Below are positions 1 to 64,000 of a stretch of DNA of 64,000 nt, in pieces (position 1 is the stretch's first letter; every line of letters begins with the position of its first letter). The DNA lies in contig NZ_FMBA01000011.1 in NCBI RefSeq assembly GCF_900094935.1, forward strand, positions 1 to 64,000, read 5' to 3'. Made by a program: the position numbers and the translations under genes. The notes under the pieces are model-generated. The model was not told where the DNA came from. It ran no database searches and saw only the letters and a list, made by a program, of their open reading frames with translations. This stretch comes from Gilliamella intestini (lineage in GTDB: Bacteria; Pseudomonadota; Gammaproteobacteria; Enterobacterales; Orbaceae).

Positions 1-1723
<1,723 letters not shown>

Positions 1724-1738
1724 TTGACATCCTTTAGT

Positions 1739-3880
1739 TTATTGGTCAGCCATTTTTCGTAAAGTAATAAAATCAATTTTACCTGTGCCTAGTAGTGGTA
1801 ACTCTTTTACTATACGAATATCACGAGGAACGGCTAATGCCGGAATACCCAATTCTTGAGATGCCTGATTAAGTTGCTCTCGATTTAATTTTGTTGAGGT
1901 AGTAAATAAGACAATAGCTTCACCTTTAGCTGCATCGGCTTTAACTGTTGCACCGTGCATTGCATCAGAGTCAACTTTTTTTGCTAAGGATTCAACACTT
2001 TCTAATGAAACCATTTCACCGGCAATTTTGGCAAATCGTTTCAAGCGCCCTTTAATTTTTACAAACCCCTCACTATCAATAGCAACGATATCACCAGTAT
2101 CATACCAACCTTTTTCGGCTTGTCCATTTTCATCAACTGCTACTGGTTCTTCAAGTTTGCCCGGATTTTCCACCCGTAAATAGCCTTTCATCACATTAGG
2201 CCCTTTGACTTGCAATTGGCCTCCATCGCTAATTCCTGGAACGTGAATTAATCTTGATCTCATACCTGGCAGTAAACGTCCTACAGTACCAGCTTTAAAT
2301 GCCATAGGAACATTAAGCGCTACAACAGGTGCACATTCGGTAACGCCATAGCCTTCTAAAATACGAATACCATATTTATCTTTCCATTGTTCTCGTACTG
2401 AGTCTGATAATTTTTCAGCACCAGCAACAACATAGCGTAAACGCATAAAATCATAGGGATGCGCATAACGGGCATAGTTTGCCAAGAAAGTTGGCGTACC
2501 AAATAGAACCGTACAGTTTTGATCATAAATAATTTCAGGGACCATACGGTAATGTAATGGATTTGGATATAAAAATGTACGGCTACCTGAAAACAGCGGC
2601 AGGAATAATCCTGCTGTAATACCAAAAGCATGGAATAATGGTAGAGCCGACATGAAGCGATCTGCAGGGGTTGGATCTATAACGGTTCGAACTTGTTCAA
2701 CATTAGCAAGTAGGCTTCCATGACTATGAACAACACCTTTAGGATTCCCCTCTGAACCAGAGGTAAACAGTACTAGTGCTTCGTCATCGCTTGATTGTTG
2801 GTATTTAATTAAGCGTGGAATATATTGATGCACTGCAACATAAAGCTTATCTTTTAAAGTTAAGTTTTTACGCAAATCTTCAAGAAAACACCACTTAACG
2901 TCTTTGATTTCTTCAAGTAGATAGTCAAGTTTACCTTTTCTAATAAATTTGCGTGAAGTAATAATCGTTTTGATTTCAGCAGCAGTAATGGCACAGTTTA
3001 AGCCTTTTGTTCCCGCAGTATAGTTAAGCATTGCTGGAATTCGATTTTTTACTGACAAACCAAAAATAGTTGCAACTGTAATGGTTGCATTGGGTAATAA
3101 AACACCTACTCGTTCTTTATTTTTAGTAATTTTGGCAATAATACAACTAACACCTATAATTTGTTTTAATAAATTGCGATAAGATGCTTCGTTAGTTGTA
3201 GGATCTTGTACCATTCTTGATTTCACGCCATAGCGAACTTGTGCTTCTAATAATGCTTCAAACAGCGTTAATTTTGGACGACTTGCCATGCGTGCATTCA
3301 TCATAATTTGATGAAGTTTTTCACCTGCAATATAACGCCTTTCACTAGCTTTAGGCGCATCGGGCATCGGAATAGATGTAGGGTTAAGTACATGAATGGT
3401 TATTTTAGGGAATAAACGACGTTTAAATAAACCTTTTAAACGACTAGTTAAAGTAAATTCAGCGCCTTCGATCCACACTGGTACAATGGTGGCTTGAGAG
3501 CGAGCAGCAACAAAAGCAGCACCATCATAAATTTTCATTAATGAGCCAGTTATAGTAATTCTTCCTTCAGGGAATATGACTATCGGGCGGCCTTTTTCAA
3601 CTTCGCGAACTAATCGCTTTATTGCCATTGGACTAAGTGGATCCATTGGCACAAAATCAACATAACGCTTTGCTAAGCGGACTAACCAATGATTAATATA
3701 ACCAGAATAAATAGCAAAGACAGGCCTTACCGGTAAAAATACGCCGATTAGAATACCATCAAGGAAAGATACATGATTAGGGGTAATAAGAAGTCTATTT
3801 TGTTTTAAATTTTCTAGATCGCCATTAATTTTGACATGGAATAAAATCTTTAAGAAAAATTTTAATATTTTAAATAACAT
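1739..3880 (-). CDS. aas: Bifunctional 2-acyl-glycerophosphoethanolamine acyltransferase / acyl-ACP synthetase
   Basis: Aas re-acylates lysophospholipids brought in by LplT at the inner membrane. The N-terminal PlsC-like domain has the HX4D motif NHVSFLD (His36, Asp41 from the ATG) and FPEGR near residue 104. The C-terminal two thirds is an AMP-binding ligase with [10 protein letters not shown] near residue 375, GYGVTE and GWYDTGD. The reading frame extends upstream to a TTG at 3892, but the ATG at 3880 is preferred: GAGAA lies 6 nt before it and E. coli Aas starts at the same place (MLF). The result is 713 residues, close to the family's 719. First gene of the aas-lplT-murQ group. Confidence 0.96.
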
Positions 3881-4068
3881 TTGATTTCTCAATTATCGTG
3901 CAAAATCACACCATGTAATAATAGTGAAAATATACCGAATAAACAAGAACAGTGATTTTTGTTATATAAAACAGTTTTTTATGGTTTAATTAACAATAAA
4001 TCTTGATCTAAAAAATAGATAATAGATACTAAAGTTGAAAAAATATAGAAAATCAATAAGGAATAAAA

Positions 4069-5043
4069 ATGCTTATTTTAACCTCCAATGATATTGAAAG
4101 ATTTTATACAATGAAAGATGCGATAGCTGTAGATAAACAAGCTTTGAAAATCTATAGCCAAGGAAACAGTGATGTGCCGTTAAGAATAAATTTTGATATG
4201 CAAAAGGGACAATGCTTGTTTATGCCCGCACATATTAAAGGTAGCGATATTGTAGGTATAAAAATTGTTTCGGTATTTCCTGACAATCCTAAATTGGGTA
4301 AACCATCAGTACCAGCTCAAGTTTTAATGTTAGATCCGCAAACAGGTGAAGTCTGTGCTATGTTAGATGGCACTTTTGTCACTCAGCTTCGTACAGGAGC
4401 TGTTCAAGGGGCAGCAACCGATTTGCTGGCGCGTAAAAATGCTAGCCGAGCAGTGTTGATAGGTACAGGTGGGCAAGCAGTATCTCAATTAGAGGCAATG
4501 TTAACTGTTCGTTCACTTACTGATGTGGCTATTTTTGATATTGATACACAAAAAGCGAAACAATTTACAGAAGAGATGAAACATCGTTTTGCTCATTTTT
4601 CTACTAATCTTTATTTTTCAGAAAATTTGGATGATGACATTAGCCAAGCAGATATCATTACTTCGGTTACAACCTCAAAAGTTGTGACATTTAATGGCGA
4701 AAAAGTAAAACCTGGCACGCACATTAATGGTGTAGGCGCTTATACGCCAGAAATGCATGAAATTCCTGAATGTATTGTTGAAAAGGCTAATATTCGGGTA
4801 GTTGATACTAAAGAAGGCGTATTTGCTGAAGCCGGTGATATTATTGATCCAATTAAACAACAATTGGTATCAGAAGATGATTTTTTAGAGCTAGGAGATT
4901 TAGTAATAGATCCAACTCAATGTCGTTTAAATGAACAGCAAATTACGCTGTTTAAAACTGTTGGTACAGCAGTATTAGACGTGTATATTGGCTACGATAT
5001 CTATCTTAAGGCAAAAGAAAAAGGAATTGGTACATTTTTATAA
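4069..5043 (+). CDS. Ornithine cyclodeaminase / mu-crystallin family NAD(P)-dependent enzyme
   Basis: A 324-residue cytoplasmic protein of the ornithine cyclodeaminase/alanine dehydrogenase (Ala/OCD) family. The nucleotide-binding loop IGTGGQAVSQLEAML is at about residues 132-146, and the conserved VTQLRTGAVQGAATD block, whose Arg holds the substrate carboxylate, is just before it. VGAYTPEMHEIP and VVDTKEGVFAEAGDI are family landmarks. The start ATG has AAGGAA upstream. Members convert ornithine to proline and ammonia, reduce imino acids, or make opine-like precursors; sequence alone does not choose between these. It stands alone, divergent from aas and convergent with gpsA. Family assignment is firm, substrate unknown. 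Confidence 0.88.
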   Translation: MLILTSNDIERFYTMKDAIAVDKQALKIYSQGNSDVPLRINFDMQKGQCLFMPAHIKGSDIVGIKIVSVFPDNPKLGKPSVPAQVLMLDPQTGEVCAMLDGTFVTQLRTGAVQGAATDLLARKNASRAVLIGTGGQAVSQLEAMLTVRSLTDVAIFDIDTQKAKQFTEEMKHRFAHFSTNLYFSENLDDDISQADIITSVTTSKVVTFNGEKVKPGTHINGVGAYTPEMHEIPECIVEKANIRVVDTKEGVFAEAGDIIDPIKQQLVSEDDFLELGDLVIDPTQCRLNEQQITLFKTVGTAVLDVYIGYDIYLKAKEKGIGTFL

Positions 5044-5067
5044 TACTTAGATATCAAGTTCGTATGA

Positions 5068-5117
5068 TTTTGTGTCAAAAAGTTTCAGGTAACTAGGTGT
5101 TTGAGTATAAAAATTAG
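5068..5117 (+). repeat. Dispersed ~50-bp repeat, copy A
   Basis: The core AAAAAGTTTCAGGTAACTA is followed by a GTGTTT...AGTATAAAAA tail. The same block occurs at 26101-26160 (plus) and, more diverged, on the minus strand at 39958-40019. This copy touches the stop codon of gpsA. It looks like a small non-coding mobile remnant or the end of an insertion sequence; its family is not recognised. Confidence 0.6.
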
Positions 5118-6133
5118 GTTTTTAGTTCTTCTTTTTGCGAACGTCTAAGTAATGCCATCGCTGCTTGTTTTGGTTCCTTATGCTCATAAAGAACTTGATA
5201 AATTTGTTCAGTGATTGGCATATCTACATGATATTTTTGAGCTAATAGCCAGACTTCTTTTGTATTATTGCGTCCCTCAACAACTTGACCAATAGCATCT
5301 TGAGCTTCTTGAATGGATTTATTTTGGCCAAGTAACATTCCAAAACGACGATTACGGGATTGATTATCGGTACAAGTTAAAACCAAATCACCTAGTCCGG
5401 CCATTCCCATAAAGGTTGCTGGATCTGCCCCCAATACTGCACCTAAACGCATCATTTCGGCAAGTCCACGTGTAATTAGTGCTGTTCTGGCATTGGCGCC
5501 AAAACCAAGACCATCAGATAATCCAGCACCAATAGCGATAACATTTTTGATTGCACCACCAAGTTGTACTCCAATAAAATCTGTGCTGCTATAGACTCGG
5601 AAGCTTTTGCTACAATGAAACAAAGTTTGCAGTTGATTTAAAAAATGCTCATTAGTTGATGCTACAGTTACCGCCGTTGGTAATCCTGATGCGACTTCTT
5701 TAGCAAAAGTAGGGCCAGAAATGACCGCTAATGGAATCTTATCGCCCAAAATCTCTTTCGCAACATCTTGTAACAATCGACCAGTATCAACTTCAAGCCC
5801 TTTTGTAGCCCAGACAATTTTTGTATCTTGACATAAAAAAGGTTTGATTTGAGTCAAAATACTTGCAAAAGCGTGACTTGGCACCACAACAAGTAAAATT
5901 GGTGCAGCTGAAACTGCTGTTTTTAAATCAGTTTCAATTTGTAACAGATCAGGAAAAGGAATATTCGGTAGAAACTGTTTATTTTGTCTATCATGCTGCA
6001 AAATGGCCATTTTATTAGGATTGTGTCCCCATAATAAAGTTGAGTGACCATTTCGAGCCAGTAAAATAGCTAAAGAGGTTCCATAAGATCCAGCGCCAAT
6101 TACTGTTACTGCAGCATCTTTTTTCATAATCAT
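5114..6133 (-). CDS. gpsA: NAD(P)H-dependent glycerol-3-phosphate dehydrogenase
   Basis: GpsA reduces dihydroxyacetone phosphate to sn-glycerol-3-phosphate, the backbone precursor of phospholipids, in the cytoplasm. The protein has 339 residues, the family's normal length. The Rossmann loop [12 protein letters not shown] is at about residues 10-21; [23 protein letters not shown] and the catalytic-lysine segment [14 protein letters not shown] follow, with [10 protein letters not shown] further on. An alternative ATG (MKKDAA) lies two codons inside. It is downstream of secB on the same strand (36-nt gap), as in E. coli. The stop codon sits inside dispersed-repeat copy A, so the extreme C-terminus may have been reshaped by it. 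Confidence 0.97.
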
Positions 6134-6169
6134 CTAATAAATTTATTATCAGTTAATTGTACAAAATGA

Positions 6170-6646
6170 TTATTGTAGTGTTTCTTTTGATTCAGCTTCA
6201 GCTTGTTGTTGCTGAATATAATTCATAAATAGTGCTTCAAAATTTACTGGTTCTAAATTCACTTGTGGGAATGTACCTTTATTCACTAAACTTGAAATTA
6301 CTTCACGAGCATAAGGGAACAAAATATTTGGGCAATAAGCACCAACACAATGTTGAATTTGGCCTTCGTCAAATCCGACAAGTGAGAAAATACCCGCTTG
6401 AGTAACTTCACAGATATACACAACTTCGTTTTGTTGCCTTACTGTTACAGTAACACGAAGTGCAACTTCATATACATTCTCACTTAAAACTTGCGAAGAT
6501 GAATTTAATTCAAGATTCAATTCTGGTTGCCATTGTTTAGTAAAAATTTCTGGAACATTGTTAGTTTCGAATGAAACATCTTTAGTATAAATACGTTGAA
6601 TAGCAAACTGTGTTTCTGGTTGTTGTGTATTGTTTTGTTCTGTCAT
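6170..6646 (-). CDS. secB: Protein-export chaperone SecB
   Basis: SecB is a cytoplasmic tetrameric chaperone that keeps secretory precursors unfolded and hands them to SecA. The 158-residue translation matches the family: [21 protein letters not shown] near the N-terminus, then [20 protein letters not shown], and the hydrophobic peptide-binding block [20 protein letters not shown] near residues 108-127. The C-terminal tail is Gln/Glu-rich. It lies between yibN and gpsA on one strand. In E. coli grxC sits between yibN and secB; here only 24 nt separate them and no glutaredoxin gene is present. Confidence 0.97.
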
Positions 6647-6670
6647 GATAAAACCTTATTTTTTATAATA

Positions 6671-7111
6671 TTATTTTCTAACTAATGGTAAATTCTCGCC
6701 GTTCCATCCAGCAATGCCGTCTTTTAATACAAAGACATTTAAAAAACCTCGTTTGACAAGTATTTCACCTATACTTGTTGATGATAAGCCATTATCGTCA
6801 ATTAAAATAACAATGTTTTCTTTAAATTTTTCAATTGACTTTGTACTTGCATTTTTAATATCGATAGGCAAAATATTGTGAGAATCTGTTATATGCCCTT
6901 TTTTAAAGCTATCAGCAGAGCGGATATCAATAATAACTGCTTCTTGTTTATTAACCATATGGATTGCTTGAGCATTATTGATAATTTTAACTTTAGATAG
7001 TTTTCCTTTAATGGTTAGTACAATGATTGCAATAAACAGTACAATCCAACCTAGGGACAGTAAAAGATGGTTTTTCACAAAAGGTAGAATTTCGAGTGTT
7101 ATAAAGTCCAT
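6671..7111 (-). CDS. yibN: Membrane-anchored rhodanese-like protein (YibN)
   Basis: A 146-residue protein with one N-terminal membrane helix (about residues 12-33) followed by a single rhodanese fold: AVIIDIRSADSFKKGHI, then ILPIDIKNA, and VFVLKDGIAGWNGENLPLV at the end. Position and sequence match YibN upstream of secB-gpsA. The active-site loop, which should hold the sulfur-carrying Cys, reads LIDDNGLSSTS and contains no cysteine, so sulfurtransferase activity is unlikely. The domain may serve as a binding module at the membrane. YibN has been linked to the protein-insertion machinery in E. coli; its role here is inferred only from the neighbourhood. Confidence 0.9.
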   Translation of the reverse strand: MDFITLEILPFVKNHLLLSLGWIVLFIAIIVLTIKGKLSKVKIINNAQAIHMVNKQEAVIIDIRSADSFKKGHITDSHNILPIDIKNASTKSIEKFKENIVILIDDNGLSSTSIGEILVKRGFLNVFVLKDGIAGWNGENLPLVRK

Positions 7112-7240
7112 ATTTGTATAATTACCTAGTCATTTCAATATAAGGTGAGATTATAACGATATTATGCACTGAAATACAGCGCCATTAGGAAAATCTTGCT
7201 ATTTTATAAAAATATTTATTTAATTTTAATGGATAGGTTA

Positions 7241-8191
7241 ATGAAATTGAAACAATTTATCTTTTTGAAGTGTGTCGTATTTTCCATTATTTCTCCAGCG
7301 TTTGCTGATGATTCTTATGAATCTAATAAATTTAATTTTCAAACTGAAGACGAATCTTTATTAGCTAATTATTATTTAGAAAATGGTGATTATCATCAAG
7401 CTTATGCTGAATATACAAAATTGATGAAAAGAGATCTTAGTTTTACAAAAAGATTTCACATACAAAATGCTCTTGCTTGGTTAATAATAAATGGATACGG
7501 CACTAAGCAAGATGTATTTAAGGCAATTGATCTTTATTATGATTCTTATCGTGATTTTAATCAATTTAATCATGATTTGATGGTTAGTGAGGTGAATGCA
7601 GCACTGTATATTAATCAACAAGAAAAATTGTGGAATTTAATGTTTGTTGATATTGTTTCAAATAGCCATTATGTTTCAGAAAAGCAAAAGTCAGACTTAT
7701 TTGCAACTTTATTTTCTAATAATCCAAATGCATTAACTCAATTTAATAAACAAATTTCTGAGTTAAAGAGAACAAAACTTCGTAATGTAAAAATCAAGCA
7801 TTCAGAATATTTCCCACACTATTACTATGATCCTGATTTAACTTGTCGTGATTTTTTGCGTGAATTTGATGCAGATGCCCCTGATTTTTTTAAATATAAT
7901 GATTGTATACAAAATGACAAAGAACAAGGAAAACCTCTTAAAGTTATTTATAAAATTGAAGGTAAATATGCTAAACAGGCACATCAGTATTTAGCTAACA
8001 CAATGGGAATAGGTGAACTTAAATTAATTTGCTGTTATTGGGGTACGAATGTTTATCCTTCTACATCTTTTGTAAATCCTAAAGATCATATGCTATATAA
8101 CGTGGTATTTAGTTCAGAAGAAACGATTGAGTATGACTGGAATAAAATAACTTTTCATTTGAGCATTGAAGCACTGCGAGAAGATATATAG
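7241..8191 (+). CDS. Predicted exported protein of unknown function, helical-repeat N-terminus
   Basis: Not recognised as a known family. The frame is open from a TTG at 7196, but the ATG at 7241 has GGATAGG just upstream and opens a classical signal peptide (MKLKQFIFLK..., cleavage predicted after SPAFA at residue 22), giving 316 residues. The mature N-terminal part (LLANYYLENGDYHQAYAEY) resembles a tetratricopeptide or Sel1-like helical hairpin. The C-terminal half has a cysteine pair (ICCYW) and many aromatic residues. The base composition is very A/T rich. It stands alone between divergent yibN and the glnA promoter. Likely periplasmic. Confidence 0.7.
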   Translation: MKLKQFIFLKCVVFSIISPAFADDSYESNKFNFQTEDESLLANYYLENGDYHQAYAEYTKLMKRDLSFTKRFHIQNALAWLIINGYGTKQDVFKAIDLYYDSYRDFNQFNHDLMVSEVNAALYINQQEKLWNLMFVDIVSNSHYVSEKQKSDLFATLFSNNPNALTQFNKQISELKRTKLRNVKIKHSEYFPHYYYDPDLTCRDFLREFDADAPDFFKYNDCIQNDKEQGKPLKVIYKIEGKYAKQAHQYLANTMGIGELKLICCYWGTNVYPSTSFVNPKDHMLYNVVFSSEETIEYDWNKITFHLSIEALREDI

Positions 8192-8232
8192 AGTATAAAA
8201 ATTGGTTTTAATTTTTTATATGACTATTTTGG

Positions 8233-8270
8233 AGCGTTATCTTGGTGCTTATTGCTTTATTTTAGTGCAA
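8233..8270 (+). promoter_or_regulatory. Two putative NtrC (GlnG) binding sites upstream of glnA
   Basis: Two 17-bp imperfect dyads of the GC(A)-N-GGTGC type: AGCGTTATCTTGGTGCT at 8233-8249 and TGCTTTATTTTAGTGCA at 8253-8269. Their centres lie about 115 and 95 bp upstream of the start expected from the sigma-54 element, the usual enhancer distance. NtrC itself is encoded downstream. Confidence 0.7.
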
Positions 8271-8329
8271 TTGTAATATTTATGTTACTATAGCCACTTA
8301 TAAAGCTATTAAAAAATAGAGTTAAAAAG

Positions 8330-8345
8330 TGGCATTATATTTGCA
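8330..8345 (+). promoter_or_regulatory. Sigma-54 (RpoN) promoter of glnA
   Basis: TGGCATTATATTTGCA has the invariant GG (8331-8332) and GC (8343-8344) of a -24/-12 promoter at the correct 10-bp separation, and matches TGGCAC-N5-TTGCA except for one base. Transcription would start near 8356, leaving about 62 nt of leader and a TGGAGAAG ribosome site before glnA. Confidence 0.88.
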
Positions 8346-8417
8346 TATTATCTAATAATTCGGCAAGAATACCTTTTAAACTGAACAATTATTATTTGTC
8401 CTTAATGGAGAAGATAC

Positions 8418-9827
8418 ATGTCTATACAAAAAGTTTTAAAATTGATTAAAGAAAATGATGTTAAATTTGTTGATTTACGTTTTACCGATACTAAAGGTAA
8501 AGAGCAACATGTAACTATTCCTGTCAATCAAATTGATGATGATTTTTTTGAAGATGGTAAAATGTTTGATGGTTCATCAATTGCTGGTTGGAAGGGAATT
8601 AATGAATCTGATATGGTGTTAATGCCAGATTCATCAAGTGCCGTTATTGATCCGTTTTTTGAAGATGTGACGTTAAACATTCGTTGTGATGTTTTAGAGC
8701 CAGCAACGTTACAAGGGTATGATCGTGATCCGCGTTCAATTGCTAAACGTGCCGAAGAATTTCTAAAATCATCAGGTATCGCTGATACTGTTATTTTCGG
8801 TCCTGAGCCAGAATTTTTCTTATTTGATGATGTTCGTTTCGGTTCGCCAATGTCAGGTAGCTTTGTACATATCGATGATATTGAAGCAGCTTGGAACTCA
8901 GGCACTAAATATGAAGAGGGTAATAAAGGACATCGTCCTGGTGTGAAAGGCGGTTATTTCCCACTTCCTCCGGTTGATTCATCACAAGATATCCGTTCTG
9001 AAATGTGCTTAATTATGGGGCAACTTGGCTTAGTGGTTGAAGCTCACCACCATGAAGTTGCAACAGCAGGGCAAAATGAAATTGCTTGTCGTTTTAATAC
9101 GTTAACTAAAAAAGCTGATGAAGTGCAAATTTATAAATATGTGGTACAAAATGTGGCACACGCATATGGTAAAACCGCGACCTTTATGCCAAAACCTATA
9201 TTTGGCGATAATGGTTCAGGTATGCATTGCCACCAATCATTGGCAAAAGATGGTGTAAATTTATTTGCTGGCGATAAATATGCGGGTCTTTCTGAAATGG
9301 CATTATTCTATATTGGTGGTATTATTAAACACGCTAAAGCAATTAATGCATTTACAAACCCTGCAACTAACTCTTATAAACGTTTAGTTCCGGGATATGA
9401 AGCACCAGTTATGCTTGCTTACTCGGCACGTAACCGTTCAGCATCAATCCGTATCCCAGTCGTGACTAGCCCTAAAGCTCGCCGTATTGAAGTTCGCTTC
9501 CCAGATCCAGCTGGTAACCCATACTTATCTTTTGCCGCACAGTTAATGGCTGGTTTAGATGGTATTATCAATAAAATTCACCCTGGTGATGCAATGGATA
9601 AAAACTTATATGACTTACCGCCAGAAGAGTCTAAATTAATTCCTCAGGTTGCGGGTTCACTTGAAGAAGCACTTAATGCATTAGATGCAGATCGTGAATT
9701 CTTAATACGTGGTAACGTATTTACTAACGATACTATTGATGCATATATTGATTTAAAACGTCAAGACGTTGATCGTGTACGTATGACACCACACCCAGTT
9801 GAGTTTGAAATGTACTATAGTCTATAA
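8418..9827 (+). CDS. glnA: Glutamine synthetase, type I (adenylylated form)
   Basis: GlnA condenses glutamate and ammonia to glutamine using ATP; it is a cytoplasmic dodecamer central to nitrogen assimilation. The 469-residue length is that of the enteric enzyme. Visible motifs are [11 protein letters not shown], the metal-ligand block [22 protein letters not shown] in the catalytic core, [19 protein letters not shown] for ATP and glutamate, and NLYDLPPEE whose Tyr398 (397 without Met) is the adenylylation site. GlnE-type control is therefore expected. It is transcribed from the sigma-54 promoter at 8330 and followed by glnL and glnG, an arrangement that couples the enzyme to its own regulators. 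Confidence 0.99.
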
Positions 9828-9850
9828 GCTATATAACAATTTAACCTATC

Positions 9851-9876
9851 AAACCACCGTTAATTTGCGGTGGTTT
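9851..9876 (+). terminator. Hairpin between glnA and glnL (partial terminator)
   Basis: A perfect 9-bp stem, AAACCACCG with CGGTGGTTT, around an 8-nt loop, followed by only a short T stretch (TTTCTAAT). It probably lowers read-through from glnA into glnLG, as at the matching place in enterobacteria. Confidence 0.7.
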
Positions 9877-9899
9877 CTAATCAGGACGGAAAACCAACG

Positions 9900-10949
9900 A
9901 TGACATTTAATAATGAATCTGATGCTAATCTTGTTCTCGATTCTATGATGACAAGTATTTTATTACTTGATACTAAACTTAATATTCTGTATGCCAATAT
10001 TGCTGCGCAGCAATTATTATCACAAAGTTCAAAAAAATTATTAGAAAGTTATCTTCCTGATTTGCTGGGATATTTTTCTTTGGATATTGATTTAATGCTC
10101 AGTACATTAAAGCAAAATCAGGGTTTTACAGATAATGAAGTCAATTTAGTTATTAATAATGAATTACATATTTTAACGTTGACGGCACAACTATTAGTTA
10201 ATGGACAGATTTTAATTGAAATGACGCCATTAAATAGCCATAAACGCCTTAGCCAAGAGCAATTGCAACAAGCGCAACAGAGCGCCGCTCGTGAATTAGT
10301 TCGTGGACTAGCTCATGAAATTAAAAATCCACTAGGTGGGCTTCGAGGCGCTGCTCAATTATTATCACGTGAACTACCGAAAAATGAATTGCAAGATTAC
10401 ACAAAAATTATTATTGAACAAGCCGATAGATTAAGAAATCTGGTGGATAGGTTATTAGGCCCACAGCAGCGATTACAACAAAAAGAACAAAGTATTCATC
10501 AAGCTATAGAACGCATTTATTCTTTGCTGTGTTTGGAAAAACCAATCAATATTCAAATTCTGCGTGATTATGATCCAAGCTTACCTGATTTTATTCATGA
10601 CTCCGAACAAATAGAGCAGGTAATTTTAAATATTGTTCGTAATGCTTTACAGGCTATCGGATCCAATGCTGGCACAATTATTATCAGGACAAGGACTGCT
10701 TTTCAGATTACTTTACATGGGCAGCGCTATCGTTTGTGCGCTCGTATTGATATTGAAGATACTGGACCTGGTGTGCCTGTTCATATACAAGATACTTTGT
10801 TTTATCCTATGGTGAGCGGCCATGAAGGAGGTACAGGTATTGGACTTTCGATTGCAAATAATATTGTTGATCAACATCACGGTAAAATTGAATTTAATAG
10901 TTGGCCTGGGCATACTGAATTTTCTGTCTATTTGCCAATTAGGCAGTGA
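9900..10949 (+). CDS. glnL: Nitrogen regulation sensor kinase NtrB
   Basis: NtrB (NRII) phosphorylates or dephosphorylates NtrC according to PII state. The frame is open from a GTG at 9870, inside the hairpin, but the ATG at 9900 gives 349 residues, exactly the E. coli length, and keeps the phosphorylated histidine at residue 139 ([12 protein letters not shown]). The N-terminal PAS domain (about 1-110) has no membrane segment, so this is a soluble kinase. The HATPase domain shows [16 protein letters not shown] and [10 protein letters not shown]. It lies between glnA and glnG with a gap of about 11 nt to glnG, a standard ntr operon. Confidence 0.98.
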
Positions 10950-10960
10950 GGTAAACGAAA

Positions 10961-12409
10961 ATGAATGTTTGGATTGTTGATGATGATAGCTCTATTCGAT
11001 GGGTATTAGAAAAAGCATTAACTAATGCTCATTTTAACTGTGTTAGTTTTGATAGTGGTCAACAAGTTATTGATGCATTAGATACATATGTACAAAAACC
11101 AGCTGTACTAATTTCTGATATTAAAATGCCAGGACTTGACGGTTTAACATTGCTTCATCATATTAAAGAGCAAATGCCGAATTTGCCAGTTATTATTATG
11201 ACTGCTCATTCCGATCTAGATGCAGCAGTAAATGCCTATCAAAAAGGTGCTTATGATTATATTCCTAAACCTTTTGATGTGGACGAAGTTATTCAATTGG
11301 TTGAACGTGCGATTTCACAAACTCAAAGTAATAAAACCAATAATAATACAACAAGTAAAGCATCGACCGGCATTATTGGTGAAGCACCTTCAATGCAGGA
11401 AGTTTTTCGTATTATTGGTAGGCTATCCAAATCATCAATTAGTGTATTGATTAATGGTGAATCAGGAACGGGGAAAGAATTAGTTGCTAAAGCACTACAT
11501 ACTCACAGTCCACGTTCACAATCCCCTTTTATTGCGTTAAATATGGCAGCAATTCCTAAAGATCTAATTGAATCAGAACTTTTTGGACATGAAAAAGGTG
11601 CATTTACAGGTGCAGCTCAAATTAGGCACGGACGGTTTGAACAAGCTAACGGTGGCACTTTATTTTTGGACGAAATTGGCGATATGCCACTTGATGTTCA
11701 AACCAGATTATTAAGGGTGCTTGCCGATGGGCAATTTTATCGTATTGGCGGTTATTCACCCGTCAAAGTAGATGTCCGTATTATTGCAGCTACTCATCAA
11801 GATTTACAAGCTAGAGTTCGTGAGGGTAAATTTAGAGAAGATCTTTTTCACCGTTTAAATGTAATTCGTATCTTATTGCCACCGCTACGCGATCGAACTG
11901 AAGATATACCAAAACTATCAGAACATTTTTTACATACAACCGCCAAAGAATTAGGGGTAGAAAGTAAAGTGTTCAGTTCGGAAGCTTTAAATGTTTTATG
12001 TTGCTTTAATTGGCCAGGTAATGTTCGTCAGCTTGAAAACATTTGTCGCTGGGTTACAGTGATGTCTTCAAATAAAGAAGTTTTAGTTCAGGACTTGCCA
12101 CCAGAATTGTTGCAATTATCGACAGCTAAAACAGTGGTTACAAATGAAAATACCACATTGCCTACAAAGCATTTTTCTCAACAAGAAGTTGATTGGAAAG
12201 TGTTGTTAGAACAATGGGCAAAACAAGCTCTAATAGATGGTAAAACCGGTATTTTGACTGAAGCAATAAATGATGTTGAACGTATCTTACTAAGAAGTGC
12301 TCTCAATTTTACGCGAGGTCACAAACAAGATGCATCTCATCTGTTAGGCTGGGGGCGAAATACCTTAACTAGAAAACTTAAAGATTTATCGCTTGATCCC
12401 ACTAAATAA
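10961..12409 (+). CDS. glnG: Nitrogen regulator NtrC (sigma-54 activator)
   Basis: NtrC activates sigma-54 promoters such as glnA's when nitrogen is limiting. It has 482 residues (E. coli 469). The receiver domain carries the phospho-acceptor Asp53 in ISDIKMPG. The AAA+ domain has Walker A GESGTGKE (166-173), the sigma-54 contact loop GAFTGA (213-218) and GGTLFLDEIGDMP (Walker B). The C-terminus ends in a Fis-type helix-turn-helix (LLGWGRNTLTRKLKDL). The extra length is mostly in the linker between the central and DNA-binding domains (SKHFSQQE area). It is followed by a strong hairpin at 12431. Confidence 0.98.
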   Translation: MNVWIVDDDSSIRWVLEKALTNAHFNCVSFDSGQQVIDALDTYVQKPAVLISDIKMPGLDGLTLLHHIKEQMPNLPVIIMTAHSDLDAAVNAYQKGAYDYIPKPFDVDEVIQLVERAISQTQSNKTNNNTTSKASTGIIGEAPSMQEVFRIIGRLSKSSISVLINGESGTGKELVAKALHTHSPRSQSPFIALNMAAIPKDLIESELFGHEKGAFTGAAQIRHGRFEQANGGTLFLDEIGDMPLDVQTRLLRVLADGQFYRIGGYSPVKVDVRIIAATHQDLQARVREGKFREDLFHRLNVIRILLPPLRDRTEDIPKLSEHFLHTTAKELGVESKVFSSEALNVLCCFNWPGNVRQLENICRWVTVMSSNKEVLVQDLPPELLQLSTAKTVVTNENTTLPTKHFSQQEVDWKVLLEQWAKQALIDGKTGILTEAINDVERILLRSALNFTRGHKQDASHLLGWGRNTLTRKLKDLSLDPTK

Positions 12410-12430
12410 CTCTAATCACCAATATTAATT

Positions 12431-12458
12431 ATGCTATCGAACAAATCGATAGCATTTT
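12431..12458 (+). terminator. Rho-independent terminator after glnG
   Basis: A perfect 10-bp stem, ATGCTATCGA with TCGATAGCAT, around a 5-nt loop, followed by TTTTAATT. It closes the glnALG operon. Confidence 0.8.
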
Positions 12459-12569
12459 AATTCATTCATTTCAGTGCAATTTAATCTGTCTTTTATGACA
12501 TATTAAATATTTAAATATTTAAAGTACATTGAATAGAGCAAAGTTTTTGGTTACAATCATAATGTAAAT

Positions 12570-12588
12570 GATAATTATTATAATTATC
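12570..12588 (+). promoter_or_regulatory. Fur box upstream of the siderophore ABC operon
   Basis: GATAATTATTATAATTATC matches the classical 19-bp Fur consensus GATAATGATAATCATTATC at 16 of 19 positions and is a near-perfect palindrome. It lies 38 nt before the start of the substrate-binding protein gene, so iron-dependent repression of 12627-16261 is expected. Confidence 0.85.
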
Positions 12589-12626
12589 GTTTTTGTTTTT
12601 TATTTGGTTGATAATTAGGAGTGACA

Positions 12627-13580
12627 ATGTATTCATATATCAAAGTGAAATTTTTAGTTTTGCTTGCTGTTTTGCTTGTTTTGGTTGGATGTGACAATAA
12701 AAAAGAACAGCAAACCTCTGCAAATACGCTTACCATTGAACATGCTCAAGGTAAAACCGATGTGCCTGAAAATCCTAAAAAAGTTGTTGTTTTTAATACT
12801 GCAACACTTGATATCATGGACGCATTAAATATTCCTGTGACAGCAGTGCCTCAATCAGATGTACATTATCCAACTTTTTTATCTAAATATGGACGCAAAG
12901 ACTACACTAATGTAGGTACTTTATTTGAGCCAAATTATGAAGTTTTAAGTTCAATTCAACCAGATGTTATTGTTGCTGGAGGTCGCGCTACTGATGCTTA
13001 TAAAAAATTGAATGATATTGCTCCGACGATTTCTTTAGATATTGACCCAAATAATTTTTTAAGTAGTTTAACTCAAAGAACAGAACAATTAGGCTCAATC
13101 TTCAATAAACAAAATGAAGCTAAGAAACTTATTGCCGATTTTAATCAAAAAATCGAACAATTGAAAACCAAGACAACTACTGCTGGCACAGCACTAGTGA
13201 TTATGGTTAATGGCGGTAAAATGTCGGCTTATGGTTCAAAATCTCGTTTTGGTTTTGTGTTTGATGTGCTCGGCTTTCAGCCAGCAACCATTTTCCAAGA
13301 AGCTGGTCGTCATGGTAATGCAGTTACCTCTGAATTTATTTTGAGTGTTAATCCACAGTGGATATTTGTGTTAGATAGAGATAATGCAATTGGTAATAAA
13401 GAAGCTCAATCTGCACAACAAGTACTTGACAACGAATTGATCAGAAAAACTGCAGCATGGCAACAAAACCATATCGTTTATTTAGATTCTTCTTCCATGT
13501 ATATTGCTGGTGGTATTCAAACTTATAGCCGTTTGATGGACCAAATAGGTATCGCTTTGCAAAGTGAACCAGCGCATTAA
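12627..13580 (+). CDS. Iron-siderophore ABC transporter, substrate-binding lipoprotein
   Basis: A periplasmic binding protein of the FecB/FatB/CeuE class that delivers a ferric siderophore, probably a catecholate type, to the permeases encoded next. The ATG at 12627 (6 nt after AGGAG) is chosen over an in-frame GTG at 12621. The lipoprotein signal ends in LVLVGC (Cys22), so the protein is membrane-anchored. The cluster-A motif PKKVVVFNTATLDIMDAL and PDVIVAGGRATD are typical of this fold; 317 residues. It is first in a four-gene unit under the Fur box. The substrate is not decidable from sequence, and no TonB receptor is in the window. Confidence 0.9.
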   Translation: MYSYIKVKFLVLLAVLLVLVGCDNKKEQQTSANTLTIEHAQGKTDVPENPKKVVVFNTATLDIMDALNIPVTAVPQSDVHYPTFLSKYGRKDYTNVGTLFEPNYEVLSSIQPDVIVAGGRATDAYKKLNDIAPTISLDIDPNNFLSSLTQRTEQLGSIFNKQNEAKKLIADFNQKIEQLKTKTTTAGTALVIMVNGGKMSAYGSKSRFGFVFDVLGFQPATIFQEAGRHGNAVTSEFILSVNPQWIFVLDRDNAIGNKEAQSAQQVLDNELIRKTAAWQQNHIVYLDSSSMYIAGGIQTYSRLMDQIGIALQSEPAH

Positions 13581-13588
13581 TGTAAAGC

Positions 13589-14548
13589 ATGATTAAATCA
13601 TTTTATTTTATTGCAGGCATGTTCATTTTATTGATCATGACTGCAATAAGTTTATTTATTGGTGCTGGGCATGTGACACTATTTGATTTATGGTCAGATA
13701 GCAATATGCGTGAGATTTTTTTTGTAAGCCGTATTCCTCGAACTGTTGCCTTATTGTTAGCCGGTAGTGCTATGAGTGTTGCAGGTTTGATTATGCAATT
13801 ATTAACACAAAATCGATTTGTTGAACCCTCTTTAGTTGGCACTACTCAATCGGCTAGTCTTGGTTTATTAGTTATGATGGTTTTAGCTCCTGGCGCTAGT
13901 GTCATGACTAAAATGGTTGTTGCTAGTCTATTTGCTATGATTGGTACAATGATATTTATGGCGATTTCTCGAAAGATTATTTTAAAATCAGCAATAATGG
14001 TACCTCTTGTTGGCATTATGTTAGGTGCAGTTATTAGCGCTATTACTACATTTTTTGCCATGTATTTTGATTTATTACAATCGCTTGGTGGTTGGGAATC
14101 AGGTGATTTTTCAGCTATTTTAAAAGGCCGTTACGAATTATTATGGTTGGTGGGTGGTTTGACATTACTTGCTTGTTGGAGTGCGGATCAGTTTACTGTA
14201 GTTGGTTTGGGGCGTGATTTTTCTATAAATGTAGGGCTTAACTATCGTCGTGTTATGTTAACAGGACTTATTGTTATTGCATTAATTGGCGGTATTGTCG
14301 TTGTAGTTGTTGGTGTTTTACCATTTTTAGGATTGATTGTACCAAATATTGTTAGTTTATTATTTGGAGACAATGTTCGTAAAACCATTCCATGGATCTG
14401 TTTGTTTGGTAGTGGATTAGTTTTAATTTGCGATATTATTGGGCGTGTAATTCGCTATCCTTTTGAGATCCCCGTTAGTGTTATTCTTGGCGTAGTTGGC
14501 GCTATTATTTTTTTAATATTGTTGAGTCGAAAACGTCATGTTAGTTAA
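13589..14548 (+). CDS. Iron-siderophore ABC transporter permease (FecCD family), subunit 1
   Basis: A 319-residue polytopic inner-membrane protein of the FecCD/BtuC type, with about nine membrane segments. Family markers are FFVSRIPRTVALLLAGSAMS near residue 44, the sequence QLLTQNRFVEPSLVGTTQSA, and the ATPase-coupling loop region LGRDFSINVG. The C-terminal GLIVPNIVSLLFGDNVRK is the usual FecCD segment. It begins 8 nt after the binding-protein gene and overlaps the second permease by 11 nt, so the subunits are co-translated. Related to VctD/CeuB/FatD-type permeases. Confidence 0.9.
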   Translation: MIKSFYFIAGMFILLIMTAISLFIGAGHVTLFDLWSDSNMREIFFVSRIPRTVALLLAGSAMSVAGLIMQLLTQNRFVEPSLVGTTQSASLGLLVMMVLAPGASVMTKMVVASLFAMIGTMIFMAISRKIILKSAIMVPLVGIMLGAVISAITTFFAMYFDLLQSLGGWESGDFSAILKGRYELLWLVGGLTLLACWSADQFTVVGLGRDFSINVGLNYRRVMLTGLIVIALIGGIVVVVVGVLPFLGLIVPNIVSLLFGDNVRKTIPWICLFGSGLVLICDIIGRVIRYPFEIPVSVILGVVGAIIFLILLSRKRHVS

Positions 14549-15509
14549 TCAAAAACGCCATATTTTGTGTCAAAAAAGAGTTCTTTTATTGTTAATTATT
14601 GCTCTAGTTTGCATAATATGTTTTATGACATTCAACCTTAAAGGCAATATTAGCTATATTTTGAAGCATCGAACGTGGGTAATGCTAACTATGATTTTGG
14701 TTGCTTTTTCGGCTGCGACATCAACATTGCTTTTTCAAACAGTTACCAACAATCGAATATTAACACCTTCTATTATGGGATTTGAATCGCTATTTGTGCT
14801 TATTCAAACTGTTGTAATCTTTTGTATTGATTCACAAGGTATTGCTTATATCGGTATTATTGGTAAATTTATATTTGAATCGCTTTTATTAATCTTATTT
14901 TCACTATTTTTATATCGAGGTTTGTTTACTAAGCTCAAGCAAAACTTACATTTGGTATTATTAATAGGAATTATTTTAGGCACATTATTTCGTAGTTTTT
15001 CTAATCTATTACAGCGTTTAATGACCCCTTCAGAGTTTGCAATATTACAAAGCCGAATTTTTGCAACTTTTACCCGTGCCGAACCGATATTGATTATCTT
15101 CTCATTAATCATTGTCTGTATCATTGGTTTATTTTTATGGCGAATGCGATATCAGTTTGATGTTCTGGCTTTAGGACGTGATAATGCTATAAATCTAGGT
15201 ATCGATTATCAAAAAAGTGTCACTATTATATTATTGCTAGTTTCTATTTTAGTGTCAGTGTCTACGGCATTAGTCGGTCCATTTACTTTTTTGGGGCTTT
15301 TAATTACTAATTTAGCTTATAGTATTAGTGGATCAAGCCAACATCGTTTTTTACTGCCTACGGCTTTTTTGTTAGGTGTTATTTTTCTGGTCGGTGGACA
15401 AATGTTCTTAGAGCAAGTATTAAATATGGTTGGTGCATTATCCATTGTCATTGAATTCATTGGTGGTGCTTTGTTTATCTTCTTATTATTAAAAAAGGTT
15501 TCAAAGTGA
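14538..15509 (+). CDS. Iron-siderophore ABC transporter permease (FecCD family), subunit 2
   Basis: The second FecCD-type permease of the importer: 323 residues, strongly hydrophobic, forming a heterodimer with the product of the preceding gene. It shows the shared pattern FQTVTNNRILTPSIMGFESL, equivalent to the QLLTQNRFVEPSLVG block of subunit 1, and LGRDNAINLGIDY for the ATPase contact. The N-terminus (MLVNQKRHILCQKR) is basic and cytoplasmic. The start overlaps the upstream stop by 11 nt and the stop overlaps the ATPase start by 4 nt. Assignment rests on the pairing, length and motifs. Confidence 0.9.
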   Translation: MLVNQKRHILCQKRVLLLLIIALVCIICFMTFNLKGNISYILKHRTWVMLTMILVAFSAATSTLLFQTVTNNRILTPSIMGFESLFVLIQTVVIFCIDSQGIAYIGIIGKFIFESLLLILFSLFLYRGLFTKLKQNLHLVLLIGIILGTLFRSFSNLLQRLMTPSEFAILQSRIFATFTRAEPILIIFSLIIVCIIGLFLWRMRYQFDVLALGRDNAINLGIDYQKSVTIILLLVSILVSVSTALVGPFTFLGLLITNLAYSISGSSQHRFLLPTAFLLGVIFLVGGQMFLEQVLNMVGALSIVIEFIGGALFIFLLLKKVSK

Positions 15510-16261
15510 TAAAAATTGATAATGTTAGTAAAAACTATCAAACAATATCTGTATTAAAAAATGTCAATACGACAATTTCGCAAGGTGGAATTACTGCTAT
15601 TATTGGTCCAAATGGGGCGGGTAAATCGACGCTATTATCAATTATAAGTCGTCTTCTATTAGCTGATGAAGGACAAGTCAAAATTCAAAATATGGATGTT
15701 GTTAATACGCCAAGTGATAAACTTGCCACTTATTTATCAGTATTGAAACAAGAAAACCGTTTTACCAGTAGATTGTCTGTTTTTGAACTAGTTGGATTTG
15801 GGCGTTATCCTTATAGCAAAGGGCGTTTAACTGCGGATGATTACAATCACATCCACCGAGCCCTTGAGTTTTTAGATCTTACTGAATATAAAGACCGCTT
15901 TTTAGATGAATTATCTGGTGGTCAACGGCAACGAGCTTATGTTGCTATGGTGTTATGTCAAGATACTGAATATGTATTACTTGATGAACCACTCAATAAT
16001 CTTGATATGAAACATGCGGTTGCCATGATGAAACAATTGCGCCGCGCAGCCGATGAGCTGGGTAAAACCATTGTGATTGTTATTCATGATATCAACTTTG
16101 CGTCTGTATACTCAGACTATATTTTAGCCATGAAAAATGGTGAACTGATATACCAAGGTACGCCACAAAAGATCATGAATCAGGCTATTTTGGAAGAAAT
16201 ATTTGATACACCTGTCAAAATCGAAAAAATTAATGATCAAAATATTGCTATTTACTATTAA
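15506..16261 (+). CDS. Iron-siderophore ABC transporter ATP-binding protein
   Basis: A 251-residue cytoplasmic ATPase that powers the two permeases upstream. It has Walker A GPNGAGKST (about residues 34-42), the signature LSGGQRQRAYVAMVL, Walker B YVLLDEPLNNLD and the switch histidine in IVIHDINFAS. The start is GTG at 15506, whose bases overlap the upstream TGA stop (GTGA), a classic coupling arrangement. KQENRFTSRLSVFELVGFGRYPYSKGR is typical of FepC/CeuD-type iron ATPases (quoted in two parts: KQENRF and VGFGRYPYSKGR). Last gene of the Fur-box operon. Confidence 0.93.
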   Translation: MIKIDNVSKNYQTISVLKNVNTTISQGGITAIIGPNGAGKSTLLSIISRLLLADEGQVKIQNMDVVNTPSDKLATYLSVLKQENRFTSRLSVFELVGFGRYPYSKGRLTADDYNHIHRALEFLDLTEYKDRFLDELSGGQRQRAYVAMVLCQDTEYVLLDEPLNNLDMKHAVAMMKQLRRAADELGKTIVIVIHDINFASVYSDYILAMKNGELIYQGTPQKIMNQAILEEIFDTPVKIEKINDQNIAIYY

Positions 16262-16395
16262 CAAATACAATGGAAATTAATTAATCTTAATAGTAAAAAG
16301 TTACAATTGTTTAATTAAGTAAATAAAAATTATTGTTTACTATTTATTTCTAACCATGTTAAATAATTGGCAATATTTTTGTTGAGATAATTATA

Positions 16396-17400
16396 ATGAA
16401 ATTACAGGAAATAGCACTTTTAGCAGGTGTATCAAGGACGACAGCCAGTTATGTGATCAATGGAAAAGCCAAAAAGTACCGCGTTAGTGATAAAACAGTC
16501 GAAAAAGTTATGTCGGTGGTGAAAAAGCATAATTACCAACCCAATGCGGTAGCAGCGGGGCTTAGAGCAGGAAAAACCCGGACTATAGGCATTATTATTC
16601 CTGATTTAGAAAACAACAGTTACACTCGCATAGCTAATTATTTAGAACAATTGGTAAGAAAGGAAGGATATCAATTACTAATTGCATGTTCTGAAGATAA
16701 TCCACAAGTCGAAAGAGAGTGTGTTAAACACCTTCAGCAGCGTCGCGTAGATGCCTTAATTGTTTCTTCTTCGTTTGTTTCTGCTCAAGATTATTTTTTT
16801 TATGATGACTGGCAAAACGAAAAGATTCCATTATTTGCACTTGATCGAATATTATCCATCTCTAAATTTAGAAATATTGTAGGTGCAGATAAACAAGATT
16901 CTAAATCACTTGCTCAAGCATTTAATAACTTAGTACAAGATTCAGTGGTTTATATAGGAGCCCTACCAAACTTATCTGTTAGTCAACTTCGTTTAGATGG
17001 TTTTAAAGATATTAAACTTGACAATTGTAATAAAGTTGATTTTTTATATGCAAATAACTATAGCCGACGAGATGCTGATTTAGCCTTTAGTCAATGGCTA
17101 GAAAGTCATGAATTGCCTAATGGCATATTTACTACCTCTTTTTCTTTATTACAAGGAAGCATTGATGCAATTTTAAGAAAATTTGGGCATTTACCCGAGA
17201 GTTTAACTATTGCTACCTTTGGAGATAATGAATTGTTAGATTTTTTACCATGTAAAGTCATATCACTTTCACAAGATCATAAAGAAGTTGCCGATGTAAC
17301 AATAAAACTGTTTTTAAACTATCTGCATAACAATAATTACCAATCGGGCACAACAATAATTCCAAGGCGATTGATCTATCGAGGTAGCTTAAGTCGTTAA
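16396..17400 (+). CDS. cra: Catabolite repressor/activator Cra (FruR), LacI family
   Basis: Cra binds operators of glycolytic and fructose genes and is released by fructose-1-phosphate or fructose-1,6-bisphosphate. The 334-residue protein opens with the LacI helix-turn-helix MKLQEIALLAGVSRTTASYV and hinge KHNYQPNAVAAGLRAGKTRT, as in E. coli Cra (334 residues). The periplasmic-binding-protein-like effector domain follows (IGIIIPDLENNSYTRIA). It lies immediately upstream of, and on the same strand as, the fru operon, with a Cra operator between them, so it most likely represses fruBKA directly. Confidence 0.95.
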   Translation: MKLQEIALLAGVSRTTASYVINGKAKKYRVSDKTVEKVMSVVKKHNYQPNAVAAGLRAGKTRTIGIIIPDLENNSYTRIANYLEQLVRKEGYQLLIACSEDNPQVERECVKHLQQRRVDALIVSSSFVSAQDYFFYDDWQNEKIPLFALDRILSISKFRNIVGADKQDSKSLAQAFNNLVQDSVVYIGALPNLSVSQLRLDGFKDIKLDNCNKVDFLYANNYSRRDADLAFSQWLESHELPNGIFTTSFSLLQGSIDAILRKFGHLPESLTIATFGDNELLDFLPCKVISLSQDHKEVADVTIKLFLNYLHNNNYQSGTTIIPRRLIYRGSLSR

Positions 17401-17457
17401 TATTATTTTTGATAGGTATAAAAAGTAATATTACTTTTAAAACAATTTAGATAAAAA

Positions 17458-17473
17458 TAAGATCTAGATCACA
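17458..17473 (+). promoter_or_regulatory. CRP (cAMP receptor protein) site upstream of fruB
   Basis: TAAGATCTAGATCACA matches the ideal CRP core TGTGATCTAGATCACA at 14 of 16 positions. It lies about 75 bp upstream of the Cra operator and 150 bp before fruB, consistent with cAMP-dependent activation of the fructose operon. Confidence 0.8.
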
Positions 17474-17530
17474 TATTCTTTATTAATAGATATAAGTTAT
17501 TGGATTATTAATGTTAATCTATTCATTATT

Positions 17531-17546
17531 GCTGAAACGATTCAAT
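17531..17546 (+). promoter_or_regulatory. Cra (FruR) operator upstream of fruB
   Basis: GCTGAAACGATTCAAT is very close to the high-affinity Cra site GCTGAAACGTTTCA and has TGAA/TTCA half-sites. It is about 76 bp before the fruB start and follows the cra gene, so autonomous repression and fructose induction are expected. Confidence 0.85.
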
Positions 17547-17621
17547 AATGTTAATTCAAGGATTTATATCTGCTGAGTCATTTTAAACGACCCAACATTT
17601 TAACCCAGAGGTATTTATTAT

Positions 17622-18794
17622 ATGTTTCATTTAGTTAAAGAAAACATTCATTTAAATGAACAAGCCGCTAATAAAACTGAAGCAATAAAAAAAATTGCTG
17701 CAGCCTTAACTAGTGTAGGATTTGTTGAACAAGGTTATGTCGAAGGCATGCTTGAACGAGAATCTCAAGCAGCTACTTATTTGGGGATAGGCATTGCTAT
17801 TCCTCATGGAACTACTAAAACTCGCCATTTAGTTAAAAAAACGGGCGTGCAAGTATTTTGTTTCCCGAATGGTGTGGAGTGGGGAGATGATGGTGAAAAG
17901 GCCTATCTTGCCATTGGTATTGCAGCGAGTTCTGACGAACATTTAGAGTTGCTTCGACAATTAACTCATGTGCTTAGTGCAGATGGAGTAGAGGAACGAA
18001 TTAAAGCAATTAAAACTGCCGACGAAGCTATTGCTATTTTAACAGGTAAAACAAGTGCCGAAGATAGTCAATTTGTTGTTGATTCATCATCATTGCTACT
18101 TGATATTCCTGCCGATAGTTTAGCTATGCTACAAGCATTAAATGCCTCACGTTTAAAACAACAAAATGCGGTAAATACAACTTTTATTACCGATGTGTTA
18201 GACAACAAACCTAATTATCTTGGTCAAGGTGTTTGGTTAAATGATAGCAAAACTGGTAATGTAAAAAATGCTATTGCTATTAGCCGTACAACAAGCAATT
18301 TGAGTGAAGATGGTAATCCAGTTAAATTACTTATTACAATGTCTGCTATTGATGATTCTATTTCAGGTGTTGTCAACAATATTGCCTCTTTAGTTTTCAA
18401 TCAAAATTTAGAACAATTAGTTTCAGCTAATGCTGATAAACTTATTAATCTACTTGTTGCTGAACAACAAGCGCTTACAGAGAATACTGTTTCACAAGCT
18501 AGTACTAATAATGGTGCGCTTACTTGTGAATTTATTGTTCCTAACGAAAACGGCTTACATACACGCCCATCATCTGTTTTAGTTAAACTTGTTAAAGAAT
18601 TCAACAGTAAAGTAACGGTTGCTAATTTAGACGGCAAGGGTGAGCCAGTAAGTGCAACTAGCTTAATGAAAATTGTTGCACTAGGCGCTAAAAAAGGCAG
18701 TCGATTACAATTTACCGCTGTTGGTGATGATGCGCAGCAAGTGCTTGATGCAATAGGTAAAGCAATTGAAAGTGGTTTAGGTGAGGGAGTTTAA
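17622..18794 (+). CDS. fruB: Fructose PTS diphosphoryl transfer protein (EIIA-Fru / FPr)
   Basis: FruB passes phosphate from Enzyme I to FruA for fructose uptake. The 390 residues show an N-terminal EIIA-Fru domain with phospho-His62 (GIAIPHGTTKTRH), a middle M domain with a degenerate second EIIA-like part (about 150-290), and a C-terminal HPr-like domain with phospho-His313 (NENGLHTRPSSVLVKLV). E. coli FruB has 376 residues and the same order. The ATG follows AGAGG. It is first in fruBKA and abuts fruK (1 nt apart). Control by Cra and CRP is predicted from the upstream sites. Confidence 0.97.
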   Translation: MFHLVKENIHLNEQAANKTEAIKKIAAALTSVGFVEQGYVEGMLERESQAATYLGIGIAIPHGTTKTRHLVKKTGVQVFCFPNGVEWGDDGEKAYLAIGIAASSDEHLELLRQLTHVLSADGVEERIKAIKTADEAIAILTGKTSAEDSQFVVDSSSLLLDIPADSLAMLQALNASRLKQQNAVNTTFITDVLDNKPNYLGQGVWLNDSKTGNVKNAIAISRTTSNLSEDGNPVKLLITMSAIDDSISGVVNNIASLVFNQNLEQLVSANADKLINLLVAEQQALTENTVSQASTNNGALTCEFIVPNENGLHTRPSSVLVKLVKEFNSKVTVANLDGKGEPVSATSLMKIVALGAKKGSRLQFTAVGDDAQQVLDAIGKAIESGLGEGV

Positions 18795-19730
18795 ATGACT
18801 TATCGTATTGCAACAATCACCTTAAATCCTGCTTATGACCTTTTGGGTTTTTGCCCTAAAGTTGAGCTTGGCGATGTTAATTTAGTTCAAACCAATGCAT
18901 TACTTGCAGCAGGTAAAGGTATTAACGTTGCTAAAGTTTTAACGGATTTAGACGTTCAATTAACTGTTGGTGGATTTTTAGGTAAAGATAACCGTGATGG
19001 TTTTAATTTATTATTTAAAACACTAAATGTAGTTGATAAGTTTCAAACTGTCGAAGGTCGAACACGCATTAATGTTAAATTGACAGAAGAAAATAGCGAA
19101 GTTACCGATCTTAACTTTTCAGGCTTCACTATTAGCGAACAAGATTGGCAAAATTTTGTCACCAGCTCGCTAGAATGGCTAAAAAACATTGATATGGTTG
19201 CTATTAGTGGTAGCTTGCCGGCAGGTGTTTCGCTTGAAAAATTCACACAGTGGATGAAGCAGGTTAAAGCAATTTGCCCAAAAATAGTATTTGATAGTAG
19301 TCGAGATGCCCTAGTTGCAGGTTTAAAAGCAAAACCGTGGTTGATCAAACCTAATGACAAAGAGCTTGAAATGTGGGTAGGTCGCAAATTACCGACATTA
19401 GATGATGTCAAAAAAGCCGCTATGGATCTAGTTAATGGTGGCGTCGATAATGTCATCATCTCGCTAGGAAGTAAAGGCGCTTTATGGGTTACTAAACATG
19501 AGGCATGGTTAGCAAAACCTCCAAAATGTCAGGTTGTTAGTACTGTTGGTGCGGGTGATTCAATGGTTGCAGGTTTAATGTATGGTTTAATGACCGAACA
19601 ATCAATTAAAGATACTTTAGTATTTGCATCAAGTGTTGCGGCTTTATCGGTTGGACAGGCTGGTGTGGGGGTCTCTGATCGCCAAGCTGTAAATAATATG
19701 CTAGAAAAAATTGAAATAATTGCTGCATAA
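18795..19730 (+). CDS. fruK: 1-phosphofructokinase
   Basis: FruK phosphorylates fructose-1-phosphate, the product of FruA, to fructose-1,6-bisphosphate, feeding glycolysis. The 311-residue protein belongs to the PfkB/ribokinase family: TLNPAYDLLG near the N-terminus, GKGINVAKVL, and the C-terminal anion hole and catalytic Asp block STVGAGDSMVAGLMYG at about residues 250-265. It starts directly after the fruB stop and ends 9 nt before fruA, which has its own GGAG site. Placement within fruBKA makes the substrate clear. Confidence 0.97.
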   Translation: MTYRIATITLNPAYDLLGFCPKVELGDVNLVQTNALLAAGKGINVAKVLTDLDVQLTVGGFLGKDNRDGFNLLFKTLNVVDKFQTVEGRTRINVKLTEENSEVTDLNFSGFTISEQDWQNFVTSSLEWLKNIDMVAISGSLPAGVSLEKFTQWMKQVKAICPKIVFDSSRDALVAGLKAKPWLIKPNDKELEMWVGRKLPTLDDVKKAAMDLVNGGVDNVIISLGSKGALWVTKHEAWLAKPPKCQVVSTVGAGDSMVAGLMYGLMTEQSIKDTLVFASSVAALSVGQAGVGVSDRQAVNNMLEKIEIIAA

Positions 19731-19739
19731 GGAGTATTC

Positions 19740-21491
19740 ATGAATATATATGTTATTGAAGGTAGTAATGCAGGTCCAGTTAATGGACGTTTAGCTAAAG
19801 CTGAATTAACTTTAGCGGCAAATGCATTAAATTTGAATGTAGTTGAAAGTGCCGAGTCAGCAGATGTTATTATTGCCGTCGGTTCAGGAACTATTAGTGA
19901 TAAATCGGTGATTGGTAAAAAAGTTTATGTTGTTGATGACTTAAACCGCCTTTTTGCTAATCCAAAACAGATTTTAACTGATGCACCTAATAAAGCTGAG
20001 GTTTATCAAGCAAGCAACAATATTGCGCCAACATTAAGTAATAATACAGGTGTAAAACGCATTGTTGCGGTTACTGCTTGCCCAACAGGTGTTGCTCACA
20101 CCTTTATGGCAGCAGAAGCGATTGAAGAAGAAGCCAAAAAACGCGGTTGGTGGTGTAAAGTTGAAACCCGTGGTTCAGTTGGTGTTGGTAACGAACTCAC
20201 TCCAGAAGAAGTGGCTTCTGCCGATGTGGTTATCGCTGCTTGTGATATTGATGTTGATTTAAGCAAATTTGCAGGTAAAAAGCTTTATCGCACCAAAACA
20301 GGTCCTGCTCTGAAAAAAACAGCGCAAGAATTTGATAAAGCCTTTGAAGAAGCAACCGTATATCAACCAAACGCTAATGCTTCAGTAGCTAAATCCAATA
20401 AAGAAAAAAAAGGATTTTATCAACACCTTTTAACGGGTATTTCGTACATGTTACCAATGGTTGTTGCTGGCGGTTTGATTATTGCTCTATCATTTGCATT
20501 GGGTGAGTTTCAAGACGTATTAAAAACAGTTAAAGTCATGGAAAATGGTGTAGAAGTAATAAAACAGACATTCGTTCAAGAACTTATTGGGGAAAAACAT
20601 TTAAAAGATATTGGTGATACAGCTTTTAAACTTATGATTCCACTATTAGCTGGATATATTTCTTATTCTATTGCTGATAGACCAGGACTTGTTCCTGGAC
20701 TTGTTGGAGGAATGATAGCTGAGTCAACCAAGGCTGGGTTTTTAGGCGGTATTTTTATTGGTTATTTTGCCGGATATTTGGTTTTGCTCATGACGAGATA
20801 TCTGCGATTACCAAAAAGTATGGAAGCGTTAAAACCGATTTTGATTATTCCTTTATTAGCAACCCTAATAACAGGTCTTATGATGGAATATACAGGGATC
20901 CCTATCTCATGGTTAATGGCTTCCTTGAATTCATGGTTAGATTCGCTGAATTCAAATCCAAATACTGCTGTGCTTTTGGGGGTAATTCTAGGTGGAATGA
21001 TGTGTACTGATATGGGAGGACCTGTTAATAAAGCAGCGTATTTATTCGGAACAACATTAATTTCACAACATCAATATATGCCAATGGCAGCCATTATGGC
21101 CGGTGGAATGGTTCCACCTTTAGCAATGGGGATTGCGACACTTATTGCACGCAAAAAATTTGCTAAAGCTGAGCAAGAAAGCGGTAAAGCTTCATTAGTA
21201 TTAGGACTATGCTTTATCTCAGAAGGGGCAATTCCGTTTGCCGCTCGTGATCCATTACGCGTTATTCCATGTTGTATTATTGGTGGAGCTATCACTGGTG
21301 GTATGGCGTTAGCCTTCGGTTCACAATTAATGACGCCACATGGTGGTTTATTTGCTTTAGCAATTCCGGGGGTGGTTAAACCAGTGGTTGGCTACTTATT
21401 ATCTATTGTTGTTGGTGCAGTTATTGCAGGCGTTGCTTATGCATTGATTAAAAAAACTGAATCAGAAGCAGAAGCCGCTACTGTCGCTTAA
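19740..21491 (+). CDS. fruA: Fructose-specific PTS permease EIIB'BC
   Basis: FruA imports fructose across the inner membrane as fructose-1-phosphate. In order: an N-terminal EIIB'-like duplicate (about 1-95, lacking the phospho-Cys), the active EIIB domain with phospho-Cys114 in VTACPTGVAHTFMAAEA, and the polytopic EIIC domain from about residue 228 (YQHLLTGISYMLPMVVAGG) to the end, with ADRPGLVPGLVGGM and MGGPVNKAAY. At 583 residues it is about 20 longer than E. coli FruA (563); the extra stretch is a charged loop in EIIC near residues 261-295 (QDVLKTVKVMENGVEVIKQT). It is last in the operon, followed by a terminator. Confidence 0.97.
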   Translation: MNIYVIEGSNAGPVNGRLAKAELTLAANALNLNVVESAESADVIIAVGSGTISDKSVIGKKVYVVDDLNRLFANPKQILTDAPNKAEVYQASNNIAPTLSNNTGVKRIVAVTACPTGVAHTFMAAEAIEEEAKKRGWWCKVETRGSVGVGNELTPEEVASADVVIAACDIDVDLSKFAGKKLYRTKTGPALKKTAQEFDKAFEEATVYQPNANASVAKSNKEKKGFYQHLLTGISYMLPMVVAGGLIIALSFALGEFQDVLKTVKVMENGVEVIKQTFVQELIGEKHLKDIGDTAFKLMIPLLAGYISYSIADRPGLVPGLVGGMIAESTKAGFLGGIFIGYFAGYLVLLMTRYLRLPKSMEALKPILIIPLLATLITGLMMEYTGIPISWLMASLNSWLDSLNSNPNTAVLLGVILGGMMCTDMGGPVNKAAYLFGTTLISQHQYMPMAAIMAGGMVPPLAMGIATLIARKKFAKAEQESGKASLVLGLCFISEGAIPFAARDPLRVIPCCIIGGAITGGMALAFGSQLMTPHGGLFALAIPGVVKPVVGYLLSIVVGAVIAGVAYALIKKTESEAEAATVA

Positions 21492-21510
21492 TATTAATAA
21501 TATAAGAAAT

Positions 21511-21535
21511 GCCATCAAATGATGGCGTTTTTTTA
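21511..21535 (+). terminator. Rho-independent terminator of fruBKA
   Basis: The stem GCCATC/GATGGC with loop AAAT is followed by GTTTTTTTATT. It lies 20 nt after the fruA stop and just before the convergent LOG gene. Confidence 0.85.
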
Positions 21536-21544
21536 TTCTGTAAA

Positions 21545-22123
21545 CTACTTTTTAACCCAACGTTGCAAATCTTTAGGGATAAAGTTATCCATTTTTTGAA
21601 GCATACTTTCAGGGTTATTATCAACAATTAATGTTTTATAAAAACTATCTCGAACAAATCCTTCATTCACCGCATGTTGTAAAAAATTGAGCATAGGTTG
21701 CCAAAATTCAGCAACATTAAACAAAGCGACAGGTTTTTCATGATAACCGATTTGCATTCCCGTCCAAACTTCAAAAACTTCTTCTAGCGTACCTGTTCCG
21801 CCGGGCATTGCAACAAAACCATCGGCAAGCTCAGACAGTCTTGCTTTACGTTGATGCATATTATCCACCACCTCTAAGCGAGTAATACTATGGTGTGCAG
21901 TTTCGGCTTTGACTAAGCGTTCAGGAATAATACCAATCACTTCGCCACCATGAGCCAGTACCGCATTAGCAATAATGCCCATTAATCCCTTATTACCACC
22001 ACCATAAATTAAACGCCTATTTTGCTGAGCTAATATTTTACCCAACTGTTCGGCTTGCTCACGATATTCTGGGCGACAGCCTTCACTTGCACCACAAAAA
22101 ACACAAATATTTTTTTTCATCAA
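21545..22123 (-). CDS. LOG-family protein (nucleoside 5'-monophosphate phosphoribohydrolase-like)
   Basis: A 192-residue Rossmann-fold protein of the LOG/TIGR00730 family. The motif PGGTGTLEEVFEVWTG (about residues 107-122) holds the conserved Glu and Gly residues of the active site. YGGGNKGLMGIIANAVLAHG forms the nucleotide-binding loop. In plants and some bacteria such enzymes cleave cytokinin or adenosine monophosphates to release the base; the bacterial substrate is usually unproven. It is monocistronic and convergent with fruA. It is distinct from the larger PpnN protein at 28700, which shares the same core fold. Confidence 0.88.
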   Translation of the reverse strand: MMKKNICVFCGASEGCRPEYREQAEQLGKILAQQNRRLIYGGGNKGLMGIIANAVLAHGGEVIGIIPERLVKAETAHHSITRLEVVDNMHQRKARLSELADGFVAMPGGTGTLEEVFEVWTGMQIGYHEKPVALFNVAEFWQPMLNFLQHAVNEGFVRDSFYKTLIVDNNPESMLQKMDNFIPKDLQRWVKK

Positions 22124-22223
22124 TTTGATTTTACCTATTATGTTAGTTGCTCGCTATTTTAGCACAGTTAGCTTTTAATTTGTTTATAAGGTGAGCAATT
22201 GATTGCATTTAATATTTTATCAA

Positions 22224-22252
22224 TTGACATTGTGGTAATAGATCGTTAATAT
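22224..22252 (+). promoter_or_regulatory. Sigma-70 promoter of tRNA-Asn
   Basis: A consensus -35 TTGACA (22224-22229), a 17-bp spacer and a near-consensus -10 TAATAT (22247-22252). The expected start near 22259 leaves about 10 nt before the mature tRNA. Confidence 0.85.
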
Positions 22253-22268
22253 TTTGCCTGTTAAGTGT

Positions 22269-22344
22269 TCCTCCATAGTTCAGTCGGTAGAACGGCGGAC
22301 TGTTAATCCGTATGTCACAGGTTCGAGTCCTGTTGGAGGAGCCA
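22269..22344 (+). tRNA. tRNA-Asn (anticodon GTT)
   Basis: A 76-nt cloverleaf with the acceptor stem TCCTCCA paired with TGGAGGA, discriminator G and encoded CCA. The D-arm contains GTTCAGTCGGTAGAAC, the anticodon GTT is at 22302-22304, and the T-arm contains GTTCGAGTC. The sequence is almost identical to E. coli tRNA-Asn apart from compensated changes in the acceptor and T stems. Confidence 0.97.
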
Positions 22345-22360
22345 ACTGCCGAATTGTTAA

Positions 22361-22385
22361 AACCTGCTTATAGCAGGTTTTTTTA
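22361..22385 (+). terminator. Rho-independent terminator after tRNA-Asn
   Basis: The stem AACCTGC/GCAGGTT with a short TTATA loop is followed by TTTTTAT, 16 nt beyond the tRNA. Confidence 0.85.
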
Positions 22386-22450
22386 TTTCCTAAATAATCA
22401 CTTGTTTATATTTAAATGCCAAGCTACTGGTTTAGATCATTTCTATAAAA

Positions 22451-23215
22451 TCAACGATGATTTAGATATAATGCATCTAAAATATATCGTAATTGGTTAA
22501 CATCCAATTGTCCAGGTGCTGATGCATTTTTAGCTGCCCCAAAGGTCATTGCTGAACCAAATGTAGTTCCTGCAATGCGACTAATCACCCCAAGCCCTGC
22601 CATAGACATGGTAACAATTGGTTTTATTGCATATTTTTCGTTCATTTCTGTGGTGGCGGCAAGTAAAGTTAAAACATCATCCGTTGTTTGTGGCATAACG
22701 GCAATTTTAGGAATATCCGCGCCTAAATCTTGCATTTTTTTTAATCGATTAATAATTTCGCTTTTTGGCGGTGTTTTTTCAAAATCGTGGTTTGATGCTA
22801 CAATAAAGATCTGATTGTTATGGGCAATATCAATAATATCTTCTACATAATCATCACCAATAAATGCTTCAACATCAATTAGATCAACAAGCCCACTACA
22901 GGCCATATCTTTATTTAATTGAATATAAGAGGATAACGGCCAAGGTTTTACTCCACCTTCGTTTGCCGTTCTAAAGGTGAATAAAAGGGGTTTATTGGGT
23001 AATAGATCTGTTATTTTTTTAGCCACTTGTTTGACAGCCAAAATATTATCAACTTGGGTAAAATGATCAACTCGCCATTCTAAAACATCAAAATCAATTT
23101 TTTGCAAAAATAGAGCTTCATCGATTAATTCTGCTTCATTTTTGCCGACAATCGGTACAATAATTTTAGGTGCTCCAACGCCGATCTCAAGTTGTTTGAT
23201 AGTAACTGTTTTCAT
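22451..23215 (-). CDS. aroD: 3-dehydroquinate dehydratase, type I
   Basis: AroD dehydrates 3-dehydroquinate to 3-dehydroshikimate (shikimate pathway, cytoplasm) through a Schiff base. The 254-residue protein has the type I landmarks DFDVLEWRVDH, LLFTFRTANEGG, the catalytic His143 in SNHDF and the Schiff-base Lys170 in DIPKIAVMPQ; both residues sit at the numbers known from the Salmonella enzyme. MSMAGLGVISRIAG and ASAPGQLDVNQLR complete the family pattern. It stands alone on the minus strand, convergent with the tRNA and divergent from the antiporter gene. Confidence 0.97.
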   Translation of the reverse strand: MKTVTIKQLEIGVGAPKIIVPIVGKNEAELIDEALFLQKIDFDVLEWRVDHFTQVDNILAVKQVAKKITDLLPNKPLLFTFRTANEGGVKPWPLSSYIQLNKDMACSGLVDLIDVEAFIGDDYVEDIIDIAHNNQIFIVASNHDFEKTPPKSEIINRLKKMQDLGADIPKIAVMPQTTDDVLTLLAATTEMNEKYAIKPIVTMSMAGLGVISRIAGTTFGSAMTFGAAKNASAPGQLDVNQLRYILDALYLNHR

Positions 23216-23413
23216 TTTATACCTTGTTAGCTAAAAAATTCTGTTAATAAGTGGTAATTTTATCTTGTTTTGATTTTGTATTAAATAAAACTATAGAATA
23301 AAGTTAATGTGTGTAATCTGATAAGATTTATTAACTCTTATACACTATTAATTGCACTTTCACTATGTATTGCCTAGAATAATAAACTTCGCTTCTTAAT
23401 AAAGAATCTATTT

Positions 23414-24757
23414 ATGAATACGATGCTTGATTTGTTCTCGTCAATAAATGCTGTTGTGATAGCGGTAATTTGTATGTTAATTTTGTCTCTTTGCCGTGTT
23501 CATGTGGTAATTAGCTTAATTATTGGGGCATTTGTTGGCGGTTTATTTAGCCATTTATCGTTAAAAGAAACGATTGATGCTTTTAATACCGGTATTAGTA
23601 ATGGCGCTAATATTGCATTATCTTACGCTATGCTTGGTGCTTTTGCAGTGGCAATATCAAAATCGGGTTTACCTGAGCTATTGGCTGATAAAGCAATACA
23701 ACAGCTGACCACAAGTAACGCTAAAAAACGCATTAAATGGTTATTAATTATTATTATTGCACTTGTTAGTATTTCTTCACAAAATGTTATTCCGATTCAT
23801 ATCGCTTTTATACCGCTTTTAATTCCGCCACTTTTATATGTAATGTCGAAATTACAACTCGATAGGCGAATGATTGCTTGTATTATGACATTTGGGCTAA
23901 TTACGCCATATATGTTTTTACCCGTTGGCTTTGGTAACATCTTTTTAAATCAAATTTTATTAAAAAATATTACTACATCAGGAATGGATGTAAGTCATGT
24001 CAATGTAATGCACGCCATGGCTATTCCTGCATTAGGTATGTTTGTAGGTTTATTATGGGCGATTTTTGTGAGCTATCGTAAACCGCGTGAATACAAGCTT
24101 ATCCATGAACAGACAAATCTTGATGCGTTAAACAATGTAAATAAGCGTTCACTTATTGTTTCATTATTGGCGATTATTCTATCTTTTACTGTTCAACTTT
24201 ATACTGGTTCAATGATTTTAGGTGCCTTAATTGGTTTTATTTGCTTTATTGTGTCGGGTTCGATTAAATGGGGTGAAGCTGATGGCGTTTTTACGGACGG
24301 CATCAAAATGATGGCTATGATTGGGTTTGTAATGATTTCAGCGCAAGGTTTTGCCGAAGTGTTAAAGCAGACTCATGAAATAGAACCTTTGGTTAATAAC
24401 AGTGCAGCATTATTTGCTGGTAATAAAGTGATTGCCGCTTTTGTGATGATGCTAATTGGGCTGGTTATTACATTAGGTATTGGATCTTCATTTTCGACAG
24501 TTCCTATCATTGCTGCAGTATATGTCCCACTTTGTGTACAACTCGGTTTTTCACCAATTGCCACCGTATGCTTAATTGGTGCATCTGGCGCAATTGGGGA
24601 TGCAGGATCTCCACCATCTGATACGATTTTGGCAACCTCAGCAGGGCTTAATAGTGATGGGCAACATGACCATATTCGCGATAGTGTTATTCCTACATTT
24701 ACCCATTTTAATATTCCTTTATTTATTGCGGGTTGGATTGGATCGTTAATTTTATAA
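23414..24757 (+). CDS. Na+/H+ antiporter-like inner-membrane transporter (NhaC/ion-transporter superfamily)
   Basis: A 447-residue polytopic membrane protein with about 11-12 hydrophobic segments, starting after a short leader (MNTMLDLFSSINAVVIAVI). The segments GISNGANIALSYAMLGAFAVAI and IGASGAIGDAGSPPSDTILA are typical of a Haemophilus/Vibrio group annotated as Na+/H+ antiporter family. Members of the wider superfamily also move amino acids or dicarboxylates, so ion specificity is inference. A second Met (MLDLF) three codons in could be the real start. It stands alone; no regulatory site was recognised upstream. Confidence 0.8.
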   Translation: MNTMLDLFSSINAVVIAVICMLILSLCRVHVVISLIIGAFVGGLFSHLSLKETIDAFNTGISNGANIALSYAMLGAFAVAISKSGLPELLADKAIQQLTTSNAKKRIKWLLIIIIALVSISSQNVIPIHIAFIPLLIPPLLYVMSKLQLDRRMIACIMTFGLITPYMFLPVGFGNIFLNQILLKNITTSGMDVSHVNVMHAMAIPALGMFVGLLWAIFVSYRKPREYKLIHEQTNLDALNNVNKRSLIVSLLAIILSFTVQLYTGSMILGALIGFICFIVSGSIKWGEADGVFTDGIKMMAMIGFVMISAQGFAEVLKQTHEIEPLVNNSAALFAGNKVIAAFVMMLIGLVITLGIGSSFSTVPIIAAVYVPLCVQLGFSPIATVCLIGASGAIGDAGSPPSDTILATSAGLNSDGQHDHIRDSVIPTFTHFNIPLFIAGWIGSLIL

Positions 24758-24799
24758 TCAACGTTATATTTAATTTTTGTCGTTTAGGTCATTATTATT

Positions 24800-26089
24800 A
24801 TGAATAATCAATCACACAAAAATATTCGTGTAGTTTGTGCCCAAGCTATTTTTAACGTGTTAGAGGAGGGGCAATCACTAAGTGCCACCTTAACAACACT
24901 TAATCATAAAATAGTTGATAAAGATAAGGCGTTAGTACAAGAAATCTGTTTTGGTGTGATGCGCGTATTACCCGAACTTAATTTTTATATTCATACCTTG
25001 ATGAGTAAAGTGTTAACGGGTAAAAATAGAATTTTACATGACCTATTGTTAGTGGGTATTTACCAGATTCTTTATACCCGTATTCCAGCACATGCGGCAG
25101 TCGGTGAGACAGTTAATGCGGTCAATACTCTCAAAAAAACACAGCTTAAAGGGGTTGTAAATGGTGTATTGCGTGAGTTTTTGCGCCAACAAACATCATT
25201 ACAACAACAATTTACACAAGACAGCAAGCAACAAAATCAGCAGACACTGCACCCAAGTTGGTTGTTAACACGGCTTAAACAGGCTTATCCAAAGCAGTGG
25301 CAAGCTATTGTTAATGCAAATAATCAAAAACCACCAATGTGGTTGAGGGTAAATCTTAATCAACACTTAGTAAGTGAGTACCAACAATTACTTGCCAAAG
25401 ATGACATAGAATCAGAAACCTTTGCGGATATACCTTCCGCAATTAGGTTAATAACACCCGTTAATGTGGCAAAATTACCTGATTTTGCAAAGGGTGCTGT
25501 CACAGTGCAAGACCTATCAGCGCAATATGCTGCGTATTTATTAGCGCCACAAAATGGCGAACAAATTTTAGATATGTGCGCAGCACCTGGTGGTAAAACC
25601 ACACATATTTTAGAAGTTGCTCCAAAAGCACAAGTTTTAGCGGTGGATATTGAGCCTAGCCGAGTGAAGCGCATTCACGAAAATTTAACTCGATTAAACT
25701 TACATGCCGAAGTTAAAGTTGGTGATGGATTAACCCCAGAACTATGGTGTGAAGGGCAACAATTTGATCGCATTTTACTTGATGCGCCTTGTTCAGCAAC
25801 AGGCGTTATCCGCCGTCATCCCGATATAAAATGGTTACGCCGAGATAGTGATATCATGCAGTTGACCGAATTACAATACGCTATTTTAACTAAAATCTGG
25901 GTTTATTTAAAAACTGGTGGTACTTTGGTTTATGCCACTTGTTCAATCCTACCAGACGAAAATAAATTACAAATTGAGCGTTTTTTGCATGAAAACACCA
26001 GCGCCAAATTACAAGGTGAAATTAAACAATTTTTACCTACTGAAAATGGTGGTGATGGTTTCTTTTATGCAGTATTAAAGAAAGTATAA
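24800..26089 (+). CDS. rsmB: 16S rRNA (cytosine-967-C5)-methyltransferase
   Basis: RsmB methylates C967 of 16S rRNA using S-adenosylmethionine. The 429 residues comprise an N-terminal NusB-like RNA-binding domain (about 1-140, [16 protein letters not shown]) and a C-terminal Rossmann methyltransferase with [15 protein letters not shown] (SAM site), [20 protein letters not shown] with the catalytic-pair Cys, and the second cysteine in [12 protein letters not shown]. The length equals that of E. coli RsmB (429). The E. coli gene follows fmt; here no fmt or def precedes it. Dispersed-repeat copy B follows 12 nt after the stop. Confidence 0.96.
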
Positions 26090-26100
26090 TTTTCCCTTTT

Positions 26101-26160
26101 ATTTTTGTTAAAAAGTTTCAGGTAACTATGTGTTTAAGTATAAAAAACTAAAAAAATCAC
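26101..26160 (+). repeat. Dispersed ~50-bp repeat, copy B
   Basis: Carries the longest form of the element: ATTTTTGTTAAAAAGTTTCAGG followed by a TAACTA-GTGTTTAAGTATAAAAA tail (two parts of one continuous block). It is about 90% identical in the core to copy A (5068) and shares the first 22 bases exactly with the inverse of copy C (40019 downward). It lies between rsmB and serB. Confidence 0.6.
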
Positions 26161-26235
26161 ACAATCCTAATTTGGACAATCTTTAGTAGTTGTGATAAAT
26201 TTTGGGCTTGTTTTATCTTATAAAGATGTTCAGAT

Positions 26236-27210
26236 ATGGCTTATACTCTCACCTACAATGATTTACCTGAAAATATCCAACATTGGCAAGGTTTACCGCT
26301 GTCATTAAATGGCTGTGAAGTGGTTCCTTTAGATTATAATGCAGGTAAAACAGGCTGGATTATTTATGGTAAAAAGTTAAATAAAACAGTCTTATCAAAA
26401 TTCCAAGATCAACTTGCTATGCCAATGGTGATTGTTTCATCATGGAAAATCAAAACTTATCAGATTGTTCGTATTGCCGGGGTGATACCTAAAAAAGCTA
26501 AATCGATATCATTAGCATTAGGTATTGATGTTGCCCCAATCGATAATTTACCCACGCTACGATCACCTGGATTATTGGTTATGGATATGGATTCGACGGC
26601 GATCGGTATTGAATGTATTGATGAGCTTGCTAAATTGCAGGGTGTTGGTGAGCAAGTTGCAGCGGTAACTGAACAAGCGATGCGAGGTGAACTTGATTTT
26701 GCTACGAGTTTGCGAAAACGTGTGGCAACCTTAAAAGGGGCGCATCAAGCTATTTTAGATCAAGTTAAAGATAATTTACCACTTACTCCTGGGCTTACTT
26801 ATTTAGTAAAAGAACTGCATAAAAAAAATTGGCATGTAGCTATTGCCTCAGGCGGTTTTACCTATTTTGCGGATCATTTAAAGCAAAAGTTAAAATTAGT
26901 TGACGTTTATGCTAATGAATTAGAAATCAAACATGGTAAATTAACCGGTAAAGTTTCTGGTCAAATTGTTGATGCAAAATATAAAGCAAGGACATTACAA
27001 CAATTAGCAGCCTCATTGGAAATTCCCATTGAACAAACTGTCGCAATTGGTGATGGAGCCAATGATTTGATGATGATTCGTATTGCTGGTCTAGGCGTTG
27101 CTTATCATGGTAAGCCTAAAGTTGTCGAAAAGGCACGAATTAGTATTAATTATGCTGATTTAACTGGATTATGGTGCATTTTATCAACCAGTTTATTAAG
27201 CGAAGGTTAG
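26236..27210 (+). CDS. serB: Phosphoserine phosphatase
   Basis: SerB removes phosphate from L-phosphoserine, the last step of serine synthesis. It is a cytoplasmic HAD hydrolase of 324 residues (E. coli 322) with an N-terminal ACT-like extension and a C-terminal catalytic domain. Visible motifs: DMDSTAIGIECIDE with the phosphorylated Asp, IASGGFTYFADHL (motif II Ser), and GDGANDLMMIRIAGLGVAY (motif IV). It is followed 9 nt later by radA, the same serB-radA pair as in E. coli; nadR, third in E. coli, is absent here. Confidence 0.97.
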   Translation: MAYTLTYNDLPENIQHWQGLPLSLNGCEVVPLDYNAGKTGWIIYGKKLNKTVLSKFQDQLAMPMVIVSSWKIKTYQIVRIAGVIPKKAKSISLALGIDVAPIDNLPTLRSPGLLVMDMDSTAIGIECIDELAKLQGVGEQVAAVTEQAMRGELDFATSLRKRVATLKGAHQAILDQVKDNLPLTPGLTYLVKELHKKNWHVAIASGGFTYFADHLKQKLKLVDVYANELEIKHGKLTGKVSGQIVDAKYKARTLQQLAASLEIPIEQTVAIGDGANDLMMIRIAGLGVAYHGKPKVVEKARISINYADLTGLWCILSTSLLSEG

Positions 27211-27219
27211 GAGATTAAA

Positions 27220-28599
27220 TTGGCAAAAGCAGTAAAACGTGCTTATGTTTGTAATGATTGCGGAGCAGATTACCCGCGTTGGCAAGGGCAATGTAGCTCA
27301 TGTCATGCTTGGAACACCATTACAGAAGTTAGGCTTGCAAGCACCTCTTCACGTAATGATAGATTAACGGGTTATGCAGGTAGCGTGATTGGGCAAGCTA
27401 AAATTCAAAAATTGTCCGAAATCAGTTTAGAGGCTCTGCCAAGATTTTCAACCGGTTTTTCAGAATTTGATCGTGTGCTTGGCGGTGGTGTCGTACCGGG
27501 AAGTGCCATTCTCATAGGGGGAAATCCCGGGGCAGGTAAAAGTACACTGTTACTGCAAACCATGAGTAAGCTCTCTTCGCAAATGAATACACTTTATGTT
27601 ACTGGTGAAGAATCGCTCCAACAAGTGGCGATGCGTGCCCATCGTTTAGGGTTACCCGCTGATAATATCAATATGCTATCTGAAACAAGCATTGAACAAA
27701 TATGCTTACTTGCCGATCAATCGCAACCTAAACTGATGGTGATTGACTCAATTCAAGTTATGCACTTAACTGATATCCAATCGTCCCCCGGCAGTGTTGC
27801 GCAAGTGCGTGAAACAGCAGCTTATTTAACACGTTTTGCCAAAACTAAAGGCATTGCTATTATTATGGTTGGACATGTCACCAAAGATGGCTCACTCGCA
27901 GGGCCGAAAGTGCTTGAACATTGCATTGACTGTTCTGTCTTATTAGATGGTGATGGAGATTCACGTTTTAGAACGTTACGAAGCCATAAAAACCGTTTTG
28001 GTGCCGTGAATGAACTTGGAGTGTTTGCTATGACTGAACAAGGTCTAAAAGAGGTCAGCAATCCATCTGCCATCTTTTTAAGCCGTGGTGATGAAATGCT
28101 ACCGGGTAGTTCGATAATGGTATTGTGGGAAGGAACACGTCCATTACTGGTTGAAATTCAAGCTCTTGTTGATCACTCTATGTATGGTAATCCACGACGT
28201 GTAACAGTCGGATTAGATCAAAACCGACTTGCATTATTACTTGCGGTATTACACAGGCATGGTGGGCTACAAATGGCCGATCAAGATATTTTTGTTAATG
28301 TTGTTGGTGGTGTTAAAGTTACCGAAACCAGTGCAGATTTGGCATTAATTTCGGCTTTAGTATCTAGTTTTCGTAATCGTCCTTTACCGCAAGATATCGT
28401 TATTTTTGGCGAGATTGGACTGGGTGGCGAAATTCGCCCAGTACCGAGCGGACAAGAACGTATCTCTGAAGCGGCTAAACATGGTTTTAAAAAAGCAATC
28501 GTACCTATTGCCAATATGCCGAAGAAGAAGCCCGAAAATATGCAGATTTTTGCAGTTAAAAAAGTGTCAGAAGCACTAGATATTTTAGGTGATTTTTAA
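27220..28599 (+). CDS. radA: DNA repair protein RadA
   Basis: RadA is a RecA-like, DnaB-type ATPase that promotes branch migration in recombinational repair. It starts with TTG at 27220, 7 nt after TAGGAG; the resulting MAKAVKRAYVCNDCGADYPRW aligns end to end with E. coli RadA. Domains in order: a C4 zinc finger (CNDC...CSSC, residues 11-29), the RecA-like core with Walker A GGNPGAGKST, the RadA-specific KNRFG motif (SHKNRFGAVNELG), and a C-terminal Lon-protease-like domain (SGQERISEAAKHGFKKAIVP). 459 residues, about the usual 460. Forms an operon with serB. Confidence 0.97.
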   Translation: MAKAVKRAYVCNDCGADYPRWQGQCSSCHAWNTITEVRLASTSSRNDRLTGYAGSVIGQAKIQKLSEISLEALPRFSTGFSEFDRVLGGGVVPGSAILIGGNPGAGKSTLLLQTMSKLSSQMNTLYVTGEESLQQVAMRAHRLGLPADNINMLSETSIEQICLLADQSQPKLMVIDSIQVMHLTDIQSSPGSVAQVRETAAYLTRFAKTKGIAIIMVGHVTKDGSLAGPKVLEHCIDCSVLLDGDGDSRFRTLRSHKNRFGAVNELGVFAMTEQGLKEVSNPSAIFLSRGDEMLPGSSIMVLWEGTRPLLVEIQALVDHSMYGNPRRVTVGLDQNRLALLLAVLHRHGGLQMADQDIFVNVVGGVKVTETSADLALISALVSSFRNRPLPQDIVIFGEIGLGGEIRPVPSGQERISEAAKHGFKKAIVPIANMPKKKPENMQIFAVKKVSEALDILGDF

Positions 28600-28627
28600 A
28601 AACCGTATAAAAGAGTAATAGTTAAAA

Positions 28628-28659
28628 TTAATCCGCCAATAAGATTATCGGCGGATTAA
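28628..28659. terminator. Bidirectional hairpin between radA and ppnN
   Basis: A perfect 10-bp stem, TTAATCCGCC with GGCGGATTAA, around a 12-nt loop, between the convergent stops of radA and ppnN. The flanking T/A runs are weak, so it may end either transcript only in part. Confidence 0.65.
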
Positions 28660-28699
28660 AGTTGGATTCAATTTTTGTTAAAAGGGTTAATATTATTAT

Positions 28700-30076
28700 T
28701 TAATAACAAATTTCATAACAAGGTTGATAAGCGCTGCCTCCTGGTAATTTCATTCGGTTTTGTTTAACAAAGCTACGCAATAGATTATCAAGTTGCTGCA
28801 TAATTTCAATATCGCCTTGTAATTTGTATCGACCATTTTCCGCAATTTGCTTCATACCAAACTCTTTAACATTTCCAGCAACAATACCAGAAAACGCACG
28901 ACGTAAATCAGCGGCTAACAGTTCGACAGGTTGCTCACGATGAAGATTTAATGATGCCATATTAGCGTGAGTAGGTTCGAAAGTATGTTGTAATGATTCA
29001 TCAATTTTTAATAGCCAATTAAACCCATAAGCATCACCTGTTTTTAAGCGTGAAGCTTTAACATGCTTAACTCCTTCTTTCATAATACGAGCGACTTGTT
29101 CCGGCGAATCAATCACAATTTGATAAAGCTTAGTTGCCTCATCACCTAATGTGCTACGAATAAAATTATCTATTGAAGCAAAATAATCTTCGCACTCTTT
29201 AGGTCCAGTCAGAATAAGAGGTAGTGTTTGGTGTTTATTTGCAGGGTTTAATAAAATACCCAGAATATAAAGCAACTCCTCGGCGGTTCCCGGTCCACCA
29301 GGGAAGATAATAATGCCATGAGCCATTCGAACAAACGCTTCAAGTCGTTTTTCGATATCGGGCATAATAATCAATTCATTGACTAATGCATTGGGCGGTT
29401 CTGCTGCAATAATTGACGGTTCGGTCATGCCAATAAAACGGCTTTCTTTATAACGCTGCTGTGCATGACCTACTGCCGCTCCTTTCATAGGTGCTTCCAT
29501 CACACCTGGACCACAACCTGTGCAAATATTTAACTCTCGTAAGCCCAGTTGCATACCTACTTGACGGGCATAGTAATATTCATTTTCGTTAATCGAATGT
29601 CCACCCCAGCAGACAACCAAGTTTGGCTCTTCACCTACATGGAGTGCATTGGCATTGCGTAAAATAGAAAAAACAAGGTTGGTAATATAAAATGAATGAT
29701 CCCTTTCAAATTTGAAATCGGAAATAAGCTCTTTAACTGCACTGATTTGACTATTTAAAAAAAGGATATCGCGTAACACTGCAAACAAATTAGCTTGAAT
29801 TGAACGAATAATTCGACCATCAACAAAAGCGCTTTCTGGAGCATTAACCAACTCTAACTTGACGCCTCGTTCTTTACTAATCACATTAATTTCGAAAGAC
29901 TGGAATCTATCTAACAGATCTTTCGTATTATCGGTTTTACTACCTGCATTTAGTGTTGCTAACGAACAATTTCTATATAATTTATAAAGTTCGCTATTGG
30001 CAGATTTTTTCAGAATATCGACTTCTGCCTGAGCAAGTAAATCCATTGATCCTAATGGGCTAATATGGGTAATCAT
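28700..30076 (-). CDS. ppnN: Pyrimidine/purine nucleotide 5'-monophosphate nucleosidase
   Basis: PpnN (YgdH) hydrolyses nucleoside monophosphates to base and ribose-5-phosphate and, in E. coli, is activated by (p)ppGpp. The 458-residue protein (E. coli 454) has an N-terminal helical region ([20 protein letters not shown]), the central LOG core with [14 protein letters not shown] and [18 protein letters not shown], and a C-terminal domain ending [15 protein letters not shown]. It is monocistronic, convergent with radA. Identification is by continuous similarity over the whole length rather than the LOG core alone. Confidence 0.95.
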
Positions 30077-30510
30077 CGCAACCTCAATATAACATTTTTA
30101 TCAATAAAAAGATTATTATATACTTAAATCGATTGAATAAGTAAAGCGAATAAATGTAATCAATTCAAATACAAATTCATAGTTAATGGATTTTGCTTCT
30201 TGAAAGAAACAACTATTAATTATTTACCTGTATGGATAATAATGGTTAGTTGTTTGGTGTATTGATTGAATTTGGTATTGTGATTTCGGACGTTTTGGCT
30301 TTAAGTGATGAGAATAGCTACAAAGATCTTGTCCGAACCAAGAAAATTTGAAGTGAATTCGCTTGTTATTGGCACATTCTGGTGCCGAAAAAGACAAACA
30401 GCATAACCTAGGGGTGGATTTGTGAGAGAATTTTTTATTCAAGAAAGCTAATTACCTATCAAAAAATTCAGAAAAAGTAATAATTTTATTTATGTTTTTG
30501 TTCATCTTTT
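30077..30510. other. 434-nt gene-free stretch between ppnN and the accessory operon
   Basis: No convincing gene. A 72-codon frame on the minus strand (30224-30442) has no ribosome site, no recognisable motif and no family resemblance that could be seen. The segment 30240-30430 is richer in G and C than the A/T-rich flanks and looks like a fragment of something larger, possibly an old insertion. It marks the left edge of the 30.5-34.1 kb island. Confidence 0.5.
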
Positions 30511-31122
30511 TTAATCCTTAAATGTAATCACCTTATTCTTCTTAATACCTGTATCAAAACTTCCATCTGAGCTGTAATACGTTGCTCTTGCGTCAAGAAG
30601 CACTTCGTTATTGAGCGAGATTGTGTGATTATAGTACTGTTGTAATCGTTTGTCCTTTGCCCAGTTGGGGATGTTGGTGTAATGGTAGTTATAGTCGATC
30701 CACTTTCCGTTCTTGACGGTATAGACGTAGTTTATCTTGATATTGTACGTGTCATTGATTTTATCCACAATGATACTACCAAAGCAGAATGCCCCTTTGT
30801 TGTCGATAAAATACTGTTTACCTTCTTCGGTTAGTTTGTACCTTACTCCTTCGATTTCGATCGTGTTATTTTTGTCGATAAAGTTGGCTTTGATGTTGCT
30901 TGTTTCTAAGAATTTGAGTTCGACAAATAGGTCGAGTATTTCAGTTGGTTTATCGAAAAATATGTCCGCAGGCAAGAGGTTCTGCTTATTTGGCAAGAAA
31001 TAACACAGTGCTTGGTTGTCTTGTCTGCTTAAAGTATTCTGTAGCGATTTTTCATAATTTGTATTGTCGCAACCCAATAGCAATAAACTGAAAGTAGCGA
31101 TAAGTGGGTATTTTAAATTCAT
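30511..31122 (-). CDS. Predicted lipoprotein, paralogue of the next gene (family unknown)
   Basis: A 203-residue protein with a lipoprotein signal ending LLLLGC (Cys18), so probably lipid-anchored in the envelope; Asp follows the Cys, the inner-membrane retention residue in E. coli. Central and C-terminal features shared with the 31135 gene are an ALCYFL cysteine strand, a helical stretch (LDLFVELKFLE), YKLTEEGKQYF, and GAFCFGSIIVDKIND, where a second Cys recurs. A tyrosine-rich tail follows (WIDYNYHYTNIPNW). It is last of four coupled minus-strand genes, 12 nt after its paralogue. The function is unknown. Confidence 0.75.
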   Translation of the reverse strand: MNLKYPLIATFSLLLLGCDNTNYEKSLQNTLSRQDNQALCYFLPNKQNLLPADIFFDKPTEILDLFVELKFLETSNIKANFIDKNNTIEIEGVRYKLTEEGKQYFIDNKGAFCFGSIIVDKINDTYNIKINYVYTVKNGKWIDYNYHYTNIPNWAKDKRLQQYYNHTISLNNEVLLDARATYYSSDGSFDTGIKKNKVITFKD

Positions 31123-31134
31123 GATGATTAATTC

Positions 31135-31746
31135 CTACATATTAACAATTAAACCAATACCCCATTCACTGTAGAGCTGTTTTGTTTGCTCGTCGTAACT
31201 AAACCTTGCGGTATTGGTTTTTAATTGATTTTGTGGCTCTAATTTTGGCGGCAATTTATCAATAATATACTGATATTTAATTTCAACATAACTGTTATGC
31301 GGCGTTATTTGGGTTATCGATTTGACAATCACCTTGCCAAGGCAAAAACCTGACTGACTTATGTTAGGCCAGATTCTATGGTGTTTTTTCCCTTCTTCGG
31401 TAAGGTTATAGATATAAACATTTTTATCTTGGCTATTTTTGTAGATGTCAATTTGTTCCGTTAGCAAGCCCGCTTCTGTTAACCTTTGTAATAGCTTAAA
31501 TTCGTTACTGTTTTTGTATCGGTCAAATATGTAATAAGGCGGATTTGTTTTTAGTAGCAATATGCAATTTATCGGTTCACCATTGCCATTAATGGTATCA
31601 AAACGCTGTTGTATTTCGTTTTGCCATTGTTGTTCAGTTAAATTAAAAGTCACAGACTGTTTTTGTTGCGGCTTGATATCACATCCAGTGAGTGTAAGTG
31701 CGATTATTGTTGCCATAACACTAAGTGAATATTTTTTTATTTCCAT
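31135..31746 (-). CDS. Predicted lipoprotein, paralogue of the preceding gene (family unknown)
   Basis: Also 203 residues, with signal peptide ending LTLTGC (Cys22) and Asp after the Cys, so predicted to be anchored in the inner membrane. It shares with the 30511 gene the order NCILLL cysteine strand, FKLLQRLTEAGLLTEQ helix, YNLTEEGKKHH, GFCLGKVIVKSI, but overall identity is low, so the duplication is old or the proteins evolve fast. It begins 10 nt before the end of the 691-codon gene upstream, implying translational coupling. Not recognised as a characterised family. Confidence 0.75.
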   Translation of the reverse strand: MEIKKYSLSVMATIIALTLTGCDIKPQQKQSVTFNLTEQQWQNEIQQRFDTINGNGEPINCILLLKTNPPYYIFDRYKNSNEFKLLQRLTEAGLLTEQIDIYKNSQDKNVYIYNLTEEGKKHHRIWPNISQSGFCLGKVIVKSITQITPHNSYVEIKYQYIIDKLPPKLEPQNQLKTNTARFSYDEQTKQLYSEWGIGLIVNM

Positions 31747-33812
31747 AAGGTTTTGCCATCCTTTATCTGGTACATGTTTTCTTCGAAAGAGAATAACTGA
31801 TAGTAACCGTTTAATTTGGGCTGAAAGCGATCGATATTAAGTAAACTAGTTATTGGTAGTGGAAAACAAAATTCTTTATCTAAATAAGTAAATTGACTGG
31901 CAGATAATGCTGAGTCTTTTAGTGATAATTTACTACAAGGATAGCGCAAGTTGATATCGACTTTTTCAAAAACCTTAATATGATTAAGCCAATCAAACTC
32001 CATCGGTTTAAAATCGTTATAATCATCGTGATAGTCGTTTTTCATCACGATGATGTGGTCTTTGGCAAATTTTATATATTCGATAATTTGGCTTGTTCTA
32101 TTTGTAGTACTTGATGCTACATGATATCGATAACCGAATTTTAAACTCTGGTTTTCAAAATCAAATTCAGGGTCGATTAACCATTCAAATTTTAAATAGT
32201 CATTATATGCTTTGTAATTTTCTACCTCTGCAGCAATTTTTGTTTTTAATTTTTCGATTTTAGTCTTGTCGTCAAATAATTTATTGACTTCAAGTAAGTC
32301 AATAAATCCTACTTTATAAACATTTATGCATAATCGGTTTTTATTGTCATAAGCAGGCATAACAAACCTATCACAAAATGCTGCATTAGTTAACAGGTAT
32401 TGTTCACTATATATATACCCTTCAGGTATATTTAGTTCTGCAATATTTTCGATTTTAGTTGTAGTAGGCCCTGCAAGATAAATCTCACTCTGATTGAATG
32501 CAAAATGACTTGTATTTTTGTTTGATTGGATTTGTGTAAAATAACGGCTGATTTCAGGAATTTTATCTTGTGGTATTTTAATATCTTTGTTTTTTTTGTC
32601 TAGATAGCCATTTTTATCTGTTTTTGCCGATTCAATATAACGATCTAAAAGACATTCTCGCTCTAAGTCTGTTGGCCAAACTATTTTATTTTCCTTATTT
32701 TTTAATACTTTAAAATTACGGTTACAAAATTTGTATTGTGCCTGACCGACGATATCTTCATAAAATAAAATATTACCATTTATATCCAAAATCGTTAATA
32801 AATCTTTTTTATCCTCACTTTGATTTTTTTGTGTGGTTTTTTGGGCATAATAAAGTTTTTCCTTGCCAACATCTTTAACTGTATAATAATCATATTCACC
32901 AAGTGTTTTACCCTTAATATCAATAAGGTGATATTTTTTAGAATTATAATTATTTTTTACCCAACTTACTGTACCATATAAAGGAGAAATGCTATCAAAC
33001 TGATTTTCATAATGCATTTTCCCATCATAGTCATATAATTGATAAATACGATAACTATCTTGATAATTGCCTATCCAAAAATAACCAGCGGAAAGATTGT
33101 TTTTATAATCATTATCTCGATTAGTATCCCATGCATTAGATCCAACATCGGTTTCTTTGCCTGTTTTGCTATTAATTAAATATTGGCTATTATTTTTTTT
33201 ACATAGCTGCATGATTTTATCAGATGTGATTATTTTGCATTGTGAATTTAAATTTGTTTGGGATTGAGATTTTTGTATTTGCGCTTTTGGGGGAAGTTTT
33301 TTGAAAAATTCACCTTGTAGATTTAAATAACCAATCTCATCATTTTTAGTAGTAACTTTTGCATAACCATCAATGAACGGATTGATTTTTTTATAATAAA
33401 TTCCTTTTGGTGTAATTAAATTACCATCGGTATCAATGACAACTGATAAATCTGTATCTCCGTAATAATAGGCTATTCGTTCGGCGCCTAAATAAGTTAA
33501 GTTTTTTGGGATTTTAAATTTTAATATATCGCCTTTTTTTTCAAAAGAAAATTTAAAGTTATCTATATTATTTATATTACTGTAGTTATATTCATTGTAA
33601 TTAGTATGTAACTGCACAATCCAATAATGATCTTGGTATTTTATTGAGTCAATTTCTTGGCTGTTATCAATAATAACAGTGCCATCACGATCAAAGAGTA
33701 GATTGTTATAAGTAATATAGCGACTAGCATCATCAGAGAATGCTAAGATAGGGAATAAAATTAAGCTTAAATTTGTTAGATATCGGGCAGATTTTATTAT
33801 TTTATTATTCAT
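31737..33812 (-). CDS. Large exported protein of unknown function with WG-repeat-like segments
   Basis: A 691-residue protein with an N-terminal signal peptide (MNNKIIKSARYLTNLSLILF..., cleavage near FPILAFS) and no other membrane segment, so probably periplasmic or surface-exposed. Several stretches resemble WG/beta-propeller-like repeats of the form NPFIDGYAKVTTKNDEIGYL, NLQGEFF and LIDIKGKTLGEY, separated by 40-60 residues. The C-terminal third (from about 450) has several cysteines and no familiar pattern. It is unusually rich in Asn, Lys, Tyr and Ile. Its ATG overlaps the stop of the 33809 gene (ATGA) and its end overlaps the next lipoprotein gene. No function can be assigned. Confidence 0.72.
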   Translation of the reverse strand: MNNKIIKSARYLTNLSLILFPILAFSDDASRYITYNNLLFDRDGTVIIDNSQEIDSIKYQDHYWIVQLHTNYNEYNYSNINNIDNFKFSFEKKGDILKFKIPKNLTYLGAERIAYYYGDTDLSVVIDTDGNLITPKGIYYKKINPFIDGYAKVTTKNDEIGYLNLQGEFFKKLPPKAQIQKSQSQTNLNSQCKIITSDKIMQLCKKNNSQYLINSKTGKETDVGSNAWDTNRDNDYKNNLSAGYFWIGNYQDSYRIYQLYDYDGKMHYENQFDSISPLYGTVSWVKNNYNSKKYHLIDIKGKTLGEYDYYTVKDVGKEKLYYAQKTTQKNQSEDKKDLLTILDINGNILFYEDIVGQAQYKFCNRNFKVLKNKENKIVWPTDLERECLLDRYIESAKTDKNGYLDKKNKDIKIPQDKIPEISRYFTQIQSNKNTSHFAFNQSEIYLAGPTTTKIENIAELNIPEGYIYSEQYLLTNAAFCDRFVMPAYDNKNRLCINVYKVGFIDLLEVNKLFDDKTKIEKLKTKIAAEVENYKAYNDYLKFEWLIDPEFDFENQSLKFGYRYHVASSTTNRTSQIIEYIKFAKDHIIVMKNDYHDDYNDFKPMEFDWLNHIKVFEKVDINLRYPCSKLSLKDSALSASQFTYLDKEFCFPLPITSLLNIDRFQPKLNGYYQLFSFEENMYQIKDGKTLWK

Positions 33813-34108
33813 AATAATTGATTGTTATAAAATAGGATTGTTTTGCGATTAAATATAAGTCGGGTAAATAGATCCAAATGTCGATTAAGTTGATTATTTA
33901 CCCATACTTTTGTTAGAGATTGTTTAGGATAGGTTAATTGTTTAGTTTGATAAGGAAATAAGATATTTCCTAAATAAAAACAGATTTGGTTAACTTTATT
34001 TGGAATCTTTTGAATATAATATGTCTTTATGTTTTCCAATAATGTATTATCAATAGATTTTAGATTTGAATCTTCACAGCCTAATAAAAAAACAAATGCC
34101 TTTTTCAT
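33809..34108 (-). CDS. Short lipoprotein-like member of the same family, C-terminally truncated
   Basis: A 99-residue frame beginning MKKAFVFLLGCEDSN: a very short lipoprotein-like leader with Cys11. The segment ICFYLGNILFP and LDLFTRLIF line up with CYFLPNKQNLLP and LDLFVELKF of the 30511 lipoprotein, but the LTEEGK and FC-G half of the family is missing. Either a shortened paralogue or a gene broken when the 691-codon gene joined it. Its TGA overlaps the ATG of that gene, so it may now act mainly as a coupling leader. No strong ribosome site was seen. Confidence 0.55.
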   Translation of the reverse strand: MKKAFVFLLGCEDSNLKSIDNTLLENIKTYYIQKIPNKVNQICFYLGNILFPYQTKQLTYPKQSLTKVWVNNQLNRHLDLFTRLIFNRKTILFYNNQLL

Positions 34109-34540
34109 TCTTCATTATTGGTCAATTTATTGCAAAATCGATGTTATTTGTCATGGAGCTTTTATTATTAGTGTTTATTTAAAATTGACTCACTTTATAT
34201 AACTTATATTCCATTACATATATCTATTATGCCATAAATTTATACCTATTCCTCAGTTATTATATATTGATTAGTATCATAAAATAGTCAATCTAATTGA
34301 ACAAGATTAGCAGAAATTAACATAATGTAAATAAATTTCCTATAAATAAGTTTCTATTAATTGGAGAGGAGGCAGGTTATAAAAATCATTTTGCTCATAG
34401 TCAAAGAATAAAGCCTATGCTAGACTGAGCCAAACTCTGAAGCTTTTTTACCTAAGTGATATTTTCATATGGTGGATTAGCTGCGGTATAACGCAGAAAT
34501 GGTTATGCTTCCCGATTTGGATAAGGTGTTTAATGTATAT
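34109..34540. other. Gene-free region between the accessory operon and moaA
   Basis: About 430 nt, very A/T rich. It must hold promoters for both the minus-strand operon and moaA, but no strong consensus was found; TATGCT near 34417 is a possible -10 for moaA. A small hairpin, CTGCG-GTATAA-CGCAG (34481-34496), lies just before the first in-frame ATG of moaA. No riboswitch could be recognised with confidence. Confidence 0.5.
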
Positions 34541-35515
34541 ATGCAATTAGTTGATAATTATCAGCGTCGATTTCAATATCTGCGTTTGTCGATTACCGAG
34601 CTGTGTAATTTTCAGTGTCAGTACTGTTTACCAAGTGGTTATCAGCCTAACAAGGAACATAAATTTTTGTCGCTCAATGAAATTAATCATGTTGTGGCAA
34701 CATTTACTGATCTTGGTGTACGCAAAATTCGATTAACCGGTGGCGAACCTACTTTGCGTCGCGATTTTATTGATATCTTATCGCTCATATCTTCCTATCC
34801 CAGTGTGAAAGAACTCGCTATTACGACCAATGGTTCGCGTTTATTAAAAAATATTCACCATTGGCATCAAGCTGGTTTAAATGCGATTAATATTAGTATT
34901 GATAGTTTTACTCCCCATTTATTCAAATTAATTACTGGCCAAGATAAGCTTAAAGAATTACTGCAGTGTGTTGATAAATCGTTAGAAGTAGGTATAAAGA
35001 AAGTCAAAATTAATACTGTTTTGATGAAAAACATAAATGATAATTTAAATGATTATTTGTTATGGATTAAAGATATTCCAGTAGAGTTGCGTTTTATTGA
35101 ACTTATGGAAACAGGCGAAAGCAATGATATATTCAATCGTTATCACTTGTCTGGTAGTTTTATTGAAACACAATTAATTGCGCAGGGGTGGGAGTTACAA
35201 CCCAAAAAACCATTATCAGGTCCTGCTAAGATTTATGTGCACAGCGATTATCAAGGAAAAATTGGTTTGATTATGCCCTATTCAAAAGATTTTTGTAAAA
35301 GTTGCAATCGATTACGTGTATCATCTATCGGTAAATTACATTACTGCCTATTTGGTGATGCGGCGGTTGATTTACGTGATTTGTTGGGAAGCTCAGAACA
35401 GAAACAACAATTAAAAGCAAGAATTCTTGCTTCATTAATGATTAAACCAGAAAAGCATTTGTTACATGATCATCGTGTAGGGATAACCCCTAATTTATCT
35501 TATATCGGTGGATAA
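34541..35515 (+). CDS. moaA: GTP 3',8-cyclase (molybdenum cofactor synthesis)
   Basis: MoaA is a radical-SAM enzyme that starts molybdopterin synthesis by cyclising GTP. The N-terminal cluster motif CNFQCQYC (Cys22, 26, 29) and the C-terminal cluster CKSCNRLRVSSIGKLHYC are both intact, as is LTGGEPTLRRD. The chain ends in the required Gly-Gly. The frame is open from ATG 34499, but the ATG at 34541 gives a protein (324 residues) that lines up with the E. coli start (329). Neither start has a strong ribosome site, so the choice is uncertain. No other moa, moe or mog gene is nearby. Its end overlaps the convergent gluQ by 21 nt. Confidence 0.93.
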   Translation: MQLVDNYQRRFQYLRLSITELCNFQCQYCLPSGYQPNKEHKFLSLNEINHVVATFTDLGVRKIRLTGGEPTLRRDFIDILSLISSYPSVKELAITTNGSRLLKNIHHWHQAGLNAINISIDSFTPHLFKLITGQDKLKELLQCVDKSLEVGIKKVKINTVLMKNINDNLNDYLLWIKDIPVELRFIELMETGESNDIFNRYHLSGSFIETQLIAQGWELQPKKPLSGPAKIYVHSDYQGKIGLIMPYSKDFCKSCNRLRVSSIGKLHYCLFGDAAVDLRDLLGSSEQKQQLKARILASLMIKPEKHLLHDHRVGITPNLSYIGG

Positions 35516-36385
35516 TTGGCTGTTGTGTTTTGGGACATTGTCAATTTGCCAATGTTGTATAGCCCAATCTAGTAACTGTTTTTGAGTGGCGTCTTGCCAA
35601 TCTTCTGGCACATATTGTCCTAGAAACTGTAAAGCCTGGACGGTTAACGCTTTAAAATTGTTTAAATCAATCGGGCTAGCATGATTTTGTTTTGATAGTT
35701 TATTGCCATTTTTATCTAATACTAGTGGTAAATGGCAGTAATTTGGTACAGAAAAACCAAGCAGTTGATATAGTGATATTTGTTTAGCAGTAACGGGTAA
35801 AAGATCTGCGCCACGAACAATTTCGGTAATTCCTTGTTCATGATCGTCTAAAACTACCACTAAGTTATAGGCAAATAAGCCGTCTTTGCGGTGAATAATA
35901 AAATCTTCTTGTGCGCTAGCTTTTTCAATTGTTTGTAAGCCACGAATCTGATCTTTAAATTGAAAAATAGGATGATTTTGTTTTAAACGTATAGCAACTT
36001 GTTGCCTATTATTGATAGATAAATGTCGTTCACGACAAAAGTTATCGTAAATACCATTTGTTAGGTTTTGAATTCGTTGTCTAGTACAGTCACAATAATA
36101 GGCTTGTTGTTTATCTATTAGTGTTTTTAAAACAGTACGGTAACGCTCACAGCAAGATGATTGATATAAGATTGTATCATCCCAATATAAATTAAGTGCT
36201 TCAAGCGTTTTTAATATAAGTGATGATGCCCCTTTGACTTCTCGTGGTGGGTCGATATCTTCGATACGGACAAGCCATTTACCACGACAAGATTTAGCTT
36301 GGAGATAACTACCAATAGCCGTTACCAACGAACCAAAATGTAATGGTCCTGATGGTGAAGGGGCAAAACGACCGATATAATGCAT
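35495..36385 (-). CDS. gluQ: Glutamyl-Q tRNA(Asp) synthetase
   Basis: GluQ-RS (YadB) attaches glutamate to the queuosine base in the anticodon of tRNA-Asp. It is a 296-residue truncated GluRS-like catalytic domain without an anticodon-binding domain. It shows the HIGH-like FAPSPSGPLHFGSL, the zinc ligands CDC...Y...C (YYCDCTRQR and IYDNFC), RGADLLPVTAKQ and the KMSKS-like NKLSKQ. It follows dksA on the same strand with a 33-nt gap, the conserved dksA-gluQ pair. The E. coli neighbour pcnB is missing; moaA lies at its 3' end instead. Confidence 0.96.
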   Translation of the reverse strand: MHYIGRFAPSPSGPLHFGSLVTAIGSYLQAKSCRGKWLVRIEDIDPPREVKGASSLILKTLEALNLYWDDTILYQSSCCERYRTVLKTLIDKQQAYYCDCTRQRIQNLTNGIYDNFCRERHLSINNRQQVAIRLKQNHPIFQFKDQIRGLQTIEKASAQEDFIIHRKDGLFAYNLVVVLDDHEQGITEIVRGADLLPVTAKQISLYQLLGFSVPNYCHLPLVLDKNGNKLSKQNHASPIDLNNFKALTVQALQFLGQYVPEDWQDATQKQLLDWAIQHWQIDNVPKHNSQLSTDIR

Positions 36386-36418
36386 AGGTCTGATTTGGAA
36401 TGATAGATAAAACTGGGA

Positions 36419-36874
36419 TCACATACCCATTTGTTTTTCGCGAAGTTCTGCAAGCGTTTTACAATCGATACATAAATCGGCTGTTGGTCTTGCTTCTAAA
36501 CGGCGAATCCCAATTTCAACTCCACAAGATTCACAATAACCAAAATCGTCTGATTCAATTTTCTTTAACGTTTTTTCGATTTTTTTGATGAGCCTTCTTT
36601 CTCTATCTCGAGCGCGTAATTCAAGGCTGAATTCTTCTTCTTGTGTTGCTCGGTCAGCCGGATCTGGAAAGTTCGCTGCTTCATCTTGCATATGCGTAAC
36701 TGTTTTTCCCATTTCACCTTGTAGCTGTGTTAGCCAAGCTTCTAAAATAAGTTTAAAATGTTTCAATTGCTTAGGGTTCATGTACTCCTCGCCTTTTGCC
36801 TCTTTATAAGGCTCAAGCCCAGCAATTGAAAGCAGGCTAAGAGAAGATGTATTTAATTTTTGTTCCTTTTTCAC
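36419..36874 (-). CDS. dksA: RNA polymerase-binding transcription factor DksA
   Basis: DksA enters the secondary channel of RNA polymerase and, with ppGpp, represses rRNA promoters and activates amino-acid promoters. Its length of 151 residues is identical to E. coli. The coiled coil carries the acidic tip [11 protein letters not shown] (the functional Asp pair within it), and the C4 zinc finger reads CESC...CIDC (residues about 114-138). The zinc cysteines are all present, so this is the standard zinc-dependent form. It leads the dksA-gluQ operon. Confidence 0.98.
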
Positions 36875-37010
36875 AGCAATCCCCTTAAGTACAGATTATT
36901 TGCAAGCGGTAAACTATAGCAATAAATTAGCTATTGGCAAATTTTTTTTTATCTTTTTTCAATCTATAAATAAGCAAAATAGTACAACTGTATGTTATTA
37001 ATAAAGATAA

Positions 37011-37496
37011 TTACTTATCCCACTTTTCTAATCCATTTTTAGGGCATTTGGTTACTAAATCATACAACTTATCGTTATCAGGTAAAATAAGTTCAGGGCT
37101 GATATCAAATAGTGGGTAGAGGACAAACTCTCGATTTTTCATATGGTAGTGTGGGATTGTTAGTCTTTCGCTTTCGATCACTAAATCATCATACAGTAAA
37201 ATATCAAGATCTAAGGTTCTTGCTCCCCATCGATTTTCTTTACGCACACGACCTTGGGCTTTTTCAATTGCTTGTAGGGCTTCGAGTAGTTCAATCGGGG
37301 ATAGGGTTGTTGTAATTTTTACAACGGCATTAAGATAATCATTTTGATCTTGTGGACCAAGTGGTTTACTGCGGTAAAAAGGTGACACTTCTAAACATGT
37401 TGTGTTAGGCAATTGCTTTAATGCTGTTATTGCACAATTAGCTTGTGCTAATGGATCTTCAAGATTGCTGCCTAAGGCGATATAACAAATAGACAT
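37011..37496 (-). CDS. folK: 2-amino-4-hydroxy-6-hydroxymethyldihydropteridine pyrophosphokinase
   Basis: FolK transfers pyrophosphate from ATP to 6-hydroxymethyl-7,8-dihydropterin in folate synthesis. The 161-residue protein (E. coli 159) begins IALGSNLEDPLAQANCA, and has the signature RWGARTLDLDILLYDD with the magnesium-binding aspartates, followed by LTIPHYHMKNREFVLYPL. It normally follows pcnB; here pcnB is not found, and dksA lies 137 nt downstream. The upstream gap to aspC contains the aspC terminator, so folK probably has its own promoter. Confidence 0.96.
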   Translation of the reverse strand: MSICYIALGSNLEDPLAQANCAITALKQLPNTTCLEVSPFYRSKPLGPQDQNDYLNAVVKITTTLSPIELLEALQAIEKAQGRVRKENRWGARTLDLDILLYDDLVIESERLTIPHYHMKNREFVLYPLFDISPELILPDNDKLYDLVTKCPKNGLEKWDK

Positions 37497-37631
37497 AATT
37501 AGTCGTTTATTTTTTGATATGATTGGTGTTTGATAATAACAATTTTAACATATAACATCGTTGGTAAAAAAGACTATATCGCTTTATTAGTTATTGTTTT
37601 TAGGAGGGATCTAAATCAATGATAAATGGCA

Positions 37632-37663
37632 TAAAAAACCAATAAGCCTGTGGTTTATTGGTT
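37632..37663 (-). terminator. Rho-independent terminator of aspC
   Basis: Read on the minus strand: AACCAATAA paired with TTATTGGTT, loop of about 8-9 nt, then a run of six T. It lies about 32 nt beyond the aspC stop. Confidence 0.82.
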
Positions 37664-37694
37664 AGTTTAGGATGATTAATTTGATATTTATTTT

Positions 37695-38870
37695 TTATAG
37701 TACTTTAACAATTGATTCGCAAAGTCTAGACATATTATCTAATGTCATACCAGCAACATTAATCCGTCCTGAGTTAACAATATAGATACCATAGTCGTTG
37801 CGTAATTTGAGTACTTGTTCTTCATTTAGACCACTAAATGAAAACATGCCATTTTGTTTAACAATAAAGCTAAAATCTTGACTAGCCCCTTTATCTTGTA
37901 AGGTTTTAACAAATAGTTGGCGCATACGGTGAATGCGTTGGCGCATATTGGTTAATTCATTAATCCATTCTTCTTTTAGTTCTTCATTATTTAAAATGTG
38001 AGAGACGATTTTAGCACCATGGGCAGGAGGATTAGAATAGTTAGCCCGAATAATCGTTTTTACTTGGCTAAAGGCTCGATCGGCAATTTCACTATTGGTA
38101 GCAATTAAAGTAAACGCGCCAACACGTTCGTTATAAAGACCAAAGTTTTTGGAATAGGAACTGGCAATGAGTAATTCAGGTTGATTTTGAGCAAAGAGTC
38201 TTAAGCCGTAGACGTCTTCTTCTATACCTTGTCCAAAACCTTGATAAGCAAGGTCAAATAATGGTAGCCAACCATTTTTTAAGGCTAGATCCGAGATAGA
38301 TTGCCATTGCTCAGGTGTTAGATCAATACCTGTTGGGTTGTGACAACAGCCGTGGAATAGCACTGCCTCACCTGTAGTAACAAGGCTTAAATCGTTCATC
38401 ATGGCATCAAAATTAAGGCTGTGAGTTTCAGGGTTGTAATATTGATATTCACGAACTTCAAGCCCTGCTGTTTGAAATACACTACGGTGATTTGGCCAAG
38501 AAGGGTTGCTTATCCAAACACGTTTTACCTTTGTTTTGCGAGCTAAAAAGTCTGCCATTATGCGTAAAGCACCTGTTCCACCTGGCGCTTGAGCTGTTCT
38601 TGCTCGCTCATTTTCGTGACCCAAAAGTAGCTGTTGGGTTGCTATATTAAATGCAATGTCACCATCAATTGGTAAGTAACTTTTTGATATTTCATTAGTT
38701 AATAAAAAGTGTTCGGCTTTTTTTACACTTTCTAAAATAGGTGTTTTGGTCGTTTCATCTTTATACACGCCCACGCTAAGATTGATTTTATTGGCGCGTT
38801 CGTCGTTGTTGTAAAGATCGGCTAGTCCTAAAATGGGATCGGCTGGAGCTGCTGTTAAATATTCAAACAT
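37695..38870 (-). CDS. aspC: Aspartate aminotransferase
   Basis: A class I, PLP-dependent transaminase interconverting aspartate and oxaloacetate with glutamate/2-oxoglutarate; it also acts on aromatic amino acids. The 391 residues open [20 protein letters not shown], nearer to E. coli AspC than TyrB. The PLP lysine is Lys241 in [29 protein letters not shown] and [12 protein letters not shown] bracket the active site, and the terminal RINVAGM carries the carboxylate-binding Arg region. It is monocistronic, with a clear terminator at 37632. Confidence 0.95.
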
Positions 38871-39000
38871 AATTCACCTATCTGATCTAATGACTTTTAG
38901 CGCATTATATACACATTATTTTGTAAGTTACAATTTTGATAATGACAATCTATTAAAAAAATTTTAAATAAATTATCCTTATTTTTTAGCATGCTATTTT

Positions 39001-39534
39001 TTAACAATTTGCAACAAGTTGCTGTAAAAATTGTGGTAAATCATCTCCTAATACTGTTAACTCTCCAGTAATAAGATCTTCTTTTACCACTTCACCTGTT
39101 AGGTTATTTAAGCTAATGATTTCGGTACTTTCATCAGTCGAGGCAATAAATACCGTTGGTGTACGCCGTAACTTTTTTTGTTGTGATAGATGAGCAATTA
39201 AATTTTGTTCTAAATTTGAAAAATCATCATCATTCCAAGGCTGAATTAAAACTAAATTAATGTTGTTAAACTTAGCTGTCATATTGCCTGCATATTGTGT
39301 GCCATAAAAAACATGGCTACTAGGGTGTAGCGTAATGCCAACAAGTTGTTCAACGATAGTTAAGGATCTTGGTGGCGTTAATAAAAAAGGTTGCCAATAT
39401 ACAGTTAATTGTTCCGTTTTTAGAATGCAAGGTGAAGGTATAGCGTGTAGTTCTTCACTTTGTGGTGCATTGTCAAATTGCTCGATCCAACGCGAAGTAA
39501 AATCAATTAGGGCAGTTTTATCTTGGATATCCAT
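39001..39534 (-). CDS. syd: SecY-interacting protein Syd
   Basis: Syd is a small peripheral protein of the cytoplasmic membrane face that binds SecY and can proof-read translocon assembly. The 177-residue translation matches E. coli Syd (181) along its length: FTSRWIEQFDNAPQSEELHA, IPSPCILKTEQLTVYWQPF, FYGTQYAGNMTAKF and PTVFIASTDESTEIISLNNL. Single gene on the minus strand; no neighbour supports an operon. Upstream begins the 1.27-kb gene-free zone before rne. Confidence 0.92.
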   Translation of the reverse strand: MDIQDKTALIDFTSRWIEQFDNAPQSEELHAIPSPCILKTEQLTVYWQPFLLTPPRSLTIVEQLVGITLHPSSHVFYGTQYAGNMTAKFNNINLVLIQPWNDDDFSNLEQNLIAHLSQQKKLRRTPTVFIASTDESTEIISLNNLTGEVVKEDLITGELTVLGDDLPQFLQQLVANC

Positions 39535-39816
39535 AAGGTGATTTTGTCTCTTATTGCTTTTATTAATAGTTATTATACTAATTAAGATAAAAGGTGCACC
39601 AGTTTATTAACACCTTATCGTAGACAAGCGATAGGGCGATGATATCATAAAGAAAAGTAACTGTTATTTATTTGGATCAGCGCATTATGGTTGCTAGATC
39701 ATTTATAACGTGCTAAAAAAGCCGACGGAAGTTTTTTGTCCTTTTAAGTAGTAAAAATGAACGTTATAAAACCATCCGTTATAATGTTAAATACATGATA
39801 TAAAATATAAAATTTA

Positions 39817-40290
39817 ATTGAAGATAAATTAAAAGGGCAAGCTAAAGGCAATAACAAAACTTATCCAAGCAAAATACTACGGGTTGATACCAAAGATTTA
39901 CTTTTACTGAAAAATCAAACGAAGCGGCAAACTAGAGAATATCCACTATTTTATATCTATTTGATTTTTATAGTTTTATACATAAACGTAGTACGCTCCT
40001 GAAACTTTTTAACAAAAATTCTACTTTCTTGATTTATTTAGATAAAATGTGTGATAACCGGCATATCAAGCAAAAATCACCTGCCCAGAAATTAATGGAA
40101 AAGTCGAAAGAGTGATACGAACTTTAAATGGAGATGCGGCATAACCAACCAATATTTAACGATTCAAAATAGAGAAAACAAAAGCTCAAACGTTTTGATT
40201 AATTTTTATCATACGGTTAAACCGCATAAAGTGATTTCAGAAAAAACGTCTTATGAGTTCTTAGAGAGCTATTTTAATCGTGCAGTGTAA
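39817..40290 (+). pseudogene. Decayed transposase, DDE/integrase-core type (IS481-like)
   Basis: Three-frame remnants of one transposase: KGNNKTYPSKILRVDTKDLL and NQTKRQTREYPLF from 39841, then, after a lost middle section, TCPEINGKVERVIRTL near 40080 and, in another frame, VLINFYHTVKPHKVISEKTS ending ESYFNRAV and TAA at 40288-40290. The motif NGKVERVIRTL and NFYHTVKPHK are hallmarks of IS481-type integrase cores. Stops, at least two frameshifts and the missing DDE middle part make it clearly dead. Sequence from about 39650 to 39817 may be the even more degraded N-terminal part. Confidence 0.82.
39958..40019 (-). repeat. Dispersed ~50-bp repeat, copy C (inverted)
   Basis: Read on the minus strand from 40019 it begins ATTTTTGTTAAAAAGTTTCAGG (in two overlapping parts ATTTTTGTTAAAAAG and AGTTTCAGG) and continues with a diverged ...GTTTATGTATAAAA tail similar to copies A and B. 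It sits exactly where the transposase pseudogene loses its middle section, which suggests it replaced that part or is an element end. Confidence 0.58.
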
Positions 40291-40808
40291 ACAATAAGAA
40301 GTAACTCGTTAGCTGGATGTAAAATAGTGCGCTTAATTTACTTGCTATCCTTTGCTGAAACGTTAATAATAAGCAGGGATTTTTTATCCTTGTAATGCAG
40401 CAATGGCGTTAGACATTACAGTTTGTAAAAATAAAATAGCGTAAGTAGAGTCATTATAATTAGATAATATGTTTATTTTAAACAATTACATAAAGATTTA
40501 GTTTATTTGCTAAAGCCGGTATAGGTTTGCAAATTAGCCATATTAATAGTGTCAATAAATTATACAATTAGGTTTTTTTAAAGTATTTAGTGCTTTTTAA
40601 TTTAGCATTTTGCTTAATGTATAATATTGATGTTGTGTAAGCGGTATCAGGTTCACATAAAATAATAACAAAAATAACATAAATAAAATAATGAATGCTG
40701 TATACCAATATTTAGTTAAGTACCATTATTCATCATTGTTAAAATAATCACTTATCAATAATAAGATTCTACCTACTGTGAATTAAGATTAATCAAGAGT
40801 GTAGAATA
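40291..40808 (+). other. Gene-free upstream region and probable leader of rne
   Basis: About 520 nt, very A/T rich, with no coding frame. A TATAAT at 40620-40625 is a plausible -10 (its -35 is poor), which would give rne a leader of about 177 nt. E. coli rne has a long autoregulatory leader; no matching hairpin was identified here by eye. Confidence 0.4.
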
Positions 40809-43499
40809 ATGAAAAGAATGCTAATTAATGCAACACAGCAAGAAGAGCTGCGAGTTGCGCTTGTTGATGGTCAACGATTGTATGATTTAGATATCGAAAG
40901 CCTTGGACATGAACAAAAAAAAGCGAATATTTATAAAGGTAAAATCACTAAAATCAATCCAAGTTTAGAAGCCGCTTTTGTTTCGTATGGTGGTGAGCGT
41001 GATGGTTTTTTACCTTTAAAAGAGATTGCTGAAAGCTATTTCCCATCTAATATTTCTGGTCGCCGTAGTATTAAACATCTACAGGAAGGTCAAGAAGTTC
41101 TTATTCAAATCGAAAAAGAGATCCGTGGCAAAAAAGGTGCGGCTTTAACTACCTATATTAGTTTAGCTGGTAGCTATTTGGTATTGATGCCTAATGATCC
41201 TCGTGCTGGCGGTGTTTCGCGCCGTATAGAAGGTGAGGAAAGAGCAGATCTGAAGCGTATTATTGATGCAATTGAAAAGCCAAGAGGCATGGGCGTTATA
41301 GCTAGAACGGCGGGTGTTGGTAAAAGCCAAGAGGAGTTGCAACAAGATTTAGATGCATTAGTTAACTATTGGACAGCAATTCAAAACGAAGCCAAAAAAC
41401 ATCCTGCACCAAGCTTGATTCATAAAGAAAGTGATATTATTACTCGCGCATTTCGTGATTATTTGCGTGATGATGTTGGCGATATTTTAATTGATAATCC
41501 TAAAGTACTTGAAATTGCTAAAAAACGTTTAGCTGATTTGGGTCGTGTTGAGTATATTAGTCGCTTAAAGCTTTATGATGGTGATGTGCCATTATTTAAT
41601 CATTTTCAAATTGAAGGGCAGATTGAATCGGCATTTCAGCGAGAAGTTCGCTTACCTTCTGGTGGTTCCATCGTTATTGATGCCACAGAAGCGCTTACAG
41701 CAATTGATATTAACTCGGCTAAATCCATTCGTGGTAGTGATATTGAAGAAACAGCATTTAATACTAACCTTGAAGCAGCCGAAGAAATAGCTCGTCAACT
41801 ACGCTTACGCGATTTAGGTGGTTTGATTGTTATCGATTTTATTGATATGACACCAGTCCGTAATCAACGTGAGGTAGAAAATCGCTTAAAAGAAGCGATG
41901 AAAACCGATCGTGCACGAATTCAAACTACGCGAATTTCACGTTTTGGTTTACTTGAAATGTCGCGCCAACGTTTAAGTCCTTCATTACGCGAAGCAACAC
42001 ATCATATTTGTCCTCGTTGTCAAGGTACAGGTACAGTTCGGGACAATAATTCATTGTCTTTATCTATTCTTCGATTGATTCAAGAAGAAGCAATGAAAGA
42101 TAATACTGTGCAAATTGATGTTATCGTTCCAGTACCTATTGCGAGCTATTTACTCAACGAAAAACGTCGTGCTATCACCAATATTGAAAGTATGCATCCT
42201 GATGTCAAAATTGTGATTGCTAGCGATGAAGAGATGGAAACCCCATTGTATAAGGTGATTCGTAAGCGTAGAGGCGAAGAAACTGATGTACTGAGTTATA
42301 ATCTTCCAAAATTGATTCGTGAACTTGAAGAAGAGGAAGAAGAACAAACTATTGAAGTGATTGTTGAACAAGCGGTGTTATCTGGCCCTAAAGTTGAAGT
42401 ATCGGTTGCTACAAAAGAAAAAACAGATTCAAAAAACAAAAAGTCAGAAGGTTTTTTTGGTGGGTTATTAGGCAAATTACGTAAATTATTTGTCACAGAA
42501 AAAGCAGAACCTGAACCAAAAATTAAACCAAAAACAACCAAAAGACGAGATCATCAACGTTCAAATAATCGACGTCAGCGCAATAACCGAAACAATAGTG
42601 CCACTAACAACACTAATGTTGTTACAACAACGGGTAATATTGATGAAGCTAAAGAGCAAAGTAGAAATAATAATCGTAGAGCTAAACAAAATAGTGTTTC
42701 AAATACTAATTCGTCAAGTTCAGCAAATAATCTAAAATCAGATAAAGTTGTTGAAGAAATAGTACAACAAAAGCAACGAGAAATTAAACCAAGGCGTCAA
42801 CAACGCACATTAGCTAAAAGTGTCCGTGTAAAAAATACCGATACAACAGTGCAAGCTCAAGAAGAAAGAGTAATTATTCCTTCTTTATTGGTACCAATTA
42901 TTGTTTCTAAACAAACTCAAGACAATATTGTATCTGAAGCTCAACCAAAACGTCAGCGTCGAACATCAAGACATTTACGAATGAATGGCCAGCGTAATAA
43001 ACGCCGTGTTCGTAGTGTAGAGCTAAAACAGTCACCAATGCCATTAGAGTTTGCTGCAGCATCATTAGAATTAGCATTAGGTCGCGTTGTTGTTGATTAC
43101 AGTCAAGTAACAAACGGTGTCCCAAATATAGTGACACCTGTTATCCCTTCACTTTTACTTCCTGTTATTGTCAAAAATGAAGAGGACGTAAATAGCCACA
43201 GCGCTGATATTGTCATAGTTGATGAAGTGTTTAATAATTCTACAAATGCTCAAGAAGATCTTAAAAATGGCGAAAAAAATAGCAACGAGGTAAATTTAGG
43301 AGTTAATGATTTTAAATCAATAGGTTATTCTTCATCAGCAATGGCTAAAGCTCCCGCACCAGAATATGTGGCTTCTGATATTGGGGTAAAACCACGAGAA
43401 GAATCAGATTATTGTTTTGAAGGTAAAGGTAATGCTGGTGGTTTAAGTGCGCAAGATCATGCATATGCCGCAGCAAGTAAACCGGTGATACCGGATTAA
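40809..43499 (+). CDS. rne: Ribonuclease E
   Basis: RNase E is the main endonuclease of mRNA decay and of rRNA/tRNA processing, on the inner face of the membrane. The 896 residues are shorter than E. coli's 1061. The S1 domain (about 35-120) begins NIYKGKITKINPSLEAAFV; the catalytic DNase I-like part holds IVIDFIDM (metal Asp); the Zn-link is CPRCQGTG near 404. The C-terminal scaffold keeps an amphipathic membrane helix (FFGGLLGKLRKLF), two Arg-rich RNA-binding stretches, and the terminal PNPase-binding signature (APAPEYV...CFEGKGNAGG). It ends in a terminator. Confidence 0.97.
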   Translation: MKRMLINATQQEELRVALVDGQRLYDLDIESLGHEQKKANIYKGKITKINPSLEAAFVSYGGERDGFLPLKEIAESYFPSNISGRRSIKHLQEGQEVLIQIEKEIRGKKGAALTTYISLAGSYLVLMPNDPRAGGVSRRIEGEERADLKRIIDAIEKPRGMGVIARTAGVGKSQEELQQDLDALVNYWTAIQNEAKKHPAPSLIHKESDIITRAFRDYLRDDVGDILIDNPKVLEIAKKRLADLGRVEYISRLKLYDGDVPLFNHFQIEGQIESAFQREVRLPSGGSIVIDATEALTAIDINSAKSIRGSDIEETAFNTNLEAAEEIARQLRLRDLGGLIVIDFIDMTPVRNQREVENRLKEAMKTDRARIQTTRISRFGLLEMSRQRLSPSLREATHHICPRCQGTGTVRDNNSLSLSILRLIQEEAMKDNTVQIDVIVPVPIASYLLNEKRRAITNIESMHPDVKIVIASDEEMETPLYKVIRKRRGEETDVLSYNLPKLIRELEEEEEEQTIEVIVEQAVLSGPKVEVSVATKEKTDSKNKKSEGFFGGLLGKLRKLFVTEKAEPEPKIKPKTTKRRDHQRSNNRRQRNNRNNSATNNTNVVTTTGNIDEAKEQSRNNNRRAKQNSVSNTNSSSSANNLKSDKVVEEIVQQKQREIKPRRQQRTLAKSVRVKNTDTTVQAQEERVIIPSLLVPIIVSKQTQDNIVSEAQPKRQRRTSRHLRMNGQRNKRRVRSVELKQSPMPLEFAAASLELALGRVVVDYSQVTNGVPNIVTPVIPSLLLPVIVKNEEDVNSHSADIVIVDEVFNNSTNAQEDLKNGEKNSNEVNLGVNDFKSIGYSSSAMAKAPAPEYVASDIGVKPREESDYCFEGKGNAGGLSAQDHAYAAASKPVIPD

Positions 43500-43513
43500 T
43501 CAATAGATAAATC

Positions 43514-43550
43514 AAAACACGGTGATATTTTTATGTTGCCGTGTTTTGTT
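43514..43550 (+). terminator. Rho-independent terminator of rne
   Basis: The 9-bp stem AAAACACGG/CCGTGTTTT with a 16-nt loop is followed by GTTTATTT. It lies 14 nt after the rne stop. Confidence 0.75.
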
Positions 43551-43577
43551 TATTTATCATATCAATAAAGATAAACA

Positions 43578-44513
43578 ATGATTATCTATATTTTCAAGAA
43601 AGTAGTTACGTTTTTATTTATTATCTGCGTACTAGCTCAGATTAGCTTCTATTTAGTTTATTTTACCCCTCATTCAATGTCTAACTTTCACAATTTAAAT
43701 TTTATTGATGCCTATAATGCTTTTTTTAAGCAGTTGCTACAAGGTCAATTTAGATTATTAACAGGGGAAACAGTACCGTTTTTTCATACATTATTAGCGA
43801 CATTTGAACTGTGCATTCTTGCTTTATTAGTTGCATTATTTATTGGGTTACCTTTAGGTGTGTTTCTTGGTTTAAGCAATATTAATTGGTTAAATAGTAC
43901 GATTCGTTTAGGGGCTTTATTATTATATTCTTGTCCTATCGTTATGCTTGTTATTATCGTGATGTATTGGTTATCGCCAACTTGGTCGATATCGATGAAT
44001 TTTAATGTATCGCCATCAGTAGCTGGAACTTCGTTATTGGATCTTTTAATTTCATCAAAAACAGATAAATGGCATATGATATTTGATCAACTTCACTATT
44101 TGTTTTTGCCGATCATTATTTTAGCTATTCAACCATGCATTATGACTATTCAACTAGTTAGCCAGAATGTAAGAAATACATCACGACAAAATTTTATTAA
44201 AATGGCGATTATTCGTGAGCGATCACCGTTTAAAATTTTACGCCGCCATTTATTACCTAATTCCATTCCTGCAACTATTCCACAGCTGACTTATAATACG
44301 ACAACACTACTGTTTTCAACTATGGTAATTGAAATTTTATTTAATCGAGTAGGATTAGGGCAATGGGTGATGATCGCTTATCATCATAATAATTATTTTG
44401 TTATTTCTATTGCCATTTTAGCCTGTGGCACAGTTATCAGTTTGTTAACGTTATTGGGCGAAATTTCGGCGGTAGTTATTTATCCTTTGCGTCATAAGGA
44501 ACATTATGTCTAG
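43578..44513 (+). CDS. sapB: SapB, peptide/polyamine ABC transporter permease
   Basis: An inner-membrane permease of the DppB/OppB type, 311 residues with about six membrane segments. It follows E. coli SapB along its length: the N-terminal MIIYIFKKVVTFLFI, LATFELCILALLVALFIGLPL, the ATPase-contact segment RERSPFKILRRHLLPNSIPA and the end PLRHKEHY. With SapC, D and F it forms an ABC transporter. In E. coli SapBCDF, without SapA, is reported to export putrescine; in Salmonella and Haemophilus the full system aids resistance to antimicrobial peptides. No sapA precedes it here. It overlaps sapC by 8 nt. Confidence 0.93.
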   Translation: MIIYIFKKVVTFLFIICVLAQISFYLVYFTPHSMSNFHNLNFIDAYNAFFKQLLQGQFRLLTGETVPFFHTLLATFELCILALLVALFIGLPLGVFLGLSNINWLNSTIRLGALLLYSCPIVMLVIIVMYWLSPTWSISMNFNVSPSVAGTSLLDLLISSKTDKWHMIFDQLHYLFLPIIILAIQPCIMTIQLVSQNVRNTSRQNFIKMAIIRERSPFKILRRHLLPNSIPATIPQLTYNTTTLLFSTMVIEILFNRVGLGQWVMIAYHHNNYFVISIAILACGTVISLLTLLGEISAVVIYPLRHKEHYV

Positions 44514-45366
44514 GCGAGCAAGATTGCTTAAAAACGTAAATTTAAGTTTTAATCGGTTGCATAGTAATCTTTACTTAGTTGTTGGCTTTTATGGCATATT
44601 GGCGCTCGCCTTTGTGGCATTATCAACCAAATGGTTCTTTCATGCTCATTTACAGCCTAGCTATCCAGCTTTATTGCCTCCAGCTTGGTGGCCTAATGGT
44701 GATATCAATCATATATTAGGGACAAATGCTAAAGGGCAAGATATTTTTGGTTATTTACTCATTGGTTACCGTTCAACTATATCAATGACCTTAAAAACGG
44801 TGTTTTATGTGGTTGTTATTGGCGGGCTAATTAATTATTTAATGTTTTTTGTTTCGTTGATACGGCCTTTTGTATTATTTATTTTTAAATTTTGTATGGT
44901 TGTGCCACCACTACTTGGTGTGATTGTAATTAGTTTATTGTTAGGAGATGATATTACTAATATGTTGTTGGTAATTGGATTATCTTATACACCGCGATTT
45001 ATTTACAATATCCATCAAAACATTATCAATGAGTGGAATAAAACTTATATTACAGCTTATAGACTTGATGGTTTATCATCATTTTCAATTTTAAATCATT
45101 ATATTTTACCTAATATTTTGCCTGTTTATTTAAGCGAAATTGTTTCATTATTTGGATCAATTATTTTATCTATTACCATGATAACTTTTTTAGGTTTTGC
45201 TAATGATGCTTCTCGACCTGATTTAGGTATGATGATGTTTCAAATGAAAGATATTATTGCAACTAATTACTTAGCCTTTTTATCTCCTGGAATTGCGGTG
45301 TCTGCTACAATTATTTTTGTTTATTTGTTTAATTTTGGATTGTATGGCCGTCGAGCAGGAACCTAA
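44506..45366 (+). CDS. sapC: SapC, peptide/polyamine ABC transporter permease
   Basis: The second permease, DppC/OppC type, with an N-terminal helix ([14 protein letters not shown], about residues 25-40) and about five more. Family markers are [20 protein letters not shown], where the expected LGTD/GRD loop is altered to LGTN/GQD, and the coupling segment [20 protein letters not shown], as in E. coli SapC. It is 286 residues (E. coli 296). It overlaps sapB by 8 nt and ends 2 nt before sapD, so the four sap genes are one unit. Confidence 0.92.
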
Positions 45367-45368
45367 TT

Positions 45369-46358
45369 ATGGCACTATTAGATATTCGAAATTTAACCAT
45401 TGAGTTTATTACGCCAGATGGTCTTTTGCGGGCCATTGACCGTGTTAATTTGAAATTGTCTGAAGGCGAAATTCGAGGTTTAGTTGGTGAATCAGGATCA
45501 GGAAAAAGCCTTATCGCCAAAGCTATTTTAGGCGTGACTAATCATAATTGGAAGATTTCAGCTGATCGATTTTATTTTAATGACATTGATTTACTTAAGC
45601 TCACTCCTAGACAGCGTCGAAAAGTCATTAGTGCCAATATATCGATGATATTCCAAGAACCACAATCTTGCTTAGATCCTTCCATGAAAGTAGGGCAACA
45701 GTTAATTAGTGCAATTCCAAGAAGGACATTTAAGGGGCATTGGTGGCAAAGGTTATTTTGGCGTAAACATCGAGCGATTGAGTTATTGCATCGGGTAGGA
45801 ATTAAGAATCATAAGGAGATATTAAAATCTTATCCGTTTGAATTGACTGAAGGTGAATGTCAAAAAGTCATGATTACAATTGCATTGGCTAATCAGCCTA
45901 AGCTACTTATTGCAGATGAACCGACAAATGCAATGGAAGCAACTACTGAAGCACAAATTTTTAGGTTATTAGCTAGTATGAACCAAAATTTGGGTACCAC
46001 TATCTTGTTTATTAGCCATGATCTGCAAATGGTTACCAGATGGACTGATCGTATCAATGTTTTATATTGTGGACAGACAGTTGAAGTTGCTGATAGTAAA
46101 GATTTAATTAAATCTCCTTATCATCCTTATACTCAGGCGCTAATTTATGCAATTCCTGATTTTGGTAAAGCGATGCCGCATAAAAGTCCGTTAAATACTT
46201 TGCCTGGAGTGATCCCATCATTAGAACACCTACCAATAGGTTGTCGATTAGGACCTCGTTGTCCATATGCTCAGAAAAAATGTATTTTGGCACCAGAATT
46301 GATACCGATAAAAGATCATTTCGTAGCCTGTCATTTTCCGTTAAATACTGATGAGTAG
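45369..46358 (+). CDS. sapD: SapD, ABC transporter ATPase
   Basis: A cytoplasmic ATPase of 329 residues (E. coli 330), very close to SapD. Walker A GESGSGKS (about residues 39-46), Walker [19 protein letters not shown], and the oligopeptide-family C-terminal extension [15 protein letters not shown]. The signature motif reads [15 protein letters not shown] instead of LSGGQ, an idiosyncrasy shared with E. coli SapD ([15 protein letters not shown]). In E. coli SapD also stimulates Trk potassium uptake. It is followed 22 nt later by sapF. Confidence 0.95.
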
Positions 46359-46380
46359 CCATAAATAATAGGAATATACG

Positions 46381-47193
46381 ATGAATCCAATATTAAGAGT
46401 GCGTAACTTATCTAAGCAATTTAAAATTCCTAAAGGTTTTCTGGGACATTTATACATTAATGCGGTGAAGCCATTATCGTTTTCTCTTAATGAAGGTAAA
46501 ACGCTTGCAATTATCGGGCAAAATGGTTCAGGCAAATCGACACTCGCAAAAATGTTAGTTGGTATGATAAAGCCTGATAGTGGAGATATTTGGATTGACG
46601 GTAATAAAGTTCAATACGGCGATTATAGCTCACGCTGTCAACTAATTCGTATGATATTTCAGCATGTAGAAAGTTCATTTGATCCAAGATTACGTATTGG
46701 GCAATTGCTTGAAATTCCATTAAAATGTAATGCTAATTATGATGCTCATGAACGTGAGAAGTTAATAAGAGATGTATTGAAGCAAGTTGGATTGTTACCT
46801 GAACATGCCTCTTATTATCCTTCAGTGATGGCGGCGGGGCAAAAGCAGCGTGTGGCATTAGCTCGGGCATTGATTTTAAAACCCAAAGTGATAATTTTAG
46901 ATGAAGCATTAGCTGCACTTGATATTTCGATGCGTTCGCAAATTGTCAATTTAATGCTGATGTTACAAGCTGAACAAAATATCTCTTATGTATATGTTAC
47001 CCAAGATATTGGGATGATGAAACATATCAGCGATGAAATTTTAGTTATGCATAATGGCGAATTGGTTGAATATGGTAATACCGCTGAAGTATTAGCTTCA
47101 CCGCTGAGTGATATTACCCAAAAATTAATCAATAGCTATTTTGGTGAAGCGCTTACCGCAGATACTTGGCGTACCGATACTCGTACTTTTTAA
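46381..47193 (+). CDS. sapF: SapF, ABC transporter ATPase
   Basis: The partner ATPase, 270 residues (E. coli 268). Walker A GQNGSGKST (about 44-52), signature MAAGQKQRVALARAL (the first Ser is replaced by Ala), Walker B VIILDEALAALD and the switch region VYVTQDIGMM, where Gln replaces the usual switch His, as in E. coli SapF. Closest to SapF rather than to OppF because of QFKIPKGFLGH and IGQLLEIPLKCN-type segments. Last gene of sapBCDF; no terminator was identified in the 210 nt before metA. Confidence 0.93.
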   Translation: MNPILRVRNLSKQFKIPKGFLGHLYINAVKPLSFSLNEGKTLAIIGQNGSGKSTLAKMLVGMIKPDSGDIWIDGNKVQYGDYSSRCQLIRMIFQHVESSFDPRLRIGQLLEIPLKCNANYDAHEREKLIRDVLKQVGLLPEHASYYPSVMAAGQKQRVALARALILKPKVIILDEALAALDISMRSQIVNLMLMLQAEQNISYVYVTQDIGMMKHISDEILVMHNGELVEYGNTAEVLASPLSDITQKLINSYFGEALTADTWRTDTRTF

Positions 47194-47344
47194 TTAACAA
47201 ATCTATCCGAATTATTTTGATTTTTGCATGAAGCAATACACATTTCTTTAGAATGTTCGTCAATTTGTAATTTGATTATTCTGATGATTTTGTTAAATAA
47301 AAAATCTCGACAAATAAATTAAAAGATACTATATTTAGCTATAT

Positions 47345-47360
47345 AGATTTCTAGACGTCT
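47345..47360 (+). promoter_or_regulatory. MetJ operator (tandem met boxes) upstream of metA
   Basis: A perfect met box AGACGTCT at 47353-47360 is preceded without gap by AGATTTCT (6 of 8 matches) at 47345-47352. MetJ binds such 8-bp repeats in tandem. It lies 45 nt before metA, pointing to repression by MetJ with S-adenosylmethionine. Confidence 0.82.
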
Positions 47361-47404
47361 ATTTTGATGTTTAAAAATGACTTACCGATTTAGGAGTTTT
47401 TGTT

Positions 47405-48337
47405 ATGCCTATTTGTATTCCTGACTCATTACCTGCGGTTGATGTATTACGTAATGAGAATGTATTTGTTATGACTTCATCGCGTGCTAATACCCAAGAA
47501 ATTCGACCTCTTAAGCTTCTTTTTTTAAATTTAATGCCTAAAAAAATCGAAACAGAAAACCAATTTTTACGCTTACTTTCTAATTCGTCTTTACAAGTTG
47601 ATATTCAGTTATTACGTATTGATCAGCGAGAGTCTAAAAATACGCCTATTGAACATTTAAATAGTTTTTATTGTGATTTTGATGATATTTGTGAGCAAAA
47701 TTTTGATGGGTTAATTATAACAGGTGCGCCACTAGGGAAAGTGGCCTTTTCCGATGTTGTGTATTGGTCTAAGTTAGCCGAAATTATTACTTGGGCAAAG
47801 GATCATGTTACTTCAACTATGTTTGTTTGTTGGGGTGTTCAAGCTGCTTTGAATGTTTTATATGATTTACCAAAATTTACTCGCACGCAAAAGTTATCGG
47901 GTGTTTTTCAGCATCATATTGTGCAATCTAATGCGATTTTAACACGCGGTTTTGATGATACCTTTTGGGCTCCCCATTCTCGTTATGCTGATTTTCCAAT
48001 TGATAAAATAAAAACATATACAGATTTAACTATTTTAGCTGAGTCTGATATTACCGGTCCTTATTTAATGACTACAGTTGATAAGCGGATGGTGTTTGTA
48101 ACAGGTCATCCTGAATATGATTCTTCAACATTGGCAAATGAATATTATCGAGACTTAAATGCAGGTATTCATCCTGATATGCCATATAATTATTTTCCTG
48201 ATAATAATCCTCATTTAACACCAAAAGCCACATGGCGTAGCCACGCTTACCTATTATTTAGTAATTGGCTCAACTATTATGTTTACCAGTTAACTCCATT
48301 TGATTTAACTACTCGAAATTTAACGATTGATGACTAA
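47405..48337 (+). CDS. metA: Homoserine O-succinyltransferase
   Basis: MetA acylates homoserine as the first committed step of methionine synthesis. The 310-residue protein (E. coli 309) keeps the catalytic Cys142 in [12 protein letters not shown], and the His/Glu pair in [16 protein letters not shown], the glutamine-amidotransferase-like triad. [20 protein letters not shown] is the family N-terminal block. Succinyl- versus acetyl-CoA use is not certain from sequence, but the close enteric match favours succinyl-CoA. The ATG follows TAGGAG. Predicted to be repressed by MetJ through the boxes at 47345. Confidence 0.96.
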
Positions 48338-48489
48338 TAAAGGTTAGTCGCATTTTATGATCAAATTTTGTTAGGTTGTTGCTAGATTTATTTAACAATA
48401 ACCTATCTAGATAGGATCTTATAATACCAAATATTAAATAATTGGTAAAACTTGCGGAATATTATCTGAATATGATTTTAATCATATGA

Positions 48490-48924
48490 CTAAACTTGTA
48501 GCCAAAATGTTACAGGACCATCATTAATCAATGATACTTGCATGTTGGCTGCAAATCGGCCAGTTTGAGTTGTTATTTTTTGTTGGCATTGTTCTACAAA
48601 AAACTGGTAAAGCCTATTTGCTTCATCGGGTTTAGCGCCTTTTGTAAAGCTTGGTCGCATCCCTTTTTTAGTGTCTGCTGCTAGGGTAAATTGAGAAACA
48701 ACTAATACTTCGCCATTAGCTTGGTTAACATTTAAATTCATTTTTCCTTCATTATCACTGAAAATACGATAACCTAAAACTTTGTCACATAAACGAATTG
48801 CTTTTTGTTCGTCATCGTCTTGCTCAATTCCGAGTAAAATCAGTAATCCCTGATTAATTTGCCCAATAATAATATTGTCTACTGTAACACTAGCTTGTTT
48901 TACTCGTTGGATTAAGGCGATCAT
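48490..48924 (-). CDS. dtd: D-aminoacyl-tRNA deacylase
   Basis: Dtd removes D-amino acids (and glycine from tRNA-Ala) from mischarged tRNAs, a cytoplasmic proof-reading step. The 144 residues (E. coli 145) begin [21 protein letters not shown], with LLILLGIE, the motif [19 protein letters not shown] (Ser-Gln active-site loop) and the Gly-Pro motif NDGPVTFWL at the C-terminus. It directly follows yihY on the minus strand (7 nt), the same yihY-dtd order as in E. coli. Confidence 0.97.
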
Positions 48925-48931
48925 AATTTAA

Positions 48932-49774
48932 TTACTCTGGTAAAGAAGGGTTGTTAACAATATGTTTTTTTTGTCGGTTATAGTCAGTTAACGTTGCTGC
49001 AAATTCAGCTCCGAATAAAACAATGCACCAAGAAAAGTAGATCCAAACTAACATGATAGGAATGGAGGATACCACACCGTAAATAAGTTGATATGTCGGA
49101 AACGAAGTCACATACAATGTGAACGTGCGTTTACCTAATTCAAATAATATTGCAGCAACAAATGCACCAATCATCGACTCTTTTAACGGTACTGATTCAG
49201 TCGGAATAATGCTATAAAGTAACCAAAATCCAAATATAGAAATAAAAAACGGTAAACTGCTAAGCAAAAAAGTATTTGTTGTTGCTGCTGAAAACCATTT
49301 TAGCGAGAATATGTATGAACTTACAGCTACGCTTGCCCCAACTAAAATGGGGCCTAAGGTTAATATCGTCCAGTATATGGTTAGGTTGTACATAAAAGAG
49401 CGTTTTTTTTGGGTTTTCCAAATATGATTAAGCGTAGTGTTAATTGAGTTGATAAGTAATAGTGAGGTAACGATTAAACCAATTATACCGAAAAGAGTCA
49501 TTTTTTTAGTATTGGTTATAAATTGTTCTAAATAATTTTGGATTGTATCACTGGCTGTAGGGACAAGATTATTATAAATTATTTGTTTCAATGAATGGCT
49601 AACTTCTTCAAACATAGGAAAAGCAGATAATAAGGAAAAAATAACAGTAATAAGAGGTACTAAAGCCAGTATTGTTGTATAAGCAAGCCCTGCAGCAGAT
49701 GTTGTTAAGCGATCGTGGTTTATACGATCGCATAACATTTTCATAAAGATTTGTATTTGCTTAACTGATTTCAT
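48932..49774 (-). CDS. yihY: YihY-family inner-membrane protein (BrkB-like)
   Basis: A 280-residue polytopic protein with about six membrane segments: NLTIYWTILTLGPILVGASV and IYFSWCIVLFGAEFAATLTDY are typical of the YihY/BrkB family, once misannotated as RNase BN. The frame extends to an ATG at 49816, but that start lies inside ftsN and has no ribosome site; the ATG at 49774 gives a length and N-terminus like E. coli YihY (290). The function is not established; it is not the RNase. It starts 10 nt after ftsN stops and abuts dtd, so the three genes may be one operon. Confidence 0.88.
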   Translation of the reverse strand: MKSVKQIQIFMKMLCDRINHDRLTTSAAGLAYTTILALVPLITVIFSLLSAFPMFEEVSHSLKQIIYNNLVPTASDTIQNYLEQFITNTKKMTLFGIIGLIVTSLLLINSINTTLNHIWKTQKKRSFMYNLTIYWTILTLGPILVGASVAVSSYIFSLKWFSAATTNTFLLSSLPFFISIFGFWLLYSIIPTESVPLKESMIGAFVAAILFELGKRTFTLYVTSFPTYQLIYGVVSSIPIMLVWIYFSWCIVLFGAEFAATLTDYNRQKKHIVNNPSLPE

Positions 49775-49784
49775 TGTCTTGTGT

Positions 49785-50411
49785 TTAGTTAGAAATAACA
49801 CAGCTATTAATCCCATTACTATTTAATAAGTTTAATACCTTATTTGCTTCTTCTTTGCTTTCGTATGGTCCTACTGTAACCTTATATAGTTGTCCTGATG
49901 ACATAATATTGCTGCGAACCCCCGTCATTGCAAGCTTAGCTTTTAGTGTATCAGCATTAGATTTATCTTTGAATGCACCACACTGCAATAGCCATTTATT
50001 TGAAACGGTTGTTGGTTGTGAAGCTGGATTTGTTATCTGATTTTGTGTTGTTGTGCTACCTTGAGAAGGTGGCATAGTCGTATAAGTGTTATTTGCAAAG
50101 CTATCTAAAATTCGTTGTCTTTCATTAGCAATTGAGTTTGATGTTACACCATAATTTGCATTAGGTGTTTCTAATTCTTTAAGATATGTCCAACGTTCTT
50201 GAGGTTGCTCAGGAAGAGTTATAGCAGGCGGTTGAGTTTTTGCTTTTGGCGTTTCAATAACTTTCTTGGGGGTATTATTTGAAATAAAGTAGAGAATAGC
50301 AGAAAATAGTATAACTATAATGATAGCCAAAAACATCATTAAATTAGGCTTGTTTCGTGACTTATTTTTTTTTGATTGGCTCTTTCTTCTAACATAATCA
50401 CGCTGAACCAC
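49785..50411 (-). CDS. ftsN: Cell division protein FtsN (short form)
   Basis: FtsN triggers septal peptidoglycan synthesis by activating the FtsQLB/FtsWI complex. The 208 residues (E. coli 319) keep the three essential parts: the cytoplasmic N-terminus MVQRDYVRRKSQ (FtsA contact), one membrane helix (24-43), and the periplasmic essential helix ERWTYLKELE (72-81). The long Gln-rich linker of E. coli is reduced, and a SPOR domain (about 142-208, WLLQCGAFKDKSNADTLKAK) binds denuded glycan. The SPOR cysteine pair (LLQCGAF, INSCVI) is present. First of a possible ftsN-yihY-dtd unit. Confidence 0.93.
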   Translation of the reverse strand: MVQRDYVRRKSQSKKNKSRNKPNLMMFLAIIIVILFSAILYFISNNTPKKVIETPKAKTQPPAITLPEQPQERWTYLKELETPNANYGVTSNSIANERQRILDSFANNTYTTMPPSQGSTTTQNQITNPASQPTTVSNKWLLQCGAFKDKSNADTLKAKLAMTGVRSNIMSSGQLYKVTVGPYESKEEANKVLNLLNSNGINSCVISN

Positions 50412-50470
50412 AATAGACTCTCTTCTATTTTTATTAAAATTACATAAATAATGATGTAGTATACAAATAA

Positions 50471-50494
50471 AAAAAGTGGTTTACACCACTTTTT
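50471..50494. terminator. Rho-independent terminator (rpsT side), bidirectional
   Basis: A perfect 10-bp stem, AAAAAGTGGT with ACCACTTTTT, around loop TTAC, flanked by A/T runs on both sides. Read on the minus strand it ends rpsT in TTTTTTT and separates it from ftsN. Confidence 0.88.
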
Positions 50495-50541
50495 GTTATT
50501 TCTTTTTAACTATGATAGTTAACAGATAATAAATAAAACCA

Positions 50542-50805
50542 TTAACTTAATGCTTTGATTTGCTTAATTAAATTAGCTTTATGACGAGCAGCTTTATTTT
50601 TGTGGATTAACCCACGAGCCGCTTGACGGTCAACAACTGCTTGCATATCTTTGAATGCTACTTCAGCTGTTTGTTTATCACCAGCTGCAACAGCGGCGTA
50701 AACTTTTTTAATATAAGTGCGCATCATTGAACGGTTGCTAGCATTATGTTTACGGCGTTTTTCAGATTGAATCGCACGTTTTTTAGCTGATTTGATATTA
50801 GCCAA
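50542..50805 (-). CDS. rpsT: 30S ribosomal protein S20
   Basis: S20 binds 16S rRNA early in small-subunit assembly. The 87-residue protein starts [20 protein letters not shown] and ends like E. coli S20. The start is a TTG at 50803-50805, 6 nt after GGGAG; an in-frame TTG two codons upstream (50811) overlaps that ribosome site and is less likely. E. coli rpsT also starts with UUG, a weak start linked to feedback control by S20, so the feature is probably functional. Very basic throughout. It is divergent from pgk and followed by a terminator. Confidence 0.95.
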
Positions 50806-51030
50806 AGTCAACTCCCAAATTTAGATAAAAATTACATATTAATTAAGGTGGCAAAATATGCCTGATTTTCTTTCTATTGTCAATGCCGTTGTATAAAAAA
50901 ATATAATTGGTCATTTTTAGCTGATAATAAATGTTTATCATTCAACCAATAATGTCTATAACCTAAAAAGAAATTTTATGTTAGAATAGAAAAAGTTTTA
51001 ATTTATTTATATTTTATAAGAGGAAGTATC

Positions 51031-52194
51031 ATGTCTATTATTAGAATGCAAGATCTTGATCTAAAAGGAAAACGCTTATTTATTCGTTCAGATCTTAATG
51101 TGCCTGTAAAAAATGGTAAGGTTACTTCAGATGCGCGTATTAAAGCATCACTACCTACTATTGAAGAGGCCATCAAGAAAGGTGCAAAAGTAATGGTTAC
51201 CTCGCATATTGGTCGCCCAACAGAAGGTGAATATAATCCAGAGTTTTCATTGCAACCTGTTGTTGATTACTTAAAAGAACATGTATCATTTCCTGTTCGT
51301 TTAGTAAAAGATTACCTTAATGGTGTAGATGTTAAAGAAGGCGAATTAGTTGTTCTTGAAAATGTCCGCTTTAACGTTGGTGAAGGTAAAGATGATGAGA
51401 CTTTATCTAAAAAATATGCAGCACTTTGCGATATTTATGTAATGGATGCATTTGGTACTGCTCACCGAGCTCAAGCTTCAACACATGGTGCAGGTAAATT
51501 TGCGCCAGTGGCTTGTGCTGGCCCATTATTAGCCGCTGAACTTGATGCGTTAGGTAAGGCTTTAGATAATCCTGCCCGCCCGATGGTTGCAATTGTTGCT
51601 GGTTCAAAAGTATCAACTAAATTAACTGTACTTGATTCGCTTTCAAAAATTGCAGATCAAATTATTGTCGGTGGTGGTATTGCCAACACATTTATTGCAG
51701 CAGAAGACTACAACGTAGGTAAATCACTTTACGAAGCTGATTTAATCCCTGAAGCTAAAAAGTTGATGGCTAACTGTGAAATCCCAGTTCCAACTGATGT
51801 ACGTGTTGCAACAGAATTTAGTGAAACAGCAACAGCGACTGAAAAATCAGTTAAAGATGTTAAAGAAAATGAACAAATTCTTGATTTAGGTGATAAGTCA
51901 GCAGAAGTATTAGCAAATATTATCAAAAATGCTAAAACCATTTTATGGAATGGTCCAGTAGGTGTTTTTGAATTTCCTAATTTCCGTCGTGGTACTGAAA
52001 TTGTAGCGAAAGCAATTGCTGATAGCGAAGGTTTTTCAATTGCTGGTGGTGGAGATACATTAGCTGCAATCGATCTATTTGGTATTGAAGATAAAATCTC
52101 TTATATTTCAACTGGTGGTGGTGCTTTTCTTGAGTTCGTTGAAGGTAAAAAACTACCCGCTGTTGCGATGTTAGAAGCTAGAGCAAAGGCCTAG
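51031..52194 (+). CDS. pgk: Phosphoglycerate kinase
   Basis: Pgk makes ATP from 1,3-bisphosphoglycerate in glycolysis. The 387 residues match the bacterial length. Markers: [20 protein letters not shown] with the substrate-binding Arg and Asp residues, [27 protein letters not shown], the hinge [12 protein letters not shown], and the nucleotide-binding [16 protein letters not shown] and [10 protein letters not shown]. The ATG follows AGAGGAAG. It is followed 73 nt later by fbaA, the common pgk-fba pair; the E. coli upstream gene epd is absent. Confidence 0.98.
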
Positions 52195-52209
52195 TATTTG
52201 AGTTCAGTA

Positions 52210-52236
52210 AAAGGATGAGATAATTACTCATCCTTT
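52210..52236 (+). terminator. Hairpin between pgk and fbaA
   Basis: A 10-bp stem, AAAGGATGAG with CTCATCCTTT, around a 7-nt loop, followed by AATTTTTAT. It probably attenuates or processes the pgk-fbaA transcript rather than ending it fully. Confidence 0.75.
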
Positions 52237-52267
52237 AATTTTTATAAATAAATTTATAGGTAATAAA

Positions 52268-53347
52268 ATGGTTACTAAGATTTCTGATGTTGTTAAACCT
52301 GGTGTTGTCACTGGTGATGATGTTCAAAAAGTATTTCAAATCGCTCGCGAAAATAACTTTGCATTACCTGCGGTTAACTGTGTTGATACAAATACTATCA
52401 ATGCCGTTATTGAAACAGCTGCAAAAGTAGGTTCTCCTGTTATTGTTCAGTTTTCTAACGGTGGAGCTCAATTTATTGCGGGTAAAGGCCTAAAATTAGA
52501 AGGTCAAGAATGTGCTGTGCTGGGTGCTATTTCTGGCGCAAAACATGTTCATCTTATGGCTGAAAAATATGGCGTTCCAGTTATTGTTCATACTGATCAC
52601 TGCGCTAAAAAATTACTTCCATGGGTTGATGGGTTACTGGATGCAGGTGAAACTCATTTTGCTAAAACAGGTAAACCATTGTTTTCTTCTCATATGATTG
52701 ACCTTTCAGAAGAGTCATTAAAAGATAATATTGATATCTGTTGTCAATATCTTGCTCGTATGTCGGCAATGAAAATGACATTAGAATTAGAGTTAGGTTG
52801 TACTGGTGGTGAAGAAGATGGTGTTGATAACAGCCATATGGACAGCTCAGCACTTTACACTCAACCAGAAGATGTGGCATATGCTTATGAACGTTTAAGT
52901 GCTATTAGTCCTCGTTTTACTATCGCAGCTTCATTTGGTAATGTGCATGGTGTTTATAAACCAGGTAATGTTAAGTTAACACCCAAAATTTTAGATAACT
53001 CACAAAAATATGTATCTGAAAAATTCAATTTACCTGCTAAATCATTAAATTTTGTATTCCATGGTGGTTCAGGTTCAACTCCAGAAGAAATTGCTGAAGC
53101 AGTAAGTTATGGTGTAATCAAAATGAATATTGACACAGATACTCAATGGGCCAACTGGTCAGGTATTTTAGAATACTACAAAGCAAATGAAGCATATCTA
53201 CAAGGTCAATTAGGTAATCCTGAAGGTGCTGATGCGCCAAATAAAAAATACTATGATCCACGCGTATGGTTACGTAAAGGACAAGATTCATTAGTGGCAC
53301 GTTTAGAACTAGCATTTAAAGAACTCAATGCAGTAAATGTTCTGTAA
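52268..53347 (+). CDS. fbaA: Fructose-1,6-bisphosphate aldolase, class II
   Basis: FbaA cleaves fructose-1,6-bisphosphate in glycolysis and works in reverse in gluconeogenesis; it needs zinc. The 359-residue length equals E. coli FbaA. Zinc ligands are seen in PVIVHTDHCAKKLLPW (first His at about 111) and VHGVYKPGNVKLTPKIL, with FVFHGGSGSTPEEIAEAV carrying the next His and the phosphate-binding Gly/Ser loop. NIDTDTQWANWSGILEYY is the class IIA signature region. Together with fruBKA and pgk it shows an intact glycolytic route. Confidence 0.98.
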   Translation: MVTKISDVVKPGVVTGDDVQKVFQIARENNFALPAVNCVDTNTINAVIETAAKVGSPVIVQFSNGGAQFIAGKGLKLEGQECAVLGAISGAKHVHLMAEKYGVPVIVHTDHCAKKLLPWVDGLLDAGETHFAKTGKPLFSSHMIDLSEESLKDNIDICCQYLARMSAMKMTLELELGCTGGEEDGVDNSHMDSSALYTQPEDVAYAYERLSAISPRFTIAASFGNVHGVYKPGNVKLTPKILDNSQKYVSEKFNLPAKSLNFVFHGGSGSTPEEIAEAVSYGVIKMNIDTDTQWANWSGILEYYKANEAYLQGQLGNPEGADAPNKKYYDPRVWLRKGQDSLVARLELAFKELNAVNVL

Positions 53348-53369
53348 TTTGTTTTAGTTATTTAAGCTC

Positions 53370-53394
53370 AAAGCAGAGTTATTGCTCTGCTTTT
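53370..53394 (+). terminator. Rho-independent terminator of fbaA
   Basis: The stem AAGCAGAG/CTCTGCTT with a 6-nt loop is followed by TTGATTTA, 23 nt after the fbaA stop. It isolates the glycolytic genes from the ribosomal operon. Confidence 0.82.
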
Positions 53395-53418
53395 GATTTA
53401 TCCTATTTCAAATAAATC

Positions 53419-53447
53419 TTGCATTTTTAATTGGATTATAGGATAAT
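53419..53447 (+). promoter_or_regulatory. Sigma-70 promoter of the rplKAJL-rpoBC operon
   Basis: TTGCAT (53419-53424), a 17-bp spacer and GATAAT (53442-53447). Transcription would begin near 53454, leaving about 80 nt before rplK; the leader contains a small inverted repeat (TATTAATA...), possibly where L1 represses. Confidence 0.7.
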
Positions 53448-53535
53448 TCTGCCCTCATTTAACTTAGGGGAGCTGTCTATTTATTAATATCTATTATTAA
53501 TAGAGGCGTTTGCACCCGAGCAAAGGAAACTAAAA

Positions 53536-53964
53536 ATGGCAAAAAAAGTACAAGCCTACATCAAGTTGCAGGTTGCAGCTGGTGCGGCAAATCCTAGTCC
53601 GCCAGTTGGTCCAGCACTTGGTCAACATGGTGTGAATATCATGGAATTCTGTAAAGCATTCAATGCTAAAACAGAAAGCATGGAAAAAGGTTTACCAATT
53701 CCTGTAGTAATTACAGTGTATTCTGATCGTTCATTCACTTTTGTAACTAAGACGCCTCCGGCTGCTGTTTTATTAAAGAAAGCAGCTAAGATTAAGTCTG
53801 GTTCTGGTGAGCCTAATAAGAAAAAAGTAGGTAAAGTAACGAGTGCTCAAATTCGCGAAATCGCTGAATTAAAAGCTGCAGATATGAATGGTGCTACCAT
53901 TGAAACGATGATGCGTTCTATTGAAGGAACTGCTCGTTCAATGGGCTTGGAAGTGGAGGGTTAA
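53536..53964 (+). CDS. rplK: 50S ribosomal protein L11
   Basis: L11 forms the GTPase-associated centre with 23S rRNA and is needed for RelA activation. The 142 residues (E. coli 142) show [20 protein letters not shown] at the N-terminus, the linker [20 protein letters not shown] and the RNA-binding C-terminal domain ([30 protein letters not shown]). First of the rplKA pair, with rplA starting 3 nt later. Upstream is fbaA, not nusG as in E. coli. Confidence 0.98.
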
Positions 53965-53967
53965 TTC

Positions 53968-54669
53968 ATGGCTAAATTATCTAAAAAAGCTAAACTTATC
54001 CGCGAAAAAGTAAATGCAACTAAACAATATGAAATCAACGAAGCGATTGCTTTATTAAAAGAATTAGCTACTGCTAAATTTACTGAAAGCGTCGACGTTG
54101 CTGTTAATTTAGGTATCGATTCACGTAAATCAGACCAAAACGTTCGTGGTGCAATTGTTCTTCCACATGGTACAGGTCGTAGCGTACGCGTAGCTGTATT
54201 TACTCAAGGTGCAAATGCAGAAGCTGCTAAAGAAGCTGGTGCAGAATTAGTGGGGATGGATGATCTTGCAGATCAAATCAAAAAAGGCGAAATGGATTTT
54301 GATGTTGTTATTGCATCACCTGACGCTATGCGTGTTGTTGGTCAATTAGGTCAAATATTAGGGCCTCGTGGTTTAATGCCAAACCCTAAAGTTGGCACAG
54401 TAACTCCTAATGTTGCTGAAGCTGTAAAAAATGCTAAAGCTGGTCAGATCCGTTACCGTAATGATAAGAATGGTATTATCCATACTACTATTGGTAAAGC
54501 TGATTTTGATGCAGATAAGCTTAAAGAAAATTTAGAAGCATTACTTGTTGCGTTAAAACGTGCAAAACCAGCCTCTTCTAAGGGTGTATTTATTAAGAAA
54601 GTTAGCCTTTCTACTACAATGGGTGCTGGTGTTGCTATTGATCAAGCAACATTGAATGCAACTGTTTAA
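53968..54669 (+). CDS. rplA: 50S ribosomal protein L1
   Basis: L1 forms the mobile L1 stalk near the E site and represses its own operon by binding the rplK leader. The 233 residues (E. coli 234) show the two-domain fold with the conserved [35 protein letters not shown] and [20 protein letters not shown] blocks. It begins 3 nt after rplK and is followed by the long leader of rplJ. Confidence 0.98.
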
Positions 54670-54679
54670 TTAATTTTAT

Positions 54680-54899
54680 AATTAAATAGCGAAATCGGTT
54701 GGTGTCTGGCCTTAACCAGACCCCGTCCAAGACCGTAGGTGTGGTTGATGTTTGACTACTTAATTTTCCTACGTAGACGGTGACAGAACCTGATAAGATA
54801 TAATAGAAGGATTCTGCTCATCGTGGTTGTGCTAGTTACATTTGTAGCTAGCTTGAATAAGTCTAGGCTTTTGCCTAGTATAATCCAGGAGCAATACCA
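54680..54899 (+). promoter_or_regulatory. rplJL leader (L10-L12 autoregulatory RNA region)
   Basis: The 230 nt between rplA and rplJ carry conserved pieces of the enterobacterial L10 leader: a run CCTACGTAGACGGTGACAGA near 54769 that matches E. coli almost word for word, partner bases GACCGTAGGTGTGGTTGATG near 54731, and CCAGGAGC at the ribosome site. L10 in complex with L7/L12 is known to bind this leader and repress translation. Confidence 0.8.
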
Positions 54900-55397
54900 A
54901 TGGCACTAAATCTTCAAAATAAACAAGAAATTGTTGCTGAAGTTAATGAAATCGCCAAAGGTGCGCTATCTGCAGTTGTTGCTGATTCTCGTGGCATTAC
55001 TGTAGAAAAAATGACTGCATTACGTAAATCTGCTCGTGAGGCAGGTGTTTATATGCGTGTTGTTCGTAATACGCTATTACGCCGTGTCGTTGAGGGTACT
55101 CAATACGAGTGTTTAAAAGATACGTTTGTTGGTCCAACTCTAATTGCATTTTCAAATGAGCACCCAGGTGCTGCAGCGCGTCTTTTTAAAGCGTTTGCTA
55201 AAGAAAATGATAAATTTGAGATTAAAGCCGCAGCCTTTGAAGGTGAGTTAATTACTGCAGCGAACATTGATCGCTTAGCAACATTACCTACATATGAAGA
55301 AGCATTAGCTCGCTTGATGTCAACCATGAAAGAAGCCGCAGCTGGCAAATTGGTTCGTACTCTTGCAGCGGTTCGCGATCAAAAAGAAGCTGCTTAA
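54900..55397 (+). CDS. rplJ: 50S ribosomal protein L10
   Basis: L10 anchors the L7/L12 stalk on the 50S subunit and, with L12, represses rplJL translation at the leader. The 165-residue length equals E. coli L10. Markers are [20 protein letters not shown] at the N-terminus, [38 protein letters not shown] and the C-terminal helix that binds L12 ([20 protein letters not shown]). The ATG follows CCAGGAG. Confidence 0.98.
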
Positions 55398-55455
55398 TTG
55401 GCGGTTAGATTGTGAATTTTATTAATTAAAAAATGTAAATTTGGGAAACTATATT

Positions 55456-55824
55456 ATGTCTATCACTAAAGAACAAATTTTAGATGCAGTTGCTGAAATG
55501 TCTGTTATGGATGTTGTTGAACTTGTATCAATGATGGAAGAAAAATTCGGTGTTTCTGCAGCAGCAGCTGTTGCAGTTGCTGCTGCAGGTCCAGCTGAAG
55601 CTGCTGAAGAAAAAACCGAGTTTGATGTAATCTTAAAAGATGTTGGTGCTAACAAAGTAGCTGTAATCAAAGCAGTTCGTGGTGCAACTGGTCTTGGTCT
55701 TAAAGAAGCGAAAGATCTTGTTGAATCAGCTCCAGCAACAGTTAAAGAAGGCGTTAGCAAAGCTGATGCTGAAGAACTTAAAAAAGCGCTTGAAGAATCA
55801 GGTGCAGTTGTTGAACTTAAATAA
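55456..55824 (+). CDS. rplL: 50S ribosomal protein L7/L12
   Basis: L7/L12 forms the multimeric stalk that recruits translation factors. The frame is open from a TTG at 55441, but the ATG at 55456 gives [20 protein letters not shown] exactly as in E. coli, with GGGAAAC upstream; 122 residues. The N-terminal dimer domain, the Ala-rich hinge ([18 protein letters not shown]) and the globular domain ([20 protein letters not shown]) are all present. It is followed by a strong hairpin that in E. coli partly ends transcription before rpoB. Confidence 0.98.
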
Positions 55825-55846
55825 GTTTATCGACAACACAACAATT

Positions 55847-55876
55847 GGCTGGGGGTTTTATACCTCCAGCCTTTTT
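55847..55876 (+). terminator. Attenuator/terminator between rplL and rpoB
   Basis: A 9-bp stem, GGCTGGGGG with CCTCCAGCC (one G-T pair), around a 7-nt loop and followed by TTTTT. Placed 23 nt after rplL, it matches the known partial terminator of enterobacteria that lowers rpoBC relative to the ribosomal genes. Confidence 0.85.
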
Positions 55877-56072
55877 GCGCTGTAATAAGTTAAAGAATTT
55901 TATTTTAAGATTATCAATAAAAAAGTAATAAAGAAATAGTATATTTATTAAGCCTAATCAATTGATATTTATAGATATTTTCGATGAGGTGTCAGGTGTT
56001 ATCAGTTATCGATAGTATCCCTGATGAATATTTAATCATGCTAAAATAGCAGATAAGCAAGTTGAGGAACTA

Positions 56073-59000
56073 ATGGTTTACTCTTATACCGAGAAAAAAC
56101 GAATTCGTAAGAATTTTGGTAAGCGTCCACAAGTCTTGGATATACCGTATCTTCTTTCTATTCAACTTGATTCGTTCCAGAAATTTATTGAGCAAGATCC
56201 AGAAGGACAATACGGCTTAGAAGCTGCATTCCGTTCAATATTTCCGATAAAAAGTTATAGTGGTAACGCTGAGTTACAATATGTGAGCTTTAAAATGGGC
56301 GAACCTGTGTTTGATGTTAAAGAATGTCAAATTAGAGGGATCACTTACTCAGCACCATTGCGCGTAAAATTACGTTTAGTTATTTATGATAAAGATGCAC
56401 CAGAAGGAACAGTAAAAGATATTAAAGAACAAGACGTCTACATGGGCGAAATTCCTTTAATGACAGATAATGGTACATTTGTGATCAATGGTACTGAGCG
56501 CGTTATTGTTTCACAATTACATCGTAGTCCAGGTGTGTTCTTTGATAGTGATAAAGGTAAAACGCACTCTTCTGGGAAAGTTTTATATAATGCTCGGATT
56601 ATTCCTTATCGTGGCTCTTGGCTTGATTTTGAATTTGATCCTAAAGATAATCTTTTTGCTCGAATTGACCGCCGTCGTAAGCTTCCAGCAACAATTATTT
56701 TGCGTGCTTTAGGTTATGAAACGGAAGAAATTTTAGATATCTTCTTTGAAAAAACCAATTTTGAAATTGGCAAATCTAAATTGAAGATGGACCTTGTTCC
56801 TGAACGTTTGCGTGGTGATACAGCGTTATTTGATATTGAATCAAAAGGCAAAATATATGCTGAAAAAGGCCGTCGTATTACTGCACGTCATATTCGTGAA
56901 TTAGAAAAAGATAAAGTTAGTAAAATTGATGTTCCAGTTGAATATATTATCAATAAAGTTCTTGCTAAAAATTATATTAATGAAGAAACTGGTGAAGTGA
57001 TTGCATTTGCTAATACACCAATTTCATTAGAAATATTAGTTGAATTATCTAATGCTGGATATAAAAAAATAGAAACATTATTCACTAATGATTTAGATCA
57101 TGGTGCATTTATTTCTGAAACATTAAATGTCGATTCAACACGCGATCGATTAGGTGCGTTAGTTGAAATTTATCGTATGATGCGTCCTGGTGAACCACCA
57201 ACAAAAGAAGCTGCTGAAGCGCTATTCGATAATTTATTCTTCTCTGATGAACGTTATGATTTATCAGCTGTTGGTAGGATGAAATTTAATCGTTCTTTAG
57301 GTCGTGACGATATTGAAGGCGAAAGCGTCTTAACTAAAGATGATATCGTTGACGTGATGAAAAAATTAATTGCTATTCGTAATGGTCATGGTGATGTGGA
57401 TGATATCGATCATTTGGGTAACCGCCGTATCCGTAGCGTTGGTGAAATGGCAGAAAACCAATTCCGTATTGGTTTAGTTCGTGTTGAACGCGCAGTGAAA
57501 GAACGCCTTTCTTTAGGTGATCTTGATTCACTCATGCCACAAGATATGATTAATGCAAAACCAATTTCAGCAGCGATTCGTGAATTTTTTGGTTCAAGTC
57601 AGCTATCTCAGTTTATGGATCAAAATAATCCACTATCTGAAATTACGCATAAACGTCGTATTTCTGCATTAGGTCCAGGCGGTTTAACTCGTGAACGAGC
57701 AGGATTTGAAGTTCGTGACGTACACCCAACCCATTATGGTCGTGTATGTCCAATTGAAACACCTGAAGGTCCAAACATTGGTTTGATAAACTCATTAGCT
57801 GTTTATGCGCGTACTAATGAATATGGCTTCTTAGAAACACCGTATCGCCGAGTTATTGATGGTGTTGTTACTGATGAAATTAATTACTTATCTGCGATTG
57901 ATGAAAGTGAATTTGTCATTGCACAGGCTAACTCAAATCTTGATGAAAATGGTCGTTTTAAAGAAGATCTAGTAACTTGTCGTTTAAGTGGTGAGTCTGG
58001 TTTATATAGCCCTGAGCAAATCCATTATATGGACGTATCAACGCAACAAATTGTATCTGTTGGTGCTTCATTAATTCCATTCTTAGAACATGATGATGCG
58101 AACCGTGCCTTAATGGGTGCGAACATGCAACGTCAAGCAGTGCCAACGTTGAAAGCTGAAAAGCCATTTGTTGGTACCGGTATGGAACGAGCGGTAGCTG
58201 TTGACTCGGGTGTTACTGCTGTTGCGCGTCGTGGTGGTACAGTACAATATGTTGATGCATCACGTATCGTGGTTAATGTTAATGCAGATGAAATATATGC
58301 AGGTGAAACAGGCATAGATATTTATAACTTAACTAAATATACTCGCTCTAACCAAAATACATGTATCAATCAGATTCCATGTGTAGAATTAGGCGAAAAA
58401 GTTGAGCGTGGTGATGTGCTTGCTGATGGCCCATCTACCGACTTAGGCGAATTAGCATTAGGCCAAAATATGCGCGTGGCATTTATGCCATGGAATGGTT
58501 ATAACTTTGAGGATTCTATTTTAGTTTCCGAAAAAGTGGTACAAGATGACCGTTTCACCTCGATTCATATTCAAGAACTATCTTGTATTTCTCGAGATAC
58601 TAAATTAGGTGCAGAAGAAATTACTGCCGATATTCCAAATGTAGGTGAAGCCGCACTGTCTAAACTTGATGAGTCTGGTATTGTATACATCGGTGCTGAA
58701 GTAAAAGGTGGTGATATTCTAGTTGGTAAAGTGACACCTAAAGGTGAAACACAATTAACGCCAGAAGAAAAATTACTACGTGCTATTTTTGGTGAAAAGG
58801 CATCAGATGTTAAAGATACCTCATTACGTGTGCCAAATGGTGTTTCAGGTACTGTTATTGATGTTCAAGTGTTTACTCGTGATGGCGTAGAAAAAGATAA
58901 GCGTGCAATTGAAATCGAAGAGATGCAACTCAAACAGGCAAGAAAAGATTTAACTGAAGAACTTAAAATCTTAGAAGCTGCATTGTTTGCTCGAATTCGT

Positions 59001-60101
59001 GATGTATTAATTTCAGGTGGAATCAAAGCGGATAAATTAGATGCTTTACCACATGAAAAATGGCTAACAATTGGTATTGCAGACGAAGATAAACAATCTC
59101 AATTAGAACAGTTGGCTGAACAGTACGACGAAATCAAAACAGAGTTTAACAAAAAACTAGAAGCTAAACGCATGAAGATCACTCAAGGTGATGATTTACA
59201 GCCTGGCGTTCTTAAAATCGTTAAAGTGTACTTGGCAGTTAAACGTCAAATTCAGCCTGGTGATAAGATGGCTGGTCGTCATGGTAACAAAGGGGTTATT
59301 TCAAAAATTAATCCAATTGAAGATATGCCATATGATGAAAAAGGTCGTCCAGTTGATATCGTATTGAATCCGCTAGGTGTTCCGTCCCGTATGAATATTG
59401 GACAGATCTTAGAAACTCATTTGGGTATGGCTGCTAAAGGTATTGGTCAGAAGATCGATGCTATGCTAAAAGAACAGCAGGAATTAGCTAAATTACGTGA
59501 ATTTATTCAAAAAGCGTATGATCTTGGTTTAGGTGCTGCGCAAAAAGTGAATGTGGCAGAATTTACTGATCAAGAAGTGATGACTTTAGCACAAAATTTA
59601 CGTAATGGTATGCCATTAGCAACACCTGTATTTGATGGTGCTAAAGAGCGAGAAATTAAGGCATTACTTGAGCTGGGTGACTTACCAACTTCTGGCCAAA
59701 TTACTTTGTACGATGGTCGTACAGGTGAAAAATTTGAACGTCCAGTTACTGTAGGTTATATGTATATGCTCAAATTGAATCACTTAGTTGATGATAAAAT
59801 GCATGCTCGTTCTACTGGTTCATACAGTCTGGTTACTCAACAACCATTGGGTGGTAAAGCTCAATTTGGTGGTCAACGTTTTGGTGAGATGGAAGTATGG
59901 GCACTTGAAGCATATGGTGCAGCTTATACCTTACAAGAAATGTTAACCGTTAAATCAGATGACGTAAACGGTCGAACTAAGATGTATAAAAATATTGTAG
60001 ATGGTGATCATCGTATGGAACCTGCGATTCCAGAATCATTTAATGTACTATTAAAAGAGATTCGTTCGCTAGGTATTAATATTGAGTTAGACGAAGAGTA
60101 A
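56073..60101 (+). CDS. rpoB: RNA polymerase beta subunit
   Basis: RpoB forms one half of the RNA polymerase active-site cleft. The 1342-residue length is identical to E. coli. The N-terminus is [20 protein letters not shown]. The rifampicin-binding cluster reads [20 protein letters not shown] and [12 protein letters not shown] with no common resistance change (Asp, His, Ser positions all wild type). The C-terminal blocks [15 protein letters not shown] and [20 protein letters not shown] are present. It starts after GAGGAAC and is followed by rpoC 91 nt later. Confidence 0.99.
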
Positions 60102-60192
60102 TCTCCGCTAATTTAAAGTGATTTCTATTTATAGGGATAGCTTATTAGCAATAATAAGTTATCTAATTGGTTTAACTCCATAGGAGTCAATT

Positions 60193-63100
60193 GTGAAAGA
60201 CTTATTAAAGTTTCTAAAAGCACAAACAAAAACTGAAGATTTTGATGCCATCAAGATTGGTCTTGCCTCTCCTGATATGATTCGTTCATGGTCTTTTGGT
60301 GAAGTCAAAAAACCTGAAACAATCAATTATCGTACGTTCAAACCTGAACGTGATGGATTGTTTTGTGCACGTATTTTCGGACCAGTAAAAGATTATGAAT
60401 GTTTATGTGGAAAATATAAACGTCTAAAACACCGTGGTGTTATTTGTGAAAAATGTGGAGTTGAAGTAACTCAAGCTAAAGTACGTCGTGAACGTATGGG
60501 GCACATTGAACTTGCATCTCCAACTGCTCATATCTGGTTTTTAAAATCATTACCTTCTCGCATCGGTTTATTACTTGATATGCCACTTCGTGATATTGAA
60601 CGAGTGCTTTATTTCGAGTCATTTATGGTTCTTGATGGTGGTATGACTAATTTAGAAAGAGGTCAGATTTTAACCGAAGAGCAATACCTTGATGCGTTAG
60701 AAGAATTTGGTGATGAGTTTGATGCTCGTATGGGGGCTGAAGCTATCCAAGAATTATTGCGTAATATTGATGTGCAAGCAGAATGTGAAGCATTACGCGA
60801 TGAACTAGCAACTACTAATTCTGAAACTAAGCGTAAAAAACTAACTAAACGTATTAAGATTATTGAAGCATTTATTCAATCAGAAAACAAACCTGAATGG
60901 ATGATCTTAAACGTATTACCTGTGTTGCCACCAGATTTACGTCCATTGGTTCCACTAGATGGTGGTCGCTTTGCGACATCAGATCTTAATGACCTTTATC
61001 GTCGAGTGATTAACCGTAATAACCGTTTAAAACGTTTATTAGACTTAGCTGCGCCAGATATTATTGTACGTAATGAAAAACGTATGTTACAAGAGTCTGT
61101 TGACGCATTATTAGATAATGGTCGCCGAGGTCGTGCGATTACGGGTTCAAACAAACGTCCATTAAAATCACTTGCCGATATGATTAAAGGTAAGCAAGGT
61201 CGTTTCCGTCAAAACTTGTTAGGTAAACGTGTTGACTATTCGGGGCGTTCTGTAATTACTGTAGGTCCATACTTGCATTTGCATCAGTGTGGTTTACCAA
61301 AGAAAATGGCACTTGAATTATTCAAACCATTTATTTACGGGAAATTAGAACGTCGCGGTTATGCAACAACCATTAAAGCTGCGAAGAAAATGGTTGAGCG
61401 TGAAGATGCAATTGTTTGGGATATCTTAGATGAAGTTATCCGTGAACATCCAGTATTATTAAACCGTGCTCCAACGTTACATAGACTTGGTATTCAGGCG
61501 TTTGAACCGATTCTAATTGAAGGTAAAGCGATTCAATTACACCCACTAGTTTGTGCGGCATTTAATGCTGACTTTGATGGTGACCAAATGGCGGTTCACG
61601 TTCCATTAACGTTAGAAGCTCAGTTAGAAGCACGTGCGTTAATGATGTCAACCAACAATATTCTTTCACCGGCAAGTGGAGAACCTATTATCGTTCCTTC
61701 TCAGGACGTGGTTTTAGGTCTTTACTATATGACTCGTGATAAAGTTAATGCCAAAGGTGAAGGCATGGTATTAACTGGTCCTAAAGAAGCTGAAAAGCTA
61801 TACCGTTTAGGTCTAGTTGAATTACATGCTAAGGTTAAAGTTCGTATTACTGAAAGCCAACGAAATAGTGTAGGTGAGTGGGAAGATACTACCTCGATTG
61901 TTGATACAACTATCGGTCGTGCAATTTTATGGTTAATTATGCCAAAAGGAATGAATTTCTCTGTTATTAATCAGCCTCTTGGTAAAAAAGCGATATCTAA
62001 GATTTTAAATATTTGTTATCGCCAATTAGGTATGAAAGATACGGTAATTTTAGCCGATCAAATTATGTACACTGGATTTGCTTATGCAGCACGTTCAGGG
62101 GTATCTGTTGGTATTGATGATATGGAAATTCCAGCTAAGAAATCACAAATCATCAATGAAGCTGAAATTGAAGTTGCTGAAATTCAAGAGCAATTCCAAT
62201 CAGGTTTGGTAACAGCTGGTGAACGTTATAATAAAGTTATCGATATTTGGGCAGCAGCTAATGAACGTGTTGCTAAAGCCATGATGGATAACTTATCAAC
62301 TGAAAAAGTCATAAACCGTGAAGGTGAAGAAGAAGTACAATCTTCTTTCAATAGTATTTACATGATGGCCGACTCAGGGGCACGTGGTTCTGCTGCACAG
62401 ATTCGTCAGCTTGCTGGTATGCGTGGTTTGATGGCAAAACCAGATGGTTCGATTATCGAAACACCTATTACAGCGAACTTCCGTGAAGGATTAAACGTAC
62501 TTCAGTACTTTATTTCTACTCATGGTGCGCGTAAAGGTCTTGCCGATACCGCATTAAAAACCGCAAACTCAGGTTACTTAACTCGACGTTTAGTTGATGT
62601 TGCACAAGATTTAGTGGTAATTGAAGACGATTGTGGTACCTTAGAAGGTGTTGTCATGACACCAGTTATTGAAGGCGGTGATGTTAAAGAACCACTTCGT
62701 GAGCGTGTATTAGGTCGAGTCACGGCTGAAGATGTATTAAAACCAGGTAGTGCGGATATCTTAATTCCACGTAATACATTACTTGATGAAAGTAAGTGTG
62801 ACTTACTTGAAGCAGAATCGGTTGATAGTGTTAAAGTGCGTTCGGTTGTATCGTGTGATACTGATTTTGGTGTTTGTGCGAAATGTTATGGTCGTGACTT
62901 AGCTCGAGGTCACCTAGTGAACAAAGGTGAAGCAATCGGTGTTATCGCCGCTCAATCAATCGGTGAACCGGGTACACAGTTAACCATGCGTACGTTCCAT
63001 ATCGGGGGGGCGGCATCACGTGCCGCAGCAGAGTCTAGCGTTCAAGTTAAAAATAAAGGTAGTATTAAATTAACTAATGCTAAATTTGTAACTAACCCAG

Positions 63101-64000
63101 ATAAAAAACTAGTCATTACTTCACGTAATGCTGAATTAACCATTATTGATGACTTAGGTCGTATGAAAGAAACTTACAAAGTTCCTTATGGTTCGATTTT
63201 AAGTAAAGGTAATGGTGTAACAGTTGATGCAGGTGAAACTGTTGCTAACTGGGATCCGCATACAATGCCAGTTATTTCTGAAGCAAAAGGTTTTGTTCGT
63301 TTTGTTGATATGGTTGATGGGCAAACTATTACTCGCCAAACTGATGAATTAACTGGTTTATCATCTATCGTGATTTTAGATGTGGCTGAACGCACTGGTG
63401 TAGGTAAAGATTTACGCCCTGCAATCAAACTTGTTGATGCTAAAGGGAATGATATTTTCCTTACTGGTACAGAAATGCTTGCACAATACTTCTTACCTGG
63501 TAAAGCATTAGTACAGTTAGAAGATGGTGCTGAAATCAATATCGGTGATACACTTGCTCGTATTCCACAAGCATCTGTTGGTACCAAAGATATTACCGGT
63601 GGTTTACCGCGTGTTGCTGACTTATTTGAAGCACGCAAACCGAAAGAATCGGCTATCTTGGCTGAAATTGACGGTATTATTTCATTTGGTAAAGAGACCA
63701 AAGGTAAACGTCGCTTAATTATTACTCCATTAGATGGCAGTGAACCATACGAAGAGATGATTCCAAAATGGCGTCAACTTAACGTATTTGAAGGTGAACA
63801 AGTAGGGCGTGGTGATGTGATTTCTGATGGACCTGAATCGGCACATGACATTTTACGTCTACGTGGTGTTAATGCGGTAACACGTTATATTGTTAACGAA
63901 GTTCAAGAAGTTTATCGTTTACAAGGTGTAAAAATCAATGATAAACACATTGAAGTTATCGTCCGTCAAATGTTACGTAAAGCAACGGTTATTCATCCTG
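60193..64000 (+). CDS. rpoC: RNA polymerase beta' subunit (3' end beyond window)
   Basis: RpoC carries the catalytic magnesium. It starts at GTG 60193, after TAGGAG, with [20 protein letters not shown] as in E. coli. The first 1269 codons are open and in frame up to the window edge (E. coli total 1407). The zinc-binding CLCG...CEKC is at about 70-88; the catalytic NADFDGDQ is at residues 458-465, the same numbers as E. coli; the bridge/trigger region includes [20 protein letters not shown]. The last translated residues, [12 protein letters not shown], still follow the E. coli protein. Transcribed with rpoB. Confidence 0.98.

What the first reader, a model, noticed from the sequence alone, without database searches (positions are those of the whole stretch)
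30511..34108. Four-gene coupled operon of unknown envelope proteins
Seen: four minus-strand frames joined by an ATGA overlap, a 10-nt overlap and a 12-nt gap. Three have a lipoprotein-type leader or lipobox, one a signal peptide. None was recognised as a characterised family. The composition is rich in Asn, Lys, Tyr and Ile, unlike the conserved genes on both sides. Inference: a horizontally acquired or fast-evolving envelope module, with the 691-residue protein as the main part and the lipoproteins as anchors or partners. This is the strongest candidate here for an undescribed system.
Basis: partly seen in the sequence, partly recalled or inferred. Interest (0 to 1): 0.72.

Follow-up and report, generated by a model that had tools for sequence, protein, structure and literature searches.

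The report
Probable orphan T6SS-immunity islet in Gilliamella
A bee-gut bacterium carries a small, swappable gene cassette whose two lipoproteins are distant relatives of proteins encoded in tandem right behind pore-forming type VI secretion toxins, so the cassette most likely protects the cell against neighbours' toxins that it does not itself make.

Summary
The four frames, overlaps, leaders and odd composition are real, but the parts are not equal. The 691-aa gene (31737-33812), B (31135-31746) and C (30511-31122) form a cassette that recurs in order in Gilliamella; the 99-aa gene is a truncated lipoprotein, seen otherwise only in G. bombi. 'No recognisable family' is wrong for the lipoproteins: an HMM built only from lipoproteins in tandem arrays 12-26 nt downstream of VasX-type T6SS effectors picks exactly C (2e-20), B (4e-17) and the 99-aa frame (1e-6) out of 415 window ORFs. 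The own genome has a T6SS but no VasX_N effector. The 691-aa protein has a predicted beta-propeller-like, WG-repeat-like first half and an unresolved second half. The cassette is a 4.25-kb block at a variable moaA-ppnN junction, empty in a close relative, and its genes are exchanged between species (C is 99.7% identical to a distant strain's). Best reading: an orphan T6SS-immunity islet, a known kind with unusual composition. Immunity is inferred, not shown; lone plasmid-borne relatives without T6SS context are the main counter-evidence, and the role of the 691-aa protein is open.

The parts
30511..31122 (-). Gene C: 203-aa lipoprotein (lipobox LLGC, Asp at +2), member of the T6SS-array lipoprotein superfamily; GC3 0.48, allele 99.7% identical to that of strain Choc5-1
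   Evidence: (HMM E 2e-20)
31135..31746 (-). Gene B: 203-aa lipoprotein (lipobox LTGC, Asp at +2), second, separate lineage of the same superfamily
   Evidence: (HMM E 4e-17)
31737..33812 (-). 691-aa exported protein, family found only in Gilliamella and one other Orbaceae genus in the genomes searched
32658..33725 (-). residues ~30-385 of the 691-aa protein: predicted beta-propeller-like, WG-repeat-like half
   Evidence: PF14903 E 0.019; pLDDT mostly 80-90
31740..32657 (-). residues ~386-691 of the 691-aa protein: conserved in sequence, structure not resolved (pLDDT under 60)
33857..34108 (-). family-matching part (first ~84 aa) of the 99-aa frame 33809-34108: truncated lipoprotein, probably a remnant; nearest full-length kin is a 516-aa protein elsewhere in this genome
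30140..34390 (.). variable block between moaA and ppnN; 88 nt in its place in close relative G004 (empty site)

Best explanation
The cassette is an orphan T6SS-immunity islet. Lipoproteins B and C are exported, lipidated and (by the Asp+2 rule of enterobacteria) probably kept at the periplasmic face of the inner membrane, where VasX/BTH_I2691-type effectors injected by neighbouring gut bacteria would insert to form pores; there each would bind and block one type of incoming effector. The 691-aa propeller protein, co-translated ahead of them, would act in the periplasm as a further immunity or binding protein. Shown: the homology, gene order, position away from effector loci, absence of VasX_N effectors in this genome, presence/absence polymorphism and interspecies exchange. 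Inferred: that the array lipoproteins are immunity proteins (position and tandem duplication only), that B and C kept that activity, their membrane, and the entire role of the 691-aa protein.
For: HMM from 37 array lipoproteins, with no cassette protein in it, hits only C, B and the 99-aa frame among 415 window ORFs, nothing in shuffled ORFs. Arrays begin 12-26 nt after a VasX_N/BTH_I2691-type effector gene (PF20249 E 1e-20 to 1e-23; NF041559 E ~1e-37, below its cut-off), with PAAR and DUF4123-like adaptor genes; one effector is followed by 11 tandem copies. 46 of 60 stand-alone relatives lie within 15 kb of a VasX_N gene, most others at contig ends; 0 of 29 cassette or fused members do. Own genome: T6SS sheath gene present, VasX_N absent; G020 has the cassette with neither. 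Empty site in close relative G004, cassette in 9 of 44 Orbaceae genomes. C gene dS 0.009 to a strain whose flanking ppnN has dS 0.93. Asp at +2 in 63 of 86 family members against 7 of 28 other lipobox proteins (copies are not independent). In related cassettes the next gene encodes a Sel1-repeat protein, a type that includes a tested T6SS immunity protein, Sel1E (PMC7108748). Orphan immunity genes are already reported to be common in Gilliamella for Rhs toxins (PMC8125069).
Against: B and C are on long branches and no effector-adjacent gene falls in their clades, so no cognate effector is known and function may have changed. Superfamily members also occur singly on about 700 enterobacterial plasmids with no T6SS gene beside them in the six neighbourhoods I read, so the fold is not exclusive to T6SS immunity. 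dN/dS of 0.2-0.3 shows constraint, not positive selection. No solved structure matches the lipoprotein model convincingly. No curated family names the array lipoproteins.
Confidence: 0.57

Rival explanations
1. Domesticated envelope module: the lipoprotein fold was recruited long ago together with the propeller (and Sel1) protein into an envelope complex that does something other than toxin immunity, for example outer-membrane assembly or surface binding.
For: Conserved three-gene order across species and one other genus, operon coupling, purifying selection; lone plasmid-borne relatives outside T6SS loci; propeller fold is shared with BamB among many others.
Against: Patchy presence (9 of 44 genomes), empty sites in close relatives, allele swapping between species, stripped or partial versions at the same junction (Sel1 gene without the cassette in G016) are unlike a structural module.
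Confidence: 0.22
2. Immunity islet against other contact toxins (bacteriocins, CDI, Rhs or non-VasX T6SS effectors), with mixed specificities for the different protein types.
For: Variable islet with unrelated secreted proteins side by side (691-aa propeller, lipoproteins, Sel1) resembles mixed islets such as SAIDI-1 of S. Typhi (PMC7400221); one Klebsiella plasmid relative lies within 10 kb of a cloacin immunity gene.
Against: The only effector type found next to relatives of B and C in Orbaceae is VasX_N.
Confidence: 0.15
3. Decaying leftovers of a former effector locus without present function.
For: The 99-aa frame is a truncated family member; no VasX_N effector in the genome.
Against: The other three frames are intact in six genomes with dN/dS mostly 0.2-0.3; C was recently replaced by an intact foreign allele; no effector remnant was seen in the block.
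Confidence: 0.06

Closest known systems
Putative immunity lipoprotein arrays behind VasX_N (PF20249/NF041559, BTH_I2691-type) T6SS effectors in Orbaceae (seen here; no curated family)
   Same: B, C and the 99-aa remnant match their HMM; B and C share the lipobox, invariant cysteines and the YxLTxxG...FCFG motif
   Different: No effector, adaptor or PAAR gene nearby; separate clades; co-transcribed with a 691-aa propeller-like protein
SAIDI-1 orphan T6SS/CDI immunity islet of Salmonella Typhi (PMC7400221)
   Same: Islet of orphan immunity-like genes recognised through relatives that sit behind effectors elsewhere
   Different: Smaller (3 genes), one lipoprotein superfamily represented twice plus an unrelated propeller protein; kinship to SAIDI-1 genes was not tested here
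[quoted passage not shown]
   Same: Orphan immunity genes that diverge from effector-linked ones
   Different: Different phylum; no recombinase beside the cassette; SUKH-domain immunity proteins there, exported lipoproteins here
WG-repeat proteins (PF14903)
   Same: N-terminal half of the 691-aa protein; paralogues score 30.2-30.7 bits against a cut-off of 25.6
   Different: Window copy scores 15.4, below the cut-off; the C-terminal ~300 residues do not match it
Sel1E, immunity protein to VgrG4 of Klebsiella pneumoniae (PMC7108748)
   Same: Sel1-repeat protein type found in the related cassettes and at the same junction
   Different: Not present in this window; kinship to Sel1E itself not tested

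Membership tests
Orphan T6SS immunity islet | Relatives lie directly downstream of T6SS effector genes | tested here: met
   for B, C and the 99-aa remnant; not for the 691-aa protein, which was never found beside an effector
Orphan T6SS immunity islet | Cognate effector absent from the genome | tested here: met
   no VasX_N match in G000; other effector types not searched
Orphan T6SS immunity islet | Accessory, horizontally exchanged locus | tested here: met
Orphan T6SS immunity islet | Protects against an effector | not testable with these tools
   needs a co-expression or competition assay
T6SS-array lipoprotein superfamily (defined here) | Lipobox, conserved Cys, LTxxG and FCFG motif, HMM match | tested here: met
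   B and C; the 99-aa frame only over its first ~84 residues
WG_beta_rep PF14903 | Score over Pfam's gathering cut-off | tested here: inconclusive
   window copy 15.4 of 25.6 bits; five paralogues 30.2-30.7 with neighbouring repeats
AID/rAID | Recombinase gene next to an immunity array | tested here: not met
   no such ORF recognised between 27000 and 38000
Known BTH_I2691/VasX immunity proteins (TsiV2, Tki5) | Sequence or fold kinship with those proteins | not tested
   their sequences were not fetched; effector kinship rests on PF20249/NF041559 only
Anti-phage defence (PADLOC models) | Match to a PADLOC model | tested here: not met
   no match at E 0.01

The most novel reading that the evidence does not exclude
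The 691-aa propeller, two inner-membrane lipoproteins and (in fuller versions) the Sel1 protein form one periplasmic complex that protects against pore-forming T6SS effectors in a broader, non-cognate way: a multi-subunit, transferable T6SS defence system rather than a row of one-to-one immunity genes.
Probability: 0.15. Interest if true: 0.75.

Novelty: new variant of a known kind. Interest (0 to 1): 0.47.

Why it matters
Gilliamella and its bee-gut neighbours fight with T6SSs, but published surveys of the group followed Rhs toxins; the two bee-gut T6SS papers I searched do not mention VasX effectors or lipoproteins. This finding points to a second, VasX-type front with its own uncurated immunity-like lipoprotein family, and to a chromosomal junction where such cassettes are swapped between species. 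It gives directly testable effector/immunity pairs in lab strains, and a link to similar lone lipoproteins on several hundred enterobacterial plasmids whose function is unknown.

Tried and rejected
Direct family searches: Pfam, NCBIfam and PADLOC gave only sub-threshold hits (PadR, WG_beta_rep, 'putative T6SS immunity periplasmic lipoprotein' E 0.077). PDB sequence search of both alignments: nothing convincing (PadR-type regulator E 0.07). Fold search of the 691-aa model: many propellers (eIF3b, BamB, WD40) at Z 5-7.7, in the range the tool calls common, so no function was read from it. Fold search of the C model: cystatin/affimer-like halves at Z 6-7, common arrangement only. Search for the 691-aa family in 395 order-level and 369 class-level genomes: outside Orbaceae only a 44-residue WG-like scrap. 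Plasmids: WG match in a Klebsiella integrative element, no T6SS context. Literature on WG-repeat immunity: nothing found. Anti-phage defence, phage origin and conjugation roles were considered and dropped for lack of any supporting gene.

Full report
What was checked. I call the genes, in order of transcription: A (99 aa, 33809-34108), the 691-aa gene (31737-33812), B (31135-31746) and C (30511-31122).

Conservation. The 691-aa gene, B and C recur together and in that order next to moaA in G. bombi, G. bombicola and strains Pas-s25, WF3-4 and Choc5-1. A second cassette with 46-50% identical 691-aa homologues, again followed by B-like and C-like genes and then by a Sel1-repeat gene (~855 aa) and a small membrane-protein gene, occurs in five genomes; a 36-38% identical version is in another Orbaceae genus, G038. 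The 691-aa family was found in 9 of 44 Orbaceae genomes and, in 395 order-level and 369 class-level genomes, nowhere outside Orbaceae except one 44-residue WG-like fragment. A has a counterpart only in G. bombi.

Kinship of the lipoproteins. B first matched, weakly, lipoproteins that stand in tandem arrays in other Orbaceae. Fetching these loci showed that the arrays follow genes of 1350-1560 aa with a VasX_N domain (PF20249, E 1e-20 to 1e-23; NF041559 BTH_I2691 family E ~1e-37, under its curated cut-off), preceded by DUF4123-like genes and often followed by PAAR genes. The gap from effector stop to first lipoprotein start is 12-26 nt in 11 cases. G015 has 11 tandem copies behind one effector. 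To test kinship without circularity I built an HMM from 37 array lipoproteins only and ran it on 415 stop-to-stop ORFs of the window: only C (2.1e-20), B (4.4e-17) and A (1.1e-6, first ~84 residues) matched; shuffled ORFs gave nothing. An alignment shows a shared lipobox, invariant cysteines and a YxLTxxG...FCFG motif. B and C are separate, well-supported lineages with long stems; no effector-adjacent gene lies inside either.

Orphan status. Of 89 relatives located in the order-level search within Orbaceae, 46 of 60 stand-alone ones lie within 15 kb of a VasX_N gene, and most of the remaining 14 are at contig ends or beside PAAR genes; none of 29 cassette-type or fused ones does. This genome has a T6SS sheath gene but no VasX_N match; G020 has the cassette with neither; G025 has it with a sheath gene and no VasX_N. 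The search for relatives scored at most seven candidates per genome, so counts are lower bounds. A fourth relative in this genome is a 516-aa protein on contig 15 whose first ~175 residues are the same domain; A is most like it.

The 691-aa protein. Pfam WG_beta_rep is sub-threshold for the window copy (15.4 bits) but passed by five paralogues. The AlphaFold2 model has a confident all-beta half (residues ~30-385, pLDDT mostly 80-90) and a poor second half; structure searches return many beta-propellers without a specific relative. I read this as a periplasmic propeller; its function is unknown and its place in an immunity islet is by association only.

Mobility. G004, with ppnN 98.7% identical in protein sequence, has 88 nt where the window has 30140-34390. 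Most of 20 other genomes have moaA and ppnN adjacent with a short or different insert; G016 has a Sel1 gene plus small gene there, and Pas-s25 has the whole series moaA, 691-B-C, 691'-B'-C', Sel1, small gene, two further unknown genes, ppnN. Alleles are mosaic: C is 99.7% identical in DNA to Choc5-1 (dS 0.009) although ppnN beside it has dS 0.93; the 691-aa gene is closest to G. bombi. C has GC3 0.48 here and 0.47 in Choc5-1 but 0.26-0.34 in the other alleles at this site. So the junction is a hot spot of exchange.

Mechanism. Members of the BTH_I2691/VasX family are T6SS-delivered pore-forming toxins proposed to insert from the periplasm, and Tke5 is neutralised by a dedicated immunity protein (PMC12909789). 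B, C and 63 of 86 family lipoproteins carry Asp at +2, the inner-membrane retention signal of E. coli (own knowledge), which is where such a toxin would be met. I therefore propose that B and C are orphan immunity lipoproteins. Steps shown: homology, location pattern, orphan status, exchange. Steps inferred: immunity activity, membrane, the 691-aa protein's part.

Limits. The family is wider than T6SS: single members lie on about 716 enterobacterial plasmids, and the six neighbourhoods I read show no T6SS genes (HMM E 1e-16 to 1e-22 for three tested). They may be plasmid-borne orphan immunity genes or something else; this is the main reason for keeping confidence near 0.57.

Precedents. Orphan immunity genes are reported as frequent in Gilliamella for Rhs toxins (PMC8125069), an islet of orphan immunity genes was proposed in S. 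Typhi (PMC7400221), and a Sel1 protein is a tested T6SS immunity protein (PMC7108748). The kind is known; the lipoprotein family, its VasX link in Orbaceae and the constant propeller partner are, to the extent of these searches, not described.

Noticed in passing
L157 6983-7633, L158 7001-7642, L159 6980-7621 and ~716 plasmid records: Single members of the same lipoprotein superfamily on Klebsiella, E. coli and other enterobacterial plasmids (IncX4, IncU, IncF), annotated 'hypothetical protein', no T6SS genes beside the ones read.
   Followed up: partly
L114 7078-8628 (own genome G000:C15), also G005, G014, G019, G020, G023, G025: 515-541 aa protein: T6SS-array lipoprotein domain fused to a ~340-aa C-terminal part with a weak RHS-repeat match.
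   Followed up: partly
L117 2869-15149 (G015:C1:544000-560000): 11 tandem copies of the putative immunity lipoprotein gene behind a single 1426-aa VasX-type effector, followed by a PAAR gene.
   Followed up: partly
moaA-ppnN junction in G003, G006, G007, G010, G020, G025, L006: A ~335-aa protein, mostly with a ~265-aa partner, occupies the same variable junction; neither has a Pfam match.
   Followed up: no
L154 2420-5425 and L151 798-3848: Sel1-repeat (~880 aa) plus ~106-aa membrane-protein gene pair at the moaA-ppnN junction, also without the 691-aa cassette.
   Followed up: partly
L156 7500-9885 (Klebsiella integrative element): WG-repeat protein matching residues 111-388 of the 691-aa protein at 26% identity, next to a DUF6708 gene, inside conjugative-element genes.
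   Followed up: no
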